From Pseudomonas asplenii (GTDB taxonomy: Bacteria; Pseudomonadota; Gammaproteobacteria; Pseudomonadales; Pseudomonadaceae), in NCBI RefSeq assembly GCF_001293465.1, contig NZ_JSYZ01000009.1:77078-141077 (forward strand): a DNA stretch of 64,000 nucleotides, written 5' to 3'. The position numbers and the translations under genes are program-made. Below, in pieces: positions 1 to 64,000 of the stretch (within the stretch, counting starts at the first letter, position 1; every line of letters starts with the position of its first letter). The notes beneath the pieces were generated by a model. That model ran no database searches. It saw nothing but the letters and a program-made list of their open reading frames with translations, and had not been told where the DNA came from.

Positions 1-45
1 GGCCCGACAACCTCGGCCGCCGCCCCTCTTTGCCTGGAGTACGCA

Positions 46-930
46 ATGAACATCGGCGACAAGCTGACCGTAGAAGCCTTCTTCGATCCCAACACCTGGA
101 CCATCAGTTACCTGGTGCTGGATCGCGATACCCGCTGCTGTGCGCTGATCGACAGCGTGCTCGACTACGACCCCAAGTCCGGCCGCACCCGCACCGAATC
201 CGCCGACCGCCTGCTGGCACGCATCCGCGAGCTGGATGCGAAAGTGGAGTGGATCCTGGAGACCCACGTGCATGCCGATCACCTGTCGGCGGCGGCTTAC
301 CTCAAGCAACAGTTGGGCGCCAAGGTGGCGATCGGCAGCCATATCACCGAAGTGCAACAGGTGTTCGGCGAGCTGTTCAACGAGGGCAGCGCGTTCCGTC
401 GCGACGGCAGCCAGTTCGACGTGCTGCTGGCCGACAATGGCGAGTTCGCCATCGGCCACCTGCGCGCCACCGCCCTGCACACCCCGGGACACACCCCGGC
501 GTGCATGAGCTACCTGATTCATGACGGGGACGAGACCGTCGCCTTCGTCGGCGACACCCTGTTCATGCCCGACTACGGCACCGCCCGCTGCGACTTCCCC
601 GGTGCCGACGCGCGCACCCTGTACCGCTCGATCCAGGGCCTGCTGGCGCTGCCGCCGCAGACCCGGCTGTTCATGTGCCACGACTACCTGCCAGGCGGGC
701 GTGAACTGCAATACATGACCACCGTGGCCGAACAGCGTGCGCGCAATATCCACATCCACGACGGCATCGACGAGGACACCTTCGTCAACATGCGCGAAGC
801 CCGTGACGCCACCCTCGACATGCCGGTGCTGATGCTGCCCTCGGTGCAGGTGAACATGCGCAGCGGCCAGTTGCCCGAGCCGGAAGACAACGGCGTGCGC
901 TACCTGAAAATCCCGCTGAACGCCCTTTGA
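46..930 (+). CDS. MBL-fold hydrolase, probable persulfide dioxygenase
   Basis: A 294-residue metallo-beta-lactamase-fold protein. The metal-binding motif HVHADH is at residues 74-79, a second ligand region is TPGHTPA near 150, and the FVGDTLF strand carries the bridging Asp. The family includes glyoxalase II-like and ETHE1/Blh-type persulfide dioxygenases that oxidise glutathione persulfide to sulfite. The adjacent sulfide:quinone oxidoreductase and TauE/SafE exporter make persulfide dioxygenase the better call, since together they would oxidise sulfide to persulfide, then sulfite, then export it. ATG is preceded by a CTGGAG ribosome-binding site. The promoter is probably left of the window. 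A generic MBL hydrolase cannot be excluded without alignment. Confidence 0.85.
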   Translation: MNIGDKLTVEAFFDPNTWTISYLVLDRDTRCCALIDSVLDYDPKSGRTRTESADRLLARIRELDAKVEWILETHVHADHLSAAAYLKQQLGAKVAIGSHITEVQQVFGELFNEGSAFRRDGSQFDVLLADNGEFAIGHLRATALHTPGHTPACMSYLIHDGDETVAFVGDTLFMPDYGTARCDFPGADARTLYRSIQGLLALPPQTRLFMCHDYLPGGRELQYMTTVAEQRARNIHIHDGIDEDTFVNMREARDATLDMPVLMLPSVQVNMRSGQLPEPEDNGVRYLKIPLNAL

Positions 931-946
931 GCCAGGATCCGACTTC

Positions 947-2215
947 ATGAATTCGAACAGCAGCAACGCCCCGGTCCAGCACCAGGTCCTGATCATCGGC
1001 GCCGGCGCCGCCGGCATCGCCACCGCCGCCAGCCTGCTGGCCCGTGCCCCCGGCCTGGATATCGCGATCATCGACCCGGCCGACACCCACTATTACCAGC
1101 CGGGCTGGACCCTGGTCGGTGCCGGGGTGTTCAGCCCCGAGTCGACCGCCCGCCCACTGGCCTCGCTGATCCCCCGTGGCGTGCAATGGATCAAGGCCGC
1201 GGTCAGCGCCTTCGAACCGGACGCCAACTGCGTGGTGCTGGCCGACCAGCGTCGCATCGGCTACCGGCAACTGGTGGTCTGCCCCGGCCTGAAACTGAAC
1301 TGGGGCGCCATCGACGGCCTGGAGGACACCCTCGGGCGCAACGGCGTGACCTCCAACTACCGCTACGACCTGGCACCCTACACCTGGAAACAGGTGCAGG
1401 CGCTCAAGGAAGGTCAGGCGCTGTTCTGCCAGCCACCGATGCCGATCAAGTGCGCCGGGGCGCCGCAGAAGGCGCTGTACCTGTCCTGTGACCACTGGTT
1501 GAAAAATGGCCGCCAGGGCCAGGTCAAGGCCAGTTTTCTCAACGCCGGCGCGGTGCTGTTCGGGGTTCCCGACTATGTGCCGGCGCTGATGGAATACATC
1601 GACAAGTACGCCGTGGACCTGCAGTTCGGCCATAACCTGATTGCCGTGGACGGCCCGGCCAGACAGGCGACCTTCGCCCGCACCCTGGCGGACGGCAGCC
1701 GGGAAACCGTGGTGCGCGCCTTCGACCTGCTGCACGTGGTGCCGCCACAGATCGCTCCGGACTTCATCCGCAGCAGCCCGCTGGCCGATGCCGCCGGCTG
1801 GGTCGATGTCGACCCGGCCAGCCTGCGCCATCGCCGGTTCGCCAACATCCACGGCCTGGGTGACGTCACCAACACCAGCAACGCCAAGACCGCCGCGGCG
1901 GCGCGCAAGCAGGCACCAGTGGTGGCGAACAACGTGCTGGTGGCCCTGGGACGACTGACCCGCACGGCGGTCTATGACGGTTATGGCTCCTGCCCACTCA
2001 CCGTTGAGCGCGGCAAGATCGTCCTGGCCGAGTTCACCTACGGCGGCAAGCTGGCGCCGACCTTCGCCCCCTGGCTGCTCGACGGCCGTCGGCCGACCCG
2101 CCTGGCCTGGTGGCTGAAGGAACGGCTGCTGCCGCCGCTGTACTGGCGCGGCATGCTCAAGGGCCACGAATGGCTGGCCCGACCGATCCTGCAAGCGGAC
2201 AAGCCGGCGGTATGA
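947..2215 (+). CDS. sqr: Sulfide:quinone oxidoreductase (FAD-dependent)
   Basis: A 422-residue flavoprotein that oxidises sulfide and passes electrons to the quinone pool at the inner membrane. The FAD dinucleotide-binding motif GAGAAG is at residues 18-23. The PGLKLNWG segment, the Cys-containing CQPPMPIKCAG segment and a later YGSCPLT Cys fit the redox-active cysteines of the SQR family. A second dinucleotide-binding region near 290-310 contains GLGDV. It begins 16 bases after the MBL hydrolase and its stop overlaps the start of the TauE/SafE gene (ATGA), so the three genes are a translationally coupled operon. Its length agrees with type II SQRs. Confidence 0.9.
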   Translation: MNSNSSNAPVQHQVLIIGAGAAGIATAASLLARAPGLDIAIIDPADTHYYQPGWTLVGAGVFSPESTARPLASLIPRGVQWIKAAVSAFEPDANCVVLADQRRIGYRQLVVCPGLKLNWGAIDGLEDTLGRNGVTSNYRYDLAPYTWKQVQALKEGQALFCQPPMPIKCAGAPQKALYLSCDHWLKNGRQGQVKASFLNAGAVLFGVPDYVPALMEYIDKYAVDLQFGHNLIAVDGPARQATFARTLADGSRETVVRAFDLLHVVPPQIAPDFIRSSPLADAAGWVDVDPASLRHRRFANIHGLGDVTNTSNAKTAAAARKQAPVVANNVLVALGRLTRTAVYDGYGSCPLTVERGKIVLAEFTYGGKLAPTFAPWLLDGRRPTRLAWWLKERLLPPLYWRGMLKGHEWLARPILQADKPAV

Positions 2216-3036
2216 ACGAACATCTCTTGCTGGGCAGTGGGTTCGGCATATTGATCGGTGCCATCCTCGCCCTGACCGGTGCCGGGGGTGGCATCCTCGC
2301 GGTGCCGCTGCTGGTGTTCGGACTGGGCCTGTCGATGGTCCAGGCTGCGCCCATCGGCCTGCTCGCGGTGGGCCTGGCGGCAGCGATCGGTGCCCTGCTC
2401 GGCCTGCGCCAGGGCATCGTGCGTTATCGCGCCGCCGGCTTTATCGCCGGGATCGGCATCCTGCTCACCCCCGTCGGGCTGTGGCTGGCCCATCGACTGC
2501 CGAACGAACCGCTGGCGCTGGGCTTCGCCCTGGTGATGGTCTACGCCTGCGCGCGGATCTTCAACAAGGCCCGCCATGAACTCAGGCACGGCCAGCCGGC
2601 ACCGCGCGCCGAGTTCCTGCCCTGCGTGCTCAACCCGTTGCAGGGCCGCCTGCGCTGGACCCTGCCCTGCGCCCGGGCACTGACCGTCACCGGGATGGTG
2701 TCCGGGCTGCTCTCCGGGTTGCTCGGGGTCGGCGGCGGCTTCGTCATCATTCCGGCGCTGACCCGCTACACCAACCTGGACAGCAGGAGCATCGTCGCCA
2801 CCTCCCTGGCGGTGATCGCCCTGGTGTCCACCGCCAGCGTGGTCACGGCGACGCTCTCGGGCGTGATGCACTGGTCGGTCGGCGCGCCGTTTGCCGGTGG
2901 CGCGGTGCTGGGCCTGGTGCTCGGACGCCAGGTTGCCGGTCGCCTGGCCGGGCCACGCCTGCAACAGTTGTTCGCGGTGGTCGGCGTGACAGCCGCACTG
3001 CTGCTCGCCAGCCGTGCGCTGGGGTTGTCACTCTAG
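2212..3036 (+). CDS. TauE/SafE family sulfite/organosulfur exporter
   Basis: A 274-residue, strongly hydrophobic protein with about eight predicted membrane segments and glycine-rich repeats of the TauE/SafE (DUF81) family: GAGGGI near the N terminus and GVGGGF in the second half, as expected of its internal repeat. The chosen ATG overlaps the SQR stop (ATGA), although the frame is open further upstream inside sqr. In this operon it probably exports sulfite or another oxidised sulfur product made from sulfide; that substrate is inferred from context. Its stop overlaps the convergent oxygenase gene by three bases. Confidence 0.88.
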   Translation: MNEHLLLGSGFGILIGAILALTGAGGGILAVPLLVFGLGLSMVQAAPIGLLAVGLAAAIGALLGLRQGIVRYRAAGFIAGIGILLTPVGLWLAHRLPNEPLALGFALVMVYACARIFNKARHELRHGQPAPRAEFLPCVLNPLQGRLRWTLPCARALTVTGMVSGLLSGLLGVGGGFVIIPALTRYTNLDSRSIVATSLAVIALVSTASVVTATLSGVMHWSVGAPFAGGAVLGLVLGRQVAGRLAGPRLQQLFAVVGVTAALLLASRALGLSL

Positions 3037-3923
3037 GCGTTGCAGGCTTCCAGATAACCGCATCCCAACACCTCATGCAGGCGCCGACCGTCGCTTAGCC
3101 GGCGGAAGAACCCCGGCGAACGCCACGGCGCGCGGCCATCGACATTCGGTGCGCCACGGCCGGCCAGCACGTCGTCGATCCACACCGTGCGGGTCTCGAA
3201 GGAGATCCGCGTCAGCTCGGTGTGATTGGGCACGCCGGCATGGGCGTGAGCGCCGGAGAACGCCAGCAGGCTGCCAGGGTCGATCACCACCGGCACCGCC
3301 ACTTCATCGTCGATGGATTCCAGCAGGTGGGGAATCGCCTGGTCGGCATTCACCGAGTTGCGGCCGTCACGGTGCGAGCGCTCCAGCACCCGGCTGAGAT
3401 CGAAGTCGGCGCTGCTGTTGGCCAGGGCCCGCTGCCAGAGCTGTGGATAGATGGCGAAGGTCCGCCCGGCACTGATCGGGTAGATCGGCGCCCACCAGTT
3501 GGTCTGGGCGTAGAGGTTCGAACCCCAGGTGTCACGGTGGAAGGCGATGGTCGCCGTGGCGCGGTCACGCGGCGCCGCCTCACCGGGTGGATGCGGCGGC
3601 TGGAAGCGCAGGTGCAGGCGGTCGCAGGCGATGCCGCTGGAAGCCAGGCCGAGGCTGTCGAGCACCTGCGCCCAGTGGCGCTGGATGCCGTCGTGCCGAT
3701 GGAACAGCGTTTGCAGGCGGGTGAAGCACTGCGCCTGCTGCACGTGGTTCAGATGCTGGTGGACCCGGGTTGGTTCGAAGGGGTACAGCACCTCTTCCAG
3801 CAAGCCGCGAGCAGCCTCGACCAGCGCCTGCATGGCCGGCAATGCCAGGGCGAACACTTCCCCGGCGTAAATCCGCGAGTGAAACGCTTCAGGCATGGCC
3901 GGTGGCTGCAACTGGCTGTACAT
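3033..3923 (-). CDS. 2-oxoglutarate/Fe(II)-type oxygenase-like protein
   Basis: A 296-residue protein with features of the phytanoyl-CoA dioxygenase-like cupin fold: an HRDTW segment giving an HxD iron-ligand pair, and a distal AHAHAGVPNHTELTRIS segment holding a possible third His and the Arg that would bind 2-oxoglutarate. The frame is open to a TTG further upstream, but the ATG at 3923 has a GGGGAG ribosome-binding sequence and is preferred. The substrate is unknown. It lies just downstream of the AhpD-like gene on the same strand and converges with the sulfide operon. The fold call rests on the two motifs only. Confidence 0.6.
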   Translation of the reverse strand: MYSQLQPPAMPEAFHSRIYAGEVFALALPAMQALVEAARGLLEEVLYPFEPTRVHQHLNHVQQAQCFTRLQTLFHRHDGIQRHWAQVLDSLGLASSGIACDRLHLRFQPPHPPGEAAPRDRATATIAFHRDTWGSNLYAQTNWWAPIYPISAGRTFAIYPQLWQRALANSSADFDLSRVLERSHRDGRNSVNADQAIPHLLESIDDEVAVPVVIDPGSLLAFSGAHAHAGVPNHTELTRISFETRTVWIDDVLAGRGAPNVDGRAPWRSPGFFRRLSDGRRLHEVLGCGYLEACNA

Positions 3924-4026
3924 CCGATAGCGCTCCCCATCAGGCGGATACAAGTTCCCGCACTCTAGAACAGGCGCACGCGGCGGCAACAGGTTCAGTG
4001 GCGAAAAAAAACCACCGTACAGCCGG

Positions 4027-4467
4027 TCACTCGGTGGGCATCTTGCGGAAACCCACCGCCAGGCGGTTCCAGCTGTTGATGGTGTTGATCGCCAGGGTCA
4101 GGTTAACCTGCTCGGCCGGCGTGAACTCGGCGTTGAGCAGAGCATAGTCTTCGTCCGGGGCGTGGGTTTCGGATACCCGGGTCAGTGCTTCGGTCCATGC
4201 CAGGGCCGCGCGCTCGCGGGCACTGAAGAACGGCGTTTCACGCCAGGCCGAGAGGGTGTACAGGCGCCGCTCGGTTTCACCGGCCTTGCGCGCATCGGCG
4301 CTGTGCATGTCCAGGCAGAAGGCGCAGCCGTTGATCTGCGAGGTGCGCATCTTCACCAGTTCCAGCAGGGATTTTTCCAGCGGCAGTTTGTTCACCGCGC
4401 CTTCCAGCGCCATCATGGCTTTCATGGCATCCGGGGAAGCGGTGTAGAAGTCGATACGAGGTTGCAT
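4027..4467 (-). CDS. Carboxymuconolactone decarboxylase/AhpD-family protein
   Basis: A 146-residue protein of the AhpD-like fold. The redox signature is GCAFCLDMH, with Cys48 and Cys51 forming CxxC and His55 placed as in alkylhydroperoxidase AhpD. Such proteins reduce peroxides or act as thiol-dependent peroxidases. It is divergent from a MocR-type regulator with a 174-base gap, an arrangement in which the regulator commonly controls the neighbour. The start ATG follows a GAGGAAAA ribosome-binding sequence. The physiological substrate cannot be read from the sequence. Confidence 0.85.
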   Translation of the reverse strand: MQPRIDFYTASPDAMKAMMALEGAVNKLPLEKSLLELVKMRTSQINGCAFCLDMHSADARKAGETERRLYTLSAWRETPFFSARERAALAWTEALTRVSETHAPDEDYALLNAEFTPAEQVNLTLAINTINSWNRLAVGFRKMPTE

Positions 4468-4641
4468 GGCAGTTTTCCTCAGGAGGTTGGCGATGGCGCT
4501 ACGTTAAGCCCAGTGGGCTCCAGACCAAATAGCCAATTCCGGGCAAGATCGGTAAGCCAATCGACCGGTACTGCCATGGGCCGGGACCGCAGGCTAAACT
4601 GCGGCCTGACAGGCACCACCCCCTCCCTCCAGCGAGCCCAC

Positions 4642-6078
4642 ATGGAACTGCACATCACCCTCGAGGGTCGTCGCGACCTGGCCAGGCAGATCACCGATCA
4701 ACTGCGCAACGCCATCACCAGCGGAAAACTGGCGGCCGGCACGCAACTGCCACCCACCCGCCTGCTGGCCGAGCAACTGGGGGTGTCACGCAAGACCGTG
4801 GCCGATGCCTACGCGCAACTGACCTACGACAACCTGCTGGTCGGCCGGGTCGGCGCCGGGACCTTCGTCAACTCGCATACGCCCCAGGAACGCACCCCGG
4901 CCCAGAGCGAGGAGCTGGCCGGTGCGGCAGTGGTACGCCAATGGCGCGAGGCCTCGGTACCGCTGCATCATCCGCTTGGCACCCTGCGCTACGACTACCT
5001 CGGCGGGGCCACCAGCAAGCACCAGTTCCCCCATGACGAATGGCGTCGCTGCGTGCTCTTCGCCCTGCGCCAGACCGCCCAGGCCCGTGGCCTGTACAGC
5101 CAGCCGGAGGGCATCCCGATGCTGCGCGAGGCGGTGGCCCGGCATATCGGCTTTGCTCGCGGCGTGCGCTGCAACGCCACCGACCTCTTGATAACCAATG
5201 GTGCCCAGCAGGCCCTGGACCTGGTCGCGCGGGTGCTGGTGGAGCCCGGCTGCACCGTCGCCGTCGAGGACCCCGGCTACCCGCCGGCGCGATTGCTGTT
5301 CGCCGCCCAGGGCGCGCGGGTGGTCGGCGTACCGGTGGATGCGCAGGGCATCCGGGTCGACCGGATTCCCGAGGGCACACGGCTGATCTACGTGACCCCG
5401 GCGCACCAGTTCCCCCTCGGCATGCCGATGAGCCTGGAGCGGCGTCAGGCCCTGCTGGAACGGGCGAGGGAACTGGGCGCGATCGTCATCGAGGACGACT
5501 ACGACTGCGAATTCCGCTACGAAGGACGGCCCACCGACTGCCTGCAGAGCCTCGACCGGCATGGCCTGGTGGCCTATGTCGGGACCTTCTCCAAGACCCT
5601 GCTGCCGGAGCTGCGCCTGGGCTACCTGGTGGCGCCGCCGGGGTTGCTCAAGGCATTGATCTCGGCCAAGCAGCTGACCGACTGGCACACCGCGACCCTG
5701 GCCCAGTGGGCCCTGGCCAAGTTCATCAACGATGGCTGCCTGGTCAAGCATATCCGCCGCTGCCACCAGGCCTACGCCAGCCGCCGCGAGAAGCTGATCG
5801 AACGGCTGGACGGCGACCTGTCGCCCTGGTTCGAACGCATCCACTCCACCGCCGGCTACCATATGGCGGTCCTCGATCGCGGCACGGTGGACATCGCGCA
5901 ACTGATCGAGCTGGCGAAACGCTTCGAGGTCGGCCTCTACCCCCTGGCGCCCTTCTACCACAGCACGCCGCCACGCACCGGCCTGCTGATGGGCTACGGC
6001 TCGATCGAGACCCTGGACATCCAGCCGTCCCTGGACCGGGTACTCGGACTGCTTCGCCAACTATGCTCTGAGAATTGA
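4642..6078 (+). CDS. MocR-type (GntR/aminotransferase) transcriptional regulator
   Basis: A 478-residue protein with two parts. The N-terminal GntR winged helix-turn-helix spans about residues 10-75 (SRKTVADAYAQL recognition region). The C-terminal part, from about 110, is a fold-type I aminotransferase domain. The PLP lysine is Lys318 in the TFSKTLLPELRLGY motif, and the NAGAQQ-like and EDDYDCEFRY segments are typical of MocR/PdxR regulators. The frame is open about 480 bases further upstream, but the ATG at 4642 gives the expected family length and begins right at the GntR domain. It is divergent from the AhpD-family gene, the likeliest target. The effector is unknown. Confidence 0.88.
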   Translation: MELHITLEGRRDLARQITDQLRNAITSGKLAAGTQLPPTRLLAEQLGVSRKTVADAYAQLTYDNLLVGRVGAGTFVNSHTPQERTPAQSEELAGAAVVRQWREASVPLHHPLGTLRYDYLGGATSKHQFPHDEWRRCVLFALRQTAQARGLYSQPEGIPMLREAVARHIGFARGVRCNATDLLITNGAQQALDLVARVLVEPGCTVAVEDPGYPPARLLFAAQGARVVGVPVDAQGIRVDRIPEGTRLIYVTPAHQFPLGMPMSLERRQALLERARELGAIVIEDDYDCEFRYEGRPTDCLQSLDRHGLVAYVGTFSKTLLPELRLGYLVAPPGLLKALISAKQLTDWHTATLAQWALAKFINDGCLVKHIRRCHQAYASRREKLIERLDGDLSPWFERIHSTAGYHMAVLDRGTVDIAQLIELAKRFEVGLYPLAPFYHSTPPRTGLLMGYGSIETLDIQPSLDRVLGLLRQLCSEN

Positions 6079-6084
6079 AAACGG

Positions 6085-6831
6085 CTATGCAGGTGGCGCT
6101 CCAGCTACAGCCGGAGCAATAACCTGATGGATCACCTCACTCAGCCGGTTTCGGAAGAGATTGAAGCTATCCATCGCGATCCGGTGAGGGTCCACTTCAC
6201 CATTACGTATCGCATCATTGATATCAGCGGCCGACGATAAACCGTTGCGCACCCGTTCAAGCTGAGATTTGAGCGAATCTGGAGAGTCATCATTACCCGA
6301 TGCCTGTTCCAGCGCCGCGCAATGCTGATAGTTAGGTTCTCGAAATGCGCATAACAACCAGGCTTCCGACTTGGGCTTGGGCAACATAGGAACACCCAGT
6401 GATGAGCCACCCGCTTCAAAACCCTTGATCATGGATTGCCATTTTGCCGACCACTCTCCTCGATCTGAAGACTGCGTACCATCAGCATCTCGAAACAAAA
6501 CCGGGACGACCACGTCACTGCTTTCCTGAGCCAGAGCAACAGCCTTGAGTGCAAGCCGCCGAGCATTTTCGTAGTAATAGCCCGTCTCTTTGGATTTACC
6601 CTTGCCTGGCGCCGAGAACCGGCGACCATGATGCTTGGGCTCCACGGCAACCAGTTGAGACTTATGGATGAACTGCACACCTTGGTAGTCGAACAATGAA
6701 TACCCCATCAGTCTCTCGATCAGCAGATCCAGAATCAGACACATCGGCCCTGGGGAAAACTCGAACCCTTCTTCACCGGGAGACTGACGACCTATATCCG
6801 ATGGCCCTTCTCCACTGACCAGAAGCAACAT
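6085..6831 (-). CDS. TOPRIM-like protein, partner of the upstream ATPase
   Basis: A 248-residue protein that I do not assign to a named gene. Acidic residues are spaced as in TOPRIM/RloB/DUF4276-like nuclease domains: VSGEGPSD at the N terminus (Glu8, Asp12), a strand ending in LFRDADG (Asp115, Asp117), and PKPKSEAWLL (Lys154, Glu156) in the C-terminal half. It starts five bases after the ATPase stop with an AGGTAGTAGGG leader, so the two are coupled. ATPase plus TOPRIM-like pairs are known from AbiL-type and RloA/RloB-type loci; by analogy it may be the nuclease of a defence module. The base composition is visibly less GC-rich than the neighbours, suggesting acquisition. Confidence 0.55.
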   Translation of the reverse strand: MLLLVSGEGPSDIGRQSPGEEGFEFSPGPMCLILDLLIERLMGYSLFDYQGVQFIHKSQLVAVEPKHHGRRFSAPGKGKSKETGYYYENARRLALKAVALAQESSDVVVPVLFRDADGTQSSDRGEWSAKWQSMIKGFEAGGSSLGVPMLPKPKSEAWLLCAFREPNYQHCAALEQASGNDDSPDSLKSQLERVRNGLSSAADINDAIRNGEVDPHRIAMDSFNLFRNRLSEVIHQVIAPAVAGAPPA

Positions 6832-6836
6832 CCCTA

Positions 6837-8048
6837 CTACCTCGCGACCAAACGCCCGATTTCCTGAGGCAGACGCACCAGATCGGTATCAACAAATACC
6901 TCTCCAGGCCCCATGACAGTGAGCTTTTCCGCCACAGAGGGAATGGAAAAGAAAGGGATAGTCCGCGTTCTGCCATCGTCAGTCTTATAGATAAACCGGA
7001 CCCCTTCGCGGGCAACATCATCTTCGAGATAATTGAGAATCATCGGGCTATGGGTAGTGACCATGACCTGCCGATCAATGCTTACCAGATAATCCAGCAA
7101 AAACTCGATCAGTTCCGGATTTATACCGTTCTCTACTTCGTCAAACAGCATGAAACCGTGACTGGACAAAGTTTCGGCCAGTATCGCCATCAAACGCAGC
7201 ATGCCGTCGTTCATGTGCCGGGCGTGAGTGCTGAATGTTCCAGTGCTGTAGGTTTCCTGTATAGCCAGGGACTTCCAGCCAGAGTTCAAGGACTTGAGCT
7301 CAATTGACTGAAGTTTCGGATAGTTTTTCTTCAACATTGTCAGCAGGGAGTCCAGTTCGCTGGGCGCCAACTGATGGATGAACGCGGAAAGTTTCTCTCC
7401 AGCAAATCCCAGGTCGCCGTCGCTTCCTCGTGCCTGTTTGCGCAGATACTGGGGAGACAACGCATCCAGAGAGGTGATGGTAGAAACGAACTTCTTGAGC
7501 TTCAGGATTGCCGGCGGCAAGCTGGTCTCCTTCAGAGCGGAAAGGACCGACCCCTGGTATTCGAAATTGATCGACCCACTGCTACCAGTCGCTGTATTGC
7601 CCTTTTTCTCGTGGGTAGACAAGCGCCCATCCTCAACCAAGAGAAGGTTTTCATCGATTTGCCATAACTCTTCTGTGCAGCGTAGAAAGGTGCGGTTAAA
7701 ACTTGCTTTCCACAGCGCACGTTCACCATCGACTTCAAAAACGACCTCAAATTTTATGTTGCTACTCTTGCTCAACTTGGATTTCAGGTCGATCGGTTTC
7801 CACTCGCGCTTTTTCAGCCAGCCGGATAAGTCTCCCTTGATTTGTTGAGAGAGGAAATCCAGTGCCTGCAGGATCGTTGACTTTCCAGCACCGTTCAGCC
7901 CGATCAAGCAAGTGAAATTCGCCAAATGCATCTCAAAGCCGACAAGGGATTTGAAATTATCTATCTTGAACTCACAGAGGCGTATGCCCTCTTCCGCTGG
8001 CTGCCCGATCCGGGATCGTTCACCACCGATTTCGCGCTTACCCATCAT
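6837..8048 (-). CDS. AAA family ATPase (SMC/OLD-like, AAA15/AAA21 type)
   Basis: A 403-residue ATPase. The Walker A motif GLNGAGKS is at about residues 50-57, directly after a KIDNFKSL strand typical of OLD/RecF-like ATPases. The Walker B/DE motif FMLFDEVENGI comes late, followed by an MVTTHSPMIL switch segment. The frame is open up to 8162, but tandem ATG codons at 8043-8048 follow an AAGGAAC ribosome-binding site, and the upstream residues do not resemble the family. It is the first gene of a two-gene unit with the TOPRIM-like protein. The role is probably nucleotide-driven control of that partner, as in OLD- or Gabija-like defence where ATPase and TOPRIM are fused. GC is lower than in flanking genes. 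Confidence 0.82.
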   Translation of the reverse strand: MMGKREIGGERSRIGQPAEEGIRLCEFKIDNFKSLVGFEMHLANFTCLIGLNGAGKSTILQALDFLSQQIKGDLSGWLKKREWKPIDLKSKLSKSSNIKFEVVFEVDGERALWKASFNRTFLRCTEELWQIDENLLLVEDGRLSTHEKKGNTATGSSGSINFEYQGSVLSALKETSLPPAILKLKKFVSTITSLDALSPQYLRKQARGSDGDLGFAGEKLSAFIHQLAPSELDSLLTMLKKNYPKLQSIELKSLNSGWKSLAIQETYSTGTFSTHARHMNDGMLRLMAILAETLSSHGFMLFDEVENGINPELIEFLLDYLVSIDRQVMVTTHSPMILNYLEDDVAREGVRFIYKTDDGRTRTIPFFSIPSVAEKLTVMGPGEVFVDTDLVRLPQEIGRLVAR

Positions 8049-8255
8049 GATTGTTCCTTGATCTGATATCGCAGCAAAAAGGGAACCAATATAGGTCAGC
8101 ATGGCTGACCACTCAAGTTGCAGGGCTTTCGCAAGACAGCCGCTCCTGGCAATAGCTGACACGGCGCAATTGCCAGCGCCGGGTGCACACCGCTAGAATG
8201 CGATCAATTCTTAATTACATTCATGCAGGATGCCGCCCTGCGAGCAGTCGGTGCC

Positions 8256-8753
8256 ATGTCGTCAGCCCCTCACCCGCATATTCATACGCTCTACAGCGAG
8301 CATCACGGCTGGCTGCATGGCTGGCTCCAGCGCAAGCTGGGTAACAGCTGCGATGCCGCGGACCTGGCCCACGACACCTTCCTGCGCCTGCTCAGCCGCC
8401 CTGCCGCACGCTCGCTGGGCAGCGAGCCGCGGGCCCTGCTGACGCACATCGCCAAGGGCCTGGTGATCGATCGCTGGCGCCGCCAGGAAGTCGAGCGGGC
8501 CTATCTGGAGACCATCGCCCACCTGCCAACCCAGGAGGTGCCCTCGCCGGAAACCCGCCTGCTGATCCTCGAAACCCTGTGGCGGATCGAGGCACTGCTG
8601 CGGGAAATGCCGCGCAAGACCCGTGAGGCGTTCCTGCTGTCGCAGATCGAGGGCCTGACCTACGGACAGATCGCCGAGCGCCTGGGCGTCTCGCTGATCA
8701 GCGTCAAGCGCTACATGCGCGATGCGTTCATCGCCTGCCTGAGCGTCGCCTGA
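8256..8753 (+). CDS. ECF sigma factor, FecI-like (iron-starvation type)
   Basis: A 165-residue ECF sigma factor from the chosen ATG; an alternative in-frame ATG at 8223 would add 11 residues. Region 2 carries DAADLAHDTFLRLL, and region 4 ends with the helix-turn-helix TYGQIAERLGVSLISVKRY. It overlaps the FecR-like gene (TGATG) and is followed by a TonB receptor, the classical sigma/anti-sigma/receptor cell-surface signalling unit. It probably directs transcription of the receptor when a heterologous ferric siderophore binds. The 60 bases upstream are AT-rich with a poor Fur-box resemblance near 8199-8222; Fur control is expected for the family but only weakly visible here. Confidence 0.88.
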   Translation: MSSAPHPHIHTLYSEHHGWLHGWLQRKLGNSCDAADLAHDTFLRLLSRPAARSLGSEPRALLTHIAKGLVIDRWRRQEVERAYLETIAHLPTQEVPSPETRLLILETLWRIEALLREMPRKTREAFLLSQIEGLTYGQIAERLGVSLISVKRYMRDAFIACLSVA

Positions 8754-9718
8754 TGAGCCAGGCGCCGATCAACCCGCATATCCTCGGCGAGGCGGCCGAC
8801 TGGCTGGTGCAGTTGCACTCCGGTACGGCGACGGCGGCCGATCGCCTGGCCATCGAACAGTGGCGCCAGCGCAGTGCCGAGCATGCCCAGGCCTGGCAAC
8901 GGGCCGAGGCGGTACTGGGCGACTTTCGCAACGTGCCGGCCGGGATCGTCAGGGACACCCTCAAGCGCGTCGAGCGCCAGCAGGGCCTTGGTCGTCGCCA
9001 GGTGCTGAACCGCATCGGCCTGTTACTGCTGGCCGCCCCCATCGGCGTGGCCTGGCAACGTGGCACTTGGGAGCAGTGGACCGCCGACCAGCGCACCGCC
9101 GTCGGCGAGCAGAAAACCCTGACCCTGGCCGATGGCAGCCAGGTGCTGCTCAATACCGACAGTTCACTGGATATCGCCTTCAGCAGCCAGGAACGTCGGC
9201 TGATCCTGCTGAGCGGCGAGATCCTGGTCAGCACCGCCCGCGACCCGGCGCCCACCCATCGCCCCTTCATCGTCGAGACCCCGCAGGGAACCGCGCGGGC
9301 ACTGGGCACCCGTTTCAACGTCAGGATCGACGGGCAGCGCAGCGAGGTTGCGGTGCTCGAAGGAGCGGTGGAATTGAAGACCCAGGTCGGCGGGCCCGGT
9401 TCGACGTTGCAGGTCGGGCAACGGGCAGGCCTGCAGCACAGCCGTATCGAACCGCTGGAGAACTTCGATATCGCCAGCCTCACCTGGGACCGCGGCATGC
9501 TGCTGGCGCGCAACATGCGCCTGGCGCAGGTGCTGCAGGAACTGGGGCGTTACCGGCCAGGCGTATTGCGCTGCCAGTCGGCGGTGGCCGAGTTGCGGGT
9601 ATCCGGGGCATTTTCGCTGAAGGACACCGATTCGAGCCTGCAATTGCTGCAGAACACCCTGCCCTTGAAGGTCAGCCGGTTGACCCGGTACTGGGTGTCG
9701 GTCGAGGGCCGGGCCTGA
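8753..9718 (+). CDS. FecR-like anti-sigma/sigma regulator
   Basis: A 321-residue single-pass inner-membrane regulator. The N-terminal cytoplasmic DUF4880-type region spans about residues 1-80. One hydrophobic segment (IGLLLLAAPIGVAW) lies near residues 89-102. The periplasmic FecR domain contains LSGEILVSTA and TARALGTRFNVR. The C terminus resembles the STN-interacting domain that contacts the receptor's signalling domain. The start overlaps the sigma-factor stop by one base, implying translational coupling and balanced amounts of the two proteins. It should hold the upstream sigma factor in check and release or activate it when the downstream receptor signals. Confidence 0.88.
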   Translation: MSQAPINPHILGEAADWLVQLHSGTATAADRLAIEQWRQRSAEHAQAWQRAEAVLGDFRNVPAGIVRDTLKRVERQQGLGRRQVLNRIGLLLLAAPIGVAWQRGTWEQWTADQRTAVGEQKTLTLADGSQVLLNTDSSLDIAFSSQERRLILLSGEILVSTARDPAPTHRPFIVETPQGTARALGTRFNVRIDGQRSEVAVLEGAVELKTQVGGPGSTLQVGQRAGLQHSRIEPLENFDIASLTWDRGMLLARNMRLAQVLQELGRYRPGVLRCQSAVAELRVSGAFSLKDTDSSLQLLQNTLPLKVSRLTRYWVSVEGRA

Positions 9719-9850
9719 TCTGTAGAGTCCCTTCGCGGACAGAACACCGCTCCTCCCCAGAAAAAATCTCCCCTGAACTGATACCTTTTCCACTCTCGTC
9801 CGGTGTGTGGATAACCCCTTGCGTTTCCACGCTTCCGACAGGACTGTTCG

Positions 9851-12283
9851 ATGACCTCCAGGCACCACCCGCTGACACCCCGCCTGCCGCTGCAGGCGCT
9901 GACCCTGGCCCTCGGCCTGACGCTCGGTGTCACCCTGCCCTCCGCCAGCCACGCCGCTGAAGTCGCCGCCGAAAATACCGTGCGCCCCTACGCCATCGCC
10001 CCCGGCCCACTGCACCAGGTGCTGGCGCAGTTCGCCGTCAGCGCCGGCGTGCCGCTGTCGTTCGACCCGGCGCTGCTGGGCAACCGCCAGAGCCCCGGAC
10101 TCAACGGCAGCTACGGCGTGCTCGAAGGCTTCCAGCACCTGCTGCAAGGCAGCGGCTTCGATCTGATCAGCAGCGGCGGCAACGGCTACACCCTCGCTCC
10201 CCATGTCGAGGCCAATGGCGCCCTGGAACTGGGGGCGACCAACATCAGCGGCCAGTCCGCCGAAGACGCCGATATCTACAGCGGTGGCCAGGTGGCCCGC
10301 AGCGCCCGCCTGGGGATGCTCGGCACCCAGTCGGTGCAGGACGTGCCCTTCAGCGTCACCAGCTACACCGCGCAGACCCTGCGTGACCAACAGGCACAGA
10401 CCGTCGGCGATGTGCTGCTCAACGACGCCTCGGTGCGTCAGTCCGCAGGCTTCGGCAACTTCTCCCAGGTGTTCATGATCCGCGGCCTGCCGCTCAACGG
10501 CGACGATATCTCCTATAACGGCCTGTACGGCGTTCTGCCCCGGCAGATCATCGCCACCGAAGCGCTGGAACGGGTCGAACTGTTCAAGGGCCCGAACGCT
10601 TTCATCAATGGCGTCACCCCCGGAGGTAGCGGTATCGGCGGCGGGGTCAACCTGCAGCCCAAACGCGCCGGGGACACCCCGACCCGCAGCGTCACCCTCG
10701 ATGCCGGCGGCTCGGGGCGTGCCGGTGCGCATGTCGACCTGGGCCAGCGCTTCGGTGAGGACAACCGTTTCGGCGCACGCCTGAACCTGTTGCAACGCGA
10801 GGGCGATTCCGGGATCGACGACGAAGACCGACGCTCGACCCTCGCCACCCTCGGCCTGGACTATCGCGGCGAACGCCTGCGGCTGTCGGCGGATATCGGC
10901 TACCAGAAGCAGGTGATCAATCAGGGCCGGCCGGTGATCTACCTCGACTCCAGCCTGAACAAGGTACCCCACGCGCCGTCGGCCAAGGACAACTACGCCC
11001 AGTCCTGGAGTTATTCACAATTGGAAGACACCTTCGGCATGGCCCGTGCCGAATATGACTTCAACGACAACTGGACCGGCTACGTCGCCGGTGGCGCCAA
11101 GTACACCCGGGAGAACGGCGTGTACTCCTCGCTGACCCTCACCGACACCGCCGGCAACGCCCGCGGCGGTATGCTCTACGCGCCCCACACCGAGGACAAC
11201 CGGAGCCTGATGGCCGGGCTCAACGGCCGCGTGCAGACCGGCCCGGTCAGTCATCAACTGAGCTTCGGCCTGGCCGGGATGTGGGGTGAACAACGCTCGG
11301 CCTATGAGAACATCGCCAGCGCCGGGCGCTACTACAACAACATCTACGATGCGGTGCCGCGTCCACGGCCGGTGGCGACCTCATTCGGCAGCGACATCCA
11401 CGATCCGCGGGTGGTCGGCAGGAACCAGATCCGCAGCACGGCGGTGGCCGACACCCTGGGTTTTCTCGATGACCGCGTGCTGTTGACCGTCGGGGCGCGC
11501 CGCCAGTCCATCGTGGTCAATGGCTGGAACACCGTCACCGGCGTGCATAACGCCAGCTACGACGAGTCGATCACGACACCGGTCTATGGGCTGGTGATCA
11601 AACCCTGGGAACATGTGTCGTTCTACGCCAACCGTATCGAAGGCCTGGCCAAGGGGCCGTCAGCCCCCACTACCGCGATCAACAGCACCGAGACCTTTGC
11701 GCCGGTGCGCAGCAAACAGGTCGAGGCAGGTGTGCGCCTGGACATGGACAGCTACGGTGGCAGCCTCGGCGTCTATCGCATCGAACAGCCGTCCAGCTAC
11801 ACCGGTTCCGACCGGATCTTCCGGGTCGAGGGTGAGCAGATCAACAAGGGCGTCGAACTGAACCTGTTCGGCGAACCGCTGCCGGGCCTGCGCCTGCTGG
11901 GCGGTGCAACGGTGATGAAAACCGAGCTGACCGGCACCCTCAACGGCACCAACGATGGCAACCGCGCGATCGGCGTGCCGAGCTTCCAGTTCAACCTGGG
12001 CGCCGACTGGGACGTACCGGGTATCGAGGGCGCGGCTCTGAGCGCACGGATGCTGCGCACCGGCGGGCAGTATGCGAACGCCAGCAACACACTGAGCCTG
12101 CCGAGCTGGAACCGTTTCGACCTGGGCTCGCGCTATCGCTTCAAGCTGGATGAGAAGGAAGTCACCCTGCGGGCCAACCTGGAGAACGTGGCCAATACCG
12201 CCTACTGGGCTTCGGCCAACGGCGGGTACCTGACCCAGGGGACGCCGCGAACCCTGAAAGTCTCGGCGACGGTGGATTTCTGA
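9851..12283 (+). CDS. TonB-dependent siderophore receptor with signalling (STN) domain
   Basis: An 810-residue outer-membrane receptor. It has a signal peptide ending near SHAAE, then an STN secretin/TonB signalling domain at about residues 45-115. The plug contains VQDVPFSVTSYTAQTL and GGSGIGGGVNLQPKR, and the 22-strand barrel ends in the terminal Phe needed for BAM insertion. It is about the length of FpvA/FiuA-type transducing receptors. A separate 132-base gap from fecR probably carries the promoter read by the upstream sigma factor. The plug and barrel look closer to ferrichrome- or hydroxamate-type receptors than to FpvA, but the ligand is a guess. An ACAGGAC ribosome-binding site precedes the ATG. 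Confidence 0.88.
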   Translation: MTSRHHPLTPRLPLQALTLALGLTLGVTLPSASHAAEVAAENTVRPYAIAPGPLHQVLAQFAVSAGVPLSFDPALLGNRQSPGLNGSYGVLEGFQHLLQGSGFDLISSGGNGYTLAPHVEANGALELGATNISGQSAEDADIYSGGQVARSARLGMLGTQSVQDVPFSVTSYTAQTLRDQQAQTVGDVLLNDASVRQSAGFGNFSQVFMIRGLPLNGDDISYNGLYGVLPRQIIATEALERVELFKGPNAFINGVTPGGSGIGGGVNLQPKRAGDTPTRSVTLDAGGSGRAGAHVDLGQRFGEDNRFGARLNLLQREGDSGIDDEDRRSTLATLGLDYRGERLRLSADIGYQKQVINQGRPVIYLDSSLNKVPHAPSAKDNYAQSWSYSQLEDTFGMARAEYDFNDNWTGYVAGGAKYTRENGVYSSLTLTDTAGNARGGMLYAPHTEDNRSLMAGLNGRVQTGPVSHQLSFGLAGMWGEQRSAYENIASAGRYYNNIYDAVPRPRPVATSFGSDIHDPRVVGRNQIRSTAVADTLGFLDDRVLLTVGARRQSIVVNGWNTVTGVHNASYDESITTPVYGLVIKPWEHVSFYANRIEGLAKGPSAPTTAINSTETFAPVRSKQVEAGVRLDMDSYGGSLGVYRIEQPSSYTGSDRIFRVEGEQINKGVELNLFGEPLPGLRLLGGATVMKTELTGTLNGTNDGNRAIGVPSFQFNLGADWDVPGIEGAALSARMLRTGGQYANASNTLSLPSWNRFDLGSRYRFKLDEKEVTLRANLENVANTAYWASANGGYLTQGTPRTLKVSATVDF

Positions 12284-12301
12284 TCGACCGCGGCGCCTGC
12301 T

Positions 12302-12389
12302 TCGCGGATAAATCCGGCTCTCACATGTCTGTGTCATGCACAATATTGAAAACTGTGCCTGAACCTGTGGGAGCCGGATTCATCCGCGA
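12302..12389. repeat. REP-type inverted pair
   Basis: Two 23-base arms (12302-12324 and 12367-12389) are near-perfect inverted copies, with two mismatches and a core close to GAGCCGGATTCATCCGCGA. They flank a 42-base spacer between the convergent receptor and MscS genes. This matches Pseudomonas REP doublets, which sit between genes and can act as bidirectional terminators or protect the 3' ends of transcripts. Confidence 0.8.
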
Positions 12390-12407
12390 AAGCGATATCC
12401 CTCTCCC

Positions 12408-13871
12408 CTAAAGTCCACGGCTACGCAGCCACTGCATGAACCCACGCTTGACCTCCGGCTTGGGCACCTCGCGGGTAAAGTTCTGCGCCGCATGCAGGCG
12501 GTGATCGAGCAGGCTGCGCATCGCCTCGCCGATATCATGCCGGGCATCCAGGCACGGCTTGAGGTATTCCTTCTCGATCCGGTACAGCAGGCAATCGGTC
12601 TTGGCCGTAAAGTCCGCCGGCATCCCCTGCTCGGCGAGGATCCCGGCTTCGCCGATCACCTCCCCCGGCCCCATCCGCGCCGCCTCCACGGGCTTGTCGC
12701 CGCGCAACAGCGTCACCGACACCACGCCCGACTCGATAATGAACAGATGGTCGCTGACCTCGCCCCGCGGCAGGATCACGCTGCCCGCGCGAAACAGCTG
12801 CGGGACCATGTTCTGGCTGAAGGTCTCCTTCTCCTCGGAACGCAGCGTCGAGAAGATCGGCGAACTTTCCAGCAGCGCCCGCGGGCGCGACGTCGAACTC
12901 GGCAAGGCACTCTCCACCGTGGACAGCAGGCTTACCCCCGACGCCTGCAAATGGCGGAACGCCAGGTCGAACAGCTGATTGCGCACCTCGCGCTTGAGCC
13001 CCATGGCGCTGACGAAACCGCTGATTTCGTATTCGACGCCCGTCGCACTGGAACTCTTGAGCGCCACGCTCGGCGCCGGCGTCGTCAACAGCGCCCGACA
13101 ACCGAGCACCGCCCGCTCCAGGGCGTCGATCACCACATGGGGCCGCACATGCGGGCTGACCTGCAGGCTGATGGCCAGGCCGTGTACATCGCTGGGCCGG
13201 CTGAAGTTGATGATCCGCGCTTTCGCCGCCAGGGAGTTGGGCACCACCGCCAGGCTGCCCTGGGAGGTCTGCAGGCGGGTGGCACGCCAGTCGATATCGA
13301 CCACCCGACCCTCGGTGCCGTCGATGGAGATCCAGTCATCGACCTGGTAGGGCTTGGTGGTGTTGAGCACGATGCCGGAAAACACGTCGCTGAGGGTGCT
13401 CTGCAACGCCAGGCCGACGATGATCGCGAACGCCCCGGAGGTCGCCAGCACGCCCTTGACCGGCAGATCGAGCACATAGGCCGCCGCCGCGATGATCGCG
13501 ATCAGGAAGATGATCGCCCCCAGCACGTCCTGCAGCAGTCGCCCGGCATGCCCGACCCGCTGCATCATCACCGTGCCGACCAGTACCGTCAGGGTCCGTG
13601 CACCGAACAGCCACCAGCCGATCTGCAGGCCGGTGGCGGCCAGGTGCCGGGAGATATCCTCGGGCCAGGGCGCGATCTGCATCGGATTCATGCCTTCGTT
13701 GAACAGCACCAGGCTGTACAGCGAAAACACGGTCAGGCGCACCACCAGCTTCCAGTTGCTGCTGCGCGTGCCGAGCAGGCGCCACAGCAGCAGGTCGATC
13801 ACCAGCAGGAACAGCGCGCACAGCAGCGGGTGTTCGGACAGCAGGGGGTGTTGGGTGAACAGGTCAGGCAT
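12408..13871 (-). CDS. MscS-family channel with C-terminal cyclic-nucleotide-binding domain
   Basis: A 487-residue membrane protein. It has several N-terminal hydrophobic segments, then the MscS pore and beta domain (glycine/alanine-rich TSGAFAIIVGLALQSTLSDV, then DDWISIDGTEGRVVDIDWR), and a C-terminal cNMP-binding fold with GEVSDHLFIIESGVVSV and GEVIGEAGIL. This is the MscS-CNBD architecture, in which a nucleotide may gate or tune a mechanosensitive pore. The open frame reaches 13928, but the ATG at 13871 has a GGAG site and gives a natural N terminus. It lies 77 bases downstream of the pirin gene on the same strand and may be co-transcribed. The nucleotide ligand is unknown. Confidence 0.87.
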   Translation of the reverse strand: MPDLFTQHPLLSEHPLLCALFLLVIDLLLWRLLGTRSSNWKLVVRLTVFSLYSLVLFNEGMNPMQIAPWPEDISRHLAATGLQIGWWLFGARTLTVLVGTVMMQRVGHAGRLLQDVLGAIIFLIAIIAAAAYVLDLPVKGVLATSGAFAIIVGLALQSTLSDVFSGIVLNTTKPYQVDDWISIDGTEGRVVDIDWRATRLQTSQGSLAVVPNSLAAKARIINFSRPSDVHGLAISLQVSPHVRPHVVIDALERAVLGCRALLTTPAPSVALKSSSATGVEYEISGFVSAMGLKREVRNQLFDLAFRHLQASGVSLLSTVESALPSSTSRPRALLESSPIFSTLRSEEKETFSQNMVPQLFRAGSVILPRGEVSDHLFIIESGVVSVTLLRGDKPVEAARMGPGEVIGEAGILAEQGMPADFTAKTDCLLYRIEKEYLKPCLDARHDIGEAMRSLLDHRLHAAQNFTREVPKPEVKRGFMQWLRSRGL

Positions 13872-13948
13872 CGCACGGCTCCGGAAACAGCTGGACAGCT
13901 GCAGGTGCCAAGGATAGCCCGCTTTCACCCACGGCTCACAGCCTGCCT

Positions 13949-14815
13949 TCAGTCATCCATGCGGCCGAAACGACCGCTGTGGAAATCGACGAAGGCCTGG
14001 TGGATTTCCGCCTCGGTGTTCATCACGAACGGGCCGTGGCCGACGATCGGTTCGTCGATCGGCTCGCCGCTGAGCAACAGCAGCATGGCGTCGGCATCGG
14101 CCTGCAGTTGCAGGCGTTCGCCGGCCTGTTCGAGCACCACCAGTTGCCCGGCGCCCGCCTGCGCCTCGCCGTTGACCTGCACACTGCCGCGCAGCAGCAC
14201 CAGCACCGTGTTGTGGCCGGCGTGCAGGTCGAGGTTCAGCACCTTGCCGCCCGCCAGGCGAATGTCCCAGACATCGATCGGCGTGAAGGTCCGTGCCGGG
14301 CCGCGCTGGCCGTCGAACTCACCGGCGATCAGACGCAGGCGACCGGCACCGTCCCTGAGGGCGATGTTCGGAATGTCGCGGTCGAGGATGCCCTGGTAGC
14401 CGGCCGGTGCCGACTTGTCGCGCGCCGGCAGGTTGACCCAGAGCTGGACCATTTCCAGCCGGCCGCCACGGCGGGCAAAGGCTTCGGAATGGAACTCCTC
14501 GTGAATGATCCCCGCCGCCGCGGTCATCCATTGCACGTCGCCCGGCCCGATGATGCCGCCGGCACCGGTGGAATCGCGGTGCTCGACTTCGCCGTCATAG
14601 ACGATGGTCACGGTTTCGAAACCGCGGTGGGGGTGCTGACCGACGCCGCGACGTTCGGTGGTCGGGGTGAATTCGGCCGGGCCCGCGTGATCGAGCATCA
14701 GGAACGGACTGATCTTCTGGCCGAGGCCATCGTAGGAAAACAGGGTGCGCACCGGAAAACCGTCGCCGACCCAGTGGCCACGCGGGCTGGTGTAAATACC
14801 AAGAATCTTTTTCAT
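13949..14815 (-). CDS. Pirin family protein
   Basis: A 288-residue bicupin. The N-terminal cupin contains HPHRGFETVTIVYDGEVEHRD, carrying the His-x-His...Glu metal ligands, and GDVQWMTAAAGIIHEE; both are hallmark pirin segments. The C-terminal cupin is divergent. Pirins bind iron; some have quercetinase activity and others act as redox-responsive co-regulators. The frame extends nine codons upstream, but ATG 14815 follows a perfect GGAGG and gives the usual MKKILGIYTSPRGHWVGDGF-type start. It precedes the MscS gene and is divergent from the RND operon. Confidence 0.9.
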   Translation of the reverse strand: MKKILGIYTSPRGHWVGDGFPVRTLFSYDGLGQKISPFLMLDHAGPAEFTPTTERRGVGQHPHRGFETVTIVYDGEVEHRDSTGAGGIIGPGDVQWMTAAAGIIHEEFHSEAFARRGGRLEMVQLWVNLPARDKSAPAGYQGILDRDIPNIALRDGAGRLRLIAGEFDGQRGPARTFTPIDVWDIRLAGGKVLNLDLHAGHNTVLVLLRGSVQVNGEAQAGAGQLVVLEQAGERLQLQADADAMLLLLSGEPIDEPIVGHGPFVMNTEAEIHQAFVDFHSGRFGRMDD

Positions 14816-14997
14816 GGACGCCTCCATCAAGTCATGGGGCATAGCTTAGATTCGCCGCGTTTTTAGCGGTAGTCCGTAAAAATCAACCTCATCGTCCCAA
14901 CTATGGAACGATCGCAACCGCCGAACGCCAAGCCGGATCGGCACGGCCGCAACGCCTTGGGCTGCGCCATGGACAAGGCAAGGCTGGCCTTATTTAC

Positions 14998-15036
14998 ATT
15001 ACACTCATAATATATAAAATATTACACTCATAATAT
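14998..15036 (+). repeat. Tandem 16-base direct repeats, putative operator
   Basis: ATTACACTCATAATAT occurs twice, at 14998-15013 and 15021-15036, with a 23-base period, ending 24 bases before the RND membrane-fusion gene. The whole block is strikingly AT-rich within GC-rich DNA. The position suggests a promoter with regulator-binding repeats. No regulator gene is adjacent. Confidence 0.6.
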
Positions 15037-15060
15037 TTACTCCCACGATCGAGGTGCACC

Positions 15061-16200
15061 ATGCAGCCACCCATTCGCGACATCATGCTGGCCCGATGGT
15101 TTTCCCACCTCCCCGCGCTGGTGCTGCTGATCCTGCTCGGCGGCTGCAACAGCCAGGCCGACTCTCAGCTCGGCGCGGCCCCTCCACGGGTGGTGCTGGC
15201 CGCCCGGGTGGAGCCGGCCAACCAGCAGGACAATGCCTATACCGGCGTGGTTGCCGCACGTACCGAAAGCGACCTGGGCTTCCGGGTGAGTGGCAAGGTC
15301 ATGGAGCGCCGCGTCGATCCCGGCCAGCGTGTGCGCAAGGGCGATACCCTGCTGGTGCTGGATGTCCAGGACTTCGATCTGGCGCTCAAGGGCGCGAGGA
15401 ACCGTGTGGTCGCCGCCCAGGCGCAACTGCGCCAGCGCCGTGACGATGCCGAGCGCTATCAGCGCCTGGCTACCACCGGGGCCGTATCACGGCAGATCTT
15501 CGACCAGGCCGCGACCAACCTGCGGGTGGCCGAGGCGGAGATGGCCTCGGCCGACTCCGACGCCCGGCAGATCGAAAATCGCCGGACCTATTCGGTGCTC
15601 AGGGCAGACGGCGACGGGGTGATCACCGAGGTTCGCGTCGATCGCGGCCAAGTGGTCGCCGAGGGGCAGGTGGTCGCCCGTCTGGCCCAGGACGGTGCCC
15701 GCGAAGCCGTGATCAACCTGCCGGAAAACCAGCGCAACCTGGCCGCCAACCCGGCCCGGGCATTTCCCTTCGGTGCTCCGGAACAGGCGGTTGAGGCCCG
15801 TTTGCGCGAGCTCTCGGCAGCGGCTGATCCCAGCACCCGAACCTTTCGGGCCCGCTATGTGCTCGACGGCCAGGCCGAACGTTTCGCCATCGGCTCGACC
15901 ATCACCGTTCGCCTGTCCAGTGCCGCCGCCGAACAGACCCGCGTCCCCATCGGCGCCCTGCACGATCCCGGTACCGGCAGCGGAGTGTGGCTGATCGGCA
16001 ACGACAACCGGGTCAGCTTCGTCCCCGTACAGGTTGCCAGCCTCGGCCAGGAATACGCCGTGCTCGACGGCGGAGTCAGTCCCGGCCAACTGATCGTCGC
16101 CCTCGGCGCGCACCTGCTGCACCCCGCAGAGCAGGTGCGGGTCCCGGATGCCCAATCGCTGGCGCTGAACCGAGCATCCTCCCCGATACAGGATCACTGA
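15061..16200 (+). CDS. RND efflux membrane fusion lipoprotein
   Basis: A 379-residue periplasmic adaptor. The signal peptide ends in a lipobox (LLGGCNS), placing an N-acylated Cys near residue 29. It then has a barrel-sandwich hybrid (FRVSGKVMERRVDPGQRVRKGD), an alpha-hairpin rich in Ala/Gln/Arg at about residues 110-170, and the second lipoyl half (VITEVRVDRGQVVAEGQVVARL). It would join the next gene's RND pump to an outer-membrane channel encoded elsewhere, since none follows here. The ATG has a GAGGTG ribosome-binding site. The spacing to the pump gene is one base, so the two form an operon. The substrate is unknown. Confidence 0.9.
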   Translation: MQPPIRDIMLARWFSHLPALVLLILLGGCNSQADSQLGAAPPRVVLAARVEPANQQDNAYTGVVAARTESDLGFRVSGKVMERRVDPGQRVRKGDTLLVLDVQDFDLALKGARNRVVAAQAQLRQRRDDAERYQRLATTGAVSRQIFDQAATNLRVAEAEMASADSDARQIENRRTYSVLRADGDGVITEVRVDRGQVVAEGQVVARLAQDGAREAVINLPENQRNLAANPARAFPFGAPEQAVEARLRELSAAADPSTRTFRARYVLDGQAERFAIGSTITVRLSSAAAEQTRVPIGALHDPGTGSGVWLIGNDNRVSFVPVQVASLGQEYAVLDGGVSPGQLIVALGAHLLHPAEQVRVPDAQSLALNRASSPIQDH

Positions 16201-16201
16201 C

Positions 16202-19200
16202 ATGCGTGGCCTCAATCTCTCGCAACTGGCCGTTCGTCACGGTGCCGTGACGCTGTTTCTGATCCTCGCCATCATGGCCGCCGGCGTCTTCGCCTTCGGC
16301 AAGCTGGGCCGCTCGGAAGACCCCTCGTTCACGGTCAAGATCATGACCGTGACCGCCGCCTGGCCTGGCGCCACCGCCCGGGAAATGCAGGAGCAGGTGG
16401 CCGATCCCCTGGAGAAGCGCCTGCAGGAACTGGACTTCTATGATCGGGTCGAGACCATCGCCCAGCCCGGTTTCGTCTCGCTGAAAGTCAGCTTTCTCGA
16501 CTCCACGCCTCCCAGCCAGATCCAGGAGTTGTTCTACCAGGCCCGCAAGAAACTCGGCGACGAAGCGGCGAAGCTGCCCAAGGGAGTGGTCGGACCGCTC
16601 TTCAACGACGAGTATTCGGACGTCTACTTCGCCCTCTACGCCCTCGAAGCCCGCGATCTGCCGCACCGCCAGCAGGTGCGGATGGCCGAGGACCTGCGCC
16701 AGGCCCTGCTCGACCTGCCAGGGGTGAAGAAGGTCAATATTCTCGGCGAACAGGCCCAGCGGATCTTCGTGGAATTTTCCTACGAACGCCTGGCGACCCT
16801 GGGCGTCAAGCCGGAGCAGATCTTCGCCGCCCTCGCCGCGCAGAACGCTGTCACGCCTGCGGGCTTTGCCGAGACCGCCGGGGCCCGGGCCTATATCCGT
16901 GTCGACGGCGCCTTCGACAGCCTTGCCCTGATCGAGAACGTGCCGTTGGTGGCGAACGGCAAGGTACTGCGCATCGCCGATGTGGCCAGTGTGACCCGGG
17001 GCTATGAAGACCCGCCCGGCTATCGGATTCGCCACCAGGGTGACCCGGCCCTGATGCTCGGCGTGATCATGGAGAAACACTGGAACGGCCTGGAGCTGGA
17101 CAAGTCCCTGCAGGCCGAGGAAGCCCGGATCAAGGCCGAACTGCCCTTGGGCGTGCGCTTCGACAAGGTCTCCGACCAGGCGAAGAACATCCGCCTGGCA
17201 GTGAATGAGTTCATGTTGAAGTTCTTCGTCGCCCTTGCCGTGGTGATGCTGATCAGCCTGCTGGCCCTGGGTTTCCGGGTAGGCCTGGTGGTGGCCGCCG
17301 CCGTGCCGCTGACGCTGTCGATCGTCTTCGTGGTCATGCTGCTGACCGGCCGCGAGTTCGACCGGATCACCCTCGGTGCCCTGATCATCTCGCTCGGCCT
17401 GCTGGTGGACGACGCGATCATCGCCATCGAGATGATGGTGGTGAAGCTCGAGGAAGGCTTCGACCGCCTGCATGCCGCGACCTTTGCCTGGAGTTCGACC
17501 GCCGCGCCGATGCTGACCGGGACCCTGGTGACCATCATCGGCTTCCTGCCGGTGGGCTTCGCCCGCTCCGGTGCCGGCGAATACGCCGGCAACATCTTCT
17601 GGATCGTCGGCTTCGCGCTCATCGCCTCGTGGCTGGTGGCAGTGGTCTTCACGCCCTACCTGGGGGTCAAACTGCTGCCGGCCATCAAGCCGCTGACCGG
17701 CGGTCACGAGGCTTTGTACGACGGCCGCTGGTATCGGCACCTGCGTGTCCTGGTGGAACATTGCGTGCGCCATCGCTGGCGGGTTACCGCGCTGGTGGTG
17801 AGCGCCTTTGTCCTCTGCGGACTGGGCATGGGCGTGGTGAAAAAGCAGTTCTTCCCCAACTCCGATCGTTCGGAGCTGATCCTTGAGGTCTATCTGCCGC
17901 CGGGCAGCGCCTTCAAGAGTACCGAAGCGGTCACCGCCCAGGTGGAGAAGGCCCTGCTGGCCGAACCGGAAACCCTGCTGGTGGACAGTTACGTCGGGGG
18001 TGGTGCGCCGCGCTTCTTCCTGTCGCTGAACCCCGAGTTGCCGGATCCGGCCTTTGCCAAGCTCATCGTGCAGACCGCCGATGCCCATGCCAGAGAGACG
18101 CTGAAACGGAAGATGCGCGAACGGATTGCCGCCGGGGCCTTTCCTTCGGCACGGGTACGGGTCACTCAATTGGTGTTCGGCCCGCCGGTCCCCTTCCCGG
18201 TGGTGTTCCGGGTCTCGGGACCCGATATCGAGGTGCTGCGTGGCGTGACCGAACAGGTCAGGCAGGTCGTGGCAGCGAACCGGCTGACCCGCGATACCTT
18301 CGTCGACTGGGGCGAGCGCACCAGCGCCTATCGCCTGGTGCTGGATCAGGACCGCCTGCGCCTGCTGGGTTTCACTCCGGACCAGGTGAAATCACAGCTC
18401 AACGCCCTGCTGCGCGGCAACCCGATCACCGAAGTACGTGAAGGCACGCGAGTGGTGTCGGTGGTGGCGCGTTCGCGCGGCGACCAGCGCGAAGACCTCG
18501 GCAACCTGGCCAACATGACCCTGACCAACAGTGCCGGCGAGTCGCTGCCGCTGTCACAGGTCGGGCATTTCCAGGCGGTGATGGAAGACCCGATTCTCAA
18601 GCGGCGCAACCGCGCCAGCACCTTCGAGGTGCGCGCCGATATCGTCGATGGCAGCCAGCCGCCGGACGTCGAACTGGCGGTATGGGCCGACCTGCAGCCG
18701 CTGCTGGCGAAACTGCCGGCCGGCTACAAGGTGGTGATCGCCGGACCCGTGGAAGAAAGCGTAAAGGCCAACGTGGCCCTGGCGGCCCTGTTCCCGATCA
18801 TGATCCTGCTGACCCTGCTGGTGATCATGTTCCAGGTGCGCTCGTTCGGCGTGATGTTCATGGTCTTCGCCACGGCGCCCCTGGGGCTGATCGGAGCAAT
18901 GCCGGCGCTGTTGCTGTTCAACCAGCCGTTCGGCTTCAACGCCATCCTCGGATTGATCGGGATTGGCGGGATCCTGATGCGCAACACCCTGATCTTCACC
19001 GACCAGATCCGCCAGAACCGGGAACAGGGCATGGCGATCAACGAGGCGATCGTCGAGGCCACGGTGCGCCGGACGCGGCCGGTGGTACTCACCGCGCTGG
19101 CAGCGGCCCTGGCATTCATCCCGCTGACACTCTCGGTGTTCTGGTCGTCGCTGGCCTACGTGCTGATCGGTGGCGTGCTGGTGGGCACCCTGCTGACCCT

Positions 19201-19276
19201 GCTGTTCCTGCCGGCGCTGTGCAGCCTGGTACTGGGGCGCACGGAACACGCGGTTGAGGTGCCGGTGCCGGGCTGA
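16202..19276 (+). CDS. RND efflux transporter, inner-membrane subunit
   Basis: A 1024-residue HAE1-type RND pump with two repeats of six membrane segments plus large periplasmic loops. TM4 holds the proton-relay pair in LLVDDAIIAIEMM. The N-terminal half shows AWPGATAREMQEQVADPLEK, and the C-terminal half GLIGIGGILMRNTLIF and LPALCSLVLGR. Length and architecture fit drug and toxicant exporters. It follows the adaptor gene by one base, with no outer-membrane factor gene in the operon, so it probably uses a shared TolC/OprM-like channel. The substrate cannot be read from the sequence. Confidence 0.92.
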   Translation: MRGLNLSQLAVRHGAVTLFLILAIMAAGVFAFGKLGRSEDPSFTVKIMTVTAAWPGATAREMQEQVADPLEKRLQELDFYDRVETIAQPGFVSLKVSFLDSTPPSQIQELFYQARKKLGDEAAKLPKGVVGPLFNDEYSDVYFALYALEARDLPHRQQVRMAEDLRQALLDLPGVKKVNILGEQAQRIFVEFSYERLATLGVKPEQIFAALAAQNAVTPAGFAETAGARAYIRVDGAFDSLALIENVPLVANGKVLRIADVASVTRGYEDPPGYRIRHQGDPALMLGVIMEKHWNGLELDKSLQAEEARIKAELPLGVRFDKVSDQAKNIRLAVNEFMLKFFVALAVVMLISLLALGFRVGLVVAAAVPLTLSIVFVVMLLTGREFDRITLGALIISLGLLVDDAIIAIEMMVVKLEEGFDRLHAATFAWSSTAAPMLTGTLVTIIGFLPVGFARSGAGEYAGNIFWIVGFALIASWLVAVVFTPYLGVKLLPAIKPLTGGHEALYDGRWYRHLRVLVEHCVRHRWRVTALVVSAFVLCGLGMGVVKKQFFPNSDRSELILEVYLPPGSAFKSTEAVTAQVEKALLAEPETLLVDSYVGGGAPRFFLSLNPELPDPAFAKLIVQTADAHARETLKRKMRERIAAGAFPSARVRVTQLVFGPPVPFPVVFRVSGPDIEVLRGVTEQVRQVVAANRLTRDTFVDWGERTSAYRLVLDQDRLRLLGFTPDQVKSQLNALLRGNPITEVREGTRVVSVVARSRGDQREDLGNLANMTLTNSAGESLPLSQVGHFQAVMEDPILKRRNRASTFEVRADIVDGSQPPDVELAVWADLQPLLAKLPAGYKVVIAGPVEESVKANVALAALFPIMILLTLLVIMFQVRSFGVMFMVFATAPLGLIGAMPALLLFNQPFGFNAILGLIGIGGILMRNTLIFTDQIRQNREQGMAINEAIVEATVRRTRPVVLTALAAALAFIPLTLSVFWSSLAYVLIGGVLVGTLLTLLFLPALCSLVLGRTEHAVEVPVPG

Positions 19277-19372
19277 GATTGCGTGCGGGGCCGCTCCCGT
19301 GGCGGTGTCAGAAGGATTTGCTGACACTGGCGGGCTGGCAATGCTCGATGCACACCTAGACTCAACTGATCG

Positions 19373-19417
19373 TTCCCACGCTTTGCGTGGGAATGCATCC
19401 AAGGACGCTCCGCGTCC
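19373..19417. repeat. Intergenic repeat with two adjacent hairpins
   Basis: A perfect 9-bp stem (TTCCCACGC at 19373-19381 with GCGTGGGAA at 19385-19393) is followed by a second stem (GGACGC at 19403-19408 with GCGTCC at 19412-19417). This is the common Pseudomonas dispersed repeat of the GTTCCCACGC...GCGTGGGAATGC type; a degenerate copy is at about 30607-30658. The rest of 19277-19539 holds no gene. Confidence 0.7.
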
Positions 19418-19539
19418 ACCTCATCTGCCCATATGAATTCGTGCTGGCAGGTAAAGAGTCCTTTTCTCCAGCCTGTATTTTTCTCAAAAGTGGGAATCGG
19501 GATACTCCTGCCCATTCCCCCTCATTCCAGGAGTCAAGC

Positions 19540-20343
19540 ATGTCCATTCCCGCCTTTGGTCTCGGTACCTTCCGCCTGCAGAGCCAGGTCGTCATCGATT
19601 CGGTGAAGACCGCCCTCGAGCTGGACTACCGGGTCATCGATACCGCCCAGATCTACGAGAACGAAGCCGAAGTCGGCCAGGCCATCGCCGCCAGCGGCGT
19701 GGCCCGCGACGAGCTGTTCATCACCAGCAAGATCTGGGTCGCCAACTTCGCCCAGGACAAGCTGATCCCCAGCCTCCGGGACAGCCTGCGCAAACTCGGT
19801 ACCGATTACCTCGACCTGACCCTGATCCACTGGCCATCGCCCGCGGATGAAGTACCGGTCGCCGAATTCATGGCCGCCCTGCTGGAGGCCAAGGAGTTGG
19901 GCCTGACCCGCCAGATCGGTATCTCCAACTTCACCGTCGACCTGATGCAGCAAGCCATCGCCGCCGTCGGTGCCGAACAGATCGCCACCAACCAGATCGA
20001 ACTGCACCCCTACCTGCAGAACCGCAAGGTCGTCGAGTTCGCCCGGAGCCAGGGTATCCGGATCACCTCGTACATGACCCTGGCCTACGGTGAAGTGCTC
20101 AAGGACCCGGTCATCCAGCAGATCGCCGAACGGCACCAGGCCACCCCGGCCCAGGTAACCCTGGCCTGGGCCATGCAACTGGGCTACGCGGTGATCCCCT
20201 CCTCGACCCGACGCGAGAACCTGGCCAGCAACCTCAAGGCCCGCGAGCTGCGCCTGAGCGACGACGACATGGCGCTGATCGCCGGCCTGGAACGCGGCCA
20301 CCGCCTGACCAGCCCGGCCGGCCTCGCCCCGGCCTGGGACTGA
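19540..20343 (+). CDS. dkgB: Aldo/keto reductase, DkgB-like
   Basis: A 267-residue aldo/keto reductase, the same length as E. coli 2,5-diketo-D-gluconate reductase B. The catalytic tetrad is visible in order: [13 protein letters not shown] (Asp and Tyr), FITSKIW (Lys) and DLTLIHWP (His). The cofactor-binding end has [14 protein letters not shown]. It probably reduces 2-keto sugar acids or methylglyoxal with NADPH. The open frame starts 153 bases earlier inside the repeat region, but the ATG at 19540 has CAGGAG upstream and yields the family N terminus. It stands alone between the RND operon and a convergent response regulator. Confidence 0.88.
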
Positions 20344-20346
20344 GCC

Positions 20347-20973
20347 TCAGAGCAACTGGTTGCGCTTGGCGAACTCCGCCAGCGCGACCACCGACTTCAG
20401 GTTCAGCTTGTCGATCAGCCGGGTCTTGTAGGTGCTCACGGTCTTGTCGCTGAGCAACATCAGCTCGCTGATCTCCTTGTTCTTCATGCCGCGGGCGATG
20501 TAGCGCAGGATGCTCAGTTCGCGATTGCTGAGGTTCTCGATCTGGCGTGCCTCGGTTTCGTTGACATGGGCGGCCATGCGCCCGTGATCTTCGAGACGGG
20601 GGAAGAAACTCTTGTTGAGCATCACCGCCCGCACCGCCAGTTGCAACTCATCGAGTTCGGCGGTCTTGGAGACATAGCCCAGGGCACCGGCGCGCATGCA
20701 GCGCTCGGAGTAGAACTCCGGCGATTGCTCGGTCAGCACCACGATCCTGCTGGGCAGTCCCAGCGCGCTGATACGGGTGATGACTTCCAGGCCATCGAGG
20801 CGGGGAATGTTCAGGTCCATCACGATCAACTGCGGTTCCAGTTCTCGCGCCCGCTGCACCGCATCGACGCCGTTGTCGGCCTCGGCGAGCACCTCGTAGT
20901 CGAGTTTCTCCAGCAATATCTTGATAGCCAGGCGAACGAACGGGTGATCGTCCACAATCAGTGCTGTACGCAT
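20347..20973 (-). CDS. NarL/FixJ-type response regulator
   Basis: A 208-residue two-component regulator. The receiver domain spans residues 1-120, with acidic pocket Asp8/Asp9, phospho-acceptor Asp53 (IVMDLNIP) and the conserved Lys of YVSKTAEL near residue 103. It is followed by a LuxR-type helix-turn-helix (LSNRELSILRYIARGMKNKEI, DKTVSTYKTRLIDKL) at about 145-205. No sensor kinase is adjacent, so it is an orphan here. AAGGATT precedes the start. The target genes are unknown. Confidence 0.9.
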   Translation of the reverse strand: MRTALIVDDHPFVRLAIKILLEKLDYEVLAEADNGVDAVQRARELEPQLIVMDLNIPRLDGLEVITRISALGLPSRIVVLTEQSPEFYSERCMRAGALGYVSKTAELDELQLAVRAVMLNKSFFPRLEDHGRMAAHVNETEARQIENLSNRELSILRYIARGMKNKEISELMLLSDKTVSTYKTRLIDKLNLKSVVALAEFAKRNQLL

Positions 20974-21208
20974 CGCAAATCCTTGAGAAGTACGCCGGCC
21001 ACTGCTTGAGACAGGTACGTGCTTGCATCGATCGAAAGAGAAAGGGATCCAACGAACTCAAGTGTAGGAAAGTTCTCGAAAACCTGCCTTGGCACGTCCC
21101 CTGGCGACCTCAAGGGCCAACCGGACGGATCGCGCACTTTAGCGAGCGGGGCCGGCGAGATATGTAGGAATAATCCCAAGACCAGGCTGCCGCAACGGTA
21201 GATGCGGT

Positions 21209-21925
21209 TCAATCGGTGGTGCTTGGACTCCAGAACGCCTGCTGCACCCGGCTGGAGGTCGACAATCGCGCCACCAGCGCATCCAGTTCGTCGCCATCGA
21301 TCGAGGTGGCCGCCAGGGTCGCCTCGATCTCCACTTCGTCGTCGCCGACCGTGCGTACCTCAACGTCGCTGGCCGGGTAGTTGCTGCGCTCCAGTTCCTT
21401 CTCCAGCAGCGACAGCACGACCTTCTGCTCGGCCCGCAGGGCGGTCAGGTAGAGGATGTAGGTGACTTCCGCCGAGACCACGTCCAGCGGCTGGCGGTTG
21501 ATGTAGTTGACGATCGGCCGCAGCAGGGTGTTCGCCGCCAGCACGAACAGGGTGCCGAGCAGCGCTTCGAGGATCAGGTCGGCCCCGGCACAGGCACCGA
21601 CTGCTGCCGAGCCCCACAGGGTGGCTGCGGTGTTCAGGCCGCGGACGTTGCCCTCCTCGCGCATGATCACCCCGGCCCCGAGAAAGCCGATGCCGGACAC
21701 CACATAGGCGACCACCCGCACCGCGCCTTCGGCGCCGCCGAGACGGTTGGCCATGTCGACGAAGATCGCCGCGCCGACCGCCACCAGCACGTTGGTGCGC
21801 AGGCCGGCGGTACGCTGCCGGTACTGGCGCTCGAAGCCGATCAGGCCGCCGAGGATGAAGGCCGCACCGAGGCTGACCAGGGTGTCGGTCAGCGAGTCGA
21901 GGTTGATGTTGTCGAGGGCCTTCAT
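21209..21925 (-). CDS. mgtC: MgtC/SapB family protein
   Basis: A 238-residue inner-membrane protein. The N-terminal MgtC/SapB domain has about four to five hydrophobic segments ([54 protein letters not shown]). The soluble C-terminal part contains an ACT-like fold. MgtC supports growth at low magnesium and modulates ATP synthase and P-type transporters. It begins 27 bases after the mgtA stop with a TGGAG site, so the two form a magnesium-response operon like Salmonella mgtCB in reversed order. Confidence 0.88.
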
Positions 21926-21952
21926 CCATTCACTCCAGGGTCGATACGCGGA

Positions 21953-24718
21953 TCACTGCCAACCGAACCGCCGGCTGTAGAAGCCCTTCACCGCCTGCGT
22001 CAGCGCCATGTACGCCAGCAGGATCGCCGGCAGGAACACGAAGTACAGCGACGGCAACGCCTGCAGTTTGAAGTAGTGCGCCAGCGGACCCATCGGCAGG
22101 AAGATCCCCACCGCCATGATGATCCCGGTCATCACCATCAGCGGCATCGCCGCGCGGCTTTGCAGGAACGGAATCTTCGGTGTGCGGATCATGTGCACGA
22201 TCAGCGTCTGGGTCAGCAGGCCGACCACGAACCAGCCCGACTGGAACAGCGTCTGGTGATCCGGGGTGTTGGCATCGAAGACATACCACATCAAGGCGAA
22301 CGTGGTGATGTCAAAGATCGAACTGATCGGCCCGAAGAAGAACATGAAACGCCCGACGTCCGCCGGCTGCCAGCGCTGCGGCTTGCGTAGCAGGTCCTCG
22401 TCGACATTGTCGAAGGGGATGGCGATCTGCGAAATGTCGTAGAGCAGGTTCTGTACCAGCAGGTGCATCGGCAGCATCGGCAGGAACGGAATGAAGGCAC
22501 TGGCCACCAGCACCGAGAACACGTTGCCGAAGTTCGAGCTGGCGGTCATCTTGATGTACTTGAGCATGTTGGCGAAGGTCCGCCGCCCTTCGAGCACGCC
22601 CTCCTCCAGCACCATCAGGCTCTTTTCCAGCAGGATGATGTCGGCCGCTTCCTTGGCGATGTCCACCGCGCTGTCCACCGAGATCCCGATATCGGCGGTG
22701 CGCAGGGCCGGTGCGTCGTTGATGCCGTCGCCCATGAAACCGACCACATGGCCGTTCGCCTTGAGCAGGCGGACGATGCGTTCCTTGTGCGACGGGGTCA
22801 GCTTGGCGAACACGTTGGTGGTCTCGATCGCCTTGGCCAACTGCTTGTCGCTCATGCGCTCGATGTCGTTGCCCATCAGCAGGCCCTGCTGCTCCAGGCC
22901 GACCTCACGGCAGATCTTGGCGGTGACCAGTTCGTTGTCACCGGTCAGCACCTTCACCGCGACACCATGTTCGGCCAGCGCGCGCAGGGCCGGCGCGGTG
23001 CTTTCCTTGGGCGGGTCGAGGAAGGCCACGTAGCCGATCAGGGTCAGGTCCTGCTCGTCCGCCAGGCTGTAGACGTCGCTCCCGGCTTCCATGGAACGCG
23101 CGGCAACCGCCACCACCCGCAGGCCCTCCTCGTTGAAGGCCGCGGTGACCTGGCGAATCCGCGCCAGCAGTTCGTCGCTCAGCGCCACCTCGGCTTCGCC
23201 GTGGCGAACCCGGGTGCACACCGACAACACTTCCTCCACCGCGCCCTTGCAGATCAGCAGGTGCGGACGGTTCTGCTCGGCCACCACCACCGACATGCGC
23301 CGGCGGTTGAAGTCGAACGGAATCTCATCGACCTTCTGGAACGCGGTGCCGACCTGCAGCTCGCGGTCGATCTCGACGTGCTCGAGCACGGCGACGTCCA
23401 GCAGGTTCTTCAGGCCGGTCTGGTAGTAGCTGTTGAGGTAGGCCATTTCCAGCACGTCCTCGGACTCCTCGCCCCAGACGTCGACATGGCGGGCCAGGAA
23501 AATCTTGTCCTGGGTCAGGGTGCCGGTCTTGTCGGTGCACAGCACGTCCATGGCGCCGAAGTTCTGGATCGCGTCCAGGCGCTTGACGATGACCTTCTTG
23601 CGCGACAGAAACACCGCGCCCTTGGCCAGGGTCGAAGTGACGATCATCGGCAGCATTTCCGGGGTCAGGCCGACGGCGATCGACAGCGCGAACAGCAGCG
23701 CCTCCATCCAGTCGCCCTTGGTGAAGCCATTGATGAACAGCACCAGCGGCGCCATCACGAACATGAAGCGGATCAGCAGCCAGCTGACCTTGTTGACCCC
23801 GTGCTGGAACGAGGTCGGCGCACGGTCGGTGGCGCTGACCCGCTGGGCCAGGGCGCCGAAATAGGTATTGTTGCCGGTGGTCAGCACCACCGCGGTGGCG
23901 GCCCCGGAGACCACGTTGGTGCCCATGAACAGGATGTTGTCCAGATCCAGCGGGTTGGTGGCGCTGGGGTCGATCTGGCGGACGAACTTCTCCACCGGCA
24001 TCGACTCGCCGGTCATCGCCGCCTGGCTGACGAACAGGTCCTTGGCGGTCAGTACCCGGCAGTCGGCGGGAATCATGTCGCCGGCCGAGAGCACGATCAG
24101 GTCGCCCGGTACCAGTTGGCGGATCGGCAACTCGATGCGCTGGGCACCTTGCACCTGTGCGCTGGCCGCATGGAACTTGCCGAACACCGGCGTGGTGTCC
24201 GCAGCGAAATCCCGGCGCATGACCGTCGCGGTGTTGCTGACCATGGCCTTGAGGGCATCGGCGGCCTTGTTCGACTTGGCTTCCTGCCAGAAGCGCAGCA
24301 GGGTCGAGAGCACCACCATGGAGAAAATCACCGTGGCGGCCTTGAGGTCGTCGGTCAGCCAGGAGATCAGCGCCAGCAGGGTCAGCAGCAGGTTGAAGGG
24401 GTTCTTGTAGCAGTGCCACAGGTGCATCCACCACGGCAGCGGCTGCTCATGCTCGACCTCGTTGAGCCCGAACTGCTCGCGCAGGACCTGGGCCTGGGCT
24501 TCGCTCAAGCCGTCGGCATGGGCACCGAGGCGCTCCATCAGTCCCTGGGGATGATCGTTGGCCGCCGCCACCAGGGTCTGCGCCAGGGTCGGCGGGACCT
24601 CGCGGCTGACCGTCGCGTCGGTCATGCTTTCGAGCAGGGCCAGGCGGCGGAAGTGCCGGGCGAAGTGCCGGGTCCGCAGGAAACCGGCAAAGAATTCTTT
24701 CAACAGGGTGAGTTTCAT
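21953..24718 (-). CDS. mgtA: Magnesium-importing P-type ATPase (P3B)
   Basis: A 921-residue P-type ATPase. The phosphorylated Asp is Asp396 in CTDKTGTLTQD. There is a TGES actuator motif (AMTGESMPVEKF), an MVVLSTLLRF segment, a GDGINDAPALR hinge and paired C-terminal membrane helices. The C-terminal hydrophobic part with NVDEDLL and FGPISSIFDI is typical of MgtA/MgtB. It imports magnesium from the periplasm under limitation. Start ATG 24718 follows a GGGAGG site. The 500-base region upstream lacks genes and may hold a magnesium-responsive leader. It is the first gene of the mgtA-mgtC operon. Confidence 0.93.
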   Translation of the reverse strand: MKLTLLKEFFAGFLRTRHFARHFRRLALLESMTDATVSREVPPTLAQTLVAAANDHPQGLMERLGAHADGLSEAQAQVLREQFGLNEVEHEQPLPWWMHLWHCYKNPFNLLLTLLALISWLTDDLKAATVIFSMVVLSTLLRFWQEAKSNKAADALKAMVSNTATVMRRDFAADTTPVFGKFHAASAQVQGAQRIELPIRQLVPGDLIVLSAGDMIPADCRVLTAKDLFVSQAAMTGESMPVEKFVRQIDPSATNPLDLDNILFMGTNVVSGAATAVVLTTGNNTYFGALAQRVSATDRAPTSFQHGVNKVSWLLIRFMFVMAPLVLFINGFTKGDWMEALLFALSIAVGLTPEMLPMIVTSTLAKGAVFLSRKKVIVKRLDAIQNFGAMDVLCTDKTGTLTQDKIFLARHVDVWGEESEDVLEMAYLNSYYQTGLKNLLDVAVLEHVEIDRELQVGTAFQKVDEIPFDFNRRRMSVVVAEQNRPHLLICKGAVEEVLSVCTRVRHGEAEVALSDELLARIRQVTAAFNEEGLRVVAVAARSMEAGSDVYSLADEQDLTLIGYVAFLDPPKESTAPALRALAEHGVAVKVLTGDNELVTAKICREVGLEQQGLLMGNDIERMSDKQLAKAIETTNVFAKLTPSHKERIVRLLKANGHVVGFMGDGINDAPALRTADIGISVDSAVDIAKEAADIILLEKSLMVLEEGVLEGRRTFANMLKYIKMTASSNFGNVFSVLVASAFIPFLPMLPMHLLVQNLLYDISQIAIPFDNVDEDLLRKPQRWQPADVGRFMFFFGPISSIFDITTFALMWYVFDANTPDHQTLFQSGWFVVGLLTQTLIVHMIRTPKIPFLQSRAAMPLMVMTGIIMAVGIFLPMGPLAHYFKLQALPSLYFVFLPAILLAYMALTQAVKGFYSRRFGWQ

Positions 24719-25215
24719 GGGGCTGCCTCCCGTACCACCGGCCCGGCTCCTGCAACGGCAGGAGCACGGGCGACGTTGATCTTGCGAGCAGAGTCCGCAG
24801 GCGGGTTACCGCCAGCGTGCATTGCCCCGGATGGGACAGGCACGGCCGGCCGCCTGGCACAAACGCCGGGCGCGTCGATAGCGTCGCGACGGGCCACGGG
24901 GGCCGCATCACAGGCTGTTCAGTGTCGGGAAAAGGGACTTCGGGATACCGCCACCAGGGGCGTGATCGGGATGCCGCTTCTCGCTTTCGGGCGAGACAAC
25001 GGCAGGGAGAGACTGCGCGTTATCTTGCCGAGAATATGCCGGTCATCGGAACCGGCCGACTACTGTCACTCGAACAAGTACCCACATGGGCCTCCGCAAT
25101 GGATGAAAACGCGCGAAGCTTACACTTCGACATTTGCAGCGTAAACGGTAACAAAGTGTTTCGCAGCGCTACCGGAAAGTTCTTCAGGAAGGGTTCAGGT
25201 TCGGGCCGCCCGGCC
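24719..25215. other. Gene-free region between fpvI and mgtA
   Basis: About 500 bases with no credible gene on either strand. The part next to mgtA contains an 8-bp perfect hairpin (24746-24753 with 24758-24765), about 15 bases before the mgtA ribosome-binding site, and a short proline-containing minus-strand frame overlapping the start. The fpvI 3' side shows no clean terminator. No FpvR-like frame was found. Confidence 0.6.
24746..24765 (-). promoter_or_regulatory. Hairpin in the mgtA leader
   Basis: GCTCCTGC at 24746-24753 pairs perfectly with GCAGGAGC at 24758-24765 around a four-base loop, just before the GGGAGG site of mgtA. It could mask or expose the translation start. A regulatory role is inferred from position and from the known leader control of enteric mgtA. 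Confidence 0.35.
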
Positions 25216-25698
25216 TCATTCACAGTCCCACTGGCGCATACGGGCACGGCAGTGTTTCATCGCGTTGACGATGTGCTTTTCCACCAGGCTGCGGGAGATG
25301 TTCAGGCGTTCGGCGATCTCCGGGTGCGACAGGCCCTCCAGCTTGCGCAGCATGAAACTGTCGCGGCACAGGCGCGGCAGCTCGGCCAGGGCACGTTGCA
25401 GCATGTGCAGGCGCAGGTCATGGTCCAGTGCGGTCTGTGGCGAAGGACTGAAAAACCGCTCATCGGTATCGAGCACCGCCAAAGGCTCGTTCTGGCGCAC
25501 GGCATTGCGCCGATGGTCGTCGATCATCAGGTTCATCGCCGTGCGATAGAGGAAGGCCCGCGGCTGTTCGATCGGAGTATCGCTGGAGCGCTCCAGCACG
25601 CGTAAATAGGCATCATGCACCACATCCTCGACAACCTGACGGTTGCCCAGTTTCGCATTGAGGAAACACACCAGCTCGCGGTAGTAGTTTTCCAACAT
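25216..25698 (-). CDS. fpvI: ECF sigma factor FpvI (pyoverdine receptor expression)
   Basis: A 160-residue ECF sigma factor, close to the 159 residues of PAO1 FpvI, with region 2 VVEDVVHDAYLRVLE and region 4 SHPEIAERLNISRSLVEKHIV. FpvI drives transcription of fpvA after ferripyoverdine binds the receptor. The frame is open 33 codons further, but ATG 25698 has an ideal AGGAG and gives the family N terminus (MLENYYRELVCFLN). It is divergent from pvdR, as part of the PAO1-type gene order. A Fur-box-like sequence lies 81 bases upstream. The fpvR anti-sigma gene that accompanies fpvI in PAO1 is not present here. Confidence 0.9.
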   Translation of the reverse strand: MLENYYRELVCFLNAKLGNRQVVEDVVHDAYLRVLERSSDTPIEQPRAFLYRTAMNLMIDDHRRNAVRQNEPLAVLDTDERFFSPSPQTALDHDLRLHMLQRALAELPRLCRDSFMLRKLEGLSHPEIAERLNISRSLVEKHIVNAMKHCRARMRQWDCE

Positions 25699-25779
25699 GA
25701 CTCCTGTCCGCACGCTCGGCGGGCCTGTCCCTGAGCCATCGGCGGCCAGGGCTCGATGATGGCAGTTTGAAAAGATGTA

Positions 25780-25799
25780 ATTTATAGTAATTCTCATAT
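25780..25799 (-). promoter_or_regulatory. Fur-box-like site upstream of fpvI
   Basis: The minus strand reads ATATGAGAATTACTATAAA, matching about 12 of 18 aligned positions of the palindromic Fur consensus, in a locally AT-rich stretch between divergent fpvI and pvdR. Iron-bound Fur repressing fpvI (and possibly other genes here) is the expected control. Confidence 0.65.
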
Positions 25800-25862
25800 A
25801 GATTTAAAGTGCTCCTGGGCAAAAGCCTGAAATGTCTGGAAAAACAGGGCCGGACAAAGACT

Positions 25863-25886
25863 TAAATTCGCAACCGGGCTTCTCGT
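25863..25886 (+). promoter_or_regulatory. PvdS (iron-starvation) promoter of pvdR
   Basis: TAAAT at 25863-25867 and CGT at 25884-25886 are separated by exactly 16 bases, the known PvdS -35/-10 geometry, 89 bases before the pvdR start. The sequence after CGT (CTAA) matches the box before pvdE. Confidence 0.8.
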
Positions 25887-25975
25887 CTAACTGAAATCTC
25901 CCGTGTCCCTGCCAGCAGCCGGAAACAGCCCGCTGGCGTGATCACGGATCGATCTTCCATCGGCTGGAACCCTGC

Positions 25976-27151
25976 ATGAAACGTCCTCGACGCACCCGAC
26001 GCGCCCTGCTTGTCTCGCTCTGCCTGATCCCTGTCATTGCCTTCGCCACCTGGCAGATCCTGCCGCCGGGGCGCGACAGTTTCGCCACCGTCACGGTCAA
26101 TCGTGGTGACATAGAAAGCAGCGTGACCGCCCTTGGCACCCTGCAACCGCGCCGTTACGTCGATGTCGGCGCCCAGGCCTCCGGGCAGATCCACAAGATT
26201 CACGTCGAGGTCGGCGACCCGGTCAAGGAGGGCCAGTTGCTGGTCGAGATCGATCCATCGACGCAGAAGGCCAGGCTCGACGCGGGCCGCTACTCCATCG
26301 AAAACCTCAGGGCCCAGCTCCAGGAGCAGCGTGCCCTGCATGACCTGGCCCGGCAGAAATACCAGCGCCAGTTGCAGCTCAATGCCGGCGGCGCCACCCG
26401 GGTCGAGGACATCCAGAGCGCCCAGGCCGAGATGCGCACCACCCAGGCGCGCATCGACATGTTCCAGGCGCAGATCCTCCAGGCCCAGGCCAGCCTGCGC
26501 AGTGCCGAGGCGGAACTGGGCTACACCCGCATCTACGCCCCCATGGCCGGCACCGTGGTCGCCCTCGATGCCCGCGAGGGCCAGACCCTCAATGCCCAGC
26601 AGCAGACGCCGCTGATCCTGCGCATCGCCAAGCTGTCGCCGATGACCGTCTGGGCCGAAGTCTCCGAAGCCGACATCGCTCACGTCAAACCGGGCATGAA
26701 CGCCTACTTCACCACCCTCAGCGGTGGCAACCGGCGCTGGAGCAGCACCGTGCGGCAGATCCTGCCGGTACCGCCCAAGCCCCTGGAACAGTCCAGCCAG
26801 AGCGGCAGCAACAGCCCCAGTGGCAGCAGCAAGAGCGGTGCCGCACGGGTGGTGCTATATACCGTGCTGCTGGATGTCGATAACGCCGACCAGGCCCTGA
26901 TGGCGGAAATGACCACCCAGGTATTCTTCGTCGCAGATCGCGCGCAGAACGTCCTCACCGCACCGATCGCCGCCCTGCAGGGTGGCGACGAGCCCCATCG
27001 GCAGACCGCCAGGGTCGTCACCCCGGAGGGCCGGATCGAGACCCGTGAAGTGCGCACCGGCATCAGCGACCGCCTGCGCATACAGGTGCTCGACGGCCTG
27101 GCCGAGGGCGACCATCTGCTGATCGGCCCGGCCGTCGGTAGCGGAGGCTGA
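25976..27151 (+). CDS. pvdR: PvdR, periplasmic adaptor of the pyoverdine efflux pump
   Basis: A 391-residue membrane-fusion protein of the MacA type. It has an N-terminal membrane anchor (residues 9-27), a lipoyl half AQASGQIHKIHVEVGDPVKEGQ, an alpha-hairpin at about 95-180 rich in Gln/Ala, and the second lipoyl half TRIYAPMAGTVVALDAREGQ. A flexible Ser/Gly linker lies near 265-285. It links PvdT to OpmQ for secretion of newly made pyoverdine and recycling of used pyoverdine from the periplasm. It is the first gene of pvdRT-opmQ, preceded by a PvdS-type promoter. Its stop is directly followed by the pvdT ATG. Confidence 0.93.
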   Translation: MKRPRRTRRALLVSLCLIPVIAFATWQILPPGRDSFATVTVNRGDIESSVTALGTLQPRRYVDVGAQASGQIHKIHVEVGDPVKEGQLLVEIDPSTQKARLDAGRYSIENLRAQLQEQRALHDLARQKYQRQLQLNAGGATRVEDIQSAQAEMRTTQARIDMFQAQILQAQASLRSAEAELGYTRIYAPMAGTVVALDAREGQTLNAQQQTPLILRIAKLSPMTVWAEVSEADIAHVKPGMNAYFTTLSGGNRRWSSTVRQILPVPPKPLEQSSQSGSNSPSGSSKSGAARVVLYTVLLDVDNADQALMAEMTTQVFFVADRAQNVLTAPIAALQGGDEPHRQTARVVTPEGRIETREVRTGISDRLRIQVLDGLAEGDHLLIGPAVGSGG

Positions 27152-29125
27152 ATGCAAACGCCACTGATCGAACTGCAGGACATCCGTAAATCCTACGGTG
27201 GCGAAGACAGCCCACGGGTGGACGTATTGCGCGGCATCGACCTGTCGATCCATGCCGGCGAGTTCGTCGCCATCGTGGGTGCCTCGGGCTCGGGCAAGTC
27301 GACCCTGATGAACATTCTCGGCTGCCTCGACCGCCCCACCTCCGGCAGCTACCGCTTCGCCGGCGAGCCGGTGGCCGAACTCGACACCGACGAACTGGCC
27401 TGGCTGCGCCGCGAGGCCTTCGGCTTCGTGTTCCAGGGCTATCACCTGATCCCCTCCGGCTCGGCCCAGGAAAACGTCGAGATGCCGGCCATCTACGCGG
27501 GCACTCCGGCGGCCGAGCGCCATGCCCGGGCCGCCGCCCTGCTCGACCGCCTGGGCCTGGCCAGCCGCCGCGGCAATCGCCCGCACCAGTTGTCCGGCGG
27601 CCAGCAGCAACGGGTGTCGATCGCCCGTGCCCTGATGAACGGCGGCCATATCATTCTCGCCGACGAACCCACCGGTGCCCTCGACAGCCATAGCGGGGCC
27701 GAGGTGATGACCCTGCTCGACGAACTGGCGAGCCAGGGCCACGTGGTGATCCTGATCACCCACGACCGGGAGGTCGCCGCCCGCGCCAAGCGCATCATCG
27801 AAATCCGCGACGGCCTGATCATCAGCGACAGCGCCACCCAGGCCGACGCCACCCCAGCCACTGCCACCCCCGGCTCCCTGCAGGCCGTGGACCTGCGCCA
27901 GCGCCTGAGCGACGGCAGCGAGTACAACGGTGCCTGGAAAAGCGAACTGCTCGAGGCTGTGCAGGCCGCCTGGCGGGTGATGTGGATCAACCGCTTCCGC
28001 ACGGCCCTGACCCTGCTCGGCATCGTCATCGGCGTCGCCTCGGTGGTGGTCATGCTGGCGGTGGGCGAAGGCAGCAAGCGCCAGGTCATCGCCCAGATGG
28101 GCGCCTTCGGTTCCAACATCATCTACCTGAGCGGTTCCGCGCCCGCGCCCCGTGCGCCACTGGGCATCATCACCCTGGACGACGTGGCGGCGCTGTCGGC
28201 GCTGCCCCAGGTGAAAATGATCATGCCGGTCAACGGCAATGACGCCACGGTCCGTTTCGGCAATCTGGACCACAACGCCTATGTCGGCGGCAACGACACC
28301 CAGTTCCCGGCGATCTTCAACTGGCCGGTGGTCGAAGGCAGCTATTTCACCCAGGACGATGCCAGAAGCGGCGCGGCGGTGGCGGTGATCGGCCACAAGA
28401 TTCGCGAAAAGCTGTTCGCCCACCTGCCCACACCCATCGGCCAGTACCTGCTGATCGAGAACGTACCGTTCCAGGTGGTGGGCGTGCTCCAGGAAAAAGG
28501 CGCCACCTCCGGCGAGACCGACAGCGACGAGCGGGTGGCGATTCCCTACTCCGCCGCCAGCGTCCGCCTGTTCGGCACCCGCAACCCGGAGTACGTGGCC
28601 ATCGCCACCAGCGACGGACGCAACGTCAGGGACGCCGAGCGCGCCATCGACCAGGTGATGATGACCCTGCACAACGGCCGCCGCGACTTCCGCCTGACCA
28701 ATAACGCGGCAATGATCCAGGCCGAAGCCCGGACCCAGAACACCCTGTCGCTGATGCTCGGCTCGATTGCCGCCATCTCGCTGCTGGTGGGCGGGATCGG
28801 CGTGATGAACATCATGCTCATGACCGTCCGCGAACGCACCCGGGAAATCGGCATTCGCATGGCCACCGGCGCCCGCCAGCGGGACATCCTGCGCCAGTTC
28901 CTCACCGAAGCGGTGATGCTCTCGGTGGTCGGCGGCCTGGCCGGCGTGGTACTGGCCCTGGGCGTCGGCGGCATCCTGATACTGAGCAAGGTCGCCGTGG
29001 CCTTCTCCCTGGCCGCCGTGACCGGTGCCTTCGCCTGTGCCCTGGTCACCGGGGTGATCTTCGGCTTCATGCCGGCCCGCAAAGCCGCCCGGCTCGATCC
29101 GGTGGCAGCCCTTACCAGTGAATGA
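27152..29125 (+). CDS. pvdT: PvdT, MacB-type ABC transporter for pyoverdine
   Basis: A 657-residue fusion. The N-terminal ABC ATPase has Walker A GASGSGKS at 43-50, signature [15 protein letters not shown], Walker [14 protein letters not shown] and a switch His in [10 protein letters not shown] MacB permease follows, with one membrane helix near residue 285, a large periplasmic domain to about 535, and three C-terminal helices including [21 protein letters not shown]. It works with PvdR and OpmQ to move pyoverdine from the periplasm to the medium. It starts immediately after the pvdR stop. Confidence 0.94.
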
Positions 29126-29132
29126 TCGATCT

Positions 29133-30506
29133 ATGAAGCCGCAACTCTCCCTGCTTACGGTGTGCCTGCTGCTCAATGCCTGCAGCGGCCCCGCGCCCCA
29201 TCCGGACAGCGGCCTGGTGCCGCCCGCCGCCTGGCAGTTCGCCCAACGCTCGGCACTGCAACAGGATCATCGCCAATGGTGGCGACAGTTTGGCAGCCCC
29301 GAACTCGACCAACTGATCGACCAGGCGCGCCTGGGCAGCCACGACATCGCCGCCGCCGCGGCACGGGTGCGCCAGGCCCGGGCCAGCGCGGTGATCGCCG
29401 GCGCCCCGCTGCTGCCACAGGTCGACCTGAACCTGGACGCCAGCCGCAACAAGCTGCTGCACGGCACCGCCGACAGCGACAACAACAGCAAGAGCTTCGG
29501 TGCCGGCCTCAGCGCCACCTACGAGGTGGACTTCTGGGGCGGGCTGGCCGCCAGCCGCGACAGCGCCCTGCAGAGCCTGCGCGCCAGCGAGTTCGACCGG
29601 GCCACGGTGGAACTGACCCTGCTCGGCGGCGTCGCCGACCAGTACGCCCGCACCCTGTCCGCGCGCGAGCAGCTGCGCATCGCCGAACTGAACCTGATCA
29701 ATGCCCAGAGCGTGCTCAAGCTGGTGCAGACCCGTTACGACTCAGGCTCGGCCACCGCCCTGGAGTTGGCCCAGCAGAAAAGCCTGGTTGCCGCCCAGCA
29801 GCGCCAGTTGCCGCTGATCCAGCAACAGGCCGGGGAATCGCTGATCAGCCTGGCCGCCCTGCTCGGCCAACCGGTGCAGGCCCTGAAGATCGGCAGCCTG
29901 CCCTTCTCCAGCCTGGGCTGGCCGCGGATCGATGCCGGCCTGCCCAGCGAGCTGCTCAGCCGCCGTCCGGACATCGCCCGCGCCGAGGCCCAGTTGGCGG
30001 CGGCCCAGGCCGACGTCAAGGTGGCACGGGCGGCGCTGCTGCCGAAGCTGACCTTGAGCGCCCGCCTGGGCTCGGAGTCGAGCGAAGCCTCCGAGGCCCT
30101 GCGCACGCCGTTCTACAACCTGACCGCCGGACTGGTCGCACCGGTGTTCAACCACGGTCGCCTGCGGGCGCAACGGGACAAGGCCACGGCCCGTGAAGAG
30201 GAACTGCTGGAAAGCTATCGCGGGGCGATCATCAATGGCTTTGCCGATGTCGAGAAGGCGCTCAACAGCATCGAGCGCCTGGACCAGCAACGCCAGTGGC
30301 AGGAAGAGGAACTGCGGCAGGCCAAGGCCGCCTTCGAGCTGTCCCAAAGCCGCTACCGGGCGGGCGCCGCCGACCTGCTGACCGTGCTGGAAACCCAACG
30401 TACGCTGTACGCCGCCGAAGACCTGAACGTGCAGTTGCGGCTGAGCCGCCTGCAGGCGAGTATCGCCCTGTACAAGGCCGTGGGTGGGGGCTGGAGCGAG
30501 TTCTGA
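29133..30506 (+). CDS. opmQ: OpmQ, outer-membrane channel of the pyoverdine pump
   Basis: A 457-residue outer-membrane factor of the NodT/OprM family. The lipoprotein signal peptide ends LLNACSG, giving an acylated Cys near residue 17. It then carries two OEP repeats (DLNLDASRNKLLHGTADS region; LSRRPDIARAEAQLAAAQADVKVARAALLPKL). It forms the trimeric channel used by PvdRT. The ATG lies seven bases after the pvdT stop; a GTG overlapping pvdT would add five residues and spoil the signal peptide. It is the last gene of the pump operon and faces convergent pvdP. Confidence 0.92.
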   Translation: MKPQLSLLTVCLLLNACSGPAPHPDSGLVPPAAWQFAQRSALQQDHRQWWRQFGSPELDQLIDQARLGSHDIAAAAARVRQARASAVIAGAPLLPQVDLNLDASRNKLLHGTADSDNNSKSFGAGLSATYEVDFWGGLAASRDSALQSLRASEFDRATVELTLLGGVADQYARTLSAREQLRIAELNLINAQSVLKLVQTRYDSGSATALELAQQKSLVAAQQRQLPLIQQQAGESLISLAALLGQPVQALKIGSLPFSSLGWPRIDAGLPSELLSRRPDIARAEAQLAAAQADVKVARAALLPKLTLSARLGSESSEASEALRTPFYNLTAGLVAPVFNHGRLRAQRDKATAREEELLESYRGAIINGFADVEKALNSIERLDQQRQWQEEELRQAKAAFELSQSRYRAGAADLLTVLETQRTLYAAEDLNVQLRLSRLQASIALYKAVGGGWSEF

Positions 30507-30606
30507 TGCTGTTCCGCTGACGGTGACGCCCAGCGTCATCGGCTGCATTCCCACGATCCAACGCCCGCCCCGGACGCTCCAGGCCCACTCGCGAATAGCC
30601 ATCGAC

Positions 30607-30658
30607 GTTCCCACGCTCCGCGTGTGAATGCCTCGCAGGGCGCGCCGCGCCCATTCAC
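30607..30658. repeat. Degenerate copy of the 19.4-kb intergenic repeat
   Basis: GTTCCCACGCTCCGCGTGTGAATGC followed by a GGGCGCGCCGCGCCC palindrome resembles the two-hairpin repeat at 19373-19417, with a mutated first stem. A further partial copy (ATTCCCACGATCCAACGC) lies at about 30547. It sits between convergent opmQ and pvdP, where it may help end transcription. Confidence 0.5.
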
Positions 30659-30665
30659 AGGAACC

Positions 30666-32285
30666 TTAGAAGAAACGATCTTTCAGCGACAGGTGGCGGG
30701 CATACCACGGGCGTCGCGGCACGCGCTTCAACAGGTCGGACAGCCCCTTGTCGTCGGCGAAGGTGATACGCAGCGCCAACTTCATGGTCTCCGGGTCCAT
30801 CTCCACCGACTTGCCGACACTCAGGCCCGGCGTGGTACTGCAGCCATGGGTACTCGGCCCCAGCCACGGATCATCCACCTCGACCCAGCGCCCGGGGGCG
30901 AACCACGGCACGCCATTGACCTGCAGGCGGGTGACCTGGCCCGGATGAAAACGCTCGTGGGCACGGAACCAGTCCTCGATCCGATCGTCGATCCAGCCAT
31001 GGAACAGCCAGAACACCGGGTGCACATGGGAGGAGAACGGGTCGCCGAGAAAATCGTTTTCCGGCCGGAACCAGCGCGGGGCGAAATCGGTGAACTCGCG
31101 GGCCATCGGCACCGGTGCATCATTGGACGGATCGCGGGGCACCGCGGCCCAGCGCATGTGCAGCCAGTCGTGCAGGCCCAGCTCGAGTTCCGAGCCGAAC
31201 TGGCCCAGGGTCAGCTTCGACAGGTAACGCGGGTCGGTGTACTGCGACTCCCAGACCTGGAAGTTGCTGTGGTAGGTCTCGCTGCTCTTGATGTCGCTGA
31301 CCCATTGACTGTAGTCGTCATCGTCCTCGGCCAGCCAGGTCGGCGGCACGGCCCAGCCGTCATGGTTGTCGAAGTAGCGGACAAAGCCCTGGCGATCACG
31401 CTCCAGCTCCGGCTGCGGCGGCGGGAAGCGGCGCCAGGACGGCAACGGCTGGATCGCGCGCGCCGCCTGCAGCATGTGCCTATGCATGAAGAAGAAGTCG
31501 ATTCCCGAACCATTGCGGTCCTTGCGCGGCCCACGGGCATCGCGCTCCTTGTTCCGGGGTCCGGGCTGCCAGCCGATGCCGCGCAGGCCGTCACGCTTGT
31601 CTTCGGGCAGGGTGTGCCACTTGTCCCGGGTGGCGTGCCAGAGCTGGTGGAACAACCGATGCTCGGGCGACACCAGCCAGGCCAGCAGCGGCGCACTCAG
31701 GCCGATGCGGTCGCGGGCTTCGGGAAAGGTGTGCTTGGTGGCGACGAAGCGACTGTCCAGCTGGGTCAGCGCCAGTGGCCGGTCAAGGCGCTCGATACGT
31801 CCGGTGAGGGTGCCGCTGCCAGCATTGCCATAGGTGCCCCAGACCTCGTCGAGGACCATGCTCAGCTCGTATTCGGGGAACACCTCGGTGCCGCGGAACA
31901 GCCGCCAGAACAGCCGTGCACCATCGGCCACCGCCAGGTCGCCGACCACCCGCAGGCGCGGTTCGGCCGCGCCACGCAGGCCCTCGGCCGTGTCGATGAA
32001 ACCGCAGACCGCCCGGCCACGCGGAGCAATGTCGAGCAACACCTGCACACCTTCCAGGGGCAGGCCGGCCAGACCGGCATCGCGGCCCTCGAAACGAATG
32101 TTCCAGACACCGCGCAAGTTGTCGGCCAGGCGTTGGCCTGCCGTGTCGAGCAGATCGACCGTGGCCTCGCCCGGCGTGATCGGCTCGTCCTCGCGCGTCA
32201 GTTCACGGTGTGCGTAATAAGCCGCGGGGATGGCGGCGCCGGTAAGCGCCAGGCCCGCTATGAATCCTCGTCGAGAAATCGTCAT
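30666..32285 (-). CDS. pvdP: PvdP, periplasmic tyrosinase of pyoverdine maturation
   Basis: A 539-residue protein (PAO1 PvdP is of similar size). A twin-arginine signal (SRRGFIAG) at the N terminus indicates folded export. The tyrosinase domain in the C-terminal two-thirds shows MHRHML for the first copper site and HVHPVFWLFHGWIDDR for the second. PvdP oxidises the D-Tyr/Dab part of ferribactin, forming the dihydroxyquinoline chromophore. It is transcribed away from pvdM from back-to-back PvdS promoters; AGGTAGGG precedes the ATG. Metal occupancy and activity are inferred from the family. Confidence 0.93.
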   Translation of the reverse strand: MTISRRGFIAGLALTGAAIPAAYYAHRELTREDEPITPGEATVDLLDTAGQRLADNLRGVWNIRFEGRDAGLAGLPLEGVQVLLDIAPRGRAVCGFIDTAEGLRGAAEPRLRVVGDLAVADGARLFWRLFRGTEVFPEYELSMVLDEVWGTYGNAGSGTLTGRIERLDRPLALTQLDSRFVATKHTFPEARDRIGLSAPLLAWLVSPEHRLFHQLWHATRDKWHTLPEDKRDGLRGIGWQPGPRNKERDARGPRKDRNGSGIDFFFMHRHMLQAARAIQPLPSWRRFPPPQPELERDRQGFVRYFDNHDGWAVPPTWLAEDDDDYSQWVSDIKSSETYHSNFQVWESQYTDPRYLSKLTLGQFGSELELGLHDWLHMRWAAVPRDPSNDAPVPMAREFTDFAPRWFRPENDFLGDPFSSHVHPVFWLFHGWIDDRIEDWFRAHERFHPGQVTRLQVNGVPWFAPGRWVEVDDPWLGPSTHGCSTTPGLSVGKSVEMDPETMKLALRITFADDKGLSDLLKRVPRRPWYARHLSLKDRFF

Positions 32286-32330
32286 CGCCCTACCTGTGTC
32301 GGCCCTGAAGCAGGCCTTATCCCAGCTAGG

Positions 32331-32354
32331 ACGTTGAACCGCGGGGGAAATTTA
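32331..32354 (-). promoter_or_regulatory. PvdS promoter of pvdP
   Basis: On the minus strand TAAAT (32354-32350) and CGT (32333-32331) are separated by 16 bases, 45 bases before the pvdP ATG. It is arranged back to back with the pvdM promoter; the two TAAAT elements are 24 bases apart. Confidence 0.8.
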
Positions 32355-32378
32355 GCCTGTCGCGAACCCCGAAAGCGC

Positions 32379-32402
32379 TAAATTCCCGACACCTGCGCTC
32401 GT
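32379..32402 (+). promoter_or_regulatory. PvdS promoter of pvdM
   Basis: TAAAT at 32379-32383 and CGT at 32400-32402 with 16 bases between, 56 bases before pvdM. The downstream CGTTCTTCC matches the fpvA promoter exactly. Confidence 0.82.
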
Positions 32403-32458
32403 TCTTCCCAGATAGCGAAAGCCCTTGTGGCTGCCTGTGACCTGCGAACCAGAATGAG

Positions 32459-33796
32459 ATGGCAATGACAAAACCGCGTTCGAAAAAGGCTCTCTACATC
32501 GGTCTGCCCCTGGCCCTGGCCATCGGCGCCGCCTCGGCCTGGCTGGGCTGGCAGTACTGGCCCAACCAGGGATACCCGCTGAATATCGTCAAGCAGGCGG
32601 ACGAACTGCAGGAACGGATCATCTCGTTCGACAGCCACATCACCGTGCCACTGACCTTCGGCGCCGAAGGCCGCGAGGCGGACAAGGACGGCTCCGGCCA
32701 GTTCGACCTGGTCAAGGCCGACCGCGGGCGCCTGTCCGCCGCCGCGCTGACCGTGTTCGGCTGGCCGGAGATCTGGAACGGGCCGAATGCACCCCATCGC
32801 CCGACAGCGGGCTTCGTCGACGAGGCGCGCAAGCAACAGGAAGTGCGCTACAAGATCATCACCGGCATGGTCCGCGACTTCCCCAACCGCGTCGGCATCG
32901 CCTACACCCCCGATGACATGCGCCGGCTGCATGGCGAAGGCAAGTTCGCGATCTTCATCAGCATGCTCAACGCCTACCCGCTGGGCCACGACCTCAGCCT
33001 GCTGGACACCTGGACCGCGCGCGGCATGCGCATGTTCGGCTTCAGCTACGTGGGCAACAACGACTGGGCCGACTCGTCCCGCCCGCTGCCGTTTCTCAAC
33101 GATACCCCCGACGCCCTGGGCGGCTTGTCCGATATCGGCAAGCAGGCGGTGCATCGTCTCAATGACCTGGGGGTGATCATCGACGTCTCGCAGATGTCGA
33201 CCAAGGCCCTGGAACAGGTCAGCCAGTTGAGCCGCACGCCGATGGTCGCGTCGCACTCGGCACCCCGCGCGCTGGTGGATATCCCGCGCAACCTCAGCGA
33301 CCAGGAAATGCAACTGATCAAGAACAGCGGTGGCGTGGTCCAGATCGTCGCCTTCCCGGCCTACCTGCGGCCCTTGAGCCAACCGACCCAGGACAAGCTC
33401 AACGCCCTGCGCAAGCGCTTCGACCTGCCGCCGCTGCCCAACCAGGCGATGGCGCTGATGCCTGGCGATCCGATCATCACCGTCTGGCCGGAACAGCGCT
33501 TCGGCGAGTACGCCAGCGAGCTGTACGCGATCCTCGACCAGGAACCCAAGGCCGACCTCAAGGACTTCGGCAACGCCATCGACTATGCGGTGAAGAAAAT
33601 CGGCATCGACCACGTCGGCATCAGCTCGGACTTCAACGACGGCGGCGGTATCGACGGTTTCAAGGACGTCAGCGAGGCACGCAACGTGACCGCCGAACTG
33701 CTCCAGCGCGGCTATTCCGAAGCCGATATCGCCAAGCTCTGGGGCGGCAACTTCCTGCGGGTCTGGGACCAGGTGCAGAAGGCGGCCAAGCACTGA
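32459..33796 (+). CDS. pvdM: PvdM, periplasmic dipeptidase-like maturation protein
   Basis: A 445-residue M19 (renal) dipeptidase-like protein anchored by an N-terminal hydrophobic segment (IGLPLALAIGAASAWLGW). M19 features are FDSHITV, MVASHSAPRAL, the IDHVGISSDF strand and GNFLRVWDQV. In PAO1 PvdM is needed in vivo for PvdP-dependent oxidation of ferribactin; peptidase activity has not been the explanation. The first metal-ligand motif reads DSH rather than the usual HxD, so classical dipeptidase activity may be lost. An in-frame ATG at 32465 is an equal alternative start. It heads pvdM-pvdN-pvdO under a PvdS-type promoter. Confidence 0.92.
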   Translation: MAMTKPRSKKALYIGLPLALAIGAASAWLGWQYWPNQGYPLNIVKQADELQERIISFDSHITVPLTFGAEGREADKDGSGQFDLVKADRGRLSAAALTVFGWPEIWNGPNAPHRPTAGFVDEARKQQEVRYKIITGMVRDFPNRVGIAYTPDDMRRLHGEGKFAIFISMLNAYPLGHDLSLLDTWTARGMRMFGFSYVGNNDWADSSRPLPFLNDTPDALGGLSDIGKQAVHRLNDLGVIIDVSQMSTKALEQVSQLSRTPMVASHSAPRALVDIPRNLSDQEMQLIKNSGGVVQIVAFPAYLRPLSQPTQDKLNALRKRFDLPPLPNQAMALMPGDPIITVWPEQRFGEYASELYAILDQEPKADLKDFGNAIDYAVKKIGIDHVGISSDFNDGGGIDGFKDVSEARNVTAELLQRGYSEADIAKLWGGNFLRVWDQVQKAAKH

Positions 33797-33817
33797 GCAT
33801 CCCCGGTCCTTCTTGAT

Positions 33818-33844
33818 ACGGGAAACGGTCTTGACCGTTCCCGT
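33818..33844 (+). promoter_or_regulatory. Intercistronic hairpin between pvdM and pvdN
   Basis: ACGGGAAACGGTC and GACCGTTCCCGT form a 12-bp stem with one bulge and a 2-base centre. There is no following T-run, so it is more likely an RNA-stability or attenuation structure than a strong terminator. Confidence 0.45.
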
Positions 33845-33885
33845 TGAGCACCGATCCATTATCCAGACCGTCCAAGTGATCCTTC

Positions 33886-35175
33886 ATGACTGACCGCAGA
33901 ACCTTTCTCAAACAGGCCGGCCTGCTCGCTGCCAGCCTACCGCTCGGGGCCAGCCTGGACCTGGCCACCGCTGCTCCCGCAGCGACCGCCAAAGCTGCCC
34001 AGGGTGGCGACAAATGGGCGCAACTGCGCCAACTGTTCGACCAGGACCCGGACTACCTGCACTTCTCGAACTTCCTGGTCACCAGCCACCCCAAGCCAGT
34101 ACGCGACGCCATCGAGCGCTACCGCGCGGCCCTCGACCGCAACCCGGGCCTGGCGATGGACTGGGACCTGGCCGAAACCTGGAAACGCGAAAGCCAGGTG
34201 CGCCATGCCGCCGGGCGCTACCTGAAGGCCCAGCCGGGCCAGATCGCCCTGACCGGCAGCACCACCGAAGGCCTGGCAATGATCTACGGCGGTATCCATG
34301 TACGCCCCGATCAGGAAATCCTCACCACCGAGCACGAGCATTACTCGACCCGCAATACCCTGCGGTTGCGCACCGAACGCGAAGGCACCCGCGTGCGCAA
34401 GATCAGCCTGTTCGAGAACCCTCACCGGGTCTCGGCCGATGAAGTGCTGGGCAACATCGCCCGCGCCATCCAGCCGCAAACCCGGGTACTGGGCATGACC
34501 TGGGTACAGTCCGGCAGCGGAGTCAAGCTGCCGATCGGCGAGATCGGCAAGCTGGTGGAGGAACACAACCGCAATCGTGACGACAAGGACCGCATTCTCT
34601 ACGTGGTCGATGGGGTCCACGGCTTCGGTGTCGACAACCTCGACTTCCCGGACATGCACTGCGACTTCTTCATCGCCGGCACCCACAAGTGGATGTTCGG
34701 CCCACGCGGCACCGGTATCGTCTGCGCCCGTTCGGAAGAGGTCAGGGACGTCACGCCGCTGGAACCGACCTTTTCCGAGGACACCAACTTCGCCACCTCG
34801 ATGAGCCCGGGCGGTTACCACGCCTTCGAACACCGCTGGGCCCTGGACCAGGCCTTCGAACTGCACCTGGAACTGGGCAAGGCCGATGTGCAGGCGCGGA
34901 TCCACGCCCTCAACAGCGAGCTCAAGCAACGTCTGCAGGCCGACTCACGCATCGAACTGGTCACGCCCATGAGCCCGGAACTGTCGGCCGGCTTCAGCTT
35001 CTTCCGGGTCAAGGGCCAGGACAGCGACCAGGTCGCCGCCCGCCTGCTCAAGAACAAGGTGGTGGTCGATGCGGTGGACCGGGACGTAGGGCCAGTGGTG
35101 CGCACGGCTCCCGGCCTGCTCAATACCGAAGCCGAACTGGACCGCTTCATGACCCTGCTCGGCCAGCAGCTATGA
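33886..35175 (+). CDS. pvdN: PvdN, PLP-dependent enzyme modifying the pyoverdine side chain
   Basis: A 429-residue fold-type I PLP enzyme with a twin-arginine signal (DRRTFLKQAG). The cofactor Lys is in AGTHKWMFGPRGTGI, with VDGVHGFGVDNLDF contributing the PLP-ring Asp/His. It resembles class V aminotransferases and isopenicillin-N epimerases. In PAO1 and P. fluorescens, PvdN converts the N-terminal glutamate of the chromophore arm to succinamide in the periplasm. It lies 89 bases after pvdM; no separate PvdS box was seen before it. Confidence 0.93.
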   Translation: MTDRRTFLKQAGLLAASLPLGASLDLATAAPAATAKAAQGGDKWAQLRQLFDQDPDYLHFSNFLVTSHPKPVRDAIERYRAALDRNPGLAMDWDLAETWKRESQVRHAAGRYLKAQPGQIALTGSTTEGLAMIYGGIHVRPDQEILTTEHEHYSTRNTLRLRTEREGTRVRKISLFENPHRVSADEVLGNIARAIQPQTRVLGMTWVQSGSGVKLPIGEIGKLVEEHNRNRDDKDRILYVVDGVHGFGVDNLDFPDMHCDFFIAGTHKWMFGPRGTGIVCARSEEVRDVTPLEPTFSEDTNFATSMSPGGYHAFEHRWALDQAFELHLELGKADVQARIHALNSELKQRLQADSRIELVTPMSPELSAGFSFFRVKGQDSDQVAARLLKNKVVVDAVDRDVGPVVRTAPGLLNTEAELDRFMTLLGQQL

Positions 35176-35231
35176 ACCGCTGCCCGGCGGTACGACCCAC
35201 CGTTTTCAGACTTCTGCCTGCGAGAGATCCC

Positions 35232-36131
35232 ATGACAGCACAATCCACCTGCACACGCTCCCGTGTCGGCCTCCGGTCGGCCCTGACCCTCGCCGCCCTG
35301 TTCGCCAGCGGGCTGTGCGGCAATGCCTTCGCCGCCAGCGCGCCGCTGCCGGGCAAGGTGTTCAAGGACTGCAAGGACTGCCCGGAAATGGTGGTGCTGC
35401 CCGCCGGCACCTTCACCATGGGCAGCCCCGAGGACGAGATCGGCCGCGAGCCGGACGAAGGGCCGATGCATGAGGTCACCTTCAAGAAGGCTTTCGCCAT
35501 CAGCCGCTTCCAGGTACTGGCCGGCGAATGGAAAGCCTACCTGCACAGCACCGGCTACAAGATGCCGGACGGTGATACCCGCCCGGGCCGCGAGTGCCTG
35601 GCCGGCGAGCCGCGCTACCCCATGAGCGACCGGCAGCCGGCGGTCTGCATGGACTGGCGTGAGGCCGAGGCCTATACGAAGTGGCTGTCGAAGAAAACCG
35701 GCAAGGCCTATCACCTGGTCAGCGAGGCCCAGCGTGAATACGCCGTGCGCGGGGGCACCAAGGGCCCCTTCCCGTTCCCCTTCGACGAGGGCAAGGAATA
35801 CAGCATCGCTAAACACGCCAACACCTACGGCCCGGCGGACGGTTTCAGCTACACCTCGCCGGCCGGCAGCTTCCCGCCCAACGCCTTCGGCGTCTATGAC
35901 GGCCACGGCAATGTCTGGGAATGGACCGCCGACTGCTATGTCGACACCTACCAGGGGGCACCGACCGACGGCAGCCCGCGCCTGGACAGCCAGGAATGCG
36001 AGGACCGCCGTTCGATCCGCGGCAACGACTGGACCGAAGCGCCGGTCTTCTCCCGCTCCGCCAACCGCAACGAGCGCAGCGAGTACACCCGCGGCGACTG
36101 GCTGGGTTTTCGTGTCGTGCGCGAACTCTAA
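35232..36131 (+). CDS. pvdO: PvdO, FGE-sulfatase-domain oxidase of pyoverdine maturation
   Basis: A 299-residue periplasmic protein with a cleavable signal (cut near AFAAS). The formylglycine-generating-enzyme-like domain runs through most of it: MVVLPAGTFTMGSPEDE, HEVTFKKAFAISRFQV, GNVWEWTADCYVDTY, and RGNDW...RSANRNER...LGFRVVREL. PvdO carries out the last oxidation, from dihydropyoverdine to pyoverdine. The longer open frame from 34689 runs out of phase through pvdN and is not used; ATG 35232 gives the signal peptide. Its TAA stop is part of the TAAAT of the pvdE promoter. Confidence 0.93.
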   Translation: MTAQSTCTRSRVGLRSALTLAALFASGLCGNAFAASAPLPGKVFKDCKDCPEMVVLPAGTFTMGSPEDEIGREPDEGPMHEVTFKKAFAISRFQVLAGEWKAYLHSTGYKMPDGDTRPGRECLAGEPRYPMSDRQPAVCMDWREAEAYTKWLSKKTGKAYHLVSEAQREYAVRGGTKGPFPFPFDEGKEYSIAKHANTYGPADGFSYTSPAGSFPPNAFGVYDGHGNVWEWTADCYVDTYQGAPTDGSPRLDSQECEDRRSIRGNDWTEAPVFSRSANRNERSEYTRGDWLGFRVVREL

Positions 36132-36152
36132 ATCCCACCCCGAAACGCTCGT
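36129..36152 (+). promoter_or_regulatory. PvdS promoter of pvdE, overlapping the pvdO stop
   Basis: TAAAT at 36129-36133 includes the pvdO stop codon (36129-36131); CGT is at 36150-36152 after 16 bases, 61 bases before pvdE. CGTCTAA also follows the pvdR box. Confidence 0.78.
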
Positions 36153-36213
36153 CTAAAGAGTTCAGGGCGCCGTGCGCGGCGCCTGCTTCCGAAGACCTTC
36201 ACGAGTAGCCCCC

Positions 36214-37878
36214 ATGCCTCTCCAAGCACAAAGCCTCGCCCAGGAAACCCTGAGGATCCTCAAGCCCTTCTGGCTGCTGGTGGTCCTCTCGGCCGCCCTG
36301 GGGGTTGTCAGCGGCCTCAGCGTCACCGCCCTGCTGGCGACCATCAACGACGCCATGAATGCGAGCGGTGGCCCGGACACCCGTATCGCCCTGCTGTTTG
36401 GCGGCCTGTGCGTGCTGACCCTGGCCTGCTCGACCCTTTCCAACCTGCTGACCAACTACGTGGGCCAGCGGGTGGTCGCCCGGCTGCGGCAGGAACTGGC
36501 CGCCAAGGTGCTGGTGGCGCCCATCGAGCAACTGGAACGTTACCGTGCCCACCGGCTGATCCCGGTGCTGCTCAACGATGTCAGCACCATCAGCACCTTC
36601 GCCCTGTCGGTGGCCCCGATGGTGATCGCCTTCACCGTCACCGTCGGCTGCCTGGCCTACCTGGCCGCGCTGTCCTGGCAGATTCTGGCCCTGACCCTGT
36701 TGACCGTGGTCATCGGCAGCGGCGCGCAGTGGCTCGCCCACCGCGTCGGCATGCGCAGCATCCTGCGGGCGCGGGACGGCGAAGACGAGCTGCAGAAGCA
36801 CTACCAGGCGATTTCCGCCGGGGCCAAGGAACTGCGCATCCAGCGCCAGCGCCGCCAGTTCATGCACGACCAGCAGATCCACGGCACCACCGAACGCATC
36901 AGCCAGGCCAACATCCGGGCGGCGAACATCTTCGTCAGTGCCGAGACGTTCGGCTCCATGCTGTTCTTCGCGGTGATCGGCATCGCCATCACCTTCCAGG
37001 CGTTCTGGCCGAACACCGACAAGACCGTACTCGGCGGCTTCGTACTGGTCATGCTGTACATGAAGGGGCCGCTGGAACGACTGGTCACCACCATCCCGAG
37101 CATCAGCCGCGCCGAGATCGCCTTCCGCCGCATCGCCGAGCTGTCGTGGCGCTTCTCCTCGCCGGAACCGCACCTGCTGGTGAGCGACCGGGACATCGGG
37201 CCGATGCCGCTGCAGAGCATCGAGCTGCGCCAGTTGCGCTACGACTACCCGCCGGTCGAAGGCGTTCCGCCGTTTCACCTGGGACCGGTCGACCTGACCA
37301 TCCGCCAGGGCGAAATCGTCTTCATCGTCGGCGAGAACGGTTGCGGCAAGACCACCCTGATCAAGCTGCTGCTGGGCCTGTACACGCCACAACAGGGCGA
37401 AGTCCGCCTCAATGGCAGCCCGGTCAGCGCCCAGGGCCTGGACGACTATCGCCAGCTGTTCACCACCATCTTCGCCGACTACTACCTGTTCGACGAAGTG
37501 GCCCAGGGCGGCACGCCGCTGCCACCGGAGTCGATCAAGTACCTGGAACGCCTGGACATCGCCCACAAGGTCAGCATCCGCGACGGCAGCTTCAGCACCA
37601 CCGATCTGTCCACCGGCCAGCGCAAGCGCCTGGCGCTGCTCAATGCCTGGCTGGAACAACGCCCGGTGCTGGTGTTCGACGAATGGGCCGCCGACCAGGA
37701 TCCGGCGTTTCGCCGGGTGTTCTACACCGAGCTGCTGCCCGAGCTGCGCGACCAGGGCAAGACCATCATCGTCATCTCCCACGATGACCGCTATTTCCCG
37801 GTGGCCGACCAACTGGTGCGCATGCAGGCCGGGCAGATCCAGGTCGAACGCGTGCAACGCGAGGCCGTACCCGCCTGA
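36214..37878 (+). CDS. pvdE: PvdE, inner-membrane ABC exporter of the pyoverdine precursor
   Basis: A 554-residue cyclic-peptide-type ABC exporter (SyrD/PvdE family). Six N-terminal membrane helices span about residues 15-290. The ATPase follows, with Walker A GENGCGKT at 373-380, signature LSTGQRKRL, Walker B VLVFDEWAADQDP and a switch His in IIVISHDDRYF. It moves acylated ferribactin into the periplasm for PvdP/M/N/O. The frame is open 42 bases upstream, but ATG 36214 fits the family N terminus. In PAO1 pvdF separates pvdO from pvdE; here only 82 bases lie between. Confidence 0.93.
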   Translation: MPLQAQSLAQETLRILKPFWLLVVLSAALGVVSGLSVTALLATINDAMNASGGPDTRIALLFGGLCVLTLACSTLSNLLTNYVGQRVVARLRQELAAKVLVAPIEQLERYRAHRLIPVLLNDVSTISTFALSVAPMVIAFTVTVGCLAYLAALSWQILALTLLTVVIGSGAQWLAHRVGMRSILRARDGEDELQKHYQAISAGAKELRIQRQRRQFMHDQQIHGTTERISQANIRAANIFVSAETFGSMLFFAVIGIAITFQAFWPNTDKTVLGGFVLVMLYMKGPLERLVTTIPSISRAEIAFRRIAELSWRFSSPEPHLLVSDRDIGPMPLQSIELRQLRYDYPPVEGVPPFHLGPVDLTIRQGEIVFIVGENGCGKTTLIKLLLGLYTPQQGEVRLNGSPVSAQGLDDYRQLFTTIFADYYLFDEVAQGGTPLPPESIKYLERLDIAHKVSIRDGSFSTTDLSTGQRKRLALLNAWLEQRPVLVFDEWAADQDPAFRRVFYTELLPELRDQGKTIIVISHDDRYFPVADQLVRMQAGQIQVERVQREAVPA

Positions 37879-37887
37879 CACCCACCA

Positions 37888-37908
37888 CCCCGCGCGCAAG
37901 GCGCGGGG
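37888..37908 (+). terminator. Hairpin after pvdE
   Basis: CCCCGCGC (37888-37895) pairs perfectly with GCGCGGGG (37901-37908) over a 5-base loop. No T-run follows, so termination would be weak or partial. It separates pvdE from the PvdS promoter of fpvA. Confidence 0.5.
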
Positions 37909-37918
37909 TGAACCCGCC

Positions 37919-37942
37919 TAAATTACCCCGCCGCCCGTTCGT
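37919..37942 (+). promoter_or_regulatory. PvdS promoter of fpvA
   Basis: TAAAT at 37919-37923 and CGT at 37940-37942 with 16 bases between, 184 bases before the fpvA ATG. Downstream CGTTCTTCC matches the pvdM box. FpvI is expected to use the same region; its own element was not distinguished. Confidence 0.78.
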
Positions 37943-38126
37943 TCTTCCTATAGCCAGCGACCCGACAGTCCCTCCGGCATTGCGTTGCGCGCACAACGCC
38001 CATGGAAGAACGCCCCCTCACCGAAATTTTTCCGCTTTGTTTTCCGATTTTGTCGGGCTGGTGCGTCTTCTTCTCAAGTAAGAACAATTCCTACTCGCTT
38101 TTCCACACTTAGAAAGAGCTGAAAGA

Positions 38127-40625
38127 ATGCCGACAACACATCGACTGACCCCCTTGAGCAAGGCCTTGCTGGTTCGCAAGATGCTGCGCTCGCCTGTCAC
38201 GCTCGGCGCCATGGGGATGGCGCTGGCACTGCCGATGGCTGCACAGGTACAGGCCCAGGAGTTCGAATTCAACATCGCCGCCCAGCCACTGGCGGCGGCC
38301 CTGCAGGAACTGGGGCGCCAGGGCAATATCCAGGTGCTGTACAACCCGGAGCGGGTGCAGGGCCTGCAGGGGGCAGCGGTCAAGGGCAAGCTCACCCCGG
38401 GCCAGGCGGCCAGCGAGTTGCTGAAGAACACCGGTGTGAACTACAGCTTCCAGGGCGACACCCTGACCCTGAGCAGTGCCCCGGCCACCACCAGCTCGGG
38501 CCTGAACCTGGCGGCCACCACCATCAGCGGGCAGGCCCAGACCCTGGGCACCAGCACCGACGGCACCGGCTCCTACACCACCGGCGCGGTGACCATCGGC
38601 AAGACCGCGCATTCGCTGCGGGAAACACCGCAGTCGGTCACGGTGGTGACCCGCCAGCAGATGGATGACAAGAACCTCACCAAGCTCGACGAGGTGATGG
38701 CCCAGACCACCGGTATCACCCGCTCCAATCGCAACTTCGGCGGTAACGTTTTCAACTCCCGCGGCTTTACCCTGGAAGACGACAGTTACATGATCGATGG
38801 CGTTCCAGGGTTGGCCTACAACCTCACCGGCTGGATCCGGCCCGACATGGCGGTATTCGATCGCGTCGAGGTCCTGCGCGGCGCTTCCGGCCTGTTGGTC
38901 GGTGCCGGCAACCCCGGTGGTGCGGTCAACCTGGTGCGCAAGCGTCCGACTTCCGATCCGCGCTTCTCGATCAGCACCAGTGCCGGCTCCTGGGACAATT
39001 ACCGCATGGACCTGGACGGCAGCGGCCGGCTCAATGAGCAAGGCACCCTGCGCGGTCGTGCCGTGGTCGCCTATGAGGATCGTGGCTATTTCCAGGATGG
39101 GCTCAACTCCCAGACCCCATTGCTGTACGGCATCGTCGAAGCCGATCTGAACGACTCCACGACCCTGGCCGTCGGCCTGCGCCATCAACGCACGCTCTAC
39201 CAGGGCTACACGATTTTCGGCCTGCCGCGCTACAACAACGGTCGAGAGATTGACGTTTCACGCTCCACCTCGCTGGGCCAGGACTGGAACCGCCACGAAA
39301 TCGAAGTCAACGAAGTCTTCGCCGACCTGGAACACCATCTCAACGACAACTGGACCAGCAAGGTCTCGGTGACCCAGTCGCAGAGCATGTTCAACCAGCG
39401 TGTGGCCTATTCACAGGGTGCCTTGGACCCTGCGACTCAGAGCGGAACCTTTCTCTCCAACACCCAGTTCCGCCGTGAATACGTCACCAGCAAGGGGATC
39501 GATGGTCATGTTTCGGGCAACTTCGACGCCTTTGGCCTGACCCACGAGTTGATGGTCGGCGCCAACTGGTCGCAGCAACATATCCTGAGCAAGCAGTCAC
39601 TGGTACCGATCGACCTGCCGATCGACGTCTTCGACCCCAACCACCATCTTATCTCCAAGCCGCAGCAACCGTCCTGGCAGAGCCTGGACGATATCACCCA
39701 GCGCCAGTATGGCCTCTACAGCACCTTGCGCCTGCGCCTGGCCGAGCCTTTGAGCCTGGTACTCGGTGGCCGACTGAGCTGGTACAAGAACGACAACACG
39801 CGATACGACTATCCCAGCGACATCACGGGTATAACGGCCACCAGGGCCACCCCCAACGACTACCGTGAAGACAAAAAATTCACACCCTTCGCCGGGCTTA
39901 TCTACGACCTGGATGAACAGTGGTCGTGGTACGCCAGCTATGCCGATATCTTCCGCCCACAGAGCAATTACCGGACCGAAACCGGCAAGAGCCTGAAACC
40001 GACCCTGGGCTCGAACTATGAAACCGGCATCAAGGGTGCGCTGTATGATGGCCGCCTGAATGTCTCCGCTGCGGTGTTCTACATCAAGCAGAAAGACCTG
40101 TTCCAGACAGACGACGCCACGACCGCCGCAAACCCCGATGCCTGCCAGCGAAACAACCCCAGCAGCGGCTCCTGCTATGTAAACGGTCCACCCAGCACCA
40201 GCAAGGGCGTAGAGCTGGAAGCCAGCGGCGAAGTCGCCACCGGCTGGCAGATGAGCGCCGGCTACACCTACAACATCACCCGCAACGACGACGGCTCTTC
40301 AATCGACTCGGAAACGCCGAAACACATGCTGCGCGTTTCCACCATGTACAACCTGCAAGGCGACCTGAATCGCCTGAGCGTGGGCGGCGGCGTATCGACC
40401 CAGAGTGGTTACGTATCGCACTTCAACGACCAGGATATTCCCAACCCGGGCCGGGCCATCTGGGATGCACGGACGCAATACAAGCTGGACGACCACTGGA
40501 AACTGTCGTTCGACCTGAAGAACGTCTTCGACAAGAAGTACTACGAGGCGACCGGCGAACTGCGTCGCGGCAGCTACTACGGCGAGCCCCGCAACTTCAT
40601 GGTCACCCTGCGCGGCGACTTCTGA
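38127..40625 (+). CDS. fpvA: FpvA, ferripyoverdine TonB-dependent receptor
   Basis: An 832-residue outer-membrane transporter. The signal peptide ends near AQVQAQE. The STN signalling domain spans about residues 45-115 (FNIAAQPLAAALQELGRQ), followed by the plug (RETPQSVTVVTRQQM, VEVLRGASGLLVGAGNPGGAVNLVRKRP). The beta-barrel ends VTLRGDF with the terminal aromatic. The neighbouring peptide-synthesis genes show it is the receptor for the strain's own pyoverdine. Its STN domain would signal to FpvI and PvdS through an anti-sigma factor, but no fpvR is in the window. It is convergent with the terminal NRPS gene. Confidence 0.93.
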   Translation: MPTTHRLTPLSKALLVRKMLRSPVTLGAMGMALALPMAAQVQAQEFEFNIAAQPLAAALQELGRQGNIQVLYNPERVQGLQGAAVKGKLTPGQAASELLKNTGVNYSFQGDTLTLSSAPATTSSGLNLAATTISGQAQTLGTSTDGTGSYTTGAVTIGKTAHSLRETPQSVTVVTRQQMDDKNLTKLDEVMAQTTGITRSNRNFGGNVFNSRGFTLEDDSYMIDGVPGLAYNLTGWIRPDMAVFDRVEVLRGASGLLVGAGNPGGAVNLVRKRPTSDPRFSISTSAGSWDNYRMDLDGSGRLNEQGTLRGRAVVAYEDRGYFQDGLNSQTPLLYGIVEADLNDSTTLAVGLRHQRTLYQGYTIFGLPRYNNGREIDVSRSTSLGQDWNRHEIEVNEVFADLEHHLNDNWTSKVSVTQSQSMFNQRVAYSQGALDPATQSGTFLSNTQFRREYVTSKGIDGHVSGNFDAFGLTHELMVGANWSQQHILSKQSLVPIDLPIDVFDPNHHLISKPQQPSWQSLDDITQRQYGLYSTLRLRLAEPLSLVLGGRLSWYKNDNTRYDYPSDITGITATRATPNDYREDKKFTPFAGLIYDLDEQWSWYASYADIFRPQSNYRTETGKSLKPTLGSNYETGIKGALYDGRLNVSAAVFYIKQKDLFQTDDATTAANPDACQRNNPSSGSCYVNGPPSTSKGVELEASGEVATGWQMSAGYTYNITRNDDGSSIDSETPKHMLRVSTMYNLQGDLNRLSVGGGVSTQSGYVSHFNDQDIPNPGRAIWDARTQYKLDDHWKLSFDLKNVFDKKYYEATGELRRGSYYGEPRNFMVTLRGDF

Positions 40626-40648
40626 TCGCACAAGGTTGGCGTCAAAAG

Positions 40649-40675
40649 AACCAAGGGGCGACCCTTGGTTTTTTT
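40649..40675 (+). terminator. Rho-independent terminator of fpvA
   Basis: A 9-bp stem AACCAAGGG / CCCTTGGTT around a GCGA loop, followed by a T-run, 23 bases after the fpvA stop. This is a textbook intrinsic terminator. Confidence 0.88.
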
Positions 40676-40871
40676 ATGGGCGACTGTTTCTGTGGCGGGC
40701 GGGCTTGCCCACGCTCGGCTGCGAAGCGGCCCTGGAACCGCAGCACTCGGCTCATCTGATCCGCCGGGTGCCCAGGGGCCGCTACACGCCCCAGCGCGGG
40801 CAACCCCGCTCGCCACACGATCAGTCACCCGGAACAGGAATGCAGTAGCTGAACCGTGGATTCGCGGAATG

Positions 40872-40901
40872 AAAAAGCCAGGGCGCGGGCCCTGGCTTTT
40901 T
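40872..40901 (-). terminator. Bidirectional intrinsic terminator of the NRPS operon
   Basis: AAAAAGCCAGGG (40872-40883) pairs with CCCTGGCTTTTT (40890-40901). The A-run/T-run symmetry lets it work on both strands; it lies 18 bases past the minus-strand pvdD stop. Between the two terminators (40676-40871) only non-coding, GC-rich repeat-like sequence is seen. Confidence 0.85.
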
Positions 40902-40919
40902 CATTTCCCGCCGGCTCAG

Positions 40920-43900
40920 TCAGACTGACTTCAGACGCTCCAGTACCGCCGTCAACAACGCCTGGGAGAGAATGATGCTGTCATGGTTCTCCTCCAGCGC
41001 CATCGAGGTGGCCAGCCCATTACGCGAGCACTGCTCCACCAGCACGGCCTGCGCCGCGCCGATTTCCTCGGCGGTCTTGCTCGCCCCCGCCCACCAGCAA
41101 TCCGGCTTGACCTGCAACGGCTTGAGCGTGAAGGCCTCGCTGAGGATCGCGTTGGTGCGCAACAGGCGGTAGCCGGTCTCGATTTCGTCCTGCACGGCGA
41201 TATCGCGGTAGACCTCACGCAGGCCCTCGGCGCTGACACCGCCGACCAACGCAACCTGGTCGATGACCCAGTCGGCAATCACCTGCTCATCGTCCCACTG
41301 CGCCCGCGCCTGCTCGATCAGCCCGACGATGGTCTGCTCCTCGACGCCGGGAACGAAGGCCAGGAGGCTGCCCACCAGGTTCGCGAACAGGCTCTGCTCC
41401 GGCGCCGCGGCGTCCGGCACCGGCTCCTGCTCGGGCGCAAAGACCTCCAGTGCCGCCGGCAGGCTGGTGTCCACCAGGCCGAGGAAACTCACCTGGTCGC
41501 CGCTCTGCTCCAGTACATGGGCCACTTCGATCGCCAGGGCCCCGCCCAGGGACCAGCCCAGCAGGTTGTATGGCCCCTCGGGCTGGGTCTGCCGGATCTG
41601 CTGGACGTAGTAGCCGACCATCTCTTCCCAGGAACGGTCGAACCAGCCCGGCACCACATAGCTCTTGTTGACCAGCCCGTAGACCCGTCGTTCGTCCTTC
41701 AGTTGCCCCGCCAACGGATAGTAGGAGTAGGTGCCGCCGCCGCCCGGTGGCAGGCAGAACAGCGGAGCATTATCCGCGTGGCAACCGTTCATGCTGATGA
41801 CCGGCGTCTTCACCTTCGCCTCGCCTTCGCGCATGAAATCGGCGAGGTCGGCCAGTGTCTCCATCAGCAGGAAGTCGTGCAGCTTGATCGTCACACCGAA
41901 GGCCTCACGCAGCCGGCCGACCAGAGAGATCACCAGCAGCGAATGTCCGCCCAGCTCGAAGAAGTTATCGTTCAGGCCGACCGTCTCGACCTTCAGCAAC
42001 TCGGCCCAGATATCGGCCAGGCGCTGTTCCAGTTCGGTCCGCGGGGCGACATGGCTGCGCTGTACCGCGTTGGCATCCGGCAGTGGCAGCGCCTTGCGGT
42101 CCAGCTTGCCGTTCGGCGTCAGCGGCATCCGCTCCAGCACCACCAGGTGCGCAGGCACCATATAGTCCGGCAGGCCGGCCTTCAGATGCGACCGGAGTTG
42201 TGCATACAGTGACTCCCAGGGCTGCTCGACGCCCGCCTCGCTGAGCACCAGGTAGGCGGCCAGCTGCTTGCCGGTCGGCCCATCGAGGTCGATCACACTG
42301 CTTTCGCGGACGGCGGCGTGTTCCTGCAGGCGGGCCTCGATTTCACCCAGTTCGATACGGAAGCCGCGGATCTTCACCTGATGGTCGAGACGACTGACGT
42401 ACTCGATCACGCCCTGTTCGCGATAACGGGTCAGGTCCCCCGTGCGGTACAGGCGCCCACCGCCCTGCTCGTCGAACGGATCGGGGACGAAACGCTCGGC
42501 GGTCAATCCCGGGCGTTGATGGTAGCCGCGGGCCAGGCCGTGACCGCCGATCAGCAGCTCACCGCGCGCGCCCAGCGGCAGGGTATCGAAGTCATCCCCG
42601 AGGATATGCAGGCGGGTATTGGCGATCGGACGCCCCAGCCAGACATCGTCGCTGGCGGTCAGGTAGTGGGCGGCGGACCAGATCGTCGTCTCGGTCGGGC
42701 CGTAGACGTTCCAGACATGCCCGGCTTGCTCGATCAGCCGCTGCGCCAGTTCGGCACTCAACGCCTCGCCGCCGCAGAGGACCTTGCGCCCGGCCAGGAG
42801 ACCGGCCGGGGCCTGGTCGAGCAGCATGCGCCAGGTCGATGGGGTCGCCTGGACCAGGCTGACCGCGTGACGCTCGATCGACTCGACCAGCCGTTGCGGA
42901 TCCTTGTTGTCGCCCTTGTCCAGCAAGACCACCGCAGCGCCGCACATCAATGGCAGGTACAGCTCCAGACCGGCGATATCGAATGACAGCGAAGTCAGCG
43001 ACAGCACCCGGTCGCGGGCATCGATCCCCGGCTGTTCGGCCATGCTGAAGAGGAAGTTGCTCAAGCCTTCGTGGCGCACCGCGACGCCCTTGGGCTTGCC
43101 GGTGGAACCCGAGGTGTAGATCACATAGGCCAGGTTGTCCGGTTGTGCCAGGTTCGCCAGCGCAGCCTCATCCACACCATCACGCCACTGCTGCTCGCGG
43201 TCCAGGCACAGGCTGCGCACGCCCTCGGGGAGCGGCAGGCGCTCCAGCAACGGGCTCTGGGTCAGCAGCAGTTGCAGGCCGCTGTCCTGCATCATGTAGG
43301 CCAGCCGGTCCTCGGGGAAATCCGGGTCCAGCGGCACATAGGCACCGCCGGCCTTGAGGATCGCCAGCAGGCCCAGCAGCATGTCCGGCCCGCGCTCGAC
43401 CGCGATCCCCACCAGCACGTCAGGCCCCACGCCCGCCTGGCGCAAGGTCTGCGCCAGCTGGTTGGAACGCTGGTCCAACTGCCGGTAGCTCATGCGCCCC
43501 TCGTGCCAGATCAGCGCCGTATCCTCGGGCGTCCGCCCGGCCTGGGCCTCGATCAGGCCATGCACGCAGGCCTGGACCGGGTAGGCCGCCTCGGTCCGGT
43601 TCCATTCCCGCTCGATCTGCTGCCGTTCGCTGTCGCTCAGCAACGGCAGGTCGGCAACCCGCTGGCTCGCATCGCGGCTGATCGCCACCAGCAACGCCCG
43701 CCAATGACGCGCCATGCGCTCGATCGTGCCGCGGTCGAACAGCGCGGTGGCATAGGTCAGGGTCGCCCCCAGGCCCTGCTCATGCTCGCTGGTGTCCAGG
43801 GTCAGGTCGAACTGCGCGGTATGGCTGGCCGGCACCAGGCCCTGCACCTGCAGCCCGGACAGTTGATGGCCTTCGCCACTGACCTGGCTCTGGTGGTTGT

Positions 43901-46900
43901 ACATCACCTGGAACAGCGGGCTGTGGCTCAGGCTACGCTCCGGCTGCAGGGCCTCCACCAGTTGTTCGAATGGCAGGTCCTGGTGACCCTGGGCCTGCAG
44001 GGCGGTTCTCTTCACCTGTTGCAGCAGTTCGGTGAAGGTCAGCGCCGCATGGAATTCGGCCTTGAGCACCTGGGTGTTGACGAAGAAGCCGATCAGGCGT
44101 TCGGTCTCGACCCGCGTCCGGTTGGCGACGGGAACGCCCACGCGGATATCGGCCTGCCCGGAGTAACGCTGCAGCAAGGTCTGGAACGAGGCCAGCAACA
44201 GCATGAACAGAGTGACGCCCTGCTCGCGGGCCGTGGTTTTCAGGGCCTGCACCAGTTGCGAATCCAGTTCGACCGACAGCCGATCGCCGGCATGGCTCTG
44301 CTGGGTCGGCCGCGGCCGGTCCAGCGGCAGTTCGAGGACCGGCTGCTCGCCGCCCAGTTGGGCCTGCCAGTAATCCAGCTGGCGACGCTGTTCGCCCGCC
44401 TCCATCCATTGCCGCTGCCACACGGCATAGTCGGCATACTGGATCGGCAGCTCCGGCAGTTCGGCCGCGCGCCCCTGGCTGCCGGCTTCATACAACTGCA
44501 CCAGTTCGTCGACCATGACCGGCATCGACCAGCCATCGGCAACGATATGATGCACGGTCAGGACCAGGACATGGGCCTGCGGCGCCAGGCGCAGCAGCTT
44601 CACCCGCAACAGTGGCCCCTGCTCCAGATCGAATGGCTGGCGGATTTCCTCGTCGATGTAGTGGGCGATCTCCGCCTCGCCGGCGGACTGCGCACAGGCA
44701 TCGACCGTCAGCGTGAACGCCGTTGCCGGATGAATGACCTGCACCGCCCGCTCGCCGTCCTGGCGGAAGGTGGTACGCAGCACTTCGTGACGAGCGCACA
44801 GGGCCTCGAAGCTGCGCCGCAGCTCCTCGACATCCAGGGCCCCCTCAAGCCGCAGGGCAGCCGGGATATTGTAGGCGGCACTGTCCGGCTCCAGTTGCCA
44901 GAGGAACCACTGGCGCTGCTGGGCATAGGACAACGCCAGCGGCTGGTCACGCCCGATCGGCAGCAGCGCCGGCGCCCGGTTGAGCGTACCCTGGGCGACC
45001 CGTTCGGCGAACTCGGCCAGGTTGTCGGCCTCGAACAGTGTACGCAGGGGCACCTCGACATCGAGCCCCTGGCGCACCCGGGAAATCACCTGGGTCGCCA
45101 TCAGCGAATGCCCGCCCAGGTCGAAGAAGTTGTCGCCCAGACCGACCCGGTCGACCTTCAGCACGTCCTGCCAGATCCCGGCCAGGGCTTGCTCCAGCGC
45201 GGTCTGCGGGGCCCGATACTCGAACTGCGCGAGATTGGCCTGCGGAGCCGGCAGGGCCTTGCGATCGACCTTGCCGTTCGGGGTCAGCGGCAGTCGCTCC
45301 AGCAGGATCAGGTGAGACGGCACCATGTAGTCCGGCAGACCGGCCTTCAACCACTCCCTCAGCTCGCGCCGCAACGCTTCCCTTGCCGCCTCGGTATCCT
45401 GGCCCGCCTGCTCGGCCACCAGGTACGCGGCCAGTTGTTTGCCCGCCGGGCCATCGATATCGATGACCACGGCTTCGCGGACGCCGGCATGCTCCTGCAA
45501 CCGCGCCTCGATTTCGCCCAGCTCGATGCGGAAACCGCGGATCTTCACCTGGTGGTCCAGGCGTCCGGCGTACTCGATCACGCCGTCGCCATGGTAGCGG
45601 GTCAGGTCGCCGGTACGGTACAGGCGGCCACCGCCCTTGCGGTCGAACGGATCCGGAATGAAGCGTTCGGCGGTCAACCCCGGACGCTGGTGATAGCCCC
45701 GCGCCAGGCCGTCGCCACCGATCAGCAGTTCGCCACGGGCGCCCGGCGGCAGCACGTCGAAGTCGTCGCTGAGGATATGCAGGCGGGTGTTGGCGATCGG
45801 CCGGCCGAGCCGGATGTCGTCGCTCGAGGTCAGGTAGTGTCGCGCCGACCAGATGGTGGTTTCGGTCGGGCCATAGACGTTCCAGACATGCCCGGCCTGC
45901 TCGATCAGCCGCTGCGCCAGCTCGGCGCTCAGGGCTTCACCCCCGCAGAGCACCTTGCAGCCGGCCAGCAGGCCCGGCGGCGCGCTGTCGAGCAGCATGC
46001 GCCAGGTCGACGGCGTCGCCTGGATCACCGTGACCTGGCGTCGGCCGATGATCTCCAGCAAGGCCTGCGGATCCTTGTTCTGCTGTTGGCGCAGCAGTAC
46101 CACCGCCGCGCCGCGCATCAGCGTCAGGTACAGCTCCAGCCCGGCGATGTCGAAGGACAGCGAGGTCAACGACAGCACCCGGTCCGAAGGCTCGACACCC
46201 GGCTGTTCGGCCATGCTGAAGAGGAAGTTCACCAGCGCCCCGTGCGGCACCGCCACGCCCTTGGGCTTGCCGGTGGAGCCGGAGGTGTAGATCACGTAGG
46301 CCAGGTTGTCCGGCTGCGCCAGGTTGGCCAGCGGTGCCTCGTCGACCCCGTGCAGCCAGTCCTGCGACTGGTCGAGGAACAGGCTGCGCACTTCGGCGCC
46401 GAGGGCCTGGTGGATACTCAAGTGACTCTCGGTCAGCAACAACGCCAGCCCGCTGTCCTGCACCATGTACGCCAGGCGATCGGCCGGAAAGTCCGGGTCC
46501 AGCGGCACGTAGGCGCCACCGGCCTTGAGGATCGCCAGCAGGCCCACCAGCATCTGCGGGCCGCGCTCCACGGCCACGCCGACCAGCACATCCGGCCCCA
46601 CGCTCAATTCCCGCAGCTTGTGGGCCAGGCGGTTGGAATGCCGGTCCAGTTGCTGGTAGCTCATGTCCGCATCATCGAACAGCAGGGCCGTCGCCTGCGG
46701 CGTCAGGCGGCTCTGTTCGGCAATCAGCTCATGAATGCAGCGGCCTGCCGGGTAGTCGGCCTCACTGCGGTTCCAGTCGACGACGATCCGCTGGCGCTCG
46801 TCATCGTCGAGCATCGGCAGTTCGACCACGCGGCGATGGGCGCCGCTGGCAATCGCCGCCAGCAGGTTGCGCCAGTGGCCGGCCATGCGCTCGATGGTCG

Positions 46901-49900
46901 AGGGGTCGAACAGCGCGCTGGAGTACGTCAGGGCGGCACTCAGCCCGTCGACGTTCTCATGGGTGTCCAGGGCCAGGTCGAACTGGGCGACATGGCTGTC
47001 CCAGGCCAGCCCCTGGACCGTCAGGCCGGGCAACGTGTGCAACTCGCCAGGCCCTTCGGCCTGGTGGTTGTACATGACCTGGAACAACGGGCTGTGGCTC
47101 AGGCTGCGCTCGGGCTGCAACGCCTCCACCAACTGCTCGAACGGCAGGTCCTGGTGCGCCTGGGCCTCCAGGGCCGCCTGCCGGACCTGTTGCAGCAATT
47201 CGCTGAAGGTCAGGCTCGAGGTGAACCCGGCACGCAGCACCTGGGTATTGACGAAGAAGCCGATCAGGCGTTCGGTTTCGACCCGGTTGCGGTTGGCGAT
47301 CGGCACCCCGACACGGATATCGGCCTGACCGCTGTAACGATGCAACAGGGTCTGGAACGAGGCCAGCAGCAACACGAACAGGGTCACGCCCTGCTGTCGG
47401 GCCGCGGCCCTGAGGCCATCGGCCAGCCCCGGCGGCAGCTCGATGGCCAGGCGCTCGCCGGCATGGCTGCGAATCGTCGGGCGCGGCCGGTCGGTGGGCA
47501 ATTCGAGCACCGGCTGCTCGCCACCCAGTTGTCCGATCCAGTAGTCCAGCTGGCGGGCCTGCTCGCCCTCGGCCATCCAGCGCCGTTGCCACTGGGCGTA
47601 ATCGGCGTATTGCACCGGCAGGGCCGGCAGATCGACGGCCACGCCCTGGTGGTAGGCGCTATACAGGCGCACCAGTTCGTCGACCATGATCGGCGTGGAC
47701 CAGCCATCGGAGACGATATGGTGGACGGTCAGCACCAGCACATGCTCGGTGTCTTCCACCTGCAGCAGGCGCACCCGCAGCAGGGGGCCCTGCACCAGGT
47801 CGAACGCCTGGGCGGCCTCACGCTCGACGTAGGCGCGGATGGCCGCCTCGCGCCCGGCCGCCGGGATGTCCACCAGGCGCTCCAAGGGCAAGTCGAAGGT
47901 GGTGGCCGGATGAATGACCTGGACGGTCAGTTCGCCCTCCTCGCGGAAGGTGCTGCGCAGGGTTTCATGACGGGCGATCAGCGTTTCGAAGCTGCGCCGC
48001 AGGGCCTCGACGTCCAGTGTGCCGCGCAGTTGCAGGGCCGCCGGGATATTGTAGGCGGCACTGTCCGGCTCCAGTTGCCAGAGAAACCACTGGCGCTGCT
48101 GGGCATGGGAGAGCAGCAGCGGTTGCGTCCGATCGGCCGGCTCGATGGCCGCGACCGGAGTCGGGGCGGCGGCGCCCTCGGCCTTGCGCACGAATGCCGC
48201 CAAATCCTGGGCTTCGAACAGGTCACGCAACGACAGCTCCAGTTCGAGGCTCTGGCGAATCCGCGAGATGACCTGGGTCGCCAGCAGCGAGTGCCCACCC
48301 AGCTCGAAGAAGTTGTCGTCCAGCCCGACCCGCTCGATCTTCAGCACCTCGGCCCAGATCTGCGCCACCTGCTGCTGCACGGCGGTCACCGGGGCGACAT
48401 GGCTTCTCTGCGCCTGCGCGGCATCCGGTGCCGGCAAGGCCCGGCGGTCCAGCTTGCCGTTGGCGGTCAGCGGCATCTGGCGCAGCAGGACCCAGTGGGC
48501 CGGCACCATGTAGTCGGGCAGCACGGCCTTGAGGTGCTCGCGCAGCTCACGCCGCCATTGCCCCTGGACCTGCGGATCGGCCTCCAGCAGCGTCGGGTCG
48601 CTCGGCACCAGGTAGGCCACCAGTTGCTTGCCGCCCGGGCCGTCGATATCGATGACGCTGACTTCCTGGACGGCAACCTGCTCGCGCAGCCGGGCATCGA
48701 TTTCGCCCAGTTCGATGCGAAAACCGCGAATCTTCACCTGATGATCCAGACGCCCGATGTATTCGATACAGCCCTCGGCCCGATAACGGGCCAGGTCGCC
48801 AGCGCGGTACAGGCGGCCACCGCCCTGCTCGTCGAACGGATCGGGCACGAAGCGCTCGGCGGTCAGCGCCGGACGCTGGTGGTAACCGCGCGCCAGACCC
48901 GCGCGGCCCACATGCAGCTCACCGCTGCAGCCCTGGGCGACGGGGTTGAAATCGGCATCCAGCACATACCACGACAGGTCGGGGATAACCTCGCCAATCG
49001 GGCTGACACCCGCCTGCAGCAGGTCCTCGCGGCCGATCGGCCGGTACGTCACGTGCACCGTGGTTTCGGTGATGCCGTACATGTTGACCAATTGCGGCGA
49101 GCGATCGCCAAAACGCTCGAACCAGGGTTGCAGGCTGCCGACGTCCAGGGCTTCGCCACCAAACACCACGTAGCGCAGGGCCAGCGGCGCAGACGACGGC
49201 GGCGCCTCGCAGGCCACCCGTGCCAGTTGCTTGAACGCCGAAGGCGTCTGGTTCAGTACCGTGACCCCCTCACTGAGCAGCAGCGGGTAGAAGTCCTGCG
49301 GCGAACGGCTGACATCGCGCGGCACGATGACCAGGCGACCGCCGTGCATCAGCGCCCCGAAGATCTCCCAGACCGAGAAGTCGAACGCATAGGAGTGGAA
49401 CATCGTCCAGACGTCCTGGGGCCCGAACCCGAACCATTCGTCAGTGGCCTGGAACAGCCGGAGAATATTGCGGTGCGGCAGCAGCGTACCCTTGGGCTTG
49501 CCAGTGGAGCCGGAGGTATAGATCACATAGGCGAGGTTGTCGGGGTCGGTCAGCGTCGGCAGGTTCTGCTGTGGATAACCTTCCAGCCAGTCGCCTTCCT
49601 GGTCCAGGCAGAGGCTGCGCACGCTGTCGGGAACCGGCAGGCGGCCCGCCAGGTGGCTCTGCGTCAGCAGCAGGCGGATGTGGCTGTCCTGGATCATGTA
49701 CGCCAGGCGATCCTCGGGGTAATCCGGGTCCAGCGGTACGTAGGCACCGCCGGCCTTGAGGATCGCCAGCAGGCCGACCAGCATCTCCAGGCCGCGGTCC
49801 ACCGCCAGGCCCACCAGCACGTCCGGGCCGATGCCACAGGCGCGCAGATAGTGCGCCAGCTGGTTGGCCCGGCGGTTCAGCTCGCCATAGGTCAGGCTGC

Positions 49901-51482
49901 GGGTGCCATGGGTCACCGCCAGCGCATCCGGTGCCTGCAGGGCCTGGGCTTCGATCAGCTCATGGGCGCAGGCCGTGGCGGGGTGCGCCGCCGGTGCCGG
50001 GTTCCAGGCCTGGAGGGTGCGTTGCCGCTCCGCCGGGTCCAGCATCGGCAACGCGGCGATACGTTGTTGCGGGTCCGCACCGATGGCTGCCAGCAGGCTG
50101 CGCCAATGCCTGGCCAGGCGCTCGATGGTGGCGGGCTCGAACAGGTCGCTCGCGTAGGTGAACGCCGCCCCCAGGCCCTCGTCGCTTTCGAAGGTGTCCA
50201 GGGTCAGGTCGAACTGGGCGGTGCGTTTCTCCCAGGCCAGGCCCTCGACACGCAGGCCGGCCAGCTCGCGCGCCTCGCCTCGGACCTGGGTCTGGTGGTT
50301 GAACATCACCTGGAACAACGGCGTGCGGTTCAGGCTGCGCTCGGGCTGCAAGGCCTCCACCAGTTGCTCGAACGGCAGGTCCTGGTGGGCCTGGGCGTCG
50401 AGCGCGGTTTTCTTCACCTGCTGCAGCAACTGGGCGAAGGGGGCCTGGGCGTCGATCTCGGCCCGCAGGACCTGAGTGTTGACGAAGAAACCGATCAGCC
50501 CTTCCGTTTCCACACGGCTACGGTTGGCGATAGCCACCCCGACGCGGATGTCGGTCTGGCCGCAGTAACGGTGTAACAGGGTCTGGAACGAGGCCAGCAA
50601 CAGCATGAACAGGGTTACGCCCTGTTGCCGGGCAACCGCCTTGAGGGACTGGGCCAGTGCCGGTGGCAGGTCGATGGCCAGGCTCTGTCCGGCCAGGCTC
50701 GGCTGGGTCGGACGTGGTCGGTCGACGGGCAGTTCCAGCACGGGTTGCTCGCCACCCAGCTGGCCCTTCCAGTAGCCGAGCTGGCGTTCCTGTTCGCCCG
50801 CCTCCATCCAGTCGCGCTGCCACTGGGCATAGTCGGCGTACTGGATCGGCAGGGCGGGGAGTTCGACCTCGCGGCCCTGGCGGAAACCGTCGTAGAGGCG
50901 GACCAGCTCGTCGACCATGATCGGCATCGACCAGCCGTCGGAAACGATGTGGTGCACGGTCAGGATCAGCACATGGTCCTGCTCGGCGATCCGCAGCAGG
51001 CGAACCCGCATCAGCGGCCCGCGCTCGAGGTCGAAGGGCCGCTGCACCTCGTCCTCCACGCAGGCGCGGATCTGTTCATCGGGATCGTCGGAAAGCGGGG
51101 ACGCCAGGCGCTCCGGCGCCAGCGTGAAAACATCGGCCGGGTGGATCACCTGCAGCACCTGCCCGGCGTCCTCGCGCAAGGTGGTGCGCAAGGTTTCGTG
51201 GCGCCGGATCAGCGCCTCGAAACTGCGGCGCAGGGCTTCGGTGTCCAGGCTGCCCTTCAGGCGCAAGGCCGTGGGGAGGTTGTAGGCGGCGCTGCCCGGC
51301 TCCAGTTGCCAGAGAATCCACTGGCGTTGCTGGGCGTAGGACAGCGCCGAAGACGACTCTGACTCCCGTCTGAAAATCGGGGTCACCCCGTAAAGGTTCA
51401 CCCCTTGTCGCTTGAGCAACGCCGAGAGCGCCTTGCGCTCGCGGATGGACAGCGATTTTACGGAGTCGAGCAGCTCTTGCAC
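40920..51482 (-). CDS. pvdD: Terminal pyoverdine side-chain NRPS (C-A-T x3, TE), PvdD-like
   Basis: A 3520-residue synthetase with three C-A-T modules and a thioesterase. Condensation HH motifs are at residues 177, 1254 and 2311; phosphopantetheine serines (GGHSL) at about 1065, 2126 and 3181; the TE nucleophile is Ser3311 in GWSLGG. Pocket codes read by eye are DFWNVGMVHK (Thr), then DILQLGVIWK twice (Gly-like). There is no epimerisation domain, and all three condensation domains look LCL-type. The TE should release or cyclise the finished peptide. It starts 15 bases after the pvdJ-like stop. The pvdD name rests on terminal position and TE. The two Gly-like modules are nearly identical over long stretches. 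Confidence 0.93.
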   Translation of the reverse strand: MQELLDSVKSLSIRERKALSALLKRQGVNLYGVTPIFRRESESSSALSYAQQRQWILWQLEPGSAAYNLPTALRLKGSLDTEALRRSFEALIRRHETLRTTLREDAGQVLQVIHPADVFTLAPERLASPLSDDPDEQIRACVEDEVQRPFDLERGPLMRVRLLRIAEQDHVLILTVHHIVSDGWSMPIMVDELVRLYDGFRQGREVELPALPIQYADYAQWQRDWMEAGEQERQLGYWKGQLGGEQPVLELPVDRPRPTQPSLAGQSLAIDLPPALAQSLKAVARQQGVTLFMLLLASFQTLLHRYCGQTDIRVGVAIANRSRVETEGLIGFFVNTQVLRAEIDAQAPFAQLLQQVKKTALDAQAHQDLPFEQLVEALQPERSLNRTPLFQVMFNHQTQVRGEARELAGLRVEGLAWEKRTAQFDLTLDTFESDEGLGAAFTYASDLFEPATIERLARHWRSLLAAIGADPQQRIAALPMLDPAERQRTLQAWNPAPAAHPATACAHELIEAQALQAPDALAVTHGTRSLTYGELNRRANQLAHYLRACGIGPDVLVGLAVDRGLEMLVGLLAILKAGGAYVPLDPDYPEDRLAYMIQDSHIRLLLTQSHLAGRLPVPDSVRSLCLDQEGDWLEGYPQQNLPTLTDPDNLAYVIYTSGSTGKPKGTLLPHRNILRLFQATDEWFGFGPQDVWTMFHSYAFDFSVWEIFGALMHGGRLVIVPRDVSRSPQDFYPLLLSEGVTVLNQTPSAFKQLARVACEAPPSSAPLALRYVVFGGEALDVGSLQPWFERFGDRSPQLVNMYGITETTVHVTYRPIGREDLLQAGVSPIGEVIPDLSWYVLDADFNPVAQGCSGELHVGRAGLARGYHQRPALTAERFVPDPFDEQGGGRLYRAGDLARYRAEGCIEYIGRLDHQVKIRGFRIELGEIDARLREQVAVQEVSVIDIDGPGGKQLVAYLVPSDPTLLEADPQVQGQWRRELREHLKAVLPDYMVPAHWVLLRQMPLTANGKLDRRALPAPDAAQAQRSHVAPVTAVQQQVAQIWAEVLKIERVGLDDNFFELGGHSLLATQVISRIRQSLELELSLRDLFEAQDLAAFVRKAEGAAAPTPVAAIEPADRTQPLLLSHAQQRQWFLWQLEPDSAAYNIPAALQLRGTLDVEALRRSFETLIARHETLRSTFREEGELTVQVIHPATTFDLPLERLVDIPAAGREAAIRAYVEREAAQAFDLVQGPLLRVRLLQVEDTEHVLVLTVHHIVSDGWSTPIMVDELVRLYSAYHQGVAVDLPALPVQYADYAQWQRRWMAEGEQARQLDYWIGQLGGEQPVLELPTDRPRPTIRSHAGERLAIELPPGLADGLRAAARQQGVTLFVLLLASFQTLLHRYSGQADIRVGVPIANRNRVETERLIGFFVNTQVLRAGFTSSLTFSELLQQVRQAALEAQAHQDLPFEQLVEALQPERSLSHSPLFQVMYNHQAEGPGELHTLPGLTVQGLAWDSHVAQFDLALDTHENVDGLSAALTYSSALFDPSTIERMAGHWRNLLAAIASGAHRRVVELPMLDDDERQRIVVDWNRSEADYPAGRCIHELIAEQSRLTPQATALLFDDADMSYQQLDRHSNRLAHKLRELSVGPDVLVGVAVERGPQMLVGLLAILKAGGAYVPLDPDFPADRLAYMVQDSGLALLLTESHLSIHQALGAEVRSLFLDQSQDWLHGVDEAPLANLAQPDNLAYVIYTSGSTGKPKGVAVPHGALVNFLFSMAEQPGVEPSDRVLSLTSLSFDIAGLELYLTLMRGAAVVLLRQQQNKDPQALLEIIGRRQVTVIQATPSTWRMLLDSAPPGLLAGCKVLCGGEALSAELAQRLIEQAGHVWNVYGPTETTIWSARHYLTSSDDIRLGRPIANTRLHILSDDFDVLPPGARGELLIGGDGLARGYHQRPGLTAERFIPDPFDRKGGGRLYRTGDLTRYHGDGVIEYAGRLDHQVKIRGFRIELGEIEARLQEHAGVREAVVIDIDGPAGKQLAAYLVAEQAGQDTEAAREALRRELREWLKAGLPDYMVPSHLILLERLPLTPNGKVDRKALPAPQANLAQFEYRAPQTALEQALAGIWQDVLKVDRVGLGDNFFDLGGHSLMATQVISRVRQGLDVEVPLRTLFEADNLAEFAERVAQGTLNRAPALLPIGRDQPLALSYAQQRQWFLWQLEPDSAAYNIPAALRLEGALDVEELRRSFEALCARHEVLRTTFRQDGERAVQVIHPATAFTLTVDACAQSAGEAEIAHYIDEEIRQPFDLEQGPLLRVKLLRLAPQAHVLVLTVHHIVADGWSMPVMVDELVQLYEAGSQGRAAELPELPIQYADYAVWQRQWMEAGEQRRQLDYWQAQLGGEQPVLELPLDRPRPTQQSHAGDRLSVELDSQLVQALKTTAREQGVTLFMLLLASFQTLLQRYSGQADIRVGVPVANRTRVETERLIGFFVNTQVLKAEFHAALTFTELLQQVKRTALQAQGHQDLPFEQLVEALQPERSLSHSPLFQVMYNHQSQVSGEGHQLSGLQVQGLVPASHTAQFDLTLDTSEHEQGLGATLTYATALFDRGTIERMARHWRALLVAISRDASQRVADLPLLSDSERQQIEREWNRTEAAYPVQACVHGLIEAQAGRTPEDTALIWHEGRMSYRQLDQRSNQLAQTLRQAGVGPDVLVGIAVERGPDMLLGLLAILKAGGAYVPLDPDFPEDRLAYMMQDSGLQLLLTQSPLLERLPLPEGVRSLCLDREQQWRDGVDEAALANLAQPDNLAYVIYTSGSTGKPKGVAVRHEGLSNFLFSMAEQPGIDARDRVLSLTSLSFDIAGLELYLPLMCGAAVVLLDKGDNKDPQRLVESIERHAVSLVQATPSTWRMLLDQAPAGLLAGRKVLCGGEALSAELAQRLIEQAGHVWNVYGPTETTIWSAAHYLTASDDVWLGRPIANTRLHILGDDFDTLPLGARGELLIGGHGLARGYHQRPGLTAERFVPDPFDEQGGGRLYRTGDLTRYREQGVIEYVSRLDHQVKIRGFRIELGEIEARLQEHAAVRESSVIDLDGPTGKQLAAYLVLSEAGVEQPWESLYAQLRSHLKAGLPDYMVPAHLVVLERMPLTPNGKLDRKALPLPDANAVQRSHVAPRTELEQRLADIWAELLKVETVGLNDNFFELGGHSLLVISLVGRLREAFGVTIKLHDFLLMETLADLADFMREGEAKVKTPVISMNGCHADNAPLFCLPPGGGGTYSYYPLAGQLKDERRVYGLVNKSYVVPGWFDRSWEEMVGYYVQQIRQTQPEGPYNLLGWSLGGALAIEVAHVLEQSGDQVSFLGLVDTSLPAALEVFAPEQEPVPDAAAPEQSLFANLVGSLLAFVPGVEEQTIVGLIEQARAQWDDEQVIADWVIDQVALVGGVSAEGLREVYRDIAVQDEIETGYRLLRTNAILSEAFTLKPLQVKPDCWWAGASKTAEEIGAAQAVLVEQCSRNGLATSMALEENHDSIILSQALLTAVLERLKSV

Positions 51483-51497
51483 TTTGATGTTCTCCCG

Positions 51498-54400
51498 CTA
51501 TGCGATCAAATTATCGATTTCCTCCGCAGTAAGACGTTTGAGGGCGGCCAGCGATTTAGCCAATTCATCCTGGGCCTGGCCACTTTGGCCGGTTTTCTGC
51601 CGGACCGCGCGACTGAAGTCCGCCAGCACCGGCAGCTCGAACAACTCGTTGAGCGACACCTCGATCTGCAACTGGTCACGGATGCGCACCATCACCTGCA
51701 TGACCAGCAGCGAATGCCCGCCCAGCTCGAAGAAGTGGTCATCCATCCCCACCCGCTCGACCTTCAGCACATCGGCCCAGATATCGGCCAGCTGCCGCTC
51801 CTGCTCGGTCTGCGGCGCCACATAGCGATGCTGCAGCTGGCTGGCGTCCGGCTTGGGCAAGGCCCGGCGGTCGAGCTTGCCGTTGGCGGTCAGCGGCATC
51901 CGCTCCAGCACCACCAGGTGTGTCGGCACCATGTACTCCGGCAGGTGCTCCCTGAGGTGTGCCTTGAGCCCATCACGCAAGGCCGGGACATCGTCCGCCG
52001 TCCAGCCGCTGTCCCTGGGCACCAGGTACGCCGCCAGTTGCCGGCCGCCCGGGCCATCGATGTCGACCACCACCGCCTCGCGCACCGCGGCATGCTGCTG
52101 CAGGCGCACCTCGATCTCGCCCAGCTCGATACGGAAGCCACGGATCTTCACCTGGTAGTCCGTACGCCCGACGTACTCCAGCACGCCGTCGGCAGCCCGG
52201 CGCCGAACCAGGTCGCCGGTGCGGTACAGCCGCTCGCCCGGCGTCTGGCCGAACGGGTTGGGCACGAAGCTCAGGGCCGTACGTTTCGGGTCGCCCAGGT
52301 AGCCGCGGCCAACCCCCAGGCCAGCGATATGCAGTTCGCCCGTGGCGCGCTCCGGCATCGGTTCGAGCAGATCGTTGAGCACACTCAGCCGGTTGTGATC
52401 GGTGTCCAGGCCGATCGGCAGATAGGCGCGCTCACGGTCCTGCAACTGCACCCGGTGCAGGGCCACGTCATCGGAGCATTCGGCCGGACCATAGGCGTTG
52501 ATCAAGGGAATGTCCGGGTACTGGCGCAACCAGCGCTCAGCCAGCGCCGGGGCCATCGCCTCGCCCGTGGTCAGCAGGTAACGCAGGCTCGCCAGTCGCG
52601 CCACCGGCTGGTCGAGCAGCCCCTGGATCAGCGCCGGCACCACTTCAAGGACGGTGATGCCGGTCTGTTCCACATGCCTGAGCAACGCGGCCGGGTCCTG
52701 GACGATGACCGAGGGCACGATCTCGACGCGGGCCCCGCAGAGTGCGGCGGTCAGCAGTTGCCAGACGGAAATGTCGAAGCTCTGCGAAGCGGTCTGGGCG
52801 ATCACATCCTGTTCGGTCAGCCCCAGGTAGGGCACCTTGCTCAACTGGTTGTTGAGCATACCGCCCTGTTCCACCATCACGCCCTTGGGCAGGCCGGTGG
52901 AACCCGAGGTGAAGATCACGTAGGCCAGGTGGCGGGCAGTGATCGCCGGCAGGGCCGCCGGCAACGCAGCGGATGCCGGCTGCTCCAGCACCTGCTCCCA
53001 GACCAGCAGCCGCGGCCGGGCCGCTTCGTCGATACGCGCCAGCAACTGCTCGGCCAACGCCCGGCAGGCGCTGCTGCAAACCAGCACGCGGCTGCCGCTG
53101 AGGGAGAGGATATCCGCCAGTCGCTGTGCCGGCAGCGAGGGGTCCAGGCCCAGGTAGCCGGCACCGGCCTTGAACCCGGCGACCACCATGCCCAGCAGCG
53201 GCAGACCGCGCTCACCGAGCACCGCCACCAGGTCGTCGGCCACCACCCCGCTGGCCTGCAGCGCCACCGCCAGGCGGTCGCTGTGCCGATCCAGCTCGGC
53301 GTAGGTCCAGCCCTGCCCCTGGCAAGTCGCCGCCACCTGCTGTGGAACCCGCTGTACGGTGCGGCGGAACAGTTGCGCATAACCCTGGTCGAGGTCGGCG
53401 CCAGGCGCATCGTCGGTATCGCGGCCCAGCGCCAGCGGCGCCTGCAAGGTCGCCACCAGGTCCTGGAAGTCCCGGTCGATGCCCTCGGCAAACGCCTGGA
53501 GCACCTCGCGCAGGTCGCCCAGCAGGCGTTCGACCGTGGCCTGCTCGAACAGGCGCTGGTCATAGGACAGGTGCAGCCCCAGGCTGGAGCCCGGGTAGAT
53601 CACCACAGTGAGCGGATAGTTGGTGTGGGTCCGCGAGGAGCCGGACTCGATCTTCAGGCTATCGGCCTGTTCACCGATGCTGTCTTCGATCGGCGCGTTC
53701 TCGAACACGAACAGACTGTCGAACAGCGCCTGGCCCTTACCGACCTCGCTGCGCCCCTGGATGGTCACCAGATGCAGATGCTCATGCTCGCGCAGCTCGA
53801 GGTTGTGCGCCTGCACCCCCTGCAGCCAGGCCTTGACCGTCTGCGGATCGTGCGCGCCGGGAATCCGTACGCGCAACGGAATGCTGTTGATGAACAGCCC
53901 GACCGTGGCCTGCATTTCGGGGAGCTCGACCGGACGCCCGGAAACCGTGACACCGAACAGCACGTCGCGCTCGCCGCTGTAGCGGTGCAGCACCACCGAC
54001 CAGGCCGCCTGCACCAGCGTATTGAGGGTCAACTGGCTGGACTGGGCGATGCGGGACAATTGCTGCGTCTGTTCGCTGCCGAGGCGGGTCAGGCAGTCGC
54101 CGGTCGACGAAGTACCGGCATCGCGGCTGATCAGGCGGTCGAACGGCAAGGCGGTCGGCTGCTCGAAACCGGCCAGCTCGCGTTCCCAGAACGTCGTGGA
54201 AACCTGCTCGTCGTGCCCCTGCAGCCAGGCGATGAAGTCTCGATAGCGCGGTGGCAGCGGCAGTTGCATGGCGCGCCCTTCCACCTCGGCAGCGTACAGT
54301 TCGAAGAACTCCGCCACGATCCCCATGCGGCACCAGGCATCGAGCAGGATATGGTGATTGCTCAGGACGAAGCCATAGCGTTGCGGCCCCAGCTGGATCA

Positions 54401-57400
54401 ACCGCAGGCGGAACGGCACCTCACCGGCCAGGTCAAAGCCCTGTTGCAGCTCGGCGCTCAGCTCCGCGTTCAGGCGGGCTTCGTAGTCGGCGGCATCCAC
54501 GCCCTGCCAATCCATGAAACGGATATCCGGGGCGACCGTGCGCCGGACGATCTGCACGAGGGTGTCGCCGACATCCCAGCAGAACGAGGTGCGCAGTACC
54601 TCATGCCGCTCGACCACCGTGCGCCAGGCCCGGGTGAAGGCCTGCCGGTCGATATCGTGGTCGATCAGGTAGCAGTACTGCATCAGGTAGATACCCGAGC
54701 CGGCTTCACGCAGGGTGTGCAGCAGCAGGCCCTCCTGCATAGGCGACAGCGGATAGATATCGGCGATGTCCTGCGCCGCCACCGGCAGGCGCTGCAATTG
54801 CTCGCGGCTCAGGCGAACCAGCGGGAAGTCCGATGGGGTCACGCCCTGGCCGGCGCCCGCGGCACAGTGAACGATCAGCGCCTCCAGCTCCCGGGCATAC
54901 TCGTCGGCCAGGCGCTGCAGGGTCGACGTGTCGAACACCTCGCGGCTGAACTCCCAGTGCAATGCCAGCTCGCCGTCCTGCACCTGGCCATTGATGCTGA
55001 TCAGGCTGCCCAGTGGCGCCGCCGCGTCCTGGCCCTGGCCGCTGTCCTCGCCGGCGAGCTGGAACAGGCCGTTGTCCTTGTCGACACCCTGCTCGACCTG
55101 CCCCAGGTAGTTGAAGACGATGCTGCCTTCGGCCAGGCCCTGCAGGGCCTGGCGCGCCGCCGGCGTGCCGAGGTAGCGCAGCAGGCCGTAGCCGATGCCC
55201 TTGTTCGGCACCGCACGCAGTTGCTCCTTGATCGCCATGATCGAACCGCCCAGCGAATCCTCGGGGCTCAGCCGGACCGGATAGAGGGTGCTGAACCAGC
55301 CGCTGGTGCGGCTCAGGTCCAGTCCGTCGAAGAGGTCTTCACGGCCGTGCCCTTCAAGACGGATCAGCGTGTCGGGCTGCCCGGTCCAGCGGCCGATGAC
55401 CCGCGCCAGGGCGGTGAGCAGCAGGTCGTTGATCTGCGTCCGATAGGCGGCGGGCGCCTGCTGGAGCAACTGCCGGGTCAGTTCGCTCCCCAGGCGGGTC
55501 TGTACGGAGGCGGCATGGCGCCGCTGCTGCCCGCCTTCCGGGCGGTCACAGGGCAAGGCGTCGCTGACGCCGCGCAACTGCTCCTGCCAGTAGGCCAGTT
55601 CCTGCTCCATCAGCGGACTCTGCGCATGTTGGTGCAAATGCTCGGCCCAGGTCTTGAGCGAACTGCCGCGGGCCGCCAGGGCCGGCGCCTGGCCCTGGGC
55701 GATCGCCACGTAGGCCGATTGCAGGTCCTCCAGCAACACACGCCAGGACACGCCATCGACCACCAGGTGGTGGATCACCAGCAGCAGGCGCTGCCCGCCC
55801 GCCGGCAGGTTGACCAGCACCGCACGCAGCAGCGGCCCCTGTGTCAGGTTCAGACTGCGTTGTGCCTCGTCCAGCAGTGCGGCCAGCTCGGCAGTCGACG
55901 ACAGATCGCGTACCCACAACATCCCGGCCGGCTGCTCCAACCGGTAGCGGGCCCGCCAGCCATCAGCCTGCGCCTCGAAGCTCAGGCGCAGGCCGTCGTG
56001 CTGCTCGACCAGCGTCGCCAGTGCCCGCTCGACATGAGCGGCCTGCAGGGTTTCGCGGGCCTTGAGCAACACCGACTGGTTCCAGTGATGCCGCTCGGGG
56101 ATAGCCGTTTCGAAGAACCGCACCTGGATCGGCAGCAACGGCTGCTCGCCGCTGACCTGCTGCGGCGCCTCGACGGCCGTTTTCTTCTCGATCAGCTTGG
56201 CCACCGTCGCCAGTTGCGCGATGGTCTGCTTCTCGAATAGTTGTTTTGGACTGAGCTTGAGCCCCTGGCGCTTGGCCCGGGCGATGATCTGCAGGCTGAG
56301 AATCGAGTCGCCACCGAGTTCGAAGAAGTTGTCCGTGCTGCCGACCCGTTCCAGCTTGAGCACATCGGCCCAGACCGCGGCCAGTTTCTCCTCGATCTCG
56401 CCCATCGGTGCGACATAACGTTGCTGGGTCGCGCCCGGCACGGGCAAGGCGCGCTTGTCCAGCTTTCCATTCGCGGTCAGCGGCAGGCGCTCCAGCACCA
56501 CGATGTGCGCCGGTACCAGGTATTCCGGCAACCCTGCCTGCAGTTGCTGGCGCAACGCCTCGCCTTGCAGGGTGAGGCCTTGCGTGGCCACGCAGTAGGC
56601 CACCAGTTGCAGGCGCGTGGCATCGCTCTCCAGAGGCAGCGCGAGCACCACCGCCTCAGCCACGCCGTCGAGCCCCAGCAACAGCTGGGCGACTTCGCCC
56701 GGCTCGACCCGGTAGCCACGAATCTTCACCTGGTCATCGGCACGCCCCAGGTATTCCACCCGGCCATCGACCCAGCGCGCACGGTCGCCGGCCCGGTACA
56801 GGCGTTCGCCCTGCTGCGCCGCGGGATCGGGCACGAAACGCTCGGCGGTCAGCGCCGCCTGCCCCAGGTACCCCAGGGCCAGGCCGGCACCGCCCAGGTA
56901 CAGCTCGCCCGGCACACGCTCGGCCACCGGGTTCAGGTAGGCGTCCAGCACCTGCGCCCGGTCGTTGGCCAGCGGCTGGCCGACCGGCACCGTGCGGCAG
57001 CCGTCCAGGCGCTCGCGCACTTCATGGGTGAGGATCCCGACGGTGGTCTCGGTCGGGCCGTAGTGGTTGATGATCCGGCAATCCGGCGCCAGCTGGCGGA
57101 CCTGTTCGATCAACGCCCAACTGCTGGCCTCGCCACCGAGGATCAGCAGTTGCCGTGGCAGCACATCAGCCGCACGAGCGGCCTGCAACAGCCCCTGCAG
57201 GTGGCTGGGGACGATCTTCAGCACATCGACCTGGTGTTCGTGCATGTAGGCGGCGAAGCTGTCCGGGTCGAAGGCATGTTCATGGGACATCAGGTGCAGC
57301 AGCCGGCCGCTGGCCAGGGCCCCGAACAGCTGGGTATGGCCCAGGTCCGCGGCAACGGTCGAGACCAGCGCCAGGCTCGCGCCGGGCGCCAGTTGCAGGC

Positions 57401-59435
57401 GCTGCAACACCGCCTGCACGTAGTTGGCCAGGCCGCGATGGCTGATCAGCACGCCCTTGGGCTGCCCGGTGGAACCGGAGGTGTAGATGATGTAGGCCGG
57501 CTGCTCGGGATCGACCTGCAGCGCCAGTGCCGAATCGTCCTGGTCGGCCCATTGCTGGGCGACCGGCGCCAGCGCCGGGCACACGCCCAGGCCGGCCGCC
57601 AGGCTATCGCCCGGAGCATGGATCAGCAGCGCCGCTGCACTGTCCTTGAGCAATTGTTGCAGGCGCTCGGCCGGCTGGCGGTTATCCAGCGGCAAGTACA
57701 CCGCACCGGTCTTGAGCACCGCCAGCAAGGTCACCACCCAGTCGACGGAGCGTTCCAGGCACAGTGCAACCACAGCCCCGGCGCCGATACCTTCGGCCAG
57801 CAGCAGACGCGCCAGTTGGTTGGAGCGGCGCTCCAGTTCGTCATAGTCGATCAGTTGCGTACCGCAGCGCAGCGCCGGCTGGCCACGCCCGGCCTGCAGG
57901 CCCTGCTGCCAGAGCGCGAGGAAGTCCGCGCAGGGGAACGGTGCCTGGGCGGCAGCCGGGTGTTCGGCGGCCGCGCCCGGCTGCTCCAGCAGCGGCGCCT
58001 GGGCGGCGCCGACCATCTGCTCCAGCACCTGTTGCCAGGCCCGGGCCAGACGCTCGATCGTGCCGGCCTCGAACAGGTCGGTGGCGTAGGTGAACTCGGC
58101 CTCGATGCCCTCCGGGGCATCGGTGAAATCCAGGGCCAGGTCGAAACGTGCATCGGCCACGCCAATGGCGAATGCCTCGACGCTCAAGGCCGACTGGACC
58201 GGGGCAGCGCTGCTGCGCGCGGCCAGCACGTTCTGGTTGATCTTGACCTGGAACAGCGGGTTGTGGCTCAGGCTGCGTTCCGGTGCCAGGGCATCGACCA
58301 GTTGTTCGAACGGCAGTTCCTGATGGGACTGCGCGCCGCTCACCACCTGCTTGACCTGTTCCAGCAACTGTTCGAGGCTGTCGCGTTCATCCACCTGGAT
58401 GCGCAGCACCTGGGTATTGATGAAGAAGCCGATCAGCCCTTCCAGTTCCTCGCGGTTGCGCCCGGCATTCGGCGCGCCGATGCGAATGTCCGCCTGGCCG
58501 CTGCTGCGCGCCAGCACCACGGCCAGCGCCGCCAGGGCCTGCATGAACACGGTCTGGCCGTTCTGCCGGGCGCGGGCCTTGAGCTGTGCCGAGAGTTGCG
58601 GCGGCAGGTTGGTGCGGACGATGGCCCCCCGATGACTGGCCACCGCCGGACGTTCATGGTCCAGCGGCAGCTCCAGCAGCGGCTGTTCCTCGCCCAGTTG
58701 CCGCTTCCAGTAGGCCAGTTGGCGCTCGCCCTCGCCGGCTTCCAGCCAGGCACGTTGCCAGATCGCGTAGTCGGCGTACTGGATCGGCAACGGCGCCAGC
58801 CCCGCCGGGCTGCCGTTCACCTCGGCCAGGTAGAAGCGGATGAATTCCTGTACCAGCAGCTCGCCCGACCAGCCATCCGAGACGCTGTGGTGCATGCACA
58901 GGGTGAGGACGTGCTCATCCTCGTCCAGGCGCCACAGCCGCACCCGCAGCAACGGCCCCTGCAACAGGTCGAATGGTGTCGCCAGTTCGGCGGCCACCCG
59001 CTCCTGCAGGCGCGCCTCACGGTTTCCGGCAGGTTCCCCGGCGATGTCCACCCGCTGCAGGACGACCTGCGACTCGTCGAGAATCTCCTGGTGGAACTCG
59101 CCTTCGACCGAGACGAAACGGGTGCGCAGGGCTTCATGGCGATGCACCAGCAGGGCCAGCGCGCGGCTCATCGCCGCCTCGTCCAGGGGGCCGCTCAGGC
59201 GCACCGCCATGGGCACGTTGTAGGCGCTGTTGTCCGGGTCCAGTTGCCAGAGGATCAACATCTGCTGCTGGGCGTAGGACAGTGGAATCCGTGCAACGTC
59301 ATGACGGGTTTCGGTGATCGGCAGTAGCCTGAAGCTCTGCCCGCTCTCGCTCATTTTCTGCAGGATCTGGCGGCGCTGTTCCAGCGGCAGGCCGACGAAG
59401 CGCCGGGCAATCCGTTGTGCTGTGGTCTTGTCCAT
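51498..59435 (-). CDS. pvdJ: Pyoverdine NRPS (C-A-T-E-C-A-T), PvdJ-like
   Basis: A 2645-residue synthetase with two modules. Module 1: C (HH at 182), A with code DLTKIGHVGK (Asp), T (Ser1044 in GGDSIL), then an epimerisation domain (HHLVVDG at 1222), so it should add D-Asp. Module 2: a DCL-type condensation domain (NHHILLDAW at 1694, after IYPLSPMQEG), A with code DIWELTADDK, reported for 2,4-diaminobutyrate in Pseudomonas NRPSs, and T (Ser2575). Its ATG is one base after the preceding NRPS stop. No hydroxylase domain is embedded, so any Asp hydroxylation needs a separate enzyme. The pvdJ symbol is positional. Confidence 0.9.
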   Translation of the reverse strand: MDKTTAQRIARRFVGLPLEQRRQILQKMSESGQSFRLLPITETRHDVARIPLSYAQQQMLILWQLDPDNSAYNVPMAVRLSGPLDEAAMSRALALLVHRHEALRTRFVSVEGEFHQEILDESQVVLQRVDIAGEPAGNREARLQERVAAELATPFDLLQGPLLRVRLWRLDEDEHVLTLCMHHSVSDGWSGELLVQEFIRFYLAEVNGSPAGLAPLPIQYADYAIWQRAWLEAGEGERQLAYWKRQLGEEQPLLELPLDHERPAVASHRGAIVRTNLPPQLSAQLKARARQNGQTVFMQALAALAVVLARSSGQADIRIGAPNAGRNREELEGLIGFFINTQVLRIQVDERDSLEQLLEQVKQVVSGAQSHQELPFEQLVDALAPERSLSHNPLFQVKINQNVLAARSSAAPVQSALSVEAFAIGVADARFDLALDFTDAPEGIEAEFTYATDLFEAGTIERLARAWQQVLEQMVGAAQAPLLEQPGAAAEHPAAAQAPFPCADFLALWQQGLQAGRGQPALRCGTQLIDYDELERRSNQLARLLLAEGIGAGAVVALCLERSVDWVVTLLAVLKTGAVYLPLDNRQPAERLQQLLKDSAAALLIHAPGDSLAAGLGVCPALAPVAQQWADQDDSALALQVDPEQPAYIIYTSGSTGQPKGVLISHRGLANYVQAVLQRLQLAPGASLALVSTVAADLGHTQLFGALASGRLLHLMSHEHAFDPDSFAAYMHEHQVDVLKIVPSHLQGLLQAARAADVLPRQLLILGGEASSWALIEQVRQLAPDCRIINHYGPTETTVGILTHEVRERLDGCRTVPVGQPLANDRAQVLDAYLNPVAERVPGELYLGGAGLALGYLGQAALTAERFVPDPAAQQGERLYRAGDRARWVDGRVEYLGRADDQVKIRGYRVEPGEVAQLLLGLDGVAEAVVLALPLESDATRLQLVAYCVATQGLTLQGEALRQQLQAGLPEYLVPAHIVVLERLPLTANGKLDKRALPVPGATQQRYVAPMGEIEEKLAAVWADVLKLERVGSTDNFFELGGDSILSLQIIARAKRQGLKLSPKQLFEKQTIAQLATVAKLIEKKTAVEAPQQVSGEQPLLPIQVRFFETAIPERHHWNQSVLLKARETLQAAHVERALATLVEQHDGLRLSFEAQADGWRARYRLEQPAGMLWVRDLSSTAELAALLDEAQRSLNLTQGPLLRAVLVNLPAGGQRLLLVIHHLVVDGVSWRVLLEDLQSAYVAIAQGQAPALAARGSSLKTWAEHLHQHAQSPLMEQELAYWQEQLRGVSDALPCDRPEGGQQRRHAASVQTRLGSELTRQLLQQAPAAYRTQINDLLLTALARVIGRWTGQPDTLIRLEGHGREDLFDGLDLSRTSGWFSTLYPVRLSPEDSLGGSIMAIKEQLRAVPNKGIGYGLLRYLGTPAARQALQGLAEGSIVFNYLGQVEQGVDKDNGLFQLAGEDSGQGQDAAAPLGSLISINGQVQDGELALHWEFSREVFDTSTLQRLADEYARELEALIVHCAAGAGQGVTPSDFPLVRLSREQLQRLPVAAQDIADIYPLSPMQEGLLLHTLREAGSGIYLMQYCYLIDHDIDRQAFTRAWRTVVERHEVLRTSFCWDVGDTLVQIVRRTVAPDIRFMDWQGVDAADYEARLNAELSAELQQGFDLAGEVPFRLRLIQLGPQRYGFVLSNHHILLDAWCRMGIVAEFFELYAAEVEGRAMQLPLPPRYRDFIAWLQGHDEQVSTTFWERELAGFEQPTALPFDRLISRDAGTSSTGDCLTRLGSEQTQQLSRIAQSSQLTLNTLVQAAWSVVLHRYSGERDVLFGVTVSGRPVELPEMQATVGLFINSIPLRVRIPGAHDPQTVKAWLQGVQAHNLELREHEHLHLVTIQGRSEVGKGQALFDSLFVFENAPIEDSIGEQADSLKIESGSSRTHTNYPLTVVIYPGSSLGLHLSYDQRLFEQATVERLLGDLREVLQAFAEGIDRDFQDLVATLQAPLALGRDTDDAPGADLDQGYAQLFRRTVQRVPQQVAATCQGQGWTYAELDRHSDRLAVALQASGVVADDLVAVLGERGLPLLGMVVAGFKAGAGYLGLDPSLPAQRLADILSLSGSRVLVCSSACRALAEQLLARIDEAARPRLLVWEQVLEQPASAALPAALPAITARHLAYVIFTSGSTGLPKGVMVEQGGMLNNQLSKVPYLGLTEQDVIAQTASQSFDISVWQLLTAALCGARVEIVPSVIVQDPAALLRHVEQTGITVLEVVPALIQGLLDQPVARLASLRYLLTTGEAMAPALAERWLRQYPDIPLINAYGPAECSDDVALHRVQLQDRERAYLPIGLDTDHNRLSVLNDLLEPMPERATGELHIAGLGVGRGYLGDPKRTALSFVPNPFGQTPGERLYRTGDLVRRRAADGVLEYVGRTDYQVKIRGFRIELGEIEVRLQQHAAVREAVVVDIDGPGGRQLAAYLVPRDSGWTADDVPALRDGLKAHLREHLPEYMVPTHLVVLERMPLTANGKLDRRALPKPDASQLQHRYVAPQTEQERQLADIWADVLKVERVGMDDHFFELGGHSLLVMQVMVRIRDQLQIEVSLNELFELPVLADFSRAVRQKTGQSGQAQDELAKSLAALKRLTAEEIDNLIA

Positions 59436-59436
59436 C

Positions 59437-62400
59437 TCAGGCCTCCGCCATTTCGTTCATCATGCGTTCGATGTCGGACAGCCCGTCATCGGTCAAGGCC
59501 AGGCCCGCGTCTTCAAATGCTTGGGAAAATTCGTTCAATTGCGGTTTCTCGAAAATAAGTCGCAGAGGAATGTCGATGCCAAGACCCGAATGAATCCTGG
59601 AGATCACCTGGGCCGCCAGCAGGGAATGGCCGCCCAGCTCGAAGAAGTTGTCGTGCAGGCCCACCCGCTCGACCTGCAGCACCTCGGCCCAGATCGCCGC
59701 CAGTTGCTGCTCACGCTCGCTGCGTGGGGCCACATAGTCCTGCTGCCAGAGACTCGGGTCCGGCTTGGGCAGGGCCTTGCGATCGAGCTTACCGTTGGGG
59801 GTCATGGGCATCTGCGCCAGCACCAGTAGGTGCGCCGGGACCATGTAGTCCGGCAGGCCGGCCTTGAGGTAGTCGCGCAATTGCCCGCGCAGAACCTGCT
59901 GGGTGGCCGCGTCGGCCAGGGCCAGCGCCGGGTCGTTGGGCACCAGGTAGGCCGCCAGCTGCTTGCCCGACGGCCCGTCGATGTCGATCACCAGGGCCTC
60001 GCGCACCTGCACATGCTCCTGCAGGCGCGCCTCGATCTCGCCCAGCTCGATGCGGAAGCCACGGATCTTCACCTGGTGGTCGATACGCCCCACGTACTCG
60101 ATCAGGCCCTCGTCGCGATAACGGGTGACATCGCCGGTGCGGTACAGCCGACCACCACCCTGCTCGTCGAACGGGTCCGGGATGAAGCGTTCGGCGGTCA
60201 GCGCCGGACGCTGGTGGTAACCACGAGCCAACAGCGCTCCGCCGATCAGCAGTTCGCCACTGCCGCCCTGCACCGCCGGATTGAACGCCGCGTCGAGGAT
60301 GTACATGCGCCGTGCGCCCAGTGGTCGGCCGATCGGCATCAGCACCGGCCGGGGCAACTCGCCGCGCACGTAGGGCCCGCACTCCAGGTAACTGGCGGTA
60401 ATGGTGGTTTCGGTCGGGCCATAGGTGTTGAGCAGGCGGATAGGTTCGAGGCCTGCCTGCTTCCACAGGCCGATGCCCTCGGCCGGCATCGCCTCGCCGG
60501 TGGCGCTGACCTGGCGCAGCGCACCGAAGTCACGCAACCCCAGGCGACAGAAGTCCTGGGCCAGCAGGTACCAGTAGGCGGTGCTCAGGTCGGCCACGGT
60601 GATGCCCGAACGCAGCACCTCGCGCTGGAAGGTGGTGCTGTCCCAGACCTCGTTGCCACGCACCACCACACCCGCCCCACGGCACAGGGCCGGGAACAGT
60701 TGCTCGACGAAACCGTCGAAGTTCAGGGTGGAGAACAGCAGCACGCGGTCCTGCGGCACCAGGCGGAAGTACTCGATGGCCACCTGGCAGTGGGCGCTCA
60801 GGGCGTGGTGTTCGATGGCCACGCCCTTGGGCTTGCCGGTGGAACCGGAGGTATAGATCACATAGGCCAGGTTGTGCAGTTGGGCCGGGCTCGCCAGCGG
60901 CTGCTCGTCGTAACCCTGCAGCCAGTCCCCGGCCTGGTCCAGGCACAGCACCGGCAACCCCGCCGGCAGCGGCAACCGCGCCAGCAGCGGGCTGTGGCTG
61001 AGCAGCAGGCGAATGTCGCTGTCCTGCATCATGTAGGCCAGGCGATCCTCGGGGAATTCCGGGTCCAGGGGCACATAGGCGCCGCCGGCCTTGAGGATCG
61101 CCAGCAGCCCAACCACCATGTCCAGCCCGCGATCGACCGCGATACCCACCGCCACTTCCGGGCCGACGCCCATGTCCCGCAGCTTGCGGGCCAGGCGGTT
61201 GGCCTGGCCTTCCAGTTCGCGATAGCTCAACTGCTGCTCGCCAAAAACCAGCGCCACCGCCTCGGGAGTGCGTTTTGCCTGGGCCTCGATCAGTTGGTGC
61301 ACGCACTGCTCGGCCGGGTAATGACCCTCGATCCGGCTCCAGTCCTGCAACACCCGCTGCGTTTCCCGGACATCGAGCAGCGGCAGTTCGGCGACCGCCT
61401 GCTCCACACCATCACTGACAAGGGCCTGCAACAGGTTGCGCCAATGGCCGGCCAGGCGCTCGATGGTGCCCGCGTCGAACAGCGCGGTGGCATAGGTCAG
61501 CGATGCGCGCAGGCCCTCCTCGCTTTCGAAGGTGTCCAGGGTCAGGTCGAACTGGGCGGTATGGCTGCCGCTGTCCAGTGCCTCGACCTCGAGGCCCGGC
61601 AAGGGTCGCACCGCGCCCTTGAGTTCGGTCTGGTGGTTGTACATCACCTGGAACAGCGGGCTGTGGCTCAGGCTGCGCTCCGGCTGCAGGGCCTGCACCA
61701 GGTGCTCGAAGGGCAGGTCCTGGTGAGCCTGGGCACCCAGAACCGCCTGCCTGACCTGCTGCAGCAACTGGTCGAAGCGGGTATGCAGGTCGAACTCGGC
61801 ACGCAGTACCTGGGTGTTGACGAAGAAGCCGATCAGCCCTTCGGTTTCCACCCGGCCGCGGTTGGCCACCGGCACGCCGACGCGAATGTCGTTCTGCCCC
61901 GAATGCCGATGCAGCACGGCCTGGAACGAGGCCAGCAGCAACATGAACAGGGTCACGCCCTGCTGCCGGGCGATGCCCTTGAGCCCCTGGACCAGCGCAC
62001 GATCCAGTTCGACCTGGGTACGGGCACCGGCATGGCTCTGCAACGATGGCCGTGGCCGATCGGTCGGCAGTTCCAGCACCGGCTGCTCACTGCCCAGCTG
62101 ATCGCTCCAGTAGGCCAGTTGCCGGGCCTGCTCGCCAGCTTCCATCCAGTCGCGCTGCCAGTGGGCATAGTCGGCGTACTGGAAGGGCAACGGCTTGGGT
62201 TGCGGCCGTTGGCCCTGGCTGAAGGCCACATAGGCCTCGATCAGCTCATCGACCATGATCGGCATCGACCAGCCGTCGGAGACGATATGGTGCAGGGTCA
62301 CCACCAGCACATGGCGTTCGTCGCCAAGGCGCAGCAGCCGGGCACGCAGCAACGGCCCCTGCTGCAGGTCGAAGGGTGTCAGCACTTCACGGTCGATGCG

Positions 62401-64000
62401 TGTCATCAGGGCCGCGGCATCGATATCGCCCAGCACCTCGACCGGCAGATCGAAGGCCGCTGCCGGATGCACCACCTGGACTGCCTCGCCATCGCGTTGG
62501 GCAAAGGTGGTGCGCAGGCTCTCGTGCCGCTCGACCAGCGCCTCGAAACTGCGGCGCAGCGCCTGCGGGTCGAGGCGACCGTTCAGGGCCAGGGCGGCCG
62601 GAATGTGATAGGCGCTGTTGTCCGGCTCCAGTTGCCAGAGGAACCACTGGCGCTGCTGGGCATAGGACAGCCGCAAAGGCGTCTGGCGATCGACGGCGAC
62701 AAACGCCGGCGCAGAGGTGCCGCCCCCCTGCCCGGCACTCTCGGCGAAAGCGGCCAGGTCACGGGTCTCGAACAGGCTGCGCAGTTCCACGTCGATACCC
62801 AGCACCTGCCGTGCCCGGGCGATCACCTGGGTCGCCAGCAGCGAGTGACCGCCGAGTTCGAAGAAGTTGTCGCCCAGCCCCACCCGTTCGACCTTGAGCA
62901 CTTCGCTCCAGATCGCCGCCAGTTGCTGCTCCAGCAGGCTGCGCGGCGCGACATAGGCCTGCTGCAACAGCGCGGTGTCGGGAGCCGGCAGGGCCTTGCG
63001 GTCGAGCTTGCCGTTGGCGGTCAATGGCAAGGCCGGCAACAGCATCAGGTGGGCCGGGACCATGTAGTCGGCCAGATGCCGTTTCAGGTAGTCGCGCAGC
63101 GTCCCTCGCCACGCGGCCTGGCGCTCGGCATCGGCCAGCAGGGTCGCATCGCTCGGTACCAGGTAGGCCGCCAGTTGTCCGTCCAGGGCCAGCACCGCGG
63201 CCTCGCGGACCTGATCATGCCCCTGCAACCGCGCTTCGATTTCCCCCAGCTCGATGCGGAAGCCGCGGATCTTGACCTGCTGGTCGCGGCGGCCGATATA
63301 GTCGACCACCCCGTCGCTGCGCAGGCGTGCCAGGTCGCCGGTGCGATACAGCCGCCCTCCCTGCGGATCGAAAGGGTTGGCGACGAAACGCGTGGCCGTC
63401 AGCCCCGCCTGGTTCAGGTAACCACGCGCCAGGCCGGCACCGGCGACATACAGCTCGCCGATGCAACCCGGCGGTGTCAGGTTCAGGGCATCATCCAGCA
63501 GGTACCAGGACAGGTCGACGATCGGCTCGCCGATCGGGCTGCCCGCCGACTGGTCGAGGTCGGCCAGCGACAACGGCCGGTAGGTCACGTGCACGGTGGT
63601 TTCGGTGATGCCGTACATGTTGACCAGGGTCGGCGCGCGCTCGCCAAAACGTTCGAACCAGGGGCGCAGGCTCTGCACCTCCAGGGCTTCGCCACCGAAG
63701 ATCACCTGGCGCAGCGCCAGTTCGCGCGGCGACGCCAGCGCCACCGCCATCAGCGACTTGAAGGCCGAGGGGGTCTGGTTGAGCACCGTCACTTGCTCGT
63801 CGCACAGCAATGCATGGAAGGCCTCGGGCGAACGGCTGACCGCGTACGGCACCACCACCAGCCGGCCACCATGGAGCAGGGCGCCGAAGATTTCCCAGAC
63901 CGAAAAATCGAAGGCGTAGGAGTGGAACAGCGTCCAGCTGTCCTGGCTGTCGAAGCCGAACCAGTGCCGGGTGGCGTCGAACAGGCGCAGCACGTTGCTG
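59437..64000 (-). CDS. pvdI: Pyoverdine NRPS, 5' truncated at window edge, PvdI-like
   Basis: The last 1520 residues of an NRPS whose start lies beyond 64000; the window begins inside an adenylation domain. That domain has code DFWNIGMVHK (Thr), followed by T (GGHSL, serine codon 62842-62844). Then come an LCL-type C domain (HHIVSDG at about 62292), an A domain with code DGEDSTTITK, and a terminal T (serine codon 59623-59625). The second code shares the acidic pair of Lys-activating pockets but ends IT like some formyl-hydroxyornithine pockets, so it is basic-residue-like and uncertain. There is no E domain. The stop is separated from pvdJ by one base, so the genes are co-translated. The pvdI name is positional. 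Confidence 0.88.
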   Translation of the reverse strand, partial: SNVLRLFDATRHWFGFDSQDSWTLFHSYAFDFSVWEIFGALLHGGRLVVVPYAVSRSPEAFHALLCDEQVTVLNQTPSAFKSLMAVALASPRELALRQVIFGGEALEVQSLRPWFERFGERAPTLVNMYGITETTVHVTYRPLSLADLDQSAGSPIGEPIVDLSWYLLDDALNLTPPGCIGELYVAGAGLARGYLNQAGLTATRFVANPFDPQGGRLYRTGDLARLRSDGVVDYIGRRDQQVKIRGFRIELGEIEARLQGHDQVREAAVLALDGQLAAYLVPSDATLLADAERQAAWRGTLRDYLKRHLADYMVPAHLMLLPALPLTANGKLDRKALPAPDTALLQQAYVAPRSLLEQQLAAIWSEVLKVERVGLGDNFFELGGHSLLATQVIARARQVLGIDVELRSLFETRDLAAFAESAGQGGGTSAPAFVAVDRQTPLRLSYAQQRQWFLWQLEPDNSAYHIPAALALNGRLDPQALRRSFEALVERHESLRTTFAQRDGEAVQVVHPAAAFDLPVEVLGDIDAAALMTRIDREVLTPFDLQQGPLLRARLLRLGDERHVLVVTLHHIVSDGWSMPIMVDELIEAYVAFSQGQRPQPKPLPFQYADYAHWQRDWMEAGEQARQLAYWSDQLGSEQPVLELPTDRPRPSLQSHAGARTQVELDRALVQGLKGIARQQGVTLFMLLLASFQAVLHRHSGQNDIRVGVPVANRGRVETEGLIGFFVNTQVLRAEFDLHTRFDQLLQQVRQAVLGAQAHQDLPFEHLVQALQPERSLSHSPLFQVMYNHQTELKGAVRPLPGLEVEALDSGSHTAQFDLTLDTFESEEGLRASLTYATALFDAGTIERLAGHWRNLLQALVSDGVEQAVAELPLLDVRETQRVLQDWSRIEGHYPAEQCVHQLIEAQAKRTPEAVALVFGEQQLSYRELEGQANRLARKLRDMGVGPEVAVGIAVDRGLDMVVGLLAILKAGGAYVPLDPEFPEDRLAYMMQDSDIRLLLSHSPLLARLPLPAGLPVLCLDQAGDWLQGYDEQPLASPAQLHNLAYVIYTSGSTGKPKGVAIEHHALSAHCQVAIEYFRLVPQDRVLLFSTLNFDGFVEQLFPALCRGAGVVVRGNEVWDSTTFQREVLRSGITVADLSTAYWYLLAQDFCRLGLRDFGALRQVSATGEAMPAEGIGLWKQAGLEPIRLLNTYGPTETTITASYLECGPYVRGELPRPVLMPIGRPLGARRMYILDAAFNPAVQGGSGELLIGGALLARGYHQRPALTAERFIPDPFDEQGGGRLYRTGDVTRYRDEGLIEYVGRIDHQVKIRGFRIELGEIEARLQEHVQVREALVIDIDGPSGKQLAAYLVPNDPALALADAATQQVLRGQLRDYLKAGLPDYMVPAHLLVLAQMPMTPNGKLDRKALPKPDPSLWQQDYVAPRSEREQQLAAIWAEVLQVERVGLHDNFFELGGHSLLAAQVISRIHSGLGIDIPLRLIFEKPQLNEFSQAFEDAGLALTDDGLSDIERMMNEMAEA

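Follow-up and report, generated by a model that had tools for sequence, protein, structure and literature searches.

The described systems closest to the gene pair analysed here combine an OLD-type ABC ATPase with TOPRIM logic. In OLD nucleases and in GajA of Gabija these two parts are fused in one protein, whereas PARIS uses a separate OLD-ABC ATPase (AriA) and a TOPRIM-type partner (AriB). According to PMC12409363, AriA sequesters AriB, a two-metal TOPRIM enzyme that cuts tRNA, and ariAB is reported to be co-localised inside a Salmonella BREX locus (PMC11341690). In a 2026 survey (PMC12839542), OLD-ABC modules linked to TOPRIM are described in general as backup effectors of BREX; this was the only paper on OLD-ABC proteins with TOPRIM in conflict systems that we found in the open-licence literature. 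PADLOC in addition lists a two-gene family, PDC-M25, as a candidate, PDC standing for phage defence candidate (PMC11514479). No mechanism is given for PDC-M25 in the catalogue and none was found in the open-licence literature searched, where the string 'PDC-M25' occurred in no paper.

The pair lies in a 64,000-nucleotide stretch of Pseudomonas asplenii DNA (hereafter the window; the genome it comes from is G000). The genes and the extent of the insert that carries them are as follows:

4642..6078, + strand: MocR-type (GntR-aminotransferase) regulator, 478 aa from the ATG common to G006; flank, outside the system
6042..8156, no strand: inserted cassette, approximate extent, from the alignment to empty sites
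6085..6831, - strand: gene B, 248 aa, ATG at 6831 to stop at 6085; TOPRIM-like putative nuclease, PDC-M25B
6837..8048, - strand: gene A, 403 aa, ATG at 8048 to stop at 6837; OLD/Rad50-type ABC ATPase, PDC-M25A
8223..8753, + strand: ECF-type sigma factor; flank, outside the system

Gene B starts downstream of gene A after a spacing of 5 nt, and the cassette contains neither a third gene nor a regulator gene. The GC content of positions 6085-8048 is 51.6%, compared to 66.9% and 66.8% in the 2-kb flanks, in agreement with the original prediction, which had described a lower-GC, compositionally foreign gene pair. The low-GC insert measures ~2.1 kb, and the MocR and ECF-sigma genes abut in two close relatives. 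The comparison with empty sites that the original prediction proposed was made by a search of 398 genus genomes with the locus DNA. In genomes G328 and G044, which lack the cassette, the matches to the MocR and ECF-sigma genes are separated by 45 nt and 63 nt, respectively, window positions ~6042-8156 are missing, and the flanks are 92% and 89% identical to those of the window. The same site after the MocR gene is occupied by the pair in G416 and in Pseudomonas fuscovaginae SE-1 (L082); the pair is absent from G328, whose flanks are at least as similar to the window. The right-flank alignment of G416 ends at 8132 and restarts at 12406, and hence this genome lacks the sigma/receptor cluster; a short stretch next to its pair (L070) was read by eye as a sigma-gene remnant. 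In G169, whose contig is identical with that of Pseudomonas sp. FEN (L083), the orientation is as in the window and the pair is located between segments homologous to window positions 34-3029 and 12424-13845, without the genes that the window carries between these two segments. From our reading of their ORFs, the segments presumably encode a sulfide/sulfite module with a TauE-type exporter and a mechanosensitive channel. They bracket a stretch of variable gene content among the relatives, of which G169 holds little beyond the pair. No direct repeats of at least 14 nt bracketing the cassette were found, no tRNAs were found in the window, and there was no Rfam match at gathering scores over positions 4000-10000.

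Gene B was present in 5 of 298 genus genomes, its own included; a draw from across the class contained 368 other genomes, one of which had B. The pair is therefore not core. This patchy, accessory distribution differs from that of a vertically inherited core pair, the pattern that the original prediction had named as speaking against its proposal. The dN/dS values, calculated against G416 and P. fuscovaginae SE-1 (L082), are ~0.10 for A and 0.11-0.23 for B. These values indicate that the pair is under purifying selection and, as it persists in at least four lineages, that the insertion is not brand new.

Gene A encodes a complete ABC ATPase. Its product matches the Pfam families AAA_21 (2.3e-22, 80.9 bits) and AAA_15 (60.5 bits), and contains a P-loop (G50-LNGAGKST), a Walker B motif (D303-E304) and H333; residues N52, G55, K56, D303, E304 and H333 are invariant in 74 A proteins. 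The structural model of A (pLDDT 92.9) matched SMC, Rad50 and PtuA heads with Z ~19-21. A does not contain a TOPRIM domain, so that the OLD architecture is here divided between two genes. The presence of SMC and Rad50 heads among the best structural neighbours of A is what would be expected if the genes formed a DNA repair or chromosome-maintenance pair (SMC/RecF/SbcC-like) without a link to phages. That reading, already disfavoured by the patchy distribution, is made highly improbable by the presence of the pair in only 5 of 298 genus genomes, its low GC content, the empty sites and the embedding of relatives in BREX operons described below.

The original prediction had proposed a pair without a match that it could name. 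Both genes, though, match PADLOC models nearly end to end: A matches PDC-M25A at 7.6e-160 (residues 24-400) and B matches PDC-M25B at 1.8e-92 (residues 1-238). The order and coupling of the genes are as in the relatives, and no tested feature differs, except that the window copy stands alone. By these profile matches the pair is a stand-alone member of the two-gene phage-defence candidate PDC-M25. A also matched the HEC-01A ATPase at 2.4e-30 (PADLOC) and mad3 of MADS at 7.2e-21 (NCBIfam), the latter with 75 of 420 bits and thus far under the MADS3 family cut-off, and B matched no MADS partner in the NCBIfam and PADLOC scans.

The acidic motifs E...DxD...KxE that the original prediction had read in B turned out to be strongly conserved. 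G7, E8, G9, D12, D115, D117, S155, E156 and W158 are invariant in 75 B proteins, and K154 is conserved in at least 90% of them. The motif set of the window protein is thus E8, D115xD117 and K154-S-E156-A-W158, with K154-S-E156-x-W as the family motif. All members of the acidic set of the TOPRIM superfamily (E, DxD and a third acidic residue) are present as the invariant residues E8, D115, D117 and E156, and the order E-G..D, DxD, KxE-x-W is that expected of TOPRIM-type nucleases, to which B is assigned as a putative member on these motifs. The AlphaFold2 model of B (pLDDT 92, pTM 0.90) has a strand ending at E8, a helix, a strand, a helix, a strand ending before the DxD motif, a helix, and a strand before KSE; an additional hairpin follows E8. 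This order of elements is compatible with the TOPRIM fold. Structural comparison with the TOPRIM domains of OLD proteins gave weak scores (Z 4.9-5.7; best 6njw, Z 5.7, rmsd 4.2 over 154 residues), which were exceeded by those of unrelated lumazine synthases (Z up to 7.4). Foldseek searches with B against PDB and viral models gave no match at E<=0.001, and a PDB sequence search with the B profile gave none at E<=10.

In Pfam, the window B had no match at E<=1 and the B consensus matched no family either; there was no match for B in NCBIfam. PF14103 (DUF4276) was weakly matched by 15 of the 75 B relatives at E<=0.1 (best 6e-4), under the cut-off. Profile comparisons with a first set of 6 DUF4276 proteins gave only P 0.093, and with a first small RloB set P 0.012 with an alignment off the motifs; because these comparisons were weak, larger sets were built. 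With 23 DUF4276 proteins the B profile gave P 2.5e-4 (local) and 5e-6 (global), compared to 0.32 and 0.07 for reversed-profile controls, and the alignment paired DxDG and KPKSEAWLL of B with the corresponding stretches of DUF4276. The link to DUF4276 was thus clear in the larger sets, whereas those to RloB (P 0.045, local) and to AriB (hhalign, P 0.23, not significant) were unconvincing. These comparisons indicate that B is distantly related to DUF4276. The motif order E-G, DxD, E-x-W-L-L, as read in alignments, is common to B, DUF4276 and RloB (PF13707), and is strictest in RloB. No paper linking DUF4276 to phage, or to an AAA ATPase and defense, was found in the open-licence literature.

The likeness to a split Gabija/OLD or an AbiL/RloAB arrangement contained in the original prediction stands as far as it concerns an OLD architecture divided over two genes; it does not extend to membership of Gabija or RloAB. 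Gabija was rejected because A ends at 403 aa without a TOPRIM domain and no GajB helicase adjoins the pair, its neighbours being the MocR and ECF-sigma genes. RloAB/AbiL was rejected as well: the window genome contains no PF13707 match, and B is without a Pfam match. The profile search that the original prediction had suggested also returned no DUF4276 (PF14103) or DUF4435 (PF14491) match in the window genome. B scores under the PF14103 gathering score, so that membership of DUF4276 was rejected and the relation is a distant one. For PARIS, PMC9122126 gives ATPase thresholds of 32 bits (AAA_15) and 27 bits (AAA_21), and A scores above both (60.5 and 80.9 bits, respectively). The PARIS partner, however, is a DUF4435 protein and B is not; as B matches no Pfam family and the window genome has no PF14491 match, membership of PARIS was also rejected. 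PARIS is nevertheless the system closest to the pair in arrangement and genomic setting.

Relatives were collected by a profile-guided scan of genome contigs, and the best 80 of 100 confirmed relatives were read as loci. These 80 loci are drawn from many bacterial groups. A is located directly upstream of B in 79 of them; the remaining locus, L145, retains only a 53-residue remnant of A. In a few further loci A is broken or truncated at a contig end. The start of B lies between -23 and +22 nt from the stop of A in 76 of the 80 loci, and between +96 and +337 nt in the other four; the coupling of A and B noted in the original prediction is therefore tight in the family as well as in the window. 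B was also found in seven plasmid records, five of which were read. In a distant copy, L081 on a Hydrogenimonas plasmid, a gene annotated as an HNH endonuclease (4235-4942) is situated directly 3' of B. No B relatives were confirmed in phage records or viral contigs, and no A relatives in viral contigs. Among 5426 E. coli genomes one contained a single partial DNA match, at an AAA ATPase.

BREX core genes flank the pair in 28 of these best 80 loci; the other 52 are without BREX genes, 20 of them having too little flank to judge. In addition, the pair is inside a type I BREX operon in four of the five plasmid loci. All 32 BREX-linked copies are on the BREX strand. They are located between pglX and pglZ in 24 cases and between brxC and pglX in three, and in the remaining five no second core gene is reached before the end of the locus; some copies are separated from the core genes by other genes, up to ~6 kb. 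Like PDC-M25, PARIS occurs inside type I BREX operons, and PARIS genes were present in four of the 32 BREX-linked loci: between pglX and pglZ in L079, L139 and L142, and as the AriB part in L130. As both occur together in these loci, PARIS and PDC-M25 are not simple alternatives. The pglX-pglZ intervals of L094, L128, L133, L136, L139 and L142 contain additional OLD-type ATPase genes of weak similarity to A (28-44 bits), together with PARIS genes in the case of L139 and L142, as if several such modules had been stacked there. The window pair has no adjoining BREX core genes, its direct neighbours being the MocR and ECF-sigma genes, and no PglZ over the cut-off was found in the window genome (one sub-threshold match, 21.4 vs 25 bits).

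We mapped the BREX label onto a tree built from 79 rows of concatenated A+B. It needs at least 14 changes when 17 short-flank rows are set aside (16 with all rows), and none of 500 shuffles gave a number as low. This indicates many transfers of the module into or out of BREX. The window belongs to a ten-row group (support 85, not starred) that has no BREX member, two of its rows having too little flank to judge. Among 126 neighbours of 32 stand-alone copies (2 of 128 were omitted for length), no PADLOC family matched more than two neighbours at E<=1e-10. Defence islands around the stand-alone copies were therefore rejected, as there is no recurrent defence neighbour. When 10 of these neighbours were inspected in more detail, isolated examples emerged: L101 has a type I REase and a Ppl-like protein, L146 a type IIG enzyme and L096 PDC-S73.

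Since the family is found repeatedly inside an anti-virus operon, the pair is very likely a virus-defence unit, which lends support to the original prediction of an anti-phage candidate in which an OLD-like ATPase is paired with a separately encoded TOPRIM-like protein. We consider it probable that the PDC-M25 cassette is a horizontally acquired, self-contained and PARIS-like system, in which an ATPase restrains a nuclease that is freed by a phage trigger. A would be the sensor and scaffold, as an OLD-type ABC ATPase, and B the effector, as a two-metal TOPRIM-type nuclease that A would hold inactive in uninfected cells. The trigger may be a phage protein or a DNA state caused by the phage, and may well be one by which restriction or BREX is disabled; it would alter A and free B, and B would then cleave either host RNA, for example tRNA, or DNA, and stop the infected cell, an abortive outcome. 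Points against this reading are the weak fold matches of B and its lack of a Pfam match, the lack of a recurrent defence neighbour among stand-alone copies, and the absence from the window genome of a PglZ over the cut-off that the pair could guard. With the hhalign comparison to AriB not significant, and the P values for RloB no better than 0.01-0.05, the likeness to PARIS rests on arrangement and setting and not on homology of B to AriB.

The main rival is a defence of the OLD/Gabija kind, in which a constitutive A-B complex would recognise and cut phage DNA directly, without sequestration and without an RNA target. The resemblance of A to OLD, Rad50 and PtuA ATPases would suit such a complex, as would the fact that the TOPRIM rows in the structural list of B, weak as they are, are OLD nucleases, and DNA-cutting OLD TOPRIMs are well documented (PMC10568477). 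However, ATPase and nuclease are encoded by separate genes, as in PARIS, with no helicase adjoining, and the BREX placement parallels that of PARIS, whose TOPRIM enzyme cuts tRNA. We therefore regard direct cutting of phage DNA as possible, though unlikely.

The region upstream of gene A contains two features that may control the cassette:

8088..8116, - strand: promoter-like site TTGAGT-17-TATATT upstream of A, conserved in the four carriers
8094..8110, - strand: 17-nt palindrome GGTCAGCCATGCTGACC, operator-like, exactly filling the promoter spacer

Two promoter-like sites were found in the region, compared to 1.2 +/- 1.2 in shuffles, so that TTGAGT-17-TATATT is by itself at chance level. In L082, G416 and L083 the palindrome GGTCAGCCATGCTGACC is conserved except for changes at its centre, while the DNA just upstream diverges. 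Each of the carrier genomes G000, G416 and G169 contains a single exact match to GGTCAGCNNNGCTGACC, always at the pair, and the two empty-site genomes contain none. Sites with at most one mismatch numbered 3, 7, 6, 1 and 6 in G000, G416, G169, G328 and G044, compared to 3, 2, 6, 8 and 5 for a reversed-pattern control; apart from a small excess in G416 there is therefore no sign of a regulon beyond the exact site. Palindromes with 8-nt arms were present upstream of four of 32 stand-alone copies (shuffled mean 0.45, maximum 2) and of none of 24 BREX-linked copies. With 7-nt arms the number was 4, against a shuffled value of 1.8 with a maximum of 6. This test used approximate A starts, and the operator of L082 and L083 falls just outside the tested stretch (178-179 nt upstream). 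A general rule of upstream palindromes in stand-alone copies was rejected, as the 7-nt-arm counts are near those of the shuffles and the sequences all differ. For these reasons, and given the approximate A starts, we limit the palindrome claim to the four-species clade. There, the palindrome and the lack of a regulator gene in the cassette suggest that the cassette may bind its own operator.

A cassette-private palindrome located exactly in the promoter spacer is also what autoregulation would predict for a toxin-antitoxin-like or cassette-maintenance pair with its own operator, in which B would be the toxin and A its restraint, and phage defence would be incidental. The tight coupling of A and B and the plasmid location of some copies fit such a pair, whereas the repeated insertion into BREX operons points to defence. 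Moreover, in the analogous PARIS system deletion of either gene was non-toxic, and its authors excluded a toxin-antitoxin system on this ground (PMC9122126). We consider this explanation improbable.

A bolder version of the PARIS-like reading is that PDC-M25 constitutes a second BREX-guard module, independent of PARIS and with a TOPRIM effector of another kind; it would move in and out of BREX operons and, in the Pseudomonas clade, would have become autonomous with its own operator. As the palindrome occupies the whole spacer of the promoter, moves along with the cassette and is not repeated exactly elsewhere in the genome, A or an A-B complex would be the likely repressor. Sensing of a phage would then take A-B off the operator, thereby both freeing the nuclease and raising expression. 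We put this forward as a tentative proposal with rather less than even prospects.

The PDC-M25 family was already known as a candidate listed by PADLOC; the present analysis adds its BREX placement, a distant assignment of B to the DUF4276/TOPRIM type, the mapping of the insertion and the palindrome private to the cassette. Together, these results tie a catalogued, unexplained defence candidate to a testable mechanism, in which an OLD-type ATPase would restrain a TOPRIM-like effector. If PDC-M25 and PARIS are both guards with different triggers, BREX operons would carry interchangeable alarm modules, and the free-standing Pseudomonas copy, with just two genes, would be a minimal system in which to look for trigger and substrate.
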